A stretch of 39,508 nt of DNA from Syntrophobacterales bacterium (GTDB taxonomy: Bacteria; Desulfobacterota; Syntrophia; Syntrophales; UBA2192): contig JAGPKU010000011.1 in NCBI GenBank assembly GCA_018053845.1, positions 1 to 39,508 on the forward strand, given 5' to 3'. Below are positions 1 to 39,508 of this stretch, in pieces. Made by a program: the position numbers and the translations under genes. Position 1 is the first letter of the stretch. Each line of letters opens with the position of its first letter. The notes under the pieces were generated by a model, which saw nothing but the letters and a program-made list of their open reading frames with translations, was not told the origin of the DNA and searched no databases.

Positions 1-661
1 TGCTCACCGTCCCGCCCCGGAAGCACAGGGTATGGCCCGGCGGAAGCTTGCGGATGCCCTGGAAGATGCTCCAGGGGGCGGGGATGTAGTTGAACGTGAG
101 GTAGAGCCCGAGGGCCTGCCAGTCGATCCGCCTCTCCGCGGCGGGGTGCTCCAGGATGGACTTGATCTCCGAGGCGAAGAGCAGCGTGCCGCCGCCGTGC
201 CACCAGACGAGGGGCTTGATGCCGATGCGGTCGCGGCTCAGCACGAGGGTTTCCGTCCTTTCGTCCCAGAGGGCGAAGGCGAACATGCCCTCGAGTCTCT
301 CGGCGCAGCGGGGCCCCTGCTCTTCGTAGAGATGGACGATGACCTCGCTGTCCGTGTTCGAGCGGAAGCGGTGGCCCCCGCCCTCCAGTTCCCCGCGAAG
401 CTCCGGGTGGTTGTAGATCTCGCCGTTGAAGACGAGCCACACGGTGCCGTCCTCGTTGGACAGGGGCTGCCGGCCCGCCTCGGTCAGGTCGATGATGGAT
501 AGCCGGCGGTGGCCGAGCCCCACCGACATCCCGTCCGCCCGCCGAAGGTAGACCCCCGACTCGTCGGGGCCCCGGTGGGTCATGACTTCGGTCATGCGCC
601 GCAGGACCGCCTCGTCGATCCCGCCGCCGTTTACCGTCACCGCTCCGCAGATCCCGCACAT
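1..661 (-). CDS. asnB: Asparagine synthetase (glutamine-hydrolysing), N-terminal part, cut by window edge
   Basis: The first 220 codons are present and the gene runs off the left edge. The protein begins MCGICG, so after Met removal Cys2 is the N-terminal nucleophile of a class II (Ntn-type) glutaminase domain. Further family motifs are THRGPDESG, GHRRLSIIDL, FNGEIYN and SNTDSE, followed by SRDRIGIKPL near the end of the glutaminase domain. Family members use glutamine-derived ammonia to amidate aspartate. Copies inside polysaccharide clusters are often thought to amidate a sugar acid or peptide instead, which cannot be judged here because the synthetase domain is outside the window. The ATG follows the upstream methyltransferase stop by 5 nt, so it is the last visible gene of the block starting at 4309. 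Confidence 0.93.
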   Translation of the reverse strand, partial: MCGICGAVTVNGGGIDEAVLRRMTEVMTHRGPDESGVYLRRADGMSVGLGHRRLSIIDLTEAGRQPLSNEDGTVWLVFNGEIYNHPELRGELEGGGHRFRSNTDSEVIVHLYEEQGPRCAERLEGMFAFALWDERTETLVLSRDRIGIKPLVWWHGGGTLLFASEIKSILEHPAAERRIDWQALGLYLTFNYIPAPWSIFQGIRKLPPGHTLCFRGGTVS

Positions 662-666
662 GACAT

Positions 667-1557
667 TCAGACCGTGTCCATGTTCTTCCGCGCCGTCACC
701 TCCAGGGAGGGTCCCCAGAGGAGCCTGCCGGCGCTCAGTCGCTCGGCGGACTTCGCCCCGCGCCACACCGCCCGACGCAACGCGTGCAGGGCCCGGGCCC
801 GCCCCGTCTGCCGCCGATAGCCGCTGAATTCGGAGAGGCCGGCATTGCGGATCTCGACGGGCGCAAATCCCCGGTCGGCAAGCATCCTCGCAAGCCAGGC
901 CGCGGACAGGACGTAGTTGTGAAACACCACGACCCGCCCGGCGCTTCCGTTGAGGCCGCAGGATTTCATCAGCCGGAAGAGCGTGCGGTGAAACGTGCCG
1001 TTGGGCACCCTCACGTAAAGCACGCCCCCTTCCCTCAGGAGAGCGGCCGCTCTCGCCGCGTCTTTCCAGGGTTCGACAAGGTGATCGAGCACGTTGATCA
1101 TCGTGACGGCGTCATACCGTTTTCCCGGGTCGAAGTCCTCCAGTGTCCCTTGAATGCCCGCGTCCCCGATCGTCGTGCGGAGATAGTCGATCGACTCCCT
1201 CGAGGGGTCGATTCCCTTCGCATCCCAGCCCCGCTTCAGCGCCTCGCGCAGGAAGTGCCCGCAGCCGCAGCCCACGTCGAGCAGCCGCCCGCGCCCCACC
1301 TGCCCCTCGATCCGGTCGAGCGCCTCGCGGTAGATGCCGTCGCGGTAGCCCTCCAACTGATCCCAGGCCAGTTCCCGGAAATAATCGTCCTCGTAGTATC
1401 GGCGTTCCTCGACAGCGGTTTCCGGCACATCGAGGCCGTCGCGGAACACGAGCCGGCAGTTCGAACATTGGAAAAACCGCCGACCGCCCACGGCGAGGCC
1501 GGGGGATGCCTCTTTCTGGCAGTAGGGACACCGGCGGGAATCGACGGGCCGTTTCAT
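667..1557 (-). CDS. Class I SAM-dependent methyltransferase with N-terminal zinc ribbon
   Basis: The 296-aa protein opens with a Cys4 zinc-ribbon-like segment (CPYC near residue 10, CSNC near residue 31). It continues with a Rossmann methyltransferase fold: motif I LLDVGCGCGHFL, an acidic IDPS after strand 2, and MINVLDHLVEP as motif IV. This is the Methyltransf_23 type common in surface-polysaccharide clusters, where it methylates a sugar or lipid-linked intermediate in the cytoplasm; the substrate cannot be inferred. The start at 1557 is preferred over the ATG at 1563: it overlaps the upstream stop as ATGA and has GAGG seven bases upstream. A relative with the same zinc-ribbon layout lies at 4974-5897. 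Confidence 0.88.
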   Translation of the reverse strand: MKRPVDSRRCPYCQKEASPGLAVGGRRFFQCSNCRLVFRDGLDVPETAVEERRYYEDDYFRELAWDQLEGYRDGIYREALDRIEGQVGRGRLLDVGCGCGHFLREALKRGWDAKGIDPSRESIDYLRTTIGDAGIQGTLEDFDPGKRYDAVTMINVLDHLVEPWKDAARAAALLREGGVLYVRVPNGTFHRTLFRLMKSCGLNGSAGRVVVFHNYVLSAAWLARMLADRGFAPVEIRNAGLSEFSGYRRQTGRARALHALRRAVWRGAKSAERLSAGRLLWGPSLEVTARKNMDTV

Positions 1558-2447
1558 CGCCATGCCTCAGAGGGCCGCAAAACCGCGTCGGCCGGAGTTT
1601 CGGCGGGGTGATACTCCGCCCGCTTGCCGAGCCTGGACCGGAGGCCGTCGTGCACGCCCCGCAGGATCGCCTTTGCCCTGCCGCTCTCGCCCGCGGGGAC
1701 GAACGGCAGAAGGAGGGACATCTTCGCGGCATAGGCCAGGGTCCTTCGCAGTTCGGCCCGTCGCCCGTGCATGCGGTAGGCATGGATGGAGTTTCGCACG
1801 GCGTAGTAGAACCGGTACGCCTCGGCATAGCAGGTCACGTTGCGTCCGAAGACGCGCAGCTGCTGTTTGTCGTCCTTCCGCCGCTCCACGACCAGGCTCG
1901 CGGGGACCCAGAAGAAGCGCCAGCCGAAGGCGGCCATGCGGAGCGCGTACTCCGCGTCGTCGGCGTAGAGAAAGTAGTCCTTCCGGGGAAGCCCCGCCTG
2001 CCTCACGGCCTCGGCCCTCATGAGCGTCCCCCGCCAGGCAAAGCATGCAATGGGGGTGGGTACAGGGTCAGGATGGTTCGGGCCGACGGCCCGCACGGCG
2101 CCCACGGAGCCTTCACGCTCCTCGAGATCCCGGAGACCCCGGTAAAGGGATTCCAGCGCATCGTCGGGCATCCGCACGTCGTCGTCGAGGGTCAGGACGG
2201 CATCGCCCCCCCCTTCCAGGGCCCGTCGCAGTCCTTCATGGAAGCCGCCTGCGGACCCCTCGTTGACCGCCATCCTCACGGTCTCGATTCCCGGCGCCGT
2301 CGCGGCAAAGCGATCCGCCCAGGGCCGGGTGGAGTTGTCCACCACGATGATGCGGTCCGGCCCGAGGCTCTGTCGCTCCAGGTCCCCCAGGAGATCCCGG
2401 AGCATCGCGGGATTGTTGAAGGTGACGATGACGGCGGTGATCTTCAC
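1554..2447 (-). CDS. Family 2 glycosyltransferase
   Basis: The 297-aa GT-A fold enzyme begins ITAVIVTFNNPAMLRDLL, with VVDNST as the nucleotide-binding acidic motif and LTLDDDVRMP as the DxD metal/sugar-nucleotide site. The later CFAWRGTLMRAEAVRQAGLP and FLYADDAEYALR segments resemble the acceptor-side motifs of rhamnosyl- and galactofuranosyltransferase-like GT2 proteins. It would transfer a sugar from a nucleotide donor to a lipid-linked glycan on the inner face of the membrane. Donor and acceptor are unknown. The start is a GTG with AGGGG about eight bases upstream. The gene lies 21 nt after the upstream methyltransferase and overlaps the downstream one by ATGA. Confidence 0.9.
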   Translation of the reverse strand: MKITAVIVTFNNPAMLRDLLGDLERQSLGPDRIIVVDNSTRPWADRFAATAPGIETVRMAVNEGSAGGFHEGLRRALEGGGDAVLTLDDDVRMPDDALESLYRGLRDLEEREGSVGAVRAVGPNHPDPVPTPIACFAWRGTLMRAEAVRQAGLPRKDYFLYADDAEYALRMAAFGWRFFWVPASLVVERRKDDKQQLRVFGRNVTCYAEAYRFYYAVRNSIHAYRMHGRRAELRRTLAYAAKMSLLLPFVPAGESGRAKAILRGVHDGLRSRLGKRAEYHPAETPADAVLRPSEAWR

Positions 2448-2468
2448 GCGCTGGCCCCTGGCGTTGCG

Positions 2469-3212
2469 TCAATGCGTTGCGGGTTGATACGACCGGATCA
2501 GGCCGATTCCGCCGAACTGCGACCGCCGGTCTTTCACGAACTCGACGGAATCGAAGGAACCGCGGATTTCGTTCCAGAACCGGTTCACCTCGCAGCCGCT
2601 CTCCGCGGAATGGGGCACGATGTCGTGGAAACCGATCATGCCGCCGGGGCGGACGAGCGGCCGGTACATCTCGAAATCCTGTTTGACCCCCTCGTAGGTG
2701 TGGTCCCCGTCGATAAACAGGAAATCCACCTTCCTGTCCCCGAGAACCTCCTGAAGCGCTTCCAGGGTGGACGGGTCGTGCGAGTCCCTGCGCAGCAGGT
2801 GGACCCGCTGGCCGGGTCTGGCAAAGGATCGGTACAGCGGGGCCCGCCACAACAGGTAGCCGCCCCCGAAGGCCCCCCCGGGCAGGTCGATGCTGACGAG
2901 AGTCGCGTCGTCCGCAGCCGCCCGGGTGAGCATGAAGAGCGTCCCCCCGGAGGCCGTGCCGATCTCCGCCACCGTCGCCGGCCTGAGCCGCGCCACTTCC
3001 GCGAGCAATGCCTCCAGTTCCGTCCGGCTCTGCAGGGGCCGGATGAACCTCATGGCCGGGGAAAATACCCTCTCCAGGGCGGCACCGAAGCCGGAAACGT
3101 CGCGGAGCTGCCGGATTGCGTTTCGGCACATCAGGTACGACATCGTTTTCATCGGCAGTTCGACGAAGACCCGCTCGAAACCGGCCCGGACGGCCGGGGT
3201 GCTCGTGCTCAT
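2469..3212 (-). CDS. Class I methyltransferase, cephalosporin-hydroxylase/Methyltransf_24-like
   Basis: The 247-aa protein has a SAM-binding core VAEIGTASGGTLFMLTRAA near residue 80, an acidic SIDLPGG after strand 2, and the FLFIDGDHTYEGVKQDF signature typical of CmcI/Methyltransf_24 sugar- or lipid-modifying methyltransferases. GGMIGFHDIV follows as the next strand. The IDGDHTY segment usually contributes metal- or SAM-side acidic residues in this family. The first 70 residues are helical and without a recognisable domain. Its ATG overlaps the stop of the GT9 gene as ATGA, so the two are probably translated together. It probably O-methylates a glycan residue; the target is not visible from sequence. 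Confidence 0.85.
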   Translation of the reverse strand: MSTSTPAVRAGFERVFVELPMKTMSYLMCRNAIRQLRDVSGFGAALERVFSPAMRFIRPLQSRTELEALLAEVARLRPATVAEIGTASGGTLFMLTRAAADDATLVSIDLPGGAFGGGYLLWRAPLYRSFARPGQRVHLLRRDSHDPSTLEALQEVLGDRKVDFLFIDGDHTYEGVKQDFEMYRPLVRPGGMIGFHDIVPHSAESGCEVNRFWNEIRGSFDSVEFVKDRRSQFGGIGLIRSYQPATH

Positions 3213-4309
3213 GAATGCCCTCCGACGGTGACGGTCTCTTTCCTGTGCGGCCGGGTCACGAGCAGGCTGCGGCAGCCTTCGTAGACCTCCTCGGCCGTGA
3301 TCATGTCCATGCAGTGCGGCTGCCGGCAGCCGTCCTGCCGGCAGGGACGGCAGTCGATTTGGTGCCAGATGAGCCTGCTGCTGCCGGGCGGGGCGCAGGG
3401 ACCGAACTGCCCGGGCAGGGCGGGCCCGAACAGGGCCACCAGCGGTGTGCCGGCCGCGGCGCCGATATGCATGGGCCCGCTGTCGTTGGTCACGAGCAGG
3501 TCCAGACGGCTGATGACGCAGGCCAGGTCATCGAGGCTCAACCTCCCCGACAGGTTGACGGCGGGGTGCCGCATCCCCCGCTCGACGGCGCCGGCAACCT
3601 GAGTCTCCGAGGGGCCGCCCAGAAGAATGATTCTGGCCCCCTCGCTCTCGACCAGCCGGTCCGCCACGCGGCTGTACCGCCCGGGATCCCATCGCTTGAG
3701 CGATCGGTCGCTTCCCGGATGGATGCCCACGACAGGCGCGCCAGCCGCCTCGTGAAGACCCGGGAGGAACCCGTTCCAGCGGTTTTCGACGCCACGGTCC
3801 CAGAACACGTCGACCCCGTTGCTGTCGGGAACTCCTCCGGCCGCCACGGCTGCCGTCAGGACAGCCTCGGAGAAATGACGGTCTGCAAGAAAGGTCCCCG
3901 GTGCGATCCGTTTCGTCAGAAAGAAGCCGAACCCGTTGCGGTCATGGCCGGCCCGATGCCGGGCCCGGATCGCCCGGAACAGCATCCCCATCTTCATGGC
4001 TCCGGCGGCGGACTCGACGCTGTAGAGATTCACCACCAGACGAAAACGGAATCTGCGAAGTCGGCGGATGAGAGTCAGCACCGCCCACACGCTCCCTTTG
4101 CTGCTGCGGAGCTCCCGGATCGGGAAGGGCCACACGCGGTCGATGTAGGGGTAATGCCGGGCAAGCGGCGCCGCGTCGGTGCTCGTGAGCAGGTGGATCT
4201 CCGCCTCGGGGTTCCCGTTCCGGATGGCGCGGATGCCCTTCGAGGCGAGGATCAGGTCGCCGATCCCGGCGACGAGCACGATGAGAATGCAATCCCGATG
4301 CGCTGCCAT
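3209..4309 (-). CDS. Family 9 glycosyltransferase (heptosyltransferase-like)
   Basis: The 366-aa GT-B enzyme has an N-terminal Rossmann half beginning CILIVLVAGIGDLILASKGIRAI and a C-terminal half with VGIHPGSDRSLKRWDPGRYS, IILLGGPSE, LLVTNDSGPMHIGAA and TPLVALFGP. These are the hallmarks of GT9 enzymes, which transfer ADP-heptose or related sugars. The C-terminal Cys-rich CRPCRQDGCRQPHCMDMI, followed by VYEG, matches the conserved end of the family. It is the first gene of the leftmost block and sits about 50 nt downstream of the predicted start from a sigma-54-type promoter. No strong Shine-Dalgarno is seen; an AGGA lies rather far upstream. A second GT9 gene is at 12877. Confidence 0.92.
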   Translation of the reverse strand: MAAHRDCILIVLVAGIGDLILASKGIRAIRNGNPEAEIHLLTSTDAAPLARHYPYIDRVWPFPIRELRSSKGSVWAVLTLIRRLRRFRFRLVVNLYSVESAAGAMKMGMLFRAIRARHRAGHDRNGFGFFLTKRIAPGTFLADRHFSEAVLTAAVAAGGVPDSNGVDVFWDRGVENRWNGFLPGLHEAAGAPVVGIHPGSDRSLKRWDPGRYSRVADRLVESEGARIILLGGPSETQVAGAVERGMRHPAVNLSGRLSLDDLACVISRLDLLVTNDSGPMHIGAAAGTPLVALFGPALPGQFGPCAPPGSSRLIWHQIDCRPCRQDGCRQPHCMDMITAEEVYEGCRSLLVTRPHRKETVTVGGHS

Positions 4310-4365
4310 GGGCCGCAGTGGTTTCCTGTCCTATTTGTGAAAAATTAAGAGAATCTCAACAGGTT

Positions 4366-4383
4366 AGAGCAAGAAGCATACCA
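4366..4383 (-). promoter_or_regulatory. Candidate sigma-54 (-24/-12) promoter P1 for the 4309-1 operon
   Basis: On the minus strand the site reads TGGTATGCTTCTTGCTCT. It has the invariant GG (-24) and GC (-12) separated by exactly ten bases, with TTGCT at -12. Initiation about 12 bases past the GC would fall near 4357 and leave a leader of roughly 48 nt before the GT9 start codon. The same 18 bases occur at 5984-6001. Assignment rests on the consensus and position only. Confidence 0.65.
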
Positions 4384-4435
4384 GGCGGGAGACGTTCGGG
4401 GGCAGCAGGGGCGCTCGGATCGCAACGACGCACCG

Positions 4436-4855
4436 TCAAGGCCAAGGGGCCGACGACGGGCCTCCCGCGGCCGTCCGGCACGTCGGTCCGTCCCGGATGA
4501 TACGCCTGCTCATCAAGAACACGACGGGAACCGTCGACGCAACGGCCAGAATCGCCGCGATGCGCGGATCGACGGCGAGAAGCTCGACGGCCGCCCAGAG
4601 CAAGAGCGCGCCGAGCACGTATTGGACCCCGTACACGGCGGGATAGCGGATGGCCTTGTTCCATTCCAAGGACCGGCGGAACACGAAGCGGGAATGCAAT
4701 CCGTAGGAGATGAAGATACCGGCGGCATAGGTCAGCGCAAAAGACACCGGGTAGGGAAGGAAGCGCAGCAGCAGAAGGTACAGGACGTATCCCGCTACAG
4801 TATTGAATAGACCGACGCCGGCAAAACGAAGCCACTCTTGGTTCATTGGACTCAT
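4436..4855 (-). CDS. GtrA family membrane protein
   Basis: The 139-aa protein has four predicted membrane segments. It starts WLRFAGVGLFNTVAGYVLY, then has the family pattern FALTYAAGIFISYGLHSRFVF. GtrA-like proteins are thought to move undecaprenyl-phosphate-linked sugars across the inner membrane or to assist the associated glycosyltransferase. The start at 4855 has AAGGA about ten bases upstream; a second ATG four codons later lacks one. It follows the methyltransferase gene at 4974 with a 118-nt gap in which I see no feature, so it is probably the second gene of a two-gene unit driven from 5984-6001. The last 15 residues, after the fourth membrane segment, are a short polar tail. Confidence 0.9.
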   Translation of the reverse strand: MSPMNQEWLRFAGVGLFNTVAGYVLYLLLLRFLPYPVSFALTYAAGIFISYGLHSRFVFRRSLEWNKAIRYPAVYGVQYVLGALLLWAAVELLAVDPRIAAILAVASTVPVVFLMSRRIIRDGPTCRTAAGGPSSAPWP

Positions 4856-4973
4856 GCCCAGGCTTTCCTTGCAGCCGCGGAATGACCGGATGTTCCGGGC
4901 GCCCCGGCTATCGATGGAGGATTGCAGACAGGCCGTCCGCTCCTCGGGGCGACCGGACCGAGACGGCGCGGGC

Positions 4974-5897
4974 TCAGGCCGTTTGTTCCGGGACGGCGTA
5001 GACCGTGATTTCCTTGTGCAGCTCCGCGGCTGAGCGCGCGTGCTGGAGGATTTTTTTCAGCGGCCACAGCAGGGTCACGTGGCGGGAAATCAGGCTCCGG
5101 GGGTCGCGGATGCCCGCTTTCCTCATCAGCGCCGCCCCTCCCGTTCCGCCGCCTTTGCGTGTCCGGATCGACCGGAATCCCGCCTGCCGGATAGCCCTGG
5201 CGAGCGTGGTCCCGTCGAAATAGAACAAGTGGAGGGGAACCGCGTCGAAGACATAATCCGGTGCGCTGATCGGTGTGGGAACCGCAATGACGGCGACCCC
5301 GCCCGGCTTGAGAATCCTCCGGATCTCGACGAGAGTCGCCAGGGGGTCGGAAATGTGCTCGAAGACGTGCCAGAGCGTGACCGCGTCGAAATGCCGATCG
5401 GGAAACCCGGCATCGGCCAGCGGCCCCTCGAAGACCTCGATGCCGAAGCGCTGCCGGGCGTAACGCGCCTCGACGGACGACAATTCCACGCCCTGCACGT
5501 CCCACCCACGCCGCTTGCACCGGTCGAGGAAAAACCCCCAGGCGCAGCCGATGTCGAGAATCCTTCCCCTCCGGGCGAACGCCTCGATCCGGTCCAGCTC
5601 CTCGTCGAAGCGGACCCGGTGAACGGGGGCCTCGCGGCTCGGGTCGTCGGCCGGATGAACGGGTGAGTGGTCCCGGTCGTCATAGCAGGCCAGCAGATCG
5701 GCGGGCTCGGGGAACGGGTGCACGAAGATCAGCCCGCAACCGAGGCAGCGGACGTACGTATATCGGCCGTGCGACAGAACAGGCCGGTTTCGCGAATCCC
5801 CGCACAGCATGCAGGAGTGCGTTGCCGCCCTGTCCTCAGCGCGGATGGCCAAGGGATGGCGGATGCTGTCCTCAAATCCACAGCGCAAAATTTTCAT
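4974..5897 (-). CDS. Class I SAM-dependent methyltransferase with N-terminal zinc ribbon
   Basis: The protein has 307 aa from the ATG at 5897, which has GAGG six bases upstream (the open frame continues further but without a ribosome site). A Cys4 ribbon (CMLC near residue 30, CLGC near residue 52) precedes a Rossmann core: RILDIGCAWGFFLDRCKRRGW, VELSS after strand 2, and DAVTLWHVFEHISDPL. LKPGGVAVIAVPTP and the C-terminal YFDGTTLARAIRQAGF agree with the Methyltransf_23 type. It resembles the product of 667-1557 in layout but is not a close copy. It would methylate a sugar in the polymer or its precursor; the substrate is unknown. The gene is first in its block, about 78 nt from the predicted sigma-54 start. 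Confidence 0.9.
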   Translation of the reverse strand: MKILRCGFEDSIRHPLAIRAEDRAATHSCMLCGDSRNRPVLSHGRYTYVRCLGCGLIFVHPFPEPADLLACYDDRDHSPVHPADDPSREAPVHRVRFDEELDRIEAFARRGRILDIGCAWGFFLDRCKRRGWDVQGVELSSVEARYARQRFGIEVFEGPLADAGFPDRHFDAVTLWHVFEHISDPLATLVEIRRILKPGGVAVIAVPTPISAPDYVFDAVPLHLFYFDGTTLARAIRQAGFRSIRTRKGGGTGGAALMRKAGIRDPRSLISRHVTLLWPLKKILQHARSAAELHKEITVYAVPEQTA

Positions 5898-5983
5898 TTC
5901 ATCCTCTTTGGAGACAAAAAGACAAGGGATTCGTTGGACCTTTGATCCACCCGGGAGAAACATCGCATGAACTGCGGCTCTTC

Positions 5984-6001
5984 AGAGCAAGAAGCATACC
6001 A
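5984..6001 (-). promoter_or_regulatory. Candidate sigma-54 promoter P2 for the 5897-4436 pair
   Basis: This is an exact copy of the 18 bases at 4366-4383 (TGGTATGCTTCTTGCTCT on the minus strand), with GG-N10-GC spacing. It lies in the 137-nt gap between the broken SGNH gene (ending 6035) and the methyltransferase start (5897). The predicted initiation point near 5975 gives a leader of about 78 nt. Sequences outside the 18 bases differ between the two copies, so the conservation is limited to the promoter core. Confidence 0.65.
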
Positions 6002-6034
6002 CGGGGCCATCGGTGGAGGTGCATCGCCTCAGTC

Positions 6035-7307
6035 TCAAGAGGACGCTAGGGCGCCGCGAATCGCTCGAAGCCGACCCGCTTCGTCCGAAACCTCGACGAG
6101 GCGGCTCTCGATCAGGCAACCGGCGACGGCAAGACCGGCAAGCCGGTTTCCCCTCGGGCTCCAGTGACTGTCCGCAGACCGGTAGAGGTCCTTCCGGGAG
6201 TCCAGGGAGCGCCGCGGGCGCTGATCCGCATGACGCCGAAAAAGGGGGAGCAGGTCCGCATGGGGAATCTTCTCCTGCTCGAGGAACTCACGAACCCGCC
6301 GGGTGGCCCCGTCGCCGCCCCGGGACCCAGCACCGGGATGAAACGGCTAAACCTGCTCCCGCATGGGGATGATCACCACGAAGAGCCGTATGCCGTTTTT
6401 CTCCGCCCACCGATGCAGCGCCCCCAGGTGAGCAAGGTGGTCCCGCCAGGCATCGTCGAGCCATGGGAGTTCCCCTTCGGGTGTGAACGGGAGGTTGGCA
6501 TACTGGATTGCCGGGGAGAGTTGCTCGACCCGGTCCGCCGGCTGGCCCAGCAGCCGGGCAGCGCTGGCCTTGAGGTCGGACAGCAGGGGCTGGATCAGAC
6601 GGTACGTTGCCGAGGATTCGCTCAGGAAGCGCCTGAACCTCTCCCACTGGGGGTGGCGGGGAGGCTCGGGTGCTCCGTAGTCGCGCCAGGTCTCTAGTTT
6701 CGCTTGGAGAGCCCCCTCCGCCTGCTCTCGGATCGTCCCCGCTGAAAAGTCGACAATGCTCCGCGCTTCCAGGCAGTTGCCGTCCACAACCCGGTAGCGC
6801 GGGTGGAGGTAATCGTCGATGGGATCGTTCACGCAATGCCCCAGGACAATCGCCTGCGGTTTGCGGTTCACCTTCTCGATCACTCTGCGGTCCTTGAGAA
6901 ACGCGTTTTTTGTCCCGTAGCCAGGAACCCCGCAGCTGAGCACCCGGTGCCTGTCTGCTGCTCGACGAGCTTTCCCCAGTGCTCCTCCAGCGGAACATAG
7001 CCCCAGCTGAAGCTTTCTCCGACCAGAAGGATGAAAGGATCCTCTCCACGGCAGGGGTGATCGAAGCAGCCCAGTTCGTTTCCCCAGATGTCGAGTGCGC
7101 ACTCCCCCAGCGGGAATTTAGCAAGGCTCGCATTCTCCGCGATGTCGTGGCCCGCGGCGGAATCCGCCCTGAAATAATACCTCGGCGGAAGGGGGTCCTT
7201 CTGTGCCCAATGTCCCCAGGGCATCAGCCGCAGGGCGGCCTCGGCGATCAGCAGCGCCGCCGCAACCCCAAGCTGACAAGGGCCCCGTTCTGCAGGATGC
7301 GCTTCAT
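6035..7307 (-). pseudogene. Broken SGNH/AlgX-AlgJ-like hydrolase gene (two or more frameshifts and an in-frame stop)
   Basis: Translated fragments in different frames join into one SGNH-type protein. The start is MKRILQNGALVSLG at 7307, with ATGA overlap to the upstream membrane-protein gene. The frame then shifts to a membrane anchor VAAALLIAEAALRL and block I FILLVGESFSWGYVP, shifts again near 6940 into LSCGVPGYGTKN, AIVLGHCVNDPIDDY and RLFVVIIPMREQV, and meets TAG near 6345. The same frame reopens as REFLEQEKIPHADLLPLF and the catalytic-type DSHWSPRGN, ending TGA at 6035-6037. Both upstream shifts would be repaired by adding one G to a G run. Relatives acetylate or process exopolysaccharide in the periplasm. 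Either the gene is recently inactivated or the assembly has homopolymer errors. Confidence 0.75.
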
Positions 7308-9583
7308 CGCCGGGCCCTCTTCGCCTCCCCTGCCGGGTTTCGATCAGTGCCGTGTACGATCCCTGCCCCCTGGGACGCAAAAGGCAAAGCGTAGGAGAAT
7401 ACAACATCGTGGCGGCCTGCGGGCATAGCCACCCCGAGGAAGGTGTGATCCACGGGGAAGACGCGGTGCGGGATCCCGTTGATCCAGGCACGCCACCCGG
7501 GGTTGAAGTTGCTGGTCACGGTCAGCACGGATGCGGTCCTCGCATCGACCTCGAGTTCGATCCGGTCGGGCCCGAGGGACCGCACGCTCACTCCGCCGGG
7601 ATTGTCGCCTGCCGGGACCGCGAGACCCTCCATGTCGCGGCGCATCACAAATGCCGTCGTGAGGAGTTCTCCTGCAGGGGCCGATGCCAGCGCATCGAGA
7701 AGCGGGCCCGGATCGTCGAATGCGCGGACGCGGGAGGCGAGGAAGAAGCGGGGCAGTACCTCGGTATTTTCGTAGACGTAGAGGGGCGTCCCGGGATACT
7801 CCCCGAGGATCATGCCCAGGAAGCGGTCGCGGCGAGGCCGTTCGGCCCACTCGATCTGCCGCTCGAGGAAATCCCCGGCGCGCAGGTGCAGCCCCGTCCC
7901 CTCGAGAGGCACCGCAGACACGATATAGCGGACATTGGCGAGCGACAGAAGATTCAGGCGCGCTCGCGATTCGAGCCGGACGGTCTGTCCGCCGAGCCGC
8001 TCCCACGCGGGCAGGGTCAGGTAGGCGCGGCTTCCCCTGCGGCGGAACAGGTCGACCCCTGCAGGGTCGTGGCTCTCGAGGGGCGAGATGACGGCCTCCC
8101 AGAAACGGTGGTACCGCTCCGAGTACAGCGGGATGTACCCGTCGGCCGTTTCCAGTCCATAGGCCCACGCGTAGCCGGTCAACGGCCCCGACCGGATGGC
8201 CCCGGCCACCGTGGCCACCCGAAAGGAAGGCTGTCCGGTCCGTAGACGCTGCAGTTCCGCCAGGGCGGGATGACGATAGAGGTTCGAGAAGGTCTTCCCG
8301 TCGGCGATTCCCATGAACGCCTCCCCCTTGATCGCGAGCGATTGCCAGCCCGCGAGGCCGATCAGCGCGAGGCAGAGCAGCGTTCGGACTGCGAGTGCGG
8401 TCTGCCCGCCTGCCACCCCCTCAAGCCTCACCTGCCACGATGAAGGGACATGCTCCAGGCCGAGGCAGCCCGCCGCGATGAACAGAAAGGGGATCACGAT
8501 GTAGACGCGGGAGAAGTTGAACCCCGGGAAGATGCCCGCCTCGAACAGTAGCCCCCCTAGAAACAGGGTGTCGCAGATGCAATAAGCCAGGCAGGCCCCG
8601 GCAAGAGCCGACGTCGCGAGCAGGCGGCGATCCCGCTGCCGGGCGAAGAGAAGCCCGGCAGCGGCCGCGATCAGGATCGGCAGATTGTCCCGCAGGAGCG
8701 CCAGAGGCAGGTCGATCGCCACGAGCCAGAGAGCGGTTGCGTTTCCCGACAGGACATGCGGGACGGCCCAGTGGCGGCGGTGTCCAAGCGGGGCCTGGAC
8801 TGCGCTTGCCCAGAGGAAGGGGGCCTCGACGGCAACCCATCCCAGCACGAAGGCCGCCAGGACAACGAAGAGCCCTCTCTTGCGGCCTTCTACGAGAGGA
8901 AACCAGAGCAGGACCAGGGGGAGGATAAAGACGGTGTAGAAGAAGTGGGAAACCAGGGAATAGCCCGCCCCCGCAAGGCCTGCGGCCAGGATTCCCGTCG
9001 AGCCTCCGCGCTCCAGAATGCGTCCCAGGGCCCAGAGCACGCACGGCAGGGCCGGAAGCGCGAGGCCGTCGTACAGGGAGAAGCCCGCCCACTGCTGGTT
9101 GATCGCGGGCTGCGAGAAGAGCGCATAGAGGATCCCGCCGGTCAGCGACGGCAGGGCGCCGGCCCCGAATCGCTCTGCAAGCAGCCGGTACATGAAGTAG
9201 CCGGCCACGAAGCGCTGGGCCCACAGGATCAGGCCGTGGGCAAGCCAGCCGGGCAGCAGGAAAAAGAACAGCAGGTCGGTCTTGTTCTGCAACCCCATGG
9301 ACAGGCGGTCAGCACCCATCAGGGCCTGCGGGAACCAGAACCCGATCTCGCCTTCCTGCCAGGCTAGGGCGGTGGCAAGTCTCGCCGGCAGATTGTTCTC
9401 CCCGTGGTCGGCAAGCGGCACGTAGGACAGGGGCCCGAGGCCGACGTACTCGAGCGCAAGCCAGAGTGACCAGGCAAGAAACAGCAGGGCCGGGCGGGCG
9501 GACGGCCCGCGGCACAGGCGCAGGCAGCCGCCGACGGTTCGGGCCCTCGCGGCCGGGGCTCCTGTCGTTGCGGGTCCACTCAT
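7304..9583 (-). CDS. YfhO-like polytopic membrane protein (putative GT-C type glycosyltransferase)
   Basis: The 759-aa protein has roughly a dozen membrane segments in its first 430 residues. The early loop carries PLADHGENNLP and later segments include FFLLPGWLAHGLILWAQRF and GFNFSRVYIVIPFLFIAAG. A large soluble C-terminal domain follows, ending in SNFNPGWRAWINGIPHRV and then VDHTFLGVAMPAGRHDV, which is the signature end of YfhO/DUF6044-like proteins. Such proteins are thought to add sugar branches using lipid-linked donors outside the membrane, with the acidic pair in the first outer loop as a candidate catalytic site. This role is inference. Its stop overlaps the start of the broken SGNH gene by ATGA. 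A 163-nt gap without recognisable signals separates it from the aminotransferase gene. Confidence 0.8.
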   Translation of the reverse strand: MSGPATTGAPAARARTVGGCLRLCRGPSARPALLFLAWSLWLALEYVGLGPLSYVPLADHGENNLPARLATALAWQEGEIGFWFPQALMGADRLSMGLQNKTDLLFFFLLPGWLAHGLILWAQRFVAGYFMYRLLAERFGAGALPSLTGGILYALFSQPAINQQWAGFSLYDGLALPALPCVLWALGRILERGGSTGILAAGLAGAGYSLVSHFFYTVFILPLVLLWFPLVEGRKRGLFVVLAAFVLGWVAVEAPFLWASAVQAPLGHRRHWAVPHVLSGNATALWLVAIDLPLALLRDNLPILIAAAAGLLFARQRDRRLLATSALAGACLAYCICDTLFLGGLLFEAGIFPGFNFSRVYIVIPFLFIAAGCLGLEHVPSSWQVRLEGVAGGQTALAVRTLLCLALIGLAGWQSLAIKGEAFMGIADGKTFSNLYRHPALAELQRLRTGQPSFRVATVAGAIRSGPLTGYAWAYGLETADGYIPLYSERYHRFWEAVISPLESHDPAGVDLFRRRGSRAYLTLPAWERLGGQTVRLESRARLNLLSLANVRYIVSAVPLEGTGLHLRAGDFLERQIEWAERPRRDRFLGMILGEYPGTPLYVYENTEVLPRFFLASRVRAFDDPGPLLDALASAPAGELLTTAFVMRRDMEGLAVPAGDNPGGVSVRSLGPDRIELEVDARTASVLTVTSNFNPGWRAWINGIPHRVFPVDHTFLGVAMPAGRHDVVFSYALPFASQGAGIVHGTDRNPAGEAKRARR

Positions 9584-9746
9584 CCGTCCCCCCTTGAACC
9601 GGCATGCCGGGGGGCCCTGTGCCGGAGGAGTTCCCCGACGAGACGCTTCCTCGCGCGGAAGCAGAAATGCCGGCCTTCCCGCTCCAGGAGACCCTTGCAG
9701 GCGGATGGGTCAAAAGGCGGCACGTCGCGTGCCTCCGCTGCCCGGC

Positions 9747-10931
9747 CTAGCGCGCCGCGTCCCATGGGAACTCCCGGATGGCCTGGATGACGCGCCCTTG
9801 GCTCTCGCTGTCGAGGTTGTTGTAGAAGGGAAGCCGGATGAGCCTTTCGCTGACGTACTCCGTCACGGGACAGTCCCCGGGTTTACCGCCGTAGAGTCTC
9901 CCCATGTCGGAAAGGTGGAGCGGCAGGTAGTGAAAGACGCCAAGGATCCCGCGGCTCTTCAGGTGCCGGATCAGGGCCGCCCGGCTGCGGGGCGAGGGGA
10001 CGATCAGGTAGTACATGTGATAGGATTGCAGGCAGCCTTTCGGCACGACGGGAAGGCGGATGTTGCGCTCCGCCGCCCAGCCGGACAGGGCCTCGTGGTA
10101 GCGTTCCCAGACCCGCCTTCGCTTTTCCAGGATCCTCTCCTTCGCCTCGAGCTGGGCGTAGAGGAACGCCGCCAGCAGATCCGACGGCAGCCAGCTCGAT
10201 CCCACGTCGACCCAGGTGTACTTCTCGACCCGTCCTTCCAGAAAGCGGGCCCGGTCGGTCCCCTTCTCCCGGACCACGTCGGCCCGGTCCGCAAGTGCCG
10301 GGTCGTTCACGATGAGCGCTCCGCCCTCGCCGCAGTAGAAGTTCTTCGTCTCGTGGAAACTCAGGGCTGCCAGGGCCCCGAAGGTCCCGAGATGCCGGCC
10401 CCGGTATCGGCCGAAGAGGCCGTGGGCGTTGTCTTCCACGACGGTGAGATTGTGGCGGGCCGCGATCTTCCCGATGGCCCTCATCTCGCAGCCCACGCCC
10501 GCGTAATGGACGGGGACGACGGCCTTTGTCCGTTCCGTGACGAGAGGTTCGAGCCGGGTTTCGTCGAGGTTCAGGGTGTCGGGCCGGACATCGGCAAAGA
10601 CGGGCCGGGCCCCGCGCAGTACGAAGGCATTCACCGTGGAGACGAAGGTGAAGGACGGCACGATGACCTCGTCGCCGGGACGGATGTCCAGCAGCACAGC
10701 CGCCATCTCGAGGGCGTGCGTGCACGACGTGGTCAGGAGCACCCGGGGAACTCCGAGGGCTTTCTCGAGGAATGCCTGGCAGCGCTTCGTGAAGGGACCG
10801 TCGCCGGAGATGTGGCCGTTGGCGATGGCCTGGGCGATGTAGACCTGCTCCCTCCCCTCGAAACTGGGCCGGTTGAAAGGGATGCCCGACCCGGCCGACG
10901 AAAGCCCGGCGGTTGCTGGCTTAGTGATCAT
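9747..10931 (-). CDS. wecE: dTDP-4-amino-4,6-dideoxygalactose transaminase (WecE/RffA type)
   Basis: The 394-aa protein is a PLP-dependent DegT/DnrJ/EryC1/StrS aminotransferase that follows E. coli WecE closely by eye: TSCTHALEMAAVLLDI, PGDEVIVPSFTFVSTVNAFV, VPVHYAGVGCEM, EDNAHGLFGRYRGR and the catalytic-lysine motif SFHETKNFY (Lys about residue 195). The KYTWVDVGSSWLPSDLLAA segment is also characteristic of the WecE subfamily. WecE converts dTDP-4-keto-6-deoxyglucose to dTDP-4-amino-4,6-dideoxygalactose (fucosamine) using glutamate. It has an 18-residue N-terminal extension relative to the E. coli enzyme. Its start overlaps the end of the acyltransferase gene by 11 nt, with GGAGG just upstream, suggesting a joint role in making an N-acylated 4-amino sugar. 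rmlA and rmlB are not in the window. Confidence 0.92.
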   Translation of the reverse strand: MITKPATAGLSSAGSGIPFNRPSFEGREQVYIAQAIANGHISGDGPFTKRCQAFLEKALGVPRVLLTTSCTHALEMAAVLLDIRPGDEVIVPSFTFVSTVNAFVLRGARPVFADVRPDTLNLDETRLEPLVTERTKAVVPVHYAGVGCEMRAIGKIAARHNLTVVEDNAHGLFGRYRGRHLGTFGALAALSFHETKNFYCGEGGALIVNDPALADRADVVREKGTDRARFLEGRVEKYTWVDVGSSWLPSDLLAAFLYAQLEAKERILEKRRRVWERYHEALSGWAAERNIRLPVVPKGCLQSYHMYYLIVPSPRSRAALIRHLKSRGILGVFHYLPLHLSDMGRLYGGKPGDCPVTEYVSERLIRLPFYNNLDSESQGRVIQAIREFPWDAAR

Positions 10932-11775
10932 GATCCTCCGGCGGCTCCACGAAGGGCGGCTCCCCCAGGGGGGTGAACTTGACGAGGGGGACGTGGGCCT
11001 TCAGAAAGGCCACCTCCGCCTCGGAGCGGGTTTTCGTGTAGACCCGGCGGGAGACGTCGAAGCAGCAGACGCCGGACCGGATCTCCTCGGGCGTCGCGGC
11101 GACGAGCAACTCTCCGGCGTATTCGGGGTGCCGGGCGGTGAAGGCGTCGACGAGTTCCCGGAGCCTAGCGGCCTTCTCGCCGGCGCTCCGCTCCTCGAAC
11201 TGGCCCCCGATCTTGTCCGTCAGGTCGACGGCGGGAACGCCCCCGTAGACGTGGTTTGCAAGCATGTCACGAGTGACGACCGAGCCGGCCAGCGCCATGC
11301 TCCGCGGCCCCACCGAGACGGGGGAGACGATGCAGTGCCCGACGAACCAAGCGTCTTTCCCGATCCACACGGGCTTCTCCTGGAAGAACCGGCAGCCCTC
11401 GACGATGTCCCCGAAGCGGATGTGAGTCCAGATCTGGCTCTGGGAGCCGATCCCCACGTTGTCGTCGATGGTGAGACCCCCCATGGAGTCCAGAACGGTA
11501 TCGCCCCCGATCCAGCAGTTGCGGCCGATCTGCAGGGGCTTTTCGCCATGCCCGAAGGAACGGGCGTGGAGCTTGCTGTAGTCCCCCAGGCGGAACTCGG
11601 GGACCAGGATTCTCGTCCCGCAGCCGACGTAGCAGTGATCGCCCAGGACCACGCGTGCCGCCCGGCCGTTCTTCCCCGTGATCAGGGCGCCCTCTTCGAC
11701 GAGGACCCCCTGCCCGATCACGATCTCTTCCGCATCGATCGTGCCGAGAATCCTTGATTCAACGTGACGTCCCAT
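10921..11775 (-). CDS. Left-handed beta-helix (hexapeptide) acyltransferase
   Basis: The 284-aa protein contains degenerate hexapeptide repeats forming a left-handed beta-helix: VVLGDHCYVGCGTRI, IGRNCWIGGDTVLDSM, IDDNVGIGSQSQIW, VWIGKDAWFVGHCIVSP and ALAGSVVTRDML, then VYGGVPAV as the usual capping segment. His residues in the coils (HARSFGHGE, WTHIRFG) are candidates for the general base, but the active site cannot be fixed by eye. The start at 11775 has a strong AAGGAG five bases upstream. Its first 58 nt overlap the end of the upstream GT2 gene in another frame. Adjacent to wecE, it may acylate the 4-amino group of the WecE product; that link is inference. Confidence 0.87.
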   Translation of the reverse strand: MGRHVESRILGTIDAEEIVIGQGVLVEEGALITGKNGRAARVVLGDHCYVGCGTRILVPEFRLGDYSKLHARSFGHGEKPLQIGRNCWIGGDTVLDSMGGLTIDDNVGIGSQSQIWTHIRFGDIVEGCRFFQEKPVWIGKDAWFVGHCIVSPVSVGPRSMALAGSVVTRDMLANHVYGGVPAVDLTDKIGGQFEERSAGEKAARLRELVDAFTARHPEYAGELLVAATPEEIRSGVCCFDVSRRVYTKTRSEAEVAFLKAHVPLVKFTPLGEPPFVEPPEDHDH

Positions 11776-12749
11776 CGTTTCTCCTTGCAATGCTCCTGCT
11801 GCTCCCTGCGTGACACGTAGGTCGGTTTCTCCATCATCCGGAAGTGCATCCGGGCCAGGTACTCGCCGATGATGCCGAGGGCGAAGAGCTGCGCTCCCGC
11901 AAAAATGGCGATCACCGATGCGAGAAACGGGAACCCCGGGACGCTCCCACCCTCGAGGGCATACCGGCCGAGGACGTAGGCCAGCACCGCGATCCCGAAG
12001 AGGGTGAAGACAAAGCCCGTAAGGCTCGCGAACTGGAGGGGCAGCGTGCTGAAGCCGGTCATCATGTTGAAGGCGTGGACAACGAGCTTGCGGAGCGTGT
12101 AATTCGACCGCCCCGCGCGGCGCGGCCTGTGGTCGACCCGGACAGCGGCAAAGCGGTCGGTTCCCCACGTGAGCAGGACGTCGATGGACACGAAGGGGCT
12201 CCCGTAGGAAGCGAAGGCATCCCGCAGGCATGTGCGGAACGCGCGGAACGCGCTGGCGTGCCGGGCCGTCTCGGCCTCCATGGAGCCCTGCAGGGCGACC
12301 CGGGTGATCCGGGACGCCAGATTCCTGAAGATGCCGTGCTGCTTCGTCTCCGGCGTGCCGTAGACCACGTCGACCCCCTCCCCGAGCTTTTCGAGCAGCT
12401 TCGGGATCTCCTCCGGGGGATTTTGCAGATCGTCGTCCATCGTCACGACGACGTCGTGGCGGGCGTCTCGAATACCGCACAGCAGCGCGTTGTGCTGCCC
12501 GAAATTGCGCACCAGGTGGATGCCGCGGACCCACTCGTGCCGGGAGGTCAGCTCCTCGATCACCCGACCGCTTCCGTCGCGGCTCCCGTCGTTGACGAGG
12601 ATCAGTTCGAAGGGCGCACCTGTCCCGGCGAGCACGGGCCCGAGCCGGGTCACCAGCTCGCGCAGGGACGCCTCGCTGTTGTAGACCGGGACGACGACCG
12701 ACAGGGCCGCGGGACAGGGCGGGCGATCCATCTGCTGCGTGTTCTTCAT
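11718..12749 (-). CDS. Polyprenyl-phosphate glycosyltransferase-like GT2 with C-terminal membrane segments (ArnC/GtrB type)
   Basis: The 343-aa protein has an N-terminal GT-A domain: LSVVVPVYNSEASL, ILVNDGSRDGS, RNFGQHNALLCGI and VTMDDDLQNPPEEIPKLL as the DxD motif. Two C-terminal membrane helices follow (TGFVFTLFGIAVLAYVLG and an AIFAGAQLFALGIIGEYLAR segment), then MMEKPTYVSR. This is the DPM1/ArnC/GtrB arrangement, in which a sugar is put on undecaprenyl phosphate. About 28 extra residues after the usual end point overlap the acyltransferase gene. It is the first gene of the third block, with GGAAGG eight bases before its ATG and a sigma-54-type promoter some 75 nt upstream. A donor made by the WecE pathway is plausible but unproven. 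Confidence 0.92.
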   Translation of the reverse strand: MKNTQQMDRPPCPAALSVVVPVYNSEASLRELVTRLGPVLAGTGAPFELILVNDGSRDGSGRVIEELTSRHEWVRGIHLVRNFGQHNALLCGIRDARHDVVVTMDDDLQNPPEEIPKLLEKLGEGVDVVYGTPETKQHGIFRNLASRITRVALQGSMEAETARHASAFRAFRTCLRDAFASYGSPFVSIDVLLTWGTDRFAAVRVDHRPRRAGRSNYTLRKLVVHAFNMMTGFSTLPLQFASLTGFVFTLFGIAVLAYVLGRYALEGGSVPGFPFLASVIAIFAGAQLFALGIIGEYLARMHFRMMEKPTYVSRREQQEHCKEKRWDVTLNQGFSARSMRKRS

Positions 12750-12824
12750 ACGGGCACCTTCCGGGCGAACGATCGGGTCACCCTGGCCGGCCGTTCATTC
12801 GGGGAGGGGAGTTTTCGACAAATT

Positions 12825-12841
12825 ATGCAATTAATATACCA
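12825..12841 (-). promoter_or_regulatory. Candidate sigma-54 promoter P3 for the 12749-6035 block
   Basis: The minus strand reads TGGTATATTAATTGCAT: GG and GC ten bases apart and a perfect TTGCAT at -12. It lies in an A+T-rich patch inside the 127-nt gap between the end of the GT9 gene (12877) and the GT2 start (12749). The predicted start near 12815 gives a leader of about 65 nt. Confidence 0.65.
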
Positions 12842-12876
12842 GGATAGACGGGGCGGCCCGGTCTGCCTATCGGAGG

Positions 12877-13986
12877 TCAGGCAAACCGCAACACGGCCTC
12901 TGCGGCCATGTCCGGGGTGATCCGGCGCATGCACTCCAGGGTCCCTACCGGGCAGAGGCCCCGGTTGCAGCCGATGCAGGGAAGGCCGTCCATCCGCAAC
13001 ACGACATGGCCCTCCCCGAGGGGGCTCCAGAGTGCCTTGACCGTGGGTCCCATGAACGAAACGGTCTCGACACCGAGTGCGGCGGCCACGTGGAGGGGTC
13101 CCGAGTTGTTGCACACGAGCAGCCGACAGCACGACAGGAGGGCCGCAAACCGCCGGATGTCGGGCGTGACAACCGTGAGTACCCCCCCGGGGATCCCGGA
13201 GCGGATCCGCTCCACGAGCCCCGCGTCCGCCGGGCCGCCGAAGAGGATCACGTCGCATCGAGCCCGCAGCCTTTCGGCGAGGGCCGCATAATGCTCCGCC
13301 GGCCAGCGCTGGGTTTCGTAGTGGGCGCCGGGGTGGATCCCGACGAGCGGTTTTGCGCTGCGGCGTTGTCCGGCAAGCCAGCCCGCCGCCCGGTCCCGCT
13401 CCTCCGGCGAAAGGTACACCCGGGGTTGCGGTGTCAACCCGTCGATCCCCAAGGGCTTGAGCGTTCTCAGGATCACGCCGGTCATGTGGGCGTTCCCATC
13501 GGGGAGTTCCGCGGCCGTCGTAAAGAAGGCCTCCCTTCCCCCGCAGGGGTAGCCGATGCGGACCCGCGCCCCGCTGACCCACGCGATCAGGGCCGAGGCG
13601 AGCTTCCAATCGGCGCAGGGGTCCACGGCGAGATCGAACCGGCGGCGGCGCAGGCCCTTCAGGATCCGCACCCTCTCGGACGGAGAAGCCCCTGGGTCCA
13701 GGACCACGCAACGGTCCACGTGAGGGTTGTGCTCGAGCAGCGGCGCCGTCTGCGGCCGCACCAGCACCGTCAGTTCGGCACGGGGGAAGCGCTTCTTGAG
13801 GACCTCGATCGCCGGCGTCGAAAGGACGACGTCGCCGACCCGGTCGAGACGGATCAGCAGGACGCGCCGGATGGCGTCGCCGGCCACATCTCCTGCCGGG
13901 CCGCGGCCCCGGGACGTCGGCATCGCGCGCAGTGCGATCCCCCGGGAGCGGAGATAGAAGTCCTTGATGCGCTGTCTGGCCGTCAT
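12877..13986 (-). CDS. Family 9 glycosyltransferase (heptosyltransferase-like)
   Basis: The 369-aa GT-B protein has VLLIRLDRVGDVVLSTPAIE as the N-terminal acceptor-side motif, then VGIHPGAHYETQRWPAEHY, VILFGGPAD, LLVCNNSGPLHVAAALG and SFMGP. It ends with the Cys-rich CIGCNRGLCPVGTLECMRRI segment typical of GT9. It would transfer a heptose or related sugar in the cytoplasm. The ATG at 13986 is preferred over an in-frame GTG at 14028, because the latter would overlap the upstream gene by 32 nt and gains only unconserved residues. It is the last gene of the second block. A short hairpin-like TGCCT/AGGCA lies just after its stop, without a T run. Confidence 0.92.
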   Translation of the reverse strand: MTARQRIKDFYLRSRGIALRAMPTSRGRGPAGDVAGDAIRRVLLIRLDRVGDVVLSTPAIEVLKKRFPRAELTVLVRPQTAPLLEHNPHVDRCVVLDPGASPSERVRILKGLRRRRFDLAVDPCADWKLASALIAWVSGARVRIGYPCGGREAFFTTAAELPDGNAHMTGVILRTLKPLGIDGLTPQPRVYLSPEERDRAAGWLAGQRRSAKPLVGIHPGAHYETQRWPAEHYAALAERLRARCDVILFGGPADAGLVERIRSGIPGGVLTVVTPDIRRFAALLSCCRLLVCNNSGPLHVAAALGVETVSFMGPTVKALWSPLGEGHVVLRMDGLPCIGCNRGLCPVGTLECMRRITPDMAAEAVLRFA

Positions 13987-13996
13987 ACGCAGACCG

Positions 13997-14836
13997 TCAT
14001 GCCTGTCGGGGCTTGCGCCAGTAGGCACTGCAGGTGTCGATCATCCTGATCTCCGTCTCGATGCCGTGCGCCGACCGGTACTCCTCCACGGCCAGGCGGC
14101 AGGGATCCAGAAAAAAGTCGTCGATGATGCAGAACCCGCCCGGCGAAAGCTTCGGGTACAGATTCGTCAGGGCGACCATCGTCGACCCGTACATGTCGCC
14201 GTCGAGACGCAGGATGGCCAGCTTGCCGACCGGGGCCGACGGGAGCGTGTCCCTGAACCACCCCTGCAGGAAGACCACCCGTTCATCGAGGAGGCCGTAC
14301 TTCGCGAAATTCCGCTCCACGTCCTCCCGGGACACGGCGAGGTACGGGATCCGGTGAAAGAACGAGTCGCGGTCCGCGGGACAGGCCTGGGGTTCCGGCT
14401 CGGGCAGACCCGCGAAGGAATCGGCGACGAAGACGCGCCGGTCTTCGACCCCGTAGGCCGCCAGGGCGGCGCGCATGAAGATGCAGGCCCCTCCCCTCCA
14501 GACGCCCGTTTCGATGAAGTCCCCCTCCACCCCCTCGGCCAGGACGGTCTCGATGGCCGACTGCAGCTGATCGAGGCGCTTCATCCCGACCATGGTGTCT
14601 GCGTAGAGCGGCCAGAACTGCCCGTTCGCTCTCTGGTGATCGGTCACGTTCCGGCGCTTGACGATCTCGAGATCCCGCCATGCCAGCGCCCGGGACAGCA
14701 TCGTCACCGCGGCCCGCTTGACGGGGCTGCGCGTCTCGTTGAAGAGGGTGATCGGGATCGGCGGCTCCGGCCACAGGCTGAAGGAGAGCGTCTTCTTGAT
14801 CAGATCCAGGTAGAGTTTCGCCGGTTCCGGTCTCAT
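13997..14836 (-). CDS. TylF/macrocin-type O-methyltransferase
   Basis: The 279-aa protein carries the TylF pattern. A helical N-terminus is followed by MVGMKRLDQLQSAIETVL, then DFIETGVWRGGACIFMRA as SAM motif I, VFVADSFAGLPEP, and the metal-binding-type LRLDGDMYGSTMVALTNLYP with GGFCIIDDF (IDD). YRSAHGIETEI follows. Family members O-methylate sugars (macrocin, mycinamicin) in a metal-dependent manner. The start at 14836 gives ATGA overlap with the upstream GT4 gene; the open frame extends ten codons further but without advantage. The target is likely a deoxyhexose of this glycan, which is inference from the neighbourhood. Confidence 0.9.
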   Translation of the reverse strand: MRPEPAKLYLDLIKKTLSFSLWPEPPIPITLFNETRSPVKRAAVTMLSRALAWRDLEIVKRRNVTDHQRANGQFWPLYADTMVGMKRLDQLQSAIETVLAEGVEGDFIETGVWRGGACIFMRAALAAYGVEDRRVFVADSFAGLPEPEPQACPADRDSFFHRIPYLAVSREDVERNFAKYGLLDERVVFLQGWFRDTLPSAPVGKLAILRLDGDMYGSTMVALTNLYPKLSPGGFCIIDDFFLDPCRLAVEEYRSAHGIETEIRMIDTCSAYWRKPRQA

Positions 14837-15996
14837 TTCGAACCCCCTGCCGGCGCCGTGCCGCATGCGGCGGCGGTGCCGTTTATCATCTGCCGGTAGA
14901 GCCTCTCCGTGGCCCGTGCGTTCTTGTCGACACTGAATCGCTCCTCGGCGCGGCGCCGGGCCGCCGCCCCCATGAACGCCCGCGCCGCGTCGTCCGCCAG
15001 GAGACGGCCGATGCGATCCGCAAGGGCTTCGGCGTCATCGGGCGGGACCACGTATCCCGTCACGCCTTCCTGGATCGCCTCCCGCGTGCCGCCCACATCG
15101 GTGGCGACGACGGGCTTGCCCAGGGCCATGGCCTCGATGACGGCACGCGGAAAGGCTTCCCCGTAAGAAGAGGGAAGTACAACGACGTCGCATGCAGAAA
15201 GGTACAGGGCGACATCCTCCCGGTGCCCCGGGAAAAGCACACGGTCCTCGATACCGGACCGGCGGGCGATGTATTCGCAATGCCTTTGGTAGGGTTCATC
15301 GCAGATTTCCCCGCACATCAGAAGCCGCAAGTTCGGATGGCGGACCAGGGCCTTTGCCATGGCCTCGATCAAATAAGCCTGGCCCTTCATGGCCTCCACA
15401 CGGCCAAAGCAACCGATGACGAGGTCACCCGGACGGCAGCCGCATCGATGGAGAGCACTTGCAGGGTCCTCGCCTGCGCGGAACTCCTCGAGGTCGACAC
15501 CGTTGTGGATGGTGACGAACTTTCCGTTGTTTCGGGCAAAGCCGAATCGCCCACGGAGGGAATCGGCGACGAGGATCAGTTTCGAGCAGAGCATGTAGAG
15601 CAGGCGGTCGTAAGGGTCCCGTTCGGAGGTGCGGATGTGCCAGACGAGCGGCACGCGGGCCAGGGCCGCGGCGATTCCCCCGTAGAGGGTGTTCCGGGGC
15701 CCGTCGGTGTGGACGATCCGGAAGGCGCCTTCGCGGATGAGGGTGCGGATCCGCCGCAGGGCGCGCCGGCACGCAGCGGCGTTGACCGGGTCGACCTTCG
15801 GAAGCTCGACGGCGCTGACCGCGACCCCGCGGGCGCGAAGCCGATCCGCCAGTTCCCCCTCGGCCGGCACCACGACGTGGGGCTCAAAGGCGTCCCGGTC
15901 CAGGTTGCAGACCAGGTGGTAGAGGCTCCGCTGCCCCCCGTACCGGAAGTGGTCAAAGCTCGAGAAGTACAGCACCGGCGACGGCTCAGTTCGCAT
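14833..15996 (-). CDS. Family 4 glycosyltransferase
   Basis: The 387-aa GT-B enzyme has a glycine-rich N-terminal acceptor motif FRYGGQRSLYHLV, IHNGVDLEEF, and the donor-site core IGCFGRVEAMKGQAYLIEAM. The GT4 ExxE-type region follows as VVLPSSYGEAFPRAVIEAM, then GKPVVATDVGGTREAI. GT4 enzymes are retaining transferases using nucleotide sugars. The start at 15996 has GGAG about six bases upstream and overlaps the previous stop by 11 nt; a second ATG at 16020 lacks this support. Coupled to the TylF gene by ATGA. Donor sugar not deducible. Confidence 0.93.
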   Translation of the reverse strand: MRTEPSPVLYFSSFDHFRYGGQRSLYHLVCNLDRDAFEPHVVVPAEGELADRLRARGVAVSAVELPKVDPVNAAACRRALRRIRTLIREGAFRIVHTDGPRNTLYGGIAAALARVPLVWHIRTSERDPYDRLLYMLCSKLILVADSLRGRFGFARNNGKFVTIHNGVDLEEFRAGEDPASALHRCGCRPGDLVIGCFGRVEAMKGQAYLIEAMAKALVRHPNLRLLMCGEICDEPYQRHCEYIARRSGIEDRVLFPGHREDVALYLSACDVVVLPSSYGEAFPRAVIEAMALGKPVVATDVGGTREAIQEGVTGYVVPPDDAEALADRIGRLLADDAARAFMGAAARRRAEERFSVDKNARATERLYRQMINGTAAACGTAPAGGSK

Positions 15997-17131
15997 GGGC
16001 CCTCCCCTGCAGGACTTCATCGTAGAGCCGTTCGATCCGGCCGATCATCATCTCACGCGAGAAGCGGTCACGGTAGAGCGCACGGCTTCTCTGTCCCATG
16101 CGTTCGCGGAGTTCGGCGTCGGTGATGAGCCGTTCCAGCGCCCGGGCGAGCTCCCGCGCGTCTCCCGGCCGGAAGAGAAACCCGTTGGCCCCGTGCTCGA
16201 TCACCTCGGGGATGCCTCCGAGATCGGATCCGACGAGGGGACGCCCCGCCGCCGCCCCCTCGACGAGGGCGACACTCAACCCTTCGCGGCCGAGCGTGCT
16301 CAGGGCCACGACGTCCGCACGGCGCAGAAACGGCAGCACGTCCGGCTGCATGCCCGCCAGCAGGACGCGGCCCCTGACGTCCAGGCTGTCGATCCTGTCT
16401 TCCAGGAACCTTCTCTGCGGCCCGTCGCCGACGATGACGCTCTTTACGTTTTCGTGGCGCGAGGCCAGCTCCTTCATGGCCGTGATCAAGATCTCATGCC
16501 CCTTGTTGCGGGTCAGGGAGGCGATCGACAGGATCACGAAGTCCCCCGGGGACAGCCGGGAAAGGACATCCTGCCCTCCGGCCGTCCGCTCTGCAGGGTT
16601 GGCCCGATCGGCGAAGGCCGCGTTGTAGACGACCCGGATCTTCCGCGGGGCGATGCCGAGCATCTCCACGGCGAATCGCGCCACGGCCTGCGAGACGCAG
16701 ATGACCCGGTCGGAGCGGAGAGACAGGAGGAATTCGATCCGCCGGTTCCGGGTTTTGAAGTTGTGGTCGGTCGTGTGGATGTGGTGGATGACGGCGGGTC
16801 CCCGCGCCGGCAGGAGCGCCAGCCGCGCGAAGGTGCCCGCGAAATAGCCGTGCGTGTGCACGATGTCGGGCCTCTCGCGTCCGAAGATCCGGGCCAGGTC
16901 GCCGACCCGCGCCGGGTTGTAGTAGGACGTCAGCCCGAGGATCCGCACGGCAACGCCCCGGCGGCTCAGTTCATCCGCGATCGCGCCGCCCCGGGCCAGG
17001 CACCAGACCTGCAGGTCGTACTTCGCCGGATCGAGACCCGTTGCGATCGTCTGGATGACCCGTTCCAGGCCCCCTATCCCCAGGTCCTGCACGATGTGGA
17101 GGATTCTTTTCCGTCTGTCAGGCATGGCCAT
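15986..17131 (-). CDS. Family 4 glycosyltransferase
   Basis: The 381-aa GT-B protein starts ILHIVQDLGIGGLERVIQTI. It continues with VHTHGYFAGTFARLA, ILSIASLTRNKGHEILITAM, SVIVGDGPQRRFLEDRI and the C-terminal donor motif VVALSTLGREGLSVALVEG, followed by GRPLVGSDLGGIPEVI. In the second E of the ExxE element the residue is Glu in LVEGAA, as usual. The start at 17131 has GGAAG five bases upstream and overlaps the preceding CgeB-like gene by 14 nt. Another ATG two codons later is possible. Like its neighbour at 14833 it probably extends the repeat unit in the cytoplasm. Confidence 0.92.
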   Translation of the reverse strand: MAMPDRRKRILHIVQDLGIGGLERVIQTIATGLDPAKYDLQVWCLARGGAIADELSRRGVAVRILGLTSYYNPARVGDLARIFGRERPDIVHTHGYFAGTFARLALLPARGPAVIHHIHTTDHNFKTRNRRIEFLLSLRSDRVICVSQAVARFAVEMLGIAPRKIRVVYNAAFADRANPAERTAGGQDVLSRLSPGDFVILSIASLTRNKGHEILITAMKELASRHENVKSVIVGDGPQRRFLEDRIDSLDVRGRVLLAGMQPDVLPFLRRADVVALSTLGREGLSVALVEGAAAGRPLVGSDLGGIPEVIEHGANGFLFRPGDARELARALERLITDAELRERMGQRSRALYRDRFSREMMIGRIERLYDEVLQGRAHAN

Positions 17132-18143
17132 GACCGCTTCCGTTGATTTTTCCGACCAGTTCCTCGAGCCGGTGGACGTACGTGTGACGCGCCAAGGCCT
17201 CCTCGAACCCCCCGGCGGCGATGGCCCGCCGCTCCTCGGGACGGGCGAGGTAATGGCGAACCTTGCTCCGTAAGTCTTCCGCGTCGTCGAAGCCGACCAG
17301 GTGGACCCCGTCGACAAAGAGATCGAAGACGTCGCGCTGTCGGTCTGTGATCAGAAAGCCGCCGCAGGCGAGGACTTCGAACACCCGGGGGGATGCCTGG
17401 TGGACGGCGAATCGCCCGTCCGGGTCGTGGTAGTGCGTTGCCAGGACGATGCGGCTGGCGCTGTAGATCTTGAGCCAATCGGAAGGGGCCGTGTGGGCCT
17501 TGCGGACCCTTCCCCTGAGCGGGGAGCCGGGCCGAAGGTTTTCCCATCCCGGCCCCCACAGGGCGAGATCGAAGTCGGCCAGCGCCTCGAACAGGGTTTC
17601 CCTCTCCGGGTAGTGGGACCCGACGAAGACGACGTCGCTGCCGTAGACTTGTCTTTCCGTCTCCGTGAGCTCGACGGGGTGATGGCTTTCGGGCTCGCAG
17701 CCCACGGGCAGCCAGCACGCCGAATCGATGCCCCGTTCCCGCAGCAAATCGACGAATTCCGACCCCTGGCAGAATACGTGATCGTAGCGCGGTGCAGCCT
17801 CGAGATGGGGCATACGCCCTCTCGGCGGGTCCGTCGTCCAGAGCGCGGTCACGATCCCCATGGAGCGGATGCGGTCGACGGTCTCGGCCAGGATGCGGTC
17901 GCCTCCCGTCACCACGACGGCATCCACGGCCTCGCGCCGGGCCGTCTCGACGAGCCCGCGGTTGATGCAGGCGAGGTCCAGGCGGTTCAGCCACCCGACG
18001 CGGTTGCGGATGCGTCCGGGAATGACGTGCCGGCGGTCGTCGTAGACGACCACCGCGTGGCCGAGGGCCCGCAGCGCCCGTTCCATGTACTCCGTCACCG
18101 TCTCGTAGTGCGGGTTGTGGTACCCGGAAAAGAGGATCTTCAT
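17118..18143 (-). CDS. CgeB-like glycosyltransferase (copy A)
   Basis: The 341-aa protein starts MKILFSGYHNPHYETVTEYM. It has YDHVFCQGSEFVDLL, WLPVGCEPE, VVFVGSHYPERETLFEAL, LALWGPGWENL and the C-terminal HQASPRVFEVLACGGFLITD. These match the CgeB/DUF3880 plus glycosyl-transferase-1-2 family, named after Bacillus spore-crust CgeB and found in many glycan clusters. It is clearly paralogous to the product of 19195-20241: by eye about half the residues are identical along the whole length. The two copies are separated by the deacetylase gene. Start and stop overlap both neighbours, with ATGA at the upstream side. Confidence 0.88.
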   Translation of the reverse strand: MKILFSGYHNPHYETVTEYMERALRALGHAVVVYDDRRHVIPGRIRNRVGWLNRLDLACINRGLVETARREAVDAVVVTGGDRILAETVDRIRSMGIVTALWTTDPPRGRMPHLEAAPRYDHVFCQGSEFVDLLRERGIDSACWLPVGCEPESHHPVELTETERQVYGSDVVFVGSHYPERETLFEALADFDLALWGPGWENLRPGSPLRGRVRKAHTAPSDWLKIYSASRIVLATHYHDPDGRFAVHQASPRVFEVLACGGFLITDRQRDVFDLFVDGVHLVGFDDAEDLRSKVRHYLARPEERRAIAAGGFEEALARHTYVHRLEELVGKINGSGHGHA

Positions 18144-19198
18144 CGTTCCGCCATCGCCGAGGGTTCCCGTACATCACCCTGCGGATACCCGGGCTTCGGC
18201 GCCTCACGGGCTGATCTTTCCCGGGTCCCGTCCCCCGAATCACCGCATTCGCCGGCAAGACTCCCCAGGGTGCAGCCCGTCACTCCCAGGGCCCGGAAAT
18301 CTCCGAACATCTCCTCCAGGCGCCGGAACACGCCTTCCGCGTCCCGCTCCGTCGGCGTGAGCGGGCTCGTTCCCGGCGCAAGCTCCGAGGAGTGGATCAT
18401 GAACACGAGCACCTCCATGCCGCTCCTCACGGCCGCCCGGTGGATGGCCCGCCAGTCCCCGCGGCGGCTGGCCGGGGAGATGCGCAGCCACTTCGTCCGA
18501 AAGACGATCCGGTCGAGGAGGCGCTTTGCGGGCGACTCCGGCAGCAAGGCGAAGCGCCGGGCCGCCCCCGATCCCTCGCGAACCAGCGGCCCCGTGTGGA
18601 GGACCGTCAGGGGGGCTTCGAGGAGCCTCGAGTCGCCGGTCACGCAGACATCCGTCCCGGAGAGCCGGTAGGGCCGCGCCGGGGCGCGCCGGTAATCGGG
18701 GCCGTCCCCTGCCTCCGCCCAGGACGTCTTCGGCGTGACCGAGCAGTCGACCCGGTATCCCTGCCGGGCAAGGGCGCCGACCATGGAAGCGCCGAGCCCC
18801 CATCGGGCCGCCCGGAAGCTTCGCGGCGCGCTGCCGAACCTCTCGGCGATGCCCTCCGTCAGGACGCGCAGTTTCCGCTCGAACCAGGAAGCGGGCAGCG
18901 CGGACGGGAAAAGCTGCAGCGCCGGGTTTTCCCTCTCGGCGGCCATGAAAGGCGGCGTCGTCCACGGCTCCAGGTGCGTACCCACCTCGGCCCTTCCCCC
19001 GTCGTGCCAGCCCTTGAGCTGCCGGACCGCCGCTCGGTCCTTCAGGACCTCCGAGGCCAGCAGGTACGTGGCGACGAAGCCGTACCGCTCGCACAGGGCC
19101 TGAAAACGGGGCAGGCACCGGAGGTTCGCCACCGAAATCCTGCCTTTGTAGGTCCACTGGCTGTCCGCCTCGGTGTCCACGGTGACGATCAGTTTCAC
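18140..19198 (-). CDS. Polysaccharide deacetylase-like (CE4/NodB, WalW-like) protein
   Basis: The 352-aa protein opens IVTVDTEADSQW, the CE4 aspartate-containing motif 1. EVGTHLEPWTTPPF takes the place of the metal-binding His motif, SFRAARWGLGASMV the place of motif 3, and VFMIHSSELAPG the place of the C-terminal His motif. This pattern fits the WalW-like branch of NodB-fold proteins that sit in cell-surface glycan clusters and are predicted to remove N- or O-acetyl groups. In motif 2 only the first His is seen; the position where relatives often have a second His is Glu, so activity is uncertain. There is no signal peptide, implying action in the cytoplasm. It overlaps both CgeB-like neighbours by ATGA. 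Confidence 0.82.
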   Translation of the reverse strand: MKLIVTVDTEADSQWTYKGRISVANLRCLPRFQALCERYGFVATYLLASEVLKDRAAVRQLKGWHDGGRAEVGTHLEPWTTPPFMAAERENPALQLFPSALPASWFERKLRVLTEGIAERFGSAPRSFRAARWGLGASMVGALARQGYRVDCSVTPKTSWAEAGDGPDYRRAPARPYRLSGTDVCVTGDSRLLEAPLTVLHTGPLVREGSGAARRFALLPESPAKRLLDRIVFRTKWLRISPASRRGDWRAIHRAAVRSGMEVLVFMIHSSELAPGTSPLTPTERDAEGVFRRLEEMFGDFRALGVTGCTLGSLAGECGDSGDGTRERSAREAPKPGYPQGDVREPSAMAER

Positions 19199-20241
19199 GG
19201 CCCGGCGACCCTCCTGCCGGCGATGGCCCGCGACGCGCCGCCCGCAACGTCAAAAAGCGTCTCGAGGCGTTTCCTGTACGTGTGACGGCGCAGGACCTCC
19301 TCCCGGGCCCGCCTCGCGATCTCCGCCCGTTCCGATTCGTGCTCGAGGTAATAGAGGGTCTTCTCTTTCAGCTCGCAGGCATCGTGCGCCACGGCAAGGT
19401 GGACGCCGTCTTCGAAGAGATCGAGCACGTCGCGCTGGGCATCGCAAATGACGAAGGCCCCGCAGGCCATGGCCTCGAATACCCGGGGGCTTGCTTGATG
19501 ACAGGGAATTTCTCCCAGAGGATCCTGGAAGTGGACCGACAGGACAATCTTTGCTGCGGCATAGATCCGCCGCCACGTTTCGGGTGTCGTGTGCGCGGCC
19601 CTCACGCATCCCCGGAGAGGGGAGTCGCTGCGGAGGCGATCCCAACCGGGGCCCCAGATGGCCAGGTCGAGACCTGCAAGCGCCTCGAAGAGCGACTCCC
19701 GTACGGGGTACCAGGACCCGACGAATACGATGTCGTGGCCAAGCAGGCGCCGCTCCTCGTCGGATGGTTCCCCCGGACGGTGAAGCCGGGGGTCGCAGGC
19801 CATGGGAAGCCATCGCGTGCCCTCCATTCCGGCGTTCGAGAGAATCTCGACGGCTTCCGTCCCCTGGCAGAAGACATGGTCATAGAACGGGGCCGCCCGG
19901 AGGACGGGCGCGAAATTCCACGGCGCGTCGATCGTCCACAGAACGGCGCAGGCTCCGACGGCTTTCGCTTGACGCACCGTTTCGGGATCGACGAGCTCCC
20001 CGCCCAGGACGATCAGCACATCCGGCCGGAGCCTCCCGGCGCACGCCCGCAGGCGGCGGTTGAGCCGGGCGCGGTCCGCGCGTTCCATCCACCGGCTGCG
20101 GCTTCGGAGGCGGCCCGGGATCAACCGCGTGCCGTCGTCGAAGGCGTGAAGCCCGTGCCCGAGGGCGCGGATGGCCCTTTCGATGTATTCCGTCACCGTC
20201 CAGTAGTGCGGGTTGTGGTATCCGCTAAGCAGGATTTTCAT
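19195..20241 (-). CDS. CgeB-like glycosyltransferase (copy B)
   Basis: The 348-aa protein starts MKILLSGYHNPHYWTVTEYI. It shares with copy A (17118-18143) YDHVFCQGTEAVEIL, WLPMACDP, IVFVGSWYPVRESLFEAL, LAIWGPGWDRL and HQASPRVFEAMACGAFVI. The start at 20241 overlaps the flippase-fusion stop as ATGA; longer in-frame extension upstream is non-homologous and unlikely. The strong resemblance along the full length indicates duplication within the cluster, followed by divergence in the N-terminal third, where acceptor specificity usually lies. It would transfer a sugar in the cytoplasm; donor and acceptor unknown. Confidence 0.88.
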   Translation of the reverse strand: MKILLSGYHNPHYWTVTEYIERAIRALGHGLHAFDDGTRLIPGRLRSRSRWMERADRARLNRRLRACAGRLRPDVLIVLGGELVDPETVRQAKAVGACAVLWTIDAPWNFAPVLRAAPFYDHVFCQGTEAVEILSNAGMEGTRWLPMACDPRLHRPGEPSDEERRLLGHDIVFVGSWYPVRESLFEALAGLDLAIWGPGWDRLRSDSPLRGCVRAAHTTPETWRRIYAAAKIVLSVHFQDPLGEIPCHQASPRVFEAMACGAFVICDAQRDVLDLFEDGVHLAVAHDACELKEKTLYYLEHESERAEIARRAREEVLRRHTYRKRLETLFDVAGGASRAIAGRRVAGP

Positions 20242-22829
20242 CGCTTTGGGTAGCGGGGCGTGTCTCCCCGGGCGCCGGTCACACCGGCTCGGCCTGCCGA
20301 AGCGGCCGCAACGAACAAAATCAAGGACTTCAGAAGCAAATAGTACGTGTTGGCTGAGAGGGGGTAGCTTCGGACGGCCTGCAGGAATTCGGGTAGAGCC
20401 TCTTCCTTCCTGTCGTTTTCCAGAAAGTAGATACCCCGCATGTAGTGCACGTCGTGGGTGAAGCGCCCCAGGACGCCGGCGATCTGCGGGTGTCGCCCCG
20501 CGAGGCCTCTCAGGTGACCGATCAGCGCCAGCCGGGCTTCCTGGAATGGCCCGCTCTGCGAGTAGTTGCGGTCGTGCCGGACCCACTGCTGAACCACGCC
20601 GGGCTCATAGCGGAGGCGGGCGCCGGACACGAAGAGACGTGCGAAGAACTCGGCGTCATCGAGCCCCGTCAGCAAAGGGTCCTCCGAAAAGCCGCCGACC
20701 CGCCGGAAGACGTCCCTGCGGATCATGATCGTCTGCATCGTCACCAGTGCAAGGTCCGTGGCCATAGCCCGGAGGCACTCTTCGCCGGAGGCCTGCCGGC
20801 TTACGAACCGGTCGATGAAGCGCCCGTCGTCGAAGACGCGCTCGTAGTCGGAGTAGACGGCATCGGCCTCGCTGTGCGACCGCAACGCCCGGATTTGCCG
20901 CTGCAGCCGGCCCGGCATCATGATGTCGTCCTGGTCGATGAAGCACAGCAAGTCTGCTCTTGCCCGCCCGGCGCCGAAATTGAGGGCGGCGCCCTTCCCC
21001 GCGTGGGGGATCCGGAAGCGCCGAACCCGGGGATCCGACAGCGGCCCGTCGACCGTTCCGTCCGGGATGGCGGACCCGTCCTCGACGATGATCAGCTCGA
21101 GAGGCACGCCTGCCTGGCCCAGCACGCTGGCCGCGGAGCGGCCGATCCATCGTTCTCCCTCGTAATAGGGAAGGATCACCGAAACCTGTACGCCCGAAGT
21201 CATGTCCAACTCCCCTTCACACAGGGATGGGAAATGCAAAAACCTCTCCAGATCGGCCGGGTTCCGGCGCACCGTCCAGCGCCAGGGATCGTCCGAACCG
21301 AGCGCGGCCGCCCGTTCTTCCGCCCCTCCGGCAGGAGAGGCCCCCGCGTTTTTCCCGGATGTTCGCAGGCCGGCCAGCAGCGCAGCGACGAGGCCTCTGT
21401 AGCTCCCCGAGGTGAGCAGGGCGTCGGCCGCCGACACGCAGGCGGCATAGAGCCCGATGCCCGCGGCCACGAGGAGCAGAAACCCCGGCAGGGTCACGGG
21501 GCCCGTCATCCCTTTCAGCAGTGTGATCCCGACGGCCATGGCCGCCGAGGCGCCCGCCGGAACGGCCAGCAGCGCCAGGATCCTGGAAACCGTCGCTCCT
21601 GCGATCCCGACGGCGGCAGCGAGCGCTGAGGCGGCGGCCGCAAGCGCCGTCAGCGTGACGGCGAGCGCGGCGCCCGTGATGCCCCAATGCAGGGTGAGCG
21701 GGTAGAGGGTCACGCCGAGCAGGGCCAGCTGCAGGGACGAGAATCCCATCAGCAGGCCGGGACGGCCTACGGCCATCAGCAGGGCGGACGTCGTGCCCTC
21801 GAGGGCCTTCGCGACCCCCATGATGCTCAGCACCTGCATGATCGGGGCGATGGCCTGCCAGCGCTCGCCCAGGACAACGCGGATGAAATCCGGGGCGACG
21901 GCGAGGATGCCGATCCCGATGGGCATGCAGACCAGGGCCGACACCTGGAAGACCTTTTCGAATGACTCCCGCAGGCGCCCCGGCTGGTCCTGCATCATCG
22001 AATAGGAGGGAAACGCGACCATGGAGAAGGCAATGGCCACCTCCGACGAGGGGATCACCGCGGTCAGGAAGGCCATCTGGTAATAGCCCAGGGATTCCGC
22101 CCCCAGCATCCGGCCGAGCAGGATGCTGTCGCACTGCGAGACGGCATAGCAGAGAACGGCATAGCCGGACACCCACTTGCCGAAGTTCAGCAGCTCCAGG
22201 AAGGCGGCCGGGTCGAACCGGAAGGAGGGCCGGAACGGGTGCAGGGCATAGGACAGCAGGACACGCAGGACATTCCCCGCGAGACCGCCCCACACGAGCG
22301 CCCAGACGTCCCGCAGCGCGAACGCGAGCAGCACCGTCAGCGCGAATTCCGCGACGGAGGCCCATGTCTCGAACCGGAACTGCCTGCCGAACTCCAGGTC
22401 CCTCTGGAAATAGACGATGCCGATGTTCGCGGCTCCCCCGATCAGGACCGACAGGGAAACGACCCGGATGATGTCGGTGAGCCGCGGCGCCGCGAAGAAC
22501 CCCGCCACGAAGGGCGCGGCCGCAACGAGGACGAGGCACAGGACGAGGCTGCGTGCGAGTGTCACGGTCCAGGCCGTGTCGAGGCACTCCCGGATGTCGG
22601 TTTTCTTCTGGATGAGCGCCTGCTGCAGGCCCGTCTGGGTGACGCTCTCCAGGCCGGTCACGAAAAGCATCGCCATGGCGATGAGCCCGAAATCGGCCGG
22701 GAACAGGAGCCGGGCGAGCACGACGGTGCGCACAAACCCGAGCGCCCGGCTGGAGAGGCGCAGTCCCAGCGTCCAGAGGCCGCCGAAGAGCACCTGCCTG
22801 AAAATGGATTCTGACGGTTTCCCTGTCAT
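20238..22829 (-). CDS. Wzx-type flippase fused to a family 2 glycosyltransferase
   Basis: The 863-aa protein has two parts. Residues about 1-500 are a MOP/PST flippase with 12-14 membrane segments: FGGLWTLGLRLSSRALGF, LARLLFPADFGLIAMAML, ESVTQTGLQQALIQKK, LNFGKWVSGY and AVAPDFIRVVLGERW, as in polysaccharide repeat-unit exporters. After a polar linker, residues about 543-863 form a GT2 domain: VSVILPYYEGERWIGRS, LIIVEDGSAI and the DxD motif LLCFIDQDDIMMPGRL, with GLDDAEFFARLF later. The C-terminal end has a TPR-like helix pair. No stop separates the halves. An internal ATG at 21203 with its own ribosome site could also give the transferase alone. The start at 22829 is chosen because the longer frame adds unconserved residues and overlaps the upstream gene. 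Confidence 0.88.
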   Translation of the reverse strand: MTGKPSESIFRQVLFGGLWTLGLRLSSRALGFVRTVVLARLLFPADFGLIAMAMLFVTGLESVTQTGLQQALIQKKTDIRECLDTAWTVTLARSLVLCLVLVAAAPFVAGFFAAPRLTDIIRVVSLSVLIGGAANIGIVYFQRDLEFGRQFRFETWASVAEFALTVLLAFALRDVWALVWGGLAGNVLRVLLSYALHPFRPSFRFDPAAFLELLNFGKWVSGYAVLCYAVSQCDSILLGRMLGAESLGYYQMAFLTAVIPSSEVAIAFSMVAFPSYSMMQDQPGRLRESFEKVFQVSALVCMPIGIGILAVAPDFIRVVLGERWQAIAPIMQVLSIMGVAKALEGTTSALLMAVGRPGLLMGFSSLQLALLGVTLYPLTLHWGITGAALAVTLTALAAAASALAAAVGIAGATVSRILALLAVPAGASAAMAVGITLLKGMTGPVTLPGFLLLVAAGIGLYAACVSAADALLTSGSYRGLVAALLAGLRTSGKNAGASPAGGAEERAAALGSDDPWRWTVRRNPADLERFLHFPSLCEGELDMTSGVQVSVILPYYEGERWIGRSAASVLGQAGVPLELIIVEDGSAIPDGTVDGPLSDPRVRRFRIPHAGKGAALNFGAGRARADLLCFIDQDDIMMPGRLQRQIRALRSHSEADAVYSDYERVFDDGRFIDRFVSRQASGEECLRAMATDLALVTMQTIMIRRDVFRRVGGFSEDPLLTGLDDAEFFARLFVSGARLRYEPGVVQQWVRHDRNYSQSGPFQEARLALIGHLRGLAGRHPQIAGVLGRFTHDVHYMRGIYFLENDRKEEALPEFLQAVRSYPLSANTYYLLLKSLILFVAAASAGRAGVTGARGDTPRYPKR
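21203..21215 (-). promoter_or_regulatory. Internal ribosome-binding site and start codon for the GT2 half
   Basis: Within the fusion gene the minus strand has GGGGAG (21215-21210), a six-base spacer and ATG at 21203-21201, exactly at the beginning of the GT2 domain (MTSGVQVSVILPYY). A free GT2 protein of 321 residues could be made here alongside the fusion. The placement at the domain boundary suggests two formerly separate genes. Confidence 0.5.
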
Positions 22830-22887
22830 GCCGCTACCGAATCGGGCCGCCCGCAGGCACGCCGCCGGGGTCTCTCCGCCTGCGGGA

Positions 22888-24294
22888 TCAGCGGCCGCGG
22901 CCGGCCGCCTCCGCAATCGCCGCGTTTTCGAGTTTCGGGATCATGACGATCAGGGCCGTCAGGAACCAGAAGGGCTCCATGATCCGCACGATGATGAAGG
23001 TGTTGGCGCCGACGCTGTGGACGAGAAGCCCCACGAGACCGCCGGCATAGCCGACGGCGATCGCCTCGTAGAGGGGATCCCGGCCGACGCGGCGCGCGCG
23101 CAGGGCATGCCGGAAGAGAATCCCGATCAGGACGAGGAAGGCCGAGAGACCCGCAAGACCCGTTTCGATGAGAACCCTCGGGATCTGGGCATCGACGAAG
23201 GAGTGGCCCGTCACGCCCCAGCCGATGAACGGGTGGTGGAGGAAGTCCTGCGTGAGGATCACCTTCCAGGAGATCAGTCTGGCCGACGTGGACGAGTCGA
23301 CCTTGACGGCCCCGATCTTGAGCTGCTCGTCGTTGTCCGGCTGGTTGAAGGTGTAGCCGGCCCGGTCGATGACGCTCTTGGGCAGCAGAAAAGGCGAGAA
23401 GGCCAGCGCGATGACCAGGGGGACCACGATGCGCATCCGGTTGCGGCTCAGCGCGATGAGCGTCAGCAGCGCCGGCGGCAGGGCAACCCAGGATCCGCGG
23501 GAGAGCGTGGCCGCCAGCGAGACGAGCATCAGGCCGAGGAGCACGATCAGCAGCGGCTTTTTCCCGATCGACTTCGGCGTCGCGAGGAGACTGACCACCA
23601 GGCACAGCATGAGCACGAGGTAGCCCCCGAGCGTGTTGGGCTCCCCCTCCTCGCCCTCGAAGGGGGCCGAGACGCGCTCCACGTAGGGGATCTGGGAGAT
23701 GGCGAAGACGCAGACGCAGAAGCACACCACGAGCATGGCGACCAGGAAGCGCCGGATCTGCTCCTTCTCCCGGAGGTGGTTGACGGCCATGAAATAGATC
23801 AGGAAGTACTCGAAGTACTTCAGGATGAAGAAAAACCCGACCAGGGGGTTGAGACGCTTCATCAGGTAGTACCCGTGAACCGTGGCCACGACGCAGATGA
23901 CGAAGTAGACGGCGATGGGCACATTGAGGGGCGTTCTCAGGAATAAGCCGAGCTCCTTGTTGACGGCGACCCGCATGAACCAGCTCAGGCCGATCAGGGC
24001 GATCAGGATGTCGTCGGCCCGCAGGGCGACGCCGCGGCCCCGCGCCGCCGCGATCTCGTCTCCACCCCCGACGGTCAGCTGGGGCCCGAGGAGCATGGAG
24101 AAGATGAGCATGTACAGGGCGACCTCGGTGCTGACGAAGCTGAAGGTGAAGATGATGATGGCAAGCACGGACGCCACGGCGATGCCCAGCGAGAGCTTGT
24201 TGGCCAGCATGGCCCCGCACAGGGCGATGGCGATTACAGCCAGCAGGAACACGGCTGCCCGCGTACTTCCCTCGATCTGCTGGGTCGCGATCAT
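22888..24294 (-). CDS. O-antigen polymerase/ligase family protein (Wzy/WaaL type)
   Basis: The 468-aa protein has about 12 membrane segments. It carries the Wzy_C core SLAATLSRGSWVALPPALL and a large loop with ARLISWKVILTQDFLHHPFI and GWGVTGHSFVDAQIPRVLI (then ETG), which is the usual signature of O-antigen ligase-like proteins. In a Wzx/Wzy pathway it polymerises lipid-linked repeats in the periplasm. A ligase role in joining the glycan to a carrier is the alternative. The position directly upstream of the flippase gene fits polymerase. GGAG lies four to five bases before the ATG. It heads the second block, about 77 nt from a candidate sigma-54 start. Confidence 0.88.
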   Translation of the reverse strand: MIATQQIEGSTRAAVFLLAVIAIALCGAMLANKLSLGIAVASVLAIIIFTFSFVSTEVALYMLIFSMLLGPQLTVGGGDEIAAARGRGVALRADDILIALIGLSWFMRVAVNKELGLFLRTPLNVPIAVYFVICVVATVHGYYLMKRLNPLVGFFFILKYFEYFLIYFMAVNHLREKEQIRRFLVAMLVVCFCVCVFAISQIPYVERVSAPFEGEEGEPNTLGGYLVLMLCLVVSLLATPKSIGKKPLLIVLLGLMLVSLAATLSRGSWVALPPALLTLIALSRNRMRIVVPLVIALAFSPFLLPKSVIDRAGYTFNQPDNDEQLKIGAVKVDSSTSARLISWKVILTQDFLHHPFIGWGVTGHSFVDAQIPRVLIETGLAGLSAFLVLIGILFRHALRARRVGRDPLYEAIAVGYAGGLVGLLVHSVGANTFIIVRIMEPFWFLTALIVMIPKLENAAIAEAAGRGR

Positions 24295-24327
24295 TCGTCT
24301 CCGCCTTCAAATCTGTTTCCCCGCGGT

Positions 24328-24354
24328 CCCCGCCGGCCGCTGCGCGGAAGGCGG
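24328..24354 (-). promoter_or_regulatory. GC-rich leader hairpin upstream of the polymerase gene
   Basis: Between the predicted sigma-54 start (near 24371) and the ATG at 24294 the minus strand has CCCGCC, an inner CCGC-GCA-GCGG stem and GGCGGG, giving a stable hairpin. No T run follows on either strand, so it is not a standard terminator. It could be an untranslated leader structure affecting elongation or translation. No known riboswitch is recognised. Confidence 0.3.
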
Positions 24355-24380
24355 GAAAAAGGGTACGCCCATGCGAATAA

Positions 24381-24397
24381 ATGCAAGAACCAAACCA
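24381..24397 (-). promoter_or_regulatory. Candidate sigma-54 promoter P4 for the 24294-12877 block
   Basis: The minus strand reads TGGTTTGGTTCTTGCAT, with GG and GC exactly ten bases apart and perfect TTGCAT at -12. It lies in the 211-nt gap between the small membrane-protein gene (ends 24506) and the polymerase gene (starts 24294). The rest of that gap shows only the leader hairpin. Confidence 0.65.
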
Positions 24398-24505
24398 CGG
24401 AAGGGCAGGCAGGCGCTTGGGGGGCGGGTCGGAGAGGACCGGCGCAGGCAGAGCGTCCGCAGTCGCACCCGGCACGGGAAGAAGGGGTCGGATGGCGAAG
24501 AAAGA

Positions 24506-24787
24506 CTATCGGCCGTCCTGGGGAGGCATCCGCTCCCTTTGGACGGCCTCCTTCATCTTCTGCAGTTCGTAGTAGCGGCGCTCGATGTCCTTGGGCTGGT
24601 AGGTCCGGTCCTCGGGGATGTCGAAGATCCCGCCGAGGGCGACGACGAGAAGGGACGTGAGCACGGCGGCGGCGAGGATGAAGAGAAACCTCCGCAGGGT
24701 GAGACCGCTTCGAGGCACGCGGATTCGCCTCTTTCGGAGCCAGCCCCCTGATGATGCCGTTTTGCCTGCGGCATTGAGGTCATTCAT
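24506..24787 (-). CDS. Small single-span membrane protein of unknown function
   Basis: I do not recognise a family for this 93-aa protein. It has a basic N-terminal segment (WLRKRRIRVPRSGLTLRR), one membrane helix (FLFILAAAVLTSLLVVALG) near residues 34-53 and a charged, probably helical C-terminus rich in Glu, Arg and Lys (DIERRYYELQKMKEAVQRER). The positive-inside rule predicts a cytoplasmic N-terminus and periplasmic tail. Its ATG overlaps the stop of the BY-kinase gene as ATGA, so it is almost surely co-translated with it and is a candidate partner of the Wza-Wzc export complex. Confidence 0.72.
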   Translation of the reverse strand: MNDLNAAGKTASSGGWLRKRRIRVPRSGLTLRRFLFILAAAVLTSLLVVALGGIFDIPEDRTYQPKDIERRYYELQKMKEAVQRERMPPQDGR

Positions 24788-27381
24788 CGCATCTGCCCGC
24801 TGCGGGGAGCCCCGCCGGCGATTCCGGCCGCGCGGACCGCGGCTCCAGCCGCGGCCGGCGGGTCACCCGGCGTCATGGCCCCGCGATGCTGGATTTTCCG
24901 GGCCTCGAGGGACGGCATGGCGAAGGTGAGGTAGCCCATCTGGTAGAGGATCCCGGCGGCGAGGCACGTGACGGCCAGGATGAGCACGGAGGCCCGGACG
25001 ATCGCCGCCCTCCGCTGCTCCTTCGGGTCGCGCCCGATGGAGGGTCGCGGGGCACGCGGGCCCCGGAGGCGGTCCCGCAGCGCGCGGAGGGAAGACGCGG
25101 CGGGCGCGCCCGGCGCCGCCTTTTCCCCCGCGGGGCCGCCCGCGGGAAGCCCGAGCCGCGCCCTGACGAGCCCGGGGATGGCCCGGATCTTCCCGGCCGT
25201 CGTCTCGGGCTTTTCGTCCGGCCTCTTCGTGAAGTAGTAGTAGTACTTGTACTTGTAGTCGGCGTAATCGGAGCTCAGCTCCGCCCTCAGGCCGTTGAGG
25301 ATGACGCCGATGACGTTGGCCTTGACGTTGTCGAGCTGCGCCTTGGCGCGCTTGAGGACCCCCCGCGGGATCCGGCCCACGCGGTAGACCATCACCACGG
25401 CGTCGGCCTTGGCGGCCAGCAGCGCCGCGTCGGTGGCGGCCAGCAGCGGCGGGGCGTCGATGAGCACGACGTCGTAGGCGGCGCGGACCTCGGCGATGAA
25501 CTCGTCGATCGCCTTGGAGTAGATCAGCTCCGCCGGGTTGGGCGGGATCGTCCCCGACGAGAGGATGTGGAGGTTCTCGATGCCGGGGGTCTGCAGGATG
25601 TCGTCGGTGCTCAGCGTGCCCGTCATGATGTCGGAGATGGTCCGGACGACCTTCCGCCACTCGTAGCTGCCCAGCAGCACATCCGAGAGCCCCGGCACGT
25701 AGTCCATGCCGAACATCCGGGAGATCATGGGCTTGCGCAGGTCGCCCTCGATGAGCAGGACGCGGTTGCCGCCCTGGGCCATCGTGATGGCCAGGTTGAC
25801 GATGGAGGTCGTCTTGCCCTCCTCGGGCGAGGAGCTGGTCACAACGATCGTCTTGATGTCCTTGTCCAGGCAGGCGAAGGCCAGGTTCGTCCGGATGGCG
25901 CGGTAGCTCTCCGCCAGGCGCGACTTGGGCGCGAAGTGCGAGACGAGCCGCGCCCCGCGCTCGGCCACGTCGGCATCCACGTCCTCGGCGTACTTCTCCT
26001 TGAGCGTCTCCTTGATCTCCTGCTGGCTCACGTGGGGGATGAGGCCCAGGACGTGGACGCCCAGCAGGCTCTCGATCTCCTCGATGGCCCCCAGCGAGGT
26101 GTCGAACATCTCGACGAGGAAGGCGAAGGCGATACCGAGGATCAGGCCGATGAGGAACCCCGCGAGGGCCTTCTCCTTGATCTTCGGTGCATTGGACGGT
26201 TCCCGGGGCTCCAGGGCGGGACGGATGATCTGGACCGTCTCCACGCGCTCGGCGTTGGTGATCTGGGTCTCCTGGTGCTTGCGCTCCAGCATGTTGAACA
26301 GTTCCTGGTTGAGCTGGATCTGCCGCTCGAGCCGCGAGAGCTCCAGGCGCTTCTCGGGGAGCATCCTGACCTCGGCGCCGGTCTCGTCGATCTTCGCCTT
26401 GAGGTCCCGGATGTCCTCGCGCAGCCCCGCCTCGTAGGCCGCCATCTGCCCCTTCATGGTGACGAGGATCTCGCCGATCTGCTTGCGGATCTCGGCCACC
26501 TGCGGGTAGAGCTCCGTGTAGGTCTTCAGCAGGGTGTCGCGCTCGAGCATGAGCTGGACGAGCTTGTCGTTGAAGGACTTGTACGCGGCCGGGGCGTCCT
26601 CGAAGTAGAAGCTCGTCTTGGAGCCCAGAGGCGTCGACCCCGCCCGGTCGAGCAGGCGCCGCATCTCGGCGGCCTTCTGCGCGTTGGCCACGGCCTTGTC
26701 GTGGGCGGCCTGCAGGGCCTGGAGCTTCGCGACCATGGCGCTGCTCTCGGCGTCGATGGAGACGAGCTTGTGCTGCTCCCGGTAGGCCTTGGCGGCCTCC
26801 TCGGAGGCCTTGAGCTTCTCCCGGGCCTGGGCGAGCTGGGCCTCGATGAAGCCCTTCTGGCTGACGGAGCGCTTGTTGGTGTCGTTGATGCGCTCCTCCC
26901 GGTAGACCTCGGCGATGGTGTTGGCCAGCCGCATGGCCAGCCGGGGGTCCCGCGACTGCACGTGGATGTTGATGACCCCGATGGGCTGCTCGAAGTCCGA
27001 TTCCACCATGGCGCGCAGGTTCAGGACCGTGGCCAGGTATTCCTTGTTGGCCCGGACTTCCTCGGAGGTCAGGTTGGCGGGGATCATGCCGAGCGTCTTG
27101 GCCGCCTTCTCGACGATCCCGTGGCTTCGCACCACCGCGGCCTGCGACGTCAGCATGTCCGCGTTGTTCCAGGGCATCGCTTCCTGGTAGATGCCGCCGC
27201 CGGAGAGCATGACCCGCTCGAGCCGAACGCTCGCCGTGGACTTGTAGAGCGGCACGGGCTTGTTGAGCAGCGCGAAGAGCGTGCTGAAGGTCCCCGTCAG
27301 CAGGAGCGTGACAAGGATGATCCAGCGCCTCTTCTTGATGATCCGCCAGTATTCGCGGAGGTTGAGATCGTATTGGGCCAT
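24784..27381 (-). CDS. wzc: Chain-length regulator with BY-kinase domain (Wzc-like), with C-terminal extension
   Basis: The 865-aa protein has a first membrane helix at about residues 19-38 (RWIILVTLLLTGTFSTLF), a long periplasmic coiled-coil region, and a GNVR-type segment ELSRLERQIQLNQELFNML. A second helix at about 402-422 (AGFLIGLILGIAFAFLVEM) leads to a cytoplasmic tyrosine kinase: Walker A SSSPEEGKTTS near 519, Walker A' LLIEGDLRKP, Walker B VVLIDAPPLL near 640, and a tyrosine cluster YADYKYKYYYYF at about 706-717. Such proteins control polymer length and gate the Wza channel through autophosphorylation. Unusually, 145 residues follow the tyrosine cluster, including a third membrane helix (ASVLILAVTCLAAGILYQMG) near 797-818. 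The gene starts one base after the Wza-like stop. Confidence 0.93.
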   Translation of the reverse strand: MAQYDLNLREYWRIIKKRRWIILVTLLLTGTFSTLFALLNKPVPLYKSTASVRLERVMLSGGGIYQEAMPWNNADMLTSQAAVVRSHGIVEKAAKTLGMIPANLTSEEVRANKEYLATVLNLRAMVESDFEQPIGVINIHVQSRDPRLAMRLANTIAEVYREERINDTNKRSVSQKGFIEAQLAQAREKLKASEEAAKAYREQHKLVSIDAESSAMVAKLQALQAAHDKAVANAQKAAEMRRLLDRAGSTPLGSKTSFYFEDAPAAYKSFNDKLVQLMLERDTLLKTYTELYPQVAEIRKQIGEILVTMKGQMAAYEAGLREDIRDLKAKIDETGAEVRMLPEKRLELSRLERQIQLNQELFNMLERKHQETQITNAERVETVQIIRPALEPREPSNAPKIKEKALAGFLIGLILGIAFAFLVEMFDTSLGAIEEIESLLGVHVLGLIPHVSQQEIKETLKEKYAEDVDADVAERGARLVSHFAPKSRLAESYRAIRTNLAFACLDKDIKTIVVTSSSPEEGKTTSIVNLAITMAQGGNRVLLIEGDLRKPMISRMFGMDYVPGLSDVLLGSYEWRKVVRTISDIMTGTLSTDDILQTPGIENLHILSSGTIPPNPAELIYSKAIDEFIAEVRAAYDVVLIDAPPLLAATDAALLAAKADAVVMVYRVGRIPRGVLKRAKAQLDNVKANVIGVILNGLRAELSSDYADYKYKYYYYFTKRPDEKPETTAGKIRAIPGLVRARLGLPAGGPAGEKAAPGAPAASSLRALRDRLRGPRAPRPSIGRDPKEQRRAAIVRASVLILAVTCLAAGILYQMGYLTFAMPSLEARKIQHRGAMTPGDPPAAAGAAVRAAGIAGGAPRSGQMR

Positions 27382-27382
27382 A

Positions 27383-28585
27383 TCAGTACTTCAGGAACCT
27401 CATGTTCTTGGGGTCTCCATAGGCATCGCGGTACGACGCCGGCTTCAGCAGGTAGTCCAGCAGCGGCAGCGTGTTGGTGATCCACTCGTTGATGTCGCCG
27501 ATGAGGATCCGCGGCACCCAGACGATGTCGCCGTTCTTGAGCGCCACGTTCTGGGCGATGTCCCCCTTCTTCGTGATGTCGTCGTAGCTGGCCGACAGGA
27601 TGATGGGCTCGCCCTTGCGCTCCTGGTACTCCCGGATGATCTTGATGTCCGATTTCACGGCCAGGCCCGTCGGTCCGCCCGCCAGGGACAGCGAGGCCAG
27701 CAGGTCGCCGGCGTCCTTCAGCCGGTAGATCCCCTGGGCGTTGACCTCGCCGAGCACGTAGACGCGCTCGCCGAAGACGGGCAGCTCGGGCACGGTGACG
27801 ATGTCCCCCGCATCGAGGATCACGTTCTGGCTCGCGTCACCCTTGAACATGACGTCGTAGAGGTTGAGCGTGTAGCGCTTGCCCTTGCGCAGCAGCTCCA
27901 CGTTGCGCAGATCCGCGTTGCCGCCCTCGTCCCCCACGACCACCTGCGTCTGTCCCGCCCCCGTGTAGGCGCTCCCCCGGCCCGTGACGGGGCCGCCGGC
28001 CGACACGATGAGGTCCAGGACGGTCGTTTTCCCCTTCAGGGCGTATTTCCCCGGCCCGGAGGGCCCGGGGGAGATCTTGTTGATCTGTCCGAAGAGCAGG
28101 ACCGGCTTGCTCTTGTACTCCTTGACGACCACCTCGAGCCTCGGGGCCCGGATGTAGCGCTTGAGGCCCTCCATGAGCGCCTCGTGCAGCTCCCCCACCG
28201 TGCGGCCGCTCACCGGCACGTCGTCCATGAAGGCGTAGGAGATCTTCCCGTCGGAGCGGACCTCCGCGACATATTCCGTGCTCTTGGCCCCTTCCCAGTA
28301 CGTGATCTTCAGCACGTCGCCGGGGCCGAGCAGGTACTCCGGCGTCCCCCTCCGCTCGGTGAAGGACTGGTTTCCGGTGACGGAGGCCATCGCCGCGATG
28401 TCCGCCAGCTGCTGCCGGCGGGCCGCCTCGGCCGCGGCCGCATCCTCGGCCGTGGGCTTGAGCGTCTTGACGGGCACGCCCCTGGCCTCGAGGGCGTGGG
28501 GGATGTAGGTGCTGCAGGCCGAAAGGCATGCCGCGGCCAGGACGAGCAGCGTGGCAAGGGTTGCGTTTTTCGAACGACCGTGCAT
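27383..28585 (-). CDS. wza: Outer-membrane polysaccharide export lipoprotein (Wza-like)
   Basis: The 400-aa protein has a lipoprotein signal peptide ending in the lipobox L-S-A-C, with Cys24 as the modified residue. The polysaccharide-export domain begins YLLGPGDVLKITYW, followed by VRSDGKISYAFMDDVPVSG and GELHEALMEGLKRYI. SLBB-like domains follow: VLLFGQINKISPG, VLDLIVSAGGP and, in a second repeat, YVLGEVNAQGIYRL with LASLSLAGGP. Wza-like proteins form the outer-membrane channel for capsule or EPS together with the Wzc-like protein encoded next. AGGAG lies eight bases before the ATG. It heads the export block downstream of promoter P5. Confidence 0.93.
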   Translation of the reverse strand: MHGRSKNATLATLLVLAAACLSACSTYIPHALEARGVPVKTLKPTAEDAAAAEAARRQQLADIAAMASVTGNQSFTERRGTPEYLLGPGDVLKITYWEGAKSTEYVAEVRSDGKISYAFMDDVPVSGRTVGELHEALMEGLKRYIRAPRLEVVVKEYKSKPVLLFGQINKISPGPSGPGKYALKGKTTVLDLIVSAGGPVTGRGSAYTGAGQTQVVVGDEGGNADLRNVELLRKGKRYTLNLYDVMFKGDASQNVILDAGDIVTVPELPVFGERVYVLGEVNAQGIYRLKDAGDLLASLSLAGGPTGLAVKSDIKIIREYQERKGEPIILSASYDDITKKGDIAQNVALKNGDIVWVPRILIGDINEWITNTLPLLDYLLKPASYRDAYGDPKNMRFLKY

Positions 28586-28621
28586 TCCGACTCTCCTGCG
28601 CAGATTAACCGGATTGATGAC

Positions 28622-28638
28622 ATGCCAACATCATGCCA
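28622..28638 (-). promoter_or_regulatory. Candidate sigma-54 promoter P5 for the export block (28585-24506)
   Basis: The minus strand reads TGGCATGATGTTGGCAT: a near-perfect -24 element, ten bases, then GC. The -12 box is TGGC rather than TTGC, one mismatch. Initiation near 28612 would leave a leader of about 27 nt containing the AGGAG ribosome site. Confidence 0.6.
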
Positions 28639-28658
28639 ATTAACAGAAAATGCTCCCG

Positions 28659-28674
28659 CGTATGGTTCTTGCAT
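28659..28674 (+). promoter_or_regulatory. Weak sigma-54-like element upstream of the HD-GYP gene
   Basis: On the plus strand CG-TATGGTTCTT-GCAT resembles P1 and P2 (GG-TATGCTTCTT-GC) over the spacer and -12 box. The -24 dinucleotide is CG instead of GG, a change normally very harmful. It lies about 100 nt before the start at 28774. It may be a decayed or activator-dependent promoter. Confidence 0.3.
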
Positions 28675-28773
28675 GACAAGAGCTCGGCCACTCACGCCCG
28701 GGGTCCGGGAGGCTTTCCCTGCTCCCGGCTTCGGGCGGGCGGTGCCCACCAACGAGGAGAAGGCGGAAGTCCC

Positions 28774-29748
28774 ATGATACGATACGTCGACCTGATCACG
28801 GATGCCGTGCAGAGCGGCAGAAAGCAAGAAACTGTACAGGCGCCCGCCGCAAAGGAGCCCGATTCCGACAAGGACATCTACCTCTCCCTCTGGAGGCATC
28901 TCCAGGCCGTCAAGGTCTGCATGCTGGAAAAGAAGGGCTTTGACATCCTGCCGCTGCAGGAGCAGCTCCGGGGGGTCGCGGGCAGCCCCGAGACGATCGA
29001 CCGGCTCTACCACTACACGACGCGCTACGGCAACGAGGAGGACTACACGGCCTCCCACTCGATCAACACCCTGATCTATGCCCTGAAGATCGGCCTGCGG
29101 CTGGAGTACGCGCCGGCCGATCTCGAGTCGCTGGGGCTGGCCGCGCTGCTCCACGACATCGGCATGTTCGCGATCCCCGACGCGATCCTGCGCAAGCCCG
29201 AGGCCCTCTCGCCCGAGGAGACGGCCGCGGTCCGCAGGCACCCCGAGACCGGCCGCAGCGCCCTGGCCCCCTGGAGCGCCGCGATGCCCTGGCTGGCGCA
29301 GACGGCCTACGAACACCACGAGCTCGAGGACGGCAGCGGCTATCCCCGGGGTCTCAAGGGCGAGCAGATCTCCGAGTTTGCCAAGATCGTCGGCCTGGCG
29401 AGCACCTACGAGGCCATGACGCACGAGCGGCCCCACCGGCGCTGCGTGTCGGTCCGCGAGCTCGTCGACAGGAAGAACCGCTCTTTCTCCCCGCGCGTGA
29501 TGCGGGCCTTTCTCGAGCAGATCTCCCTCTACCCCATCGGGAGCTTCGTCCGGCTCAACAACCGGACCCTCGGCCGGGTCGTCGCGACCCACGTCGGACA
29601 GCCTCTGCGGCCCGTCGTGCAGATCCTGGAGGATGCCGACGGCAACCGGGTCGCGGAAGAGAAGACGGTGAACCTGCTGGGCAACCCGATCCTGTGGGTG
29701 ACGGGGCCCGTCACGGACGAGGAGCTCGCGCGCATCGCGGGGAAATAG
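28774..29748 (+). CDS. HD-GYP domain protein (putative c-di-GMP phosphodiesterase)
   Basis: The 324-aa protein has a 90-residue N-terminal helical region, then an HD-GYP domain: HSINTLIYALKIGL, LAALLHDIGMFAIPDAIL (HD pair), the HP in VRRHPETGR, EHHELEDGSGYPRGLKGEQI (HH and GYP), and IVGLASTYEAMTHERPHRR. HD-GYP enzymes hydrolyse c-di-GMP with a two- or three-metal centre. Two deviations are visible: Met replaces Lys in the usual HDIGK, and Ser stands where the common VAD motif has a metal-binding Asp, so activity may be altered. It is transcribed divergently from the Wza-like gene across 188 nt. The start at 28774 has GGAAG upstream. Its stop adjoins the octamer array locus at 29746. Confidence 0.87.
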   Translation: MIRYVDLITDAVQSGRKQETVQAPAAKEPDSDKDIYLSLWRHLQAVKVCMLEKKGFDILPLQEQLRGVAGSPETIDRLYHYTTRYGNEEDYTASHSINTLIYALKIGLRLEYAPADLESLGLAALLHDIGMFAIPDAILRKPEALSPEETAAVRRHPETGRSALAPWSAAMPWLAQTAYEHHELEDGSGYPRGLKGEQISEFAKIVGLASTYEAMTHERPHRRCVSVRELVDRKNRSFSPRVMRAFLEQISLYPIGSFVRLNNRTLGRVVATHVGQPLRPVVQILEDADGNRVAEEKTVNLLGNPILWVTGPVTDEELARIAGK

Positions 29749-29848
29749 AAGATAAGAGGGTGAGAAGGTAAGAAGGTTGGCGAAACCGGTGGAATGCGGT
29801 GTGCCGGGAGCCTGTCCGAGCTTCTCAGCCTCCCAGCTTCGCAGCTTC
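29746..29848. repeat. Inverted octamer-array locus 1
   Basis: The plus strand at 29746-29780 has units GATAAGAG, GGTGAGAA, GGTAAGAA. The minus strand at 29848-29816 has GAAGCTGC, GAAGCTGG, GAGGCTGA, GAAGCTCG. The HD-GYP stop TAG lies at the edge of the first array and the ATPase stop TGA (29825-29827) lies inside the second, so the last residues of the ATPase (QEAAKLGG) are array-encoded. Both genes converge here. Confidence 0.7.
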
Positions 29849-30679
29849 CTGTCTCGGCTCGGCCTCGGCCGGCTCGTCGCCCGGCATGGCCGTGTCTTCG
29901 ATCGCCTTGCGGACCACGGCGGCGTCGATCGCCTCGGCCTGGATCCCGAACCCGATCAGCAGGCACATGTCGCAGAGGTTGTTGACCCGCCGGGGCACGC
30001 CCCGGGTCCGGCGGTGGATCGCCTCGAAGGCGTCGGGGGTGAAGATCTCGCGCGTCGCGCCGGCCCGGCCGAGCCGGAAGCGGACGTACTGCGCCATCTC
30101 CTCCGGGGCGAGCGGGCCGAGGTGATAGCGGACGGCGATCCGCGAGTCGAGCTGCTCGATCCGCCTGACGATGCCCCGCAGCTCGGGCTGGCCGATGAGC
30201 AGCAGGTTCAGCAGGAATCGGTCGTTGAACTGGTAGTTGAGCAGCAGGCGCACCTCCTCGAAGTTGACCGGCGAGAGCAGCTGCGCCTCGTCGATGACGA
30301 GGATCGTCGTGCGGTTCTCCTTGAAGTCCTTCATCATCATCCCGCCCAGCTCGCCCAGCAGCTCGTGCTTGGAGTGCGAGGCCGGGTCGAGGCCGAACTG
30401 GTAGAGGATCTCGCGGATGAACTCGACGGGCTCGAGCATCGGGTTCGTGATGAGCCCCACGTGGTAGTCCTTCTGCGGGAGGTCCCGGATGAGGGCTCGG
30501 GAGAGCGTCGTCTTGCCGCAGCCCACGTCGCCCGTGAGCATGGCCGCGCCCTTGCGGCGCTGGATGGCGTACATCATGCGGGTCATCGCCTCGCGCCAGT
30601 GCCCCGAGTGGTAGATGAACTTCAGATCCGGGACGATTTCGTAGGGAAAGGTCTCGAGCCCCCAGTGTTCTAGATACAT
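29825..30679 (-). CDS. ExeA/GspA-like AAA ATPase (secretion-type)
   Basis: The 284-aa protein begins MYLEHWGLETFPYEIVPD, with a Walker A GDVGCGKTTLSRAL near residues 50-60 and Walker B TTILVIDEAQLL near residues 125-135. Sensor-type IGQPELRGIVRRIEQLDSRI and an ARRRTRGVPRRVNNLCD-like C-terminal lid (here IHRRTRGVPRRVNNL) follow. It matches the ExeA/GspA family, including the ATPase found with PEP-CTERM/exosortase EPS loci, thought to help assemble secretion complexes or regulate export. No exosortase gene is in the window. GGAAGGA lies eight bases before the ATG, and the start overlaps the phosphatase stop by 10 nt. A large longer open frame upstream of this start is spurious, as shown by the phosphatase gene in another frame. 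Confidence 0.88.
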   Translation of the reverse strand: MYLEHWGLETFPYEIVPDLKFIYHSGHWREAMTRMMYAIQRRKGAAMLTGDVGCGKTTLSRALIRDLPQKDYHVGLITNPMLEPVEFIREILYQFGLDPASHSKHELLGELGGMMMKDFKENRTTILVIDEAQLLSPVNFEEVRLLLNYQFNDRFLLNLLLIGQPELRGIVRRIEQLDSRIAVRYHLGPLAPEEMAQYVRFRLGRAGATREIFTPDAFEAIHRRTRGVPRRVNNLCDMCLLIGFGIQAEAIDAAVVRKAIEDTAMPGDEPAEAEPRQEAAKLGG

Positions 30680-31158
30680 CGAAGCAGTCCTTCCAGGGAG
30701 AGATAGATCTCCGCAAAGCAGGTCCGGTAGTGATAGCGCGTCATCCCGTAGGGGTCCCGGATGTCGAGCCCGGCGCCGTCGGCCTGCGCGGCGAAGGACT
30801 TCAGCAGCCGGACCTTGCCGCCCGCGACGGGATGGCGACTCAGCACCTCGTCGCGCTGGGCCTCCTCCATGACGAGGACCCAGTCGGCCGCCTCGACCAT
30901 CCCGGCCGACAGCGTCCGGGACCGGTGCCCGGAGGCGTCCACGCCCTTTGCCCGGAGGATCGCGGCGGCGTGGGGATCGGCCTCTGCGCCCCCGAGATCG
31001 AGCAGTCCCGCCGAGGACGCCTGAAGGTCGGACCGTCCCGCCCGCCGCGACAGCGCCCGAAACACCCGCTCGGCCATGAAGCTCCGGCACAGGTTGCCCG
31101 AGCAGACGAACAGGATTTTCTTCGGGGCCGCTTGCGCCGTCACGGGATCGACTTCCAT
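30670..31158 (-). CDS. Low-molecular-weight protein tyrosine phosphatase (Wzb/Etp-like)
   Basis: The 162-aa protein has the phosphate loop FVCSGNLCRSFMAE (nucleophile Cys19, Arg25, Ser26) and the general-acid motif DPYG with Asp135. Length and order fit bacterial LMW-PTPs. In EPS systems the Wzb-type enzyme dephosphorylates the Wzc tyrosine cluster, and a Wzc-like kinase is encoded 3.3 kb away on the same strand. It is co-transcribed with the ExeA-like ATPase rather than with wzc. The ATG at 31158 has GAGG immediately before it, unusually close; a GTG two codons upstream is the alternative start. Confidence 0.88.
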   Translation of the reverse strand: MEVDPVTAQAAPKKILFVCSGNLCRSFMAERVFRALSRRAGRSDLQASSAGLLDLGGAEADPHAAAILRAKGVDASGHRSRTLSAGMVEAADWVLVMEEAQRDEVLSRHPVAGGKVRLLKSFAAQADGAGLDIRDPYGMTRYHYRTCFAEIYLSLEGLLRCI

Positions 31159-31267
31159 CCTCACGGTCGAGGCATCGCGAACATAGGGTGCAAAACCCAT
31201 GCCTTGACGGGGCGCCCCGGCAAAAGCCTTTCTGCACCCCCGCGCGCTTTGCATTCCGCCGGTCGAT

Positions 31268-31283
31268 TGGCACATTTCCTGTA
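31268..31283 (+). promoter_or_regulatory. Weak sigma-54-like element upstream of the GAF-GspE gene
   Basis: The plus strand reads TGGCACATTTCCTGTA. The -24 box is a perfect TGGCAC and ten bases follow, but the -12 dinucleotide is GT rather than GC. Initiation near 31294 would be only 16 nt before the ATG at 31310 and about 55 nt before the alternative at 31349. Confidence 0.35.
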
Positions 31284-31309
31284 TTAAAGACCGTGACAGC
31301 CCGACCGAT

Positions 31310-33658
31310 ATGGAAAAGCGAAAACCCGATAAGGAACGGACGCCCACGATGGACACGGCAAAGATGATGGAGAGGCTCGACATCTCCTCCATAACGGCCC
31401 TCTCCGAGAAGCTCAACCAGCGCAAGAAGCTGCTCGACATCACCAACCAGATCCACGCCGCCCAGAACATCAAGGACATTCTCGTCGAGCACAAGGAAGG
31501 GATCCTCGCCCTCTTCAACGCCCTGCTGATCACGATCTACGTGGCCGACAAGCCGCGCAACGAGCTCTACTCGCTCTACCTGGCGGGTTCCCAGCTCAAG
31601 GAGCTTCGCGTGCCCATCAACAACCGCAGCATCGCGGGCTTCGTGGCCAACACGGGCCGCGGCGTCAACATCGCCGACGCCTACGACAAGGAGGAGCTCA
31701 AGCGGATCGACAAGACGCTCTTCTTCGACGAGGCCTGGGACAAGCAGTCGGGCTACCGGACCACCCAGGTGCTCGCCCTGCCGGTCATGCACGAGAACAC
31801 CCTCATGGGGGTCATCCAGATCGTCAACCGCAAGGGCGGCGGGAAGTTCACGGCCGACGAGCAGAGCCTCCTGGAGGAGATCGCCGAGGTGCTGGGCATC
31901 GCCCTGTACAACCAGCACCGCGTCTCCTCGCGGCGCAAGACCCGCTTCGACTACCTCGTCAACCACAACCTCATGAAGGACGCCGACCTGGAGGCCGCCT
32001 TCACGGAGTCGCGCCGCAGCAACGAGCCCATCGAGGAGATCCTCATGAAGCGCTTCCGGATCTCCCGCGAGGACATCGGGCGCTCCATGGAGGACTTCTA
32101 CCGCTGCCGCTACATCCACTACAACCCGAAGCACCCCATCCCCGACGATCTGCTCAAGAGCCTCAAGCGCGAGTACCTGCGCCGCGAGCTCTGGGTCCCC
32201 CTGGAGAAGGGCGCCGACGGCAGGATCCGCGTCCTCGTCGACGACCCGAACAACATCCTGAAGAAGGACATGATCGAGAACCTCCTGAAGACGAAGTCCG
32301 TCGAGTACTGCGTCTCGCTCAAGGAGGACATCATCAAGTTCATCAACCACTTTTACCAGACGCAGGAGGGGGAGAAGTCCTTCACGGAGCTGCTCGGCGG
32401 CGAGGGCCAGCTCGTCGAGGACCACGACGACTACGAGGAGAACGGCGTCTCCGAGTCCGACAGCGTCATCATGCAGCTCGTCAACCGCATCATCAACGAC
32501 GGCATCGCCCAGCGGGCCTCGGACATCCACATCGAGCCCAACCTCAGCCGCAAGAACGTCGAGATCCGCTACCGCGTCGACGGCAGCTGCTCCCTGTACC
32601 AGACGGTGCCCTACAGCTACCGGGCGGCCATCGTCTCGCGCATCAAGATCATGTCCAACCTCGACATCACGGAGCGCCGGCTCCCCCAGGACGGCAAGAT
32701 CAAGTTCCGCCGCGGCAACGGCGAGGAGATGGAGCTCCGCGTCGCCACGCTGCCCACGGCGGGCAACCTCGAGGACGTGGTGCTCCGAATCCTCCAGAAG
32801 GGCGAGATGATGCACCTCGAGGAGATGGCGCTTTCGCCCTGGAACTACCAGAACCTCATCAAGCTCCTGGAGAAGCCCTACGGGATCATCCTGTGCGTGG
32901 GCCCCACGGGCTCGGGCAAGACGACGACTCTGCACGCGGGAATCCACCGCATCAACACGCCGGAGCGCAAGATCTGGACGATCGAGGACCCCGTCGAGAT
33001 CACCCAGTACGGGATCCGGCAGGTCCAGGTGAACCCCAAGATCGGCCTGGACTTCGCCCGCGCGCTCCGGGCCTTCCTGCGCGCCGACCCCGACGTGATC
33101 ATGGTGGGCGAGATGCGCGACTTCGAGACGGCCAAGATCGGCGTCGAGGCCTCGCTGACGGGCCACCTCGTGCTCACGACGCTGCACACCAACAGCGCCC
33201 CCGAGACGATCATCCGCCTGCTCGACATGGGCATCGACCCGCTGAACTTCGCCGACTCGCTGCTGGGCATCCTGGCCCAGCGCCTGGCCCGGACGCTCTG
33301 CCGCAACTGCAAGCAGGCCTACACGCCGGACAAGGAGGAGTACGACTACCTCGCCTTCACCTACGGCGAGGAGCCGTTCGCCAAGCTCAACATCCCCTAC
33401 TCCAAGGACCTCAAGTTCTACCGGCCGGGGGGCTGCAACGACTGCAACCAGACGGGCTACCGCGGGCGCGTGGGGATCCACGAGCTCCTGGTGGCCACGG
33501 ACAACATCAAGCGCCTCATCGCGAAAAAGGCGTCCGTCGAGGATCTGCGCATTGCCGCCATCCAGGACGGGATGTCCACGCTGCTCCAGGACGGCATCAA
33601 GAAGGTCATCGAGGGCATCACGGACTTCGAGCAGGTCCGGAGGGTGTGTATCAAATAA
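31310..33658 (+). CDS. GspE/PilB-type secretion ATPase with N-terminal GAF domain
   Basis: The 782-aa protein has a GAF domain at about residues 40-190 (NALLITIYVADKPRN, GFVANTGRGVNI, TTQVLALPVMHENTLMGVIQ). A helical MshEN-like region at about 200-300 (DYLVNHNLMKDADLEAAF, EEILMKRFRISREDIG) and a type II/IV ATPase follow: Walker A GPTGSGKTTTLHAG near 530, Asp box TIEDPVE, Walker B IMVGEMRDFETA, His box TGHLVLTTLHTNS, and a Cys4 zinc site CRNC (about 664) and CNDC (about 709). GspE/PilB ATPases power type II secretion or pilus extension; MshEN domains can bind c-di-GMP. No pilus or secretion partners are nearby. The start at 31310 has no clear ribosome site, and 31349 is an alternative. Confidence 0.9.
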   Translation: MEKRKPDKERTPTMDTAKMMERLDISSITALSEKLNQRKKLLDITNQIHAAQNIKDILVEHKEGILALFNALLITIYVADKPRNELYSLYLAGSQLKELRVPINNRSIAGFVANTGRGVNIADAYDKEELKRIDKTLFFDEAWDKQSGYRTTQVLALPVMHENTLMGVIQIVNRKGGGKFTADEQSLLEEIAEVLGIALYNQHRVSSRRKTRFDYLVNHNLMKDADLEAAFTESRRSNEPIEEILMKRFRISREDIGRSMEDFYRCRYIHYNPKHPIPDDLLKSLKREYLRRELWVPLEKGADGRIRVLVDDPNNILKKDMIENLLKTKSVEYCVSLKEDIIKFINHFYQTQEGEKSFTELLGGEGQLVEDHDDYEENGVSESDSVIMQLVNRIINDGIAQRASDIHIEPNLSRKNVEIRYRVDGSCSLYQTVPYSYRAAIVSRIKIMSNLDITERRLPQDGKIKFRRGNGEEMELRVATLPTAGNLEDVVLRILQKGEMMHLEEMALSPWNYQNLIKLLEKPYGIILCVGPTGSGKTTTLHAGIHRINTPERKIWTIEDPVEITQYGIRQVQVNPKIGLDFARALRAFLRADPDVIMVGEMRDFETAKIGVEASLTGHLVLTTLHTNSAPETIIRLLDMGIDPLNFADSLLGILAQRLARTLCRNCKQAYTPDKEEYDYLAFTYGEEPFAKLNIPYSKDLKFYRPGGCNDCNQTGYRGRVGIHELLVATDNIKRLIAKKASVEDLRIAAIQDGMSTLLQDGIKKVIEGITDFEQVRRVCIK

Positions 33659-33666
33659 GGCAGGCC

Positions 33667-33775
33667 AAGGGCTCAGGGCACAAGGTTAGAGGCAGAGAAG
33701 AAAAAGCGACGGGGAAAAAATCAACCCCGTCGCTTTCTCGTTTCACCTTTCTCCTTTGTCCTTTATCCTTTATCC
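33667..33775. repeat. Inverted heptamer-array locus 2 around a terminator
   Basis: On the minus strand 33775-33741 holds five clean heptads: GGATAAA, GGATAAA, GGACAAA, GGAGAAA, GGTGAAA. On the plus strand 33667-33700 has looser units with GG every 7-8 bases. The mutS stop (33763-33765) lies inside the minus array, so the last MutS residues (RDKG) are array-encoded. The hairpin at 33703-33736 sits between the arrays. Confidence 0.72.
33703..33736. terminator. Bidirectional rho-independent terminator between convergent genes
   Basis: A perfect 12-bp stem (AAAGCGACGGGG with CCCCGTCGCTTT) encloses a ten-base A-rich loop. The plus side ends in a short T-containing tail and the minus side in TTTTT-like sequence, so it can stop transcription of both the GAF-GspE gene (plus) and mutS (minus). 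Confidence 0.85.
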
Positions 33776-36390
33776 CTCTTCAGCCGGTCTTTCCACTGCG
33801 CGATGCGGTTCATCGCCTCCAGCGGCGTCAGCGCGTCGACGTCGGTCGAGGCGATCTCGTCGAGCACGAGGCTCTCCTCGTCGGCGAAGAGGCTGAGCTG
33901 GCCCGTTGCCGGGCGCCTCGCGCCCTTGCGGCCGCGCGCCAGCGTCGGCATGCCGACCTCGTCGAGCTCGCCCTTTTCGAGGTTCTCCAGCACCTCCCGG
34001 GCCCGCCGGATGACCTCGTCGGGCACGCCGGCCAGCCGCGCCACCTGGATGCCGTAGCTGCGGTTGGCCGCCCCCTTCATGATCCGGCGCAGGAAGATGA
34101 TCCGCTCGCCCCACTCCTTGACGGCGATGTAGTAATTCGCCACCCCCTCGCGCGTGCGCGCCAGGTCCGTGAGCGGGTGGTAGTGCGTGGCGAAGAGGGT
34201 GCGCGACCCGAGGTGCCCGGCGTCGTGGATGTGCTCGGCCACGGCCCAGGCGATGCTCAGCCCGTCGAAGGTGCTCGTCCCCCGCCCCACCTCGTCGAGC
34301 AGGATGAGGCTCCGGGGGGTCGCGTGGCGCAGGATATGGGCCACCTCCGTCATCTCCACCATGAAGGTGCTCTGGCCCTTGGCGAGGACGTCGGCGGCCC
34401 CCACGCGCGTGAAGATGCGGTCCACGAGGCCGATCCGCGCCTCGGCGGCCGGCACGAAGCTGCCCATCTGGGCCAGGATGACGATGTGGGCGACCTGGCG
34501 GATGTAGGTGGACTTGCCCGCCATGTTGGGCCCGGTGATCACGAGCAGGCGGTTCGCTCCCCGGTCCAGGAGCGCGTCGTTGGGCACGAAGCCCTCGGCC
34601 AGCGGCATCCGCTCCACCACGGGGTGCCGGCCGTCGCGGATCTCGATGACGTCGCTCTCGTCGACGGCGGGGCGGACGTAGTTGTACTTCTCGGCCGCCT
34701 CGGCCAGGGCGGCGAGGGCGTCGAGATCGGCCAGCGCCGCGGCGCTTCTCTGGAGCCGGCGGATCCGCGCCGCCACCTGCTCGCGGATTTCCGTGAAAAG
34801 GTCGTATTCCCGCTCGCGGCGCCTCTCCTCGGCGTGCAGGACCGTCTGCTCGTACTCCTTGAGCTCCTCGTTGATGTAGCGCTCGGCGTTGACGAGGGTC
34901 TGCTTGCGGATGTACTCGGCGGGGACGGAAGCCGTCTGGGCCTTCGTGACCTCGATGTAGTAGCCGAAGACGCTGTTGAAGCCCACGCGGAGGTTCGCGA
35001 TCCCCGTGCGCCGGCGCTCCTTTGCCTCGAGGGCGGCGATCCACGATTTCCCGTCGCGCGCGATCGACAGGATCCGGTCGAGCTCCGCGTCGTAGCCCTC
35101 CCGGATGATCCCCCCCTCGCGCAGCGCGAGCGGCGGCTCGTCCACGATGGCCCGCTCGAGCAGGTCGAGGGTTTCGGGCATCTCGTCGATCCCGTCGCGG
35201 ATCGCGGCCAGCACGGGGGTCTCGAACGCGCCCAGCAGACCCCGGAGCCCCGGCAGGGCCCGCAGCGAGGCCCGGAGGGCCGCAAGATCCCTGCCGTTGG
35301 CCACCCCGAGGGAGATCCGGGCCCCGAGCCGCTCCATGTCGTGGAGCCCCCCGAGGGCCCTGCGCAGGTCCCGTCGCGCGAGGTGCGCCTCGCGGATCTC
35401 GCCGACGGCGGCCAGCCGCTCCCGGATGCGGGCCGCGTCGAGCAGGGGGTAGGCCAGCCACCACCGCAGCCTCCGGCCCCCCATGGCCGTCATCGTCTCG
35501 TCGAGGACATGGAAGAGGGTGCCCTCTTTCGTGCCCCCCTGGGTCGTGGCGAAGAGCTCGAGGTTGCGCTTCGCCGTCTCGTCGAGGACGAGGAAGCTCT
35601 CCGAGAGGTAGGCCGTGATCTCGTTGATGTGCCCGAGGCGCTCCTTCTGCGTCTCGCGGACGTATCGCATCACCGCCCCGGCGGCGGCGATCATGGCCGG
35701 GTGCCGTTCCGGCTCGAGCCGCGCGATCGACTCGGCGCCGACGTGCTCGCCCAGGATCGCGAGGGCGGCGCCCTGGTCGAACCAGTCCCGGGGGAAGCGG
35801 TTGATCACGCACCCTTCGAGCTCTCGCGTCAGGACCGGCTCCAGCAGGGGGTCCTTGAGGCCCTCCTCCAGGACGACCTCCCGGAACCCGTGGCGGATCA
35901 CCTCGTCGAGAAAGGACGCCCGGTCGCGCATCTCCGTGGCCCGGAACTCGCCCGTCGAGACGTCCAGGAAGGCCAGCCCGAAGGCCTCGTCCCGCAGGGC
36001 GATCCCGGCGAGGAAGTTGTTCTGCTTGGCCTCCAGGCTGTCGGGGTCCAGTACGAGCCCGGGGGTGACCACGCGGACCACCTCGCGCTTCACGACGCCC
36101 TTGGCGAGGCGGGGGTCCTCCATCTGCTCGCAGACGGCCACCTTGCAGCCCTTCGAGATGAGCCTGGCGATGTAGGACGACGCCGCGTGCCAGGGGAAGC
36201 CGCAGAGCGGCACGCTGTCCTCCTTCCCCTTGTCGCGGGAGGTGAGGGTGATGTCGAGGAGCTTCGAGGCGAGCACGGCGTCCTCGAAGAACATCTCGTA
36301 GAAGTCGCCCATGCGGAATAAGAGGATGCAGTCGGGGTACCGGGTCTTGATCTCCAGGTACTGCCGCATGGCGGGCGTGAGGGAACTCAT
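33763..36390 (-). CDS. mutS: DNA mismatch repair protein MutS
   Basis: The 875-aa protein has the N-terminal mismatch-binding domain, starting [17 protein letters not shown] and [13 protein letters not shown] (the Phe-x-Glu that contacts the mismatch). Connector and lever domains lead to the ATPase: [15 protein letters not shown] near 616-630, [18 protein letters not shown] near 693-710, and [14 protein letters not shown]. The C-terminal dimerisation helix-turn-helix follows. It scans DNA for mispairs and recruits MutL. The start at 36390 matches the B. subtilis and E. coli N-termini and overlaps the upstream membrane-protein gene as ATGA. A longer open frame upstream is not homologous to MutS. 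The stop lies inside a heptamer array. Confidence 0.97.
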
Positions 36391-36821
36391 TCCCAGCGGT
36401 CCCCCCTCTTCTCGAGGTCGATCGCCCCGGGGCCGCCGCGCCCCGGCATGGCCGAATTCCCGGAATTCCCGGGGATTCCCCGGTCGGCGATCAGCGTGCC
36501 CAGCAGCCAGTTGACGACGCTGATGATGACGGCGCCCAGCACCGCGGGCCAGAAGCCGCGAACATCGAAGCCGGGGATGAGCGCCGAGGCGATCTTCAGC
36601 AGCGCCGCGTTGATGACGAGGGTGAACAGACCCAAGGTCAAAATATTGACAGGCAGGGTCAGGATGATCAGGATCGGCTTGAAGAAGACGTTGAGAAACC
36701 CCAGGATCGCCGCGGCGAAAAAGGCCGCCCAGAACCCCGTCACCACGATGCCGTCGACGAGGTAGGCCGCCGCCAGGATCGCCGCCGTGAGGATCAGCCA
36801 TCGGATCAGGATGCCGGCCAT
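36387..36821 (-). CDS. Phage-holin-family (YvlD/PF04020-like) membrane protein
   Basis: The 144-aa protein has four predicted membrane helices in residues 1-110: [61 protein letters not shown] and [19 protein letters not shown]. This is the pattern of the small 4-TMS YvlD-like family, often annotated phage holin family IV. The family is usually chromosomal and not part of a prophage; its role is poorly known. A Gly/Pro/Asp-rich tail of about 30 residues follows. It is coupled to mutS by ATGA overlap. Confidence 0.88.
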
Positions 36822-36894
36822 TGTTTCCTCCTTGATACGCCTCGGGGCAAGATGAGTTCGTTCGTATCCGGATCGCGCCTCGCCGGATGTCGAC

Positions 36895-36996
36895 GAAGTG
36901 AGGAAGCTGGGAAGTTCGGAAGCTCGGCAGACACGGGGATCGCCGATTTTCCGGGGGTCAAGCCTGACTTCCCGGCCTCACAACTTCTCAGCTTCC
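36895..36996. repeat. Inverted octamer-array locus 3
   Basis: The plus strand at 36895-36926 has four octads GAAGTGAG, GAAGCTGG, GAAGTTCG, GAAGCTCG. The minus strand at 36996-36969 has GAAGCTGA, GAAGTTGT, GAGGCCGG, then GAAG. It lies in the 344-nt gap between the divergent membrane-protein gene and aconitase. That gap otherwise holds only the hairpin at 36996 and the promoter at 37101. Confidence 0.7.
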
Positions 36997-37026
36997 GAGC
37001 GTTGTAGCACGCTTCGGCTTTTTTTT
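36996..37026 (+). terminator. Hairpin plus T-run, orphan plus-strand terminator candidate
   Basis: CCGAGCG pairs with CGCTTCGG across an eight-base loop (one bulged A) and is followed by C and seven T. It fits a rho-independent terminator on the plus strand, but no plus-strand gene ends just upstream. Confidence 0.45.
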
Positions 37027-37100
37027 CACCCCCCGGGCGGGGATCGCGGGAAAACCGCCGAAATAAGACGGGAAAGCAGCGGGTTACAATTATTTCACCG

Positions 37101-37129
37101 TTGCACAATCGGTCGCCGGGCTATATGAT
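37101..37129 (+). promoter_or_regulatory. Candidate sigma-70 promoter for aconitase
   Basis: TTGCAC (-35, three of six consensus bases) and TATGAT (-10, five of six) are separated by 17 bases. The predicted start near 37136 leaves about 30 nt to the GTG at 37166. No sigma-54-type site is seen here. Confidence 0.5.
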
Positions 37130-37165
37130 GCCTGGATCGGAACAACCCGAGGAAGAGGACACGAC

Positions 37166-39115
37166 GTGAGAAAAACCCTGACCGAGAAACTCATCGAGGC
37201 CCACCTCGTTGCGGGGCGCATCGAGCCCGGCAGCGAGATCGGCATCCGCATCGACCAGACGCTCACCCAGGACGCGACGGGCACCATGGCCTACCTGCAG
37301 TTCGAGTCCATGGGGATCGATCGGGTGCGCACCGAGCTCGCCATGAGCTACATCGACCACAACACGATCCAGATCGGCTTCGAGAACGCCGACGACCACC
37401 GCTACCTGCAATCCGTCGCCCACCGTTACGGCGTCCGCCTCTCGCGGGCCGGCAACGGCATCTGCCACCAGGTCCACCTGGAACGGTTCGGAAAGCCCGG
37501 GAAGACCCTGCTGGGCTCCGACAGCCACACCTCCACCTGCGGGGCACTCGGGATGCTCGCCATCGGGGCCGGCGGGCTCGACGTGGCGCTGGCCATGGCC
37601 GGCGAGCCCTTCTTCCTGACCTGCCCGAAGGTGATCCGGGTGAACCTCTCGGGCCGGCTCGCCCCCTGGGTTTCGGCCAAGGACGTGATCCTGAAGCTCC
37701 TGGAGATCTTCTCGACGCGGGGCAACGTGGGCTGCGTCTTCGAGTACGGCGGAGACGGCCTCGAAGGCCTCACCGTGCCCGAGCGGGCCACGATCGCCAA
37801 CATGGGGGCCGAGCTGGGCCTGACGACCTCCGTCTTCCCCAGCGACGAGACGACGCGCCGCTTCCTGGCGGCCGAGCAGAGGGAGGCCGACTGGTCGGCG
37901 CTCGCGGCCGACCCCGACGCCGTCTACGAGCGGGTCGTCGAGGTCGACCTCGCGGGGCTCGTCCCGCTGGCCGCCAGGCCCCACAGCCCGGACCACGTCG
38001 GCACGGTGCGGGAGCTTGCGGGCATCCCCGTGGACCAGGTCTGCATCGGCAGCTGCACGAACTCCTCGTACCGGGAGCTCGCCACGGTCGCCCGCATCCT
38101 GCGCGGCAAGGCGGCCCACCCCCGGGTGAGCTTCATCGTCACGCCCGGCTCCCGCCAGGTCCTGGAGAACCTGGCACGCGACGGCTATCTGGCCGACCTG
38201 CTGGCCGCCGGGGCGAGGCTCACGGAGAGCAGCTGCGGCTTCTGCATCGGCGGCAGTCACAGCCCCGGCTCGAAGGGCGTGTCGCTGCGCACCTCGAACC
38301 GCAACTTCCTCGGCCGCTCGGGCACGGAGGATGCCGAGGTCTACCTGGTGAGCCCCGAGACGGCGGCCGCGGCCGTCGCCACCGGGGTGATCACGGACCC
38401 GCGGGACCTGGGCATGGACTGCCCCGCCGTGGCCATGCCGGATCGCTTCCGCGTCGACGACCGCATGATCCTCGAACCGGCCCCCCCGGAGCGGGCCGCC
38501 TCCGTCGAGATCCTGCGCGGGCCCAACATCGGCGACCCGCCGGAGAACGGCCCGATGCCCGAGCGCCTCAGCGGCGAGGTCACCATCAAGGTCGGCGACA
38601 AGATCACGACGGACCACATCATGCCCGCCGGGGCACGGATGAAGTACCGGTCCAACATCCGCCGGTACGCCGATTTTGTCTTCGAGGCCCTCGACGCCAC
38701 CTTCCCGGCCCGGGCGGCGAAGATCCGGGACAGCGGCGGACACAACGTCATCGTCGCCGGCCACTCCTACGGGCAGGGCTCGTCGCGGGAGCACGCGGCG
38801 CTGTGCCCCATGTACCTCGGCGTCAAGGCCGTCATCGCGAAGAGCTACGAGCGCATCCACGCGGCGAACCTCATCAACTTCGGGATCGTTCCGCTTGTCT
38901 TCGAGAACGAATCCGAGTACAACCTCCTCGACCAGGGCGACGGCCTCGAGATCGCCGACATCCGCAGGGCCCTGGCGGCGGGGGGGTTGCTGGAGGTCCG
39001 CAACGTCACGAAGGGCCGCCGCTTCGCCGTCGCCTGCACGCTCTCGGAGAGGCAGAAGCGGATCCTGCTGGCCGGCGGGGCGCTGAACCTGGTGAAAGGG
39101 AAAGGTGACCGGTGA
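37166..39115 (+). CDS. acn: Aconitate hydratase (Aquifex-type, single chain)
   Basis: The 649-aa protein has the aconitase active-site motifs: GSDSHTSTCGALGMLAIGAG near residue 117, the first 4Fe-4S Cys in VCIGSCTNSSYREL near 296, and the other two in ESSCGFCIGGSHSPG near 355. In the C-terminal swivel domain GHSYGQGSSREHAAL carries the substrate-binding Ser and Arg. Length fits the shorter Aquifex-type aconitase rather than 850-900-residue AcnA/AcnB. It interconverts citrate and isocitrate. GTG start with GAGG seven bases upstream. The C-terminal residues KGDR and the stop fall in the heptamer array at 39102. Followed by isocitrate dehydrogenase. Confidence 0.96.
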   Translation: MRKTLTEKLIEAHLVAGRIEPGSEIGIRIDQTLTQDATGTMAYLQFESMGIDRVRTELAMSYIDHNTIQIGFENADDHRYLQSVAHRYGVRLSRAGNGICHQVHLERFGKPGKTLLGSDSHTSTCGALGMLAIGAGGLDVALAMAGEPFFLTCPKVIRVNLSGRLAPWVSAKDVILKLLEIFSTRGNVGCVFEYGGDGLEGLTVPERATIANMGAELGLTTSVFPSDETTRRFLAAEQREADWSALAADPDAVYERVVEVDLAGLVPLAARPHSPDHVGTVRELAGIPVDQVCIGSCTNSSYRELATVARILRGKAAHPRVSFIVTPGSRQVLENLARDGYLADLLAAGARLTESSCGFCIGGSHSPGSKGVSLRTSNRNFLGRSGTEDAEVYLVSPETAAAAVATGVITDPRDLGMDCPAVAMPDRFRVDDRMILEPAPPERAASVEILRGPNIGDPPENGPMPERLSGEVTIKVGDKITTDHIMPAGARMKYRSNIRRYADFVFEALDATFPARAAKIRDSGGHNVIVAGHSYGQGSSREHAALCPMYLGVKAVIAKSYERIHAANLINFGIVPLVFENESEYNLLDQGDGLEIADIRRALAAGGLLEVRNVTKGRRFAVACTLSERQKRILLAGGALNLVKGKGDR

Positions 39116-39177
39116 CAGGCTGCAGGGTGCAGTCGTCAGGATGAATCTCCAGCCCTGCTGCCTGACACCTGACACCT
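39102..39177. repeat. Inverted heptamer-array locus 4
   Basis: The plus strand at 39102-39129 has AAGGTGA, CCGGTGA, CAGGCTG, CAGGGTG. The minus strand at 39177-39150 has AGGTGTC, AGGTGTC, AGGCAGC, AGGGCTG. The aconitase stop (39113-39115) lies inside the first array. This lies between two same-strand genes, with no separate promoter recognised for icd. Confidence 0.68.
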
Positions 39178-39222
39178 TTGTTGGCTTGAAAGCGCGGACG
39201 AACAGCAGAGAGGAGCCGTAAC

Positions 39223-39508
39223 GTGGCGAACGACAGGATTCCGGTAAAGACCCCCATCGTCGAGATGGACGGCGACGAGATGACGCGCGTCATGTGGGCG
39301 CTGGTGAAGGAGAAGCTCATCCGGCCCTGGCTCGACGTGCCGCTGGAGTACTACGACCTGCACGTGAAGCACCGCGACGACACGGACGACCGGGTCACCG
39401 CGGAGGCCGCCGAGGCCGTCCTGAAATACGGCGTGGGCGTCAAGTGCGCCACGATCACCCCCAACCAGGACCGCGTCGCCGAGTACAACCTGAAGAAGAT
39501 GTGGAAGA
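39223..39508 (+). CDS. icd: NADP-dependent isocitrate dehydrogenase (eukaryotic-like), N-terminal part, cut by window edge
   Basis: The first 95 codons are present: [40 protein letters not shown] and [20 protein letters not shown]. This is the N-terminus of the homodimeric IDH1-like NADP-isocitrate dehydrogenase, with [13 protein letters not shown] as the diagnostic start and [15 protein letters not shown] leading into the substrate site. It oxidatively decarboxylates isocitrate to 2-oxoglutarate, the next step after aconitase. The GTG start has AGGAG seven bases upstream. The gene lies 107 nt after aconitase and runs off the right edge. Confidence 0.95.

Follow-up and report, generated by a model that had tools for sequence, protein, structure and literature searches.

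Results

An open frame spanning a flippase and a glycosyltransferase

The locus lies on the minus strand of the window, by which we mean the whole stretch of DNA analysed. The window makes up the initial 39.5 kb of a contig 48.8 kb long in a draft genome of 162 contigs. Its minus-strand neighbours make up an exopolysaccharide cluster with an export protein, a Wzc-like chain-length/kinase protein, wzy, wzx, a family 2 glycosyltransferase (GT2) and further glycosyltransferases (Table 1). The wzx and GT2 sequences share a single open frame of 863 codons (20238-22829), which runs from the ATG at 22829 to the stop at 20238-20240 and whose sequence is unique within C157, its own contig. In the 863-residue translation, Pfam places Polysacc_synt_3 (PF13440) at residues 37-328 (E 1.6e-79, 267.6 bits against a cut-off of 23) and Glycos_transf_2 (PF00535) at residues 550-711 (E 4.3e-19, 69.5 bits against a cut-off of 23.3); the flippase half also matches PF01943 and the GT2 half PF10111. 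The acidic metal-binding motif of the GT2 (DQDD) is present in the translation, as LLCFIDQDD. The preliminary description of this DNA had reported one uninterrupted frame over both genes, two complete domains with the GT2 motif intact and, seen directly in the sequence, GGGGAG six bases ahead of the in-frame ATG at 21203, and these observations hold.

The first half of the frame is like the MOP-superfamily Wzx flippases (PF13440, PRK10459 type) in its PF13440 match and in retaining the native length of 517 codons, and unlike them in that codon 518, as assembled here, is not a stop. The second half is like the GT2 enzymes of exopolysaccharide clusters (PF00535) in having a complete domain, a DQDD motif and a start signal of its own, and unlike them in that the reading frame of the preceding gene runs into it. 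A structure prediction, which drew on seven sequences and was poor for the flippase part, gave about 14 long helices there at low confidence (pLDDT 27-48 over residues 1-540) and had very low confidence in the 24-codon "linker" stretch; a hydropathy scan of the flippase gave no resolved membrane-helix count. The helix pattern of this model suggests 14 membrane helices, a topology that would leave the C-terminus, and hence the GT2, on the cytosolic side, which is where GT2 enzymes act, so that a fusion protein need not be harmful.

Table 1. Features of the wzx-GT2 region and of the surrounding cluster, in window coordinates.
Feature	Position	Strand	Basis
wzx, MOP-family flippase, 517 codons	21279..22829	-	PF13440/PF01943; length same as in three complete same-genus orthologues
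Trp518 TGG, lost stop codon	21276..21278	-	orthologues have TAG, TAA or TGA
Former intergenic stretch, 24 codons	21204..21275	-	alignments; "linker" in this genome only
Sigma-54-type -24/-12 element TGGAGAGGTTTTTGCA (GG-N10-GC), predicted GT2 promoter	21235..21250	-	5/5 genomes
GGGGAG, Shine-Dalgarno-like, 6 bases 5' of ATG 21203	21210..21215	-	direct sequence
GT2 glycosyltransferase gene, 321 aa	20238..21203	-	PF00535; separate-gene orthologues
wzy, O-antigen polymerase/ligase-like, directly upstream of wzx	22888..24294	-	PF04932
Sigma-54-type element TGGTTTGGTTCTTGCA ahead of wzy (24294)	24382..24397	-	conserved in 5 genomes
Further sigma-54-type sites ahead of cluster genes	4369-4383, 5987-6001, 12827-12841	-	pattern match

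The wzx stop codon and gene arrangement in the genus

A wzx gene with its 3' end is available from three of the six other genomes of the genus, G004 (L003/L057), PtaB.Bin038 (G001, L032) and JAAYEC (G006, L033); that of G002 ends at residue 284 with its contig and is outside the 3'-end comparison. The three complete orthologues are each exactly 517 amino acids long and are 64-75% identical. Codon 518 is TGG in the window (21278-21276), whereas it is TAG, TAA and TGA in G004, PtaB.Bin038 and JAAYEC, respectively. The alignment with G004, the nearest relative, is free of gaps through the stop (TGG/TAG) and up to the promoter element described below, beyond which the window has 4 more bases than G004 in the GT2 leader, and this extra length puts the GT2 in frame with the flippase.

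GT2 is present in four congeners, where its orthologues are separate genes (85%, 72% and 59% identity), and a complete wzx 3' end in three. The GT2 of G004 starts 71 bp past codon 517 and in a different frame from the flippase; that of PtaB.Bin038 lies 204 bp past codon 517 and shares the frame of the flippase, from which three in-frame stops (TAA, TGA and TAG) separate it. In JAAYEC, wzx and GT2 are 1.3 kb apart with an opposite-strand methyltransferase between them, and in G005 the GT2 has no adjoining flippase. The intervening methyltransferase-like gene of JAAYEC (L033:6575-7600) has a relative, 30% identical, encoded at 4974-5963 of the window. The JAAYEC GT2 (L033:7777-7825) reads ATC at the position of the ATG of the window, G004 and PtaB.Bin038 and lacks an in-frame ATG in the vicinity; translation may begin at the ATC, or at a GTG that nearly coincides with the start of the transcript, or the sequence may be in error.

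From the normal end of the flippase at codon 518 to the GT2 methionine at codon 543 there are only 25 codons, a stretch that is open in 40% of composition shuffles. Its freedom from stops is less remarkable than it appears, and the single notable event is the TGG at codon 518. Once the stop is gone, with 40% of the shuffles open and a one-in-three chance of being in the frame of the GT2, no special cause has to be invoked for the fusion, and on the sequence comparison the fused frame looks like a local accident and not an evolved fusion.

A predicted sigma-54 promoter at the junction

The DNA ahead of the GT2 is shared by all five genomes, in any frame, as TGGWKARSTTYTTGCA, which ends 31 bp 5' of the ATG. 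The pattern TGG-N8-TTGCA stands upstream of all five GT2 genes, as TGGAGAGGTTTTTGCA in the window, TGGAGAGGTTCTTGCA in G004, TGGTTAGGTTTTTGCA in PtaB.Bin038, TGGTGAGGTTTTTGCA in JAAYEC and TGGTGAACTTCTTGCA in G005, so that each of the five has the GG-N10-GC spacing of a sigma-54-type site, with TGG and TTGCA, near a gene start. It is kept in JAAYEC, with the methyltransferase in between, and in G005, where no flippase lies beside the GT2. Since the element is kept whatever the frame or the upstream gene, its conservation is not that of a linker peptide; nor is the stretch conserved as protein, the relatives having stops within it. Sigma-54 promoters carry -24(GG)/-12(GC) elements (PMC1569441), for which the Desulfovibrio consensus is tGGcacg and tTGCt (PMC4641369); the -24 half of the GT2 element, TGGAGAG, departs from TGGCACG. 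No sigma-70 promoter or intrinsic terminator was found at the wzx-GT2 junction, and the junction DNA was not found outside the genus among the 155 genomes of the order searched.

From these sequence features we predict that the junction is a sigma-54-type promoter plus the leader of the GT2. The start signal at the junction, which had been proposed to give a free GT2, is upheld, GGGGAG-N6-ATG 21203 lying behind the predicted GT2 promoter, and what had been described as an internal ribosome site is most simply explained as the place where translation of a separate GT2 transcript begins. L033 and L059 also have TACAAGAATCRTTCC in common, some 50-100 bp upstream of the -24 element of the GT2 promoter, a candidate activator-binding site.

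The same pattern recurs within the cluster, at four more sites 38-103 bp ahead of the gene starts 4309, 5963, 12749 and 24294 of the window. With gene starts taken from an uncurated list of open reading frames, 5 of the 17 minus-strand starts have a sigma-54-type site no more than 120 bp away, which makes 5 in 2040 bp of upstream sequence against 0.11 expected. Genome-wide, TGG-N8-TTGCA occurs 42 times against 49 for a reversed control, i.e. it is not enriched, so it is the position and the conservation of the sites that speak for promoters. One rpoN (PF04552, E 6.2e-65) and about 20 matches to NtrC-type activators are present in the genome; for PrsR of the PEP-CTERM system there are only matches below the curated cut-off.

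Sigma-54 control of exopolysaccharide genes has been described in Desulfovibrio (PMC4641369) and across bacteria (PMC3162934). The cluster is like the known sigma-54-controlled surface polysaccharide genes, those of the Desulfovibrio vulgaris regulome (PMC4641369) and the PEP-CTERM promoters (PMC1569441), in having -24(GG)/-12(GC) elements ahead of its genes and, in its genome, rpoN together with many NtrC-type activators; it is unlike them in that PrsR has no match above the curated cut-off in this genome. We predict a sigma-54 regulon that spans this Syntrophales exopolysaccharide cluster.

Search for other fusions

The search for other flippase-GT2 architectures proposed in the preliminary description returned none, neither in 60 relatives nor among about 70 flippase matches in 395 genomes of the phylum, by sequence similarity to this flippase, a search that fusions on distant flippases would escape. 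The fused architecture is thus seen in one genome only and not in a second lineage. Several long reported frames were considered as fusions and rejected, G060 and G134 being tandem genes with a TGA between them and G154, G215, G328 and G112 plain flippases. Outside the phylum, L038, L042 and L047 match both halves and were likewise rejected, because their genes are separate and the GT2 comes before the flippase. In two genomes from a different family (L091 and L092), wzx and GT2 abut as TGA-ATG in one frame, with the stop kept in both, one substitution away from a fusion. No described case of a flippase-glycosyltransferase fusion was found among the open-licence papers listed by the literature searches.

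Discussion

The sequence comparisons are best read as pointing to an ordinary exopolysaccharide cluster under sigma-54 control in which a stop codon was lost in this lineage or a single base was wrongly assembled. The explanation that we favour, with a probability of about 0.74, is that wzx and GT2 are separate genes and separate transcription units of an ordinary Syntrophales exopolysaccharide cluster, that the wzx stop was lost to TGG in the window and that the longer leader joined the two frames. Transcription of wzy and wzx would start from the sigma-54 promoter at 24397, and that of the GT2 and the genes beyond it from a second sigma-54 promoter at 21250, with GGGGAG-N6-ATG as the ribosome site. 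With the usual spacing, sigma-54 RNA polymerase would initiate about 12 bases past the GC, giving a transcript start near 21224, and the transcript from the GT2's own promoter would yield free GT2. Without the wzx stop, ribosomes at the end of wzx could continue through the 24 codons of promoter and leader into the GT2, and the wzy-wzx transcript would then also give rise to a certain amount of the 863-residue fusion, its GT2 domain lying in the cytosol. Such a fusion may be made and is probably tolerated rather than selected; nothing here indicates selection for it.

The whole fusion depends on one codon, TGG as against TAG, TAA and TGA, in a draft sequence of 162 contigs, and if that one base is an assembly error, then the organism has a stop at codon 518, the fusion does not exist and the GT2 is a separate gene with its own promoter. 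There is a precedent, in that the only apparent gene fusion in a survey of stop-loss extensions in yeast and fly was the product of an assembly error (PMC4494051). The neighbouring genes, however, align to their relatives in single uninterrupted frames with no sign of poor sequence. Consensus errors at any given base are also rare in short-read assemblies, and we regard an error as unlikely, though deserving some weight. The junction element might instead be another DNA or RNA element, such as a leader motif of the GT2 mRNA, with the genes still separate. Its -24 half is off consensus and the bare pattern has no genome-wide enrichment, but the GG-N10-GC spacing is exact, elements of this type also precede four further genes in the cluster and the genome has rpoN, which together make this alternative improbable.

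The preliminary description had suggested that the frame would make a coupling device, and an adaptive fusion would tether the flippase to the enzyme that completes the repeat unit and so couple synthesis to export, with extra free GT2 from the internal start. The frame is open, its domains are intact, the helix pattern of the low-confidence model (14 membrane helices) suggests a cytosolic C-terminus, and a synthase and a flippase do occur in one protein elsewhere, in MprF (PMC11980842). MprF is like the window frame in combining a synthesis part and a flipping part, and unlike it in that the domains are unrelated and MprF is a conserved bifunctional protein, whereas the fusion here is confined to one genome. 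Against a coupling device also stand the "linker", which is a promoter-like element conserved as DNA in other frames, and the two genomes of another family whose wzx and GT2 abut in one frame and both retain TGA. Separate genes in close relatives, which the preliminary description itself had named as an outcome that would speak against it, are largely what the congeners have, and we consider an adaptive origin very improbable. We give hardly any weight to the version in which the stop was truly lost, the loss has become fixed in the lineage and the 863-residue protein would be a membrane-tethered transferase-flippase, with an in-frame sigma-54 promoter giving extra free GT2 on demand.

The arrangement that we favour, separate genes with a lost wzx stop, has a parallel in stop-loss C-terminal extensions (PMC4494051), which it resembles in that noncoding sequence is added to a gene by the loss of a stop and from which it differs in that the extension crosses a predicted promoter into the entire next gene. 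What looks like a domain fusion in a draft genome can depend on a single codon, and the comparison of different frames exposes a "linker" as a predicted promoter. If the stop loss is real, this would be a gene fusion caught at birth, with separate and joined products both possible. The more useful by-product is the predicted sigma-54 regulon over a Syntrophales exopolysaccharide cluster.
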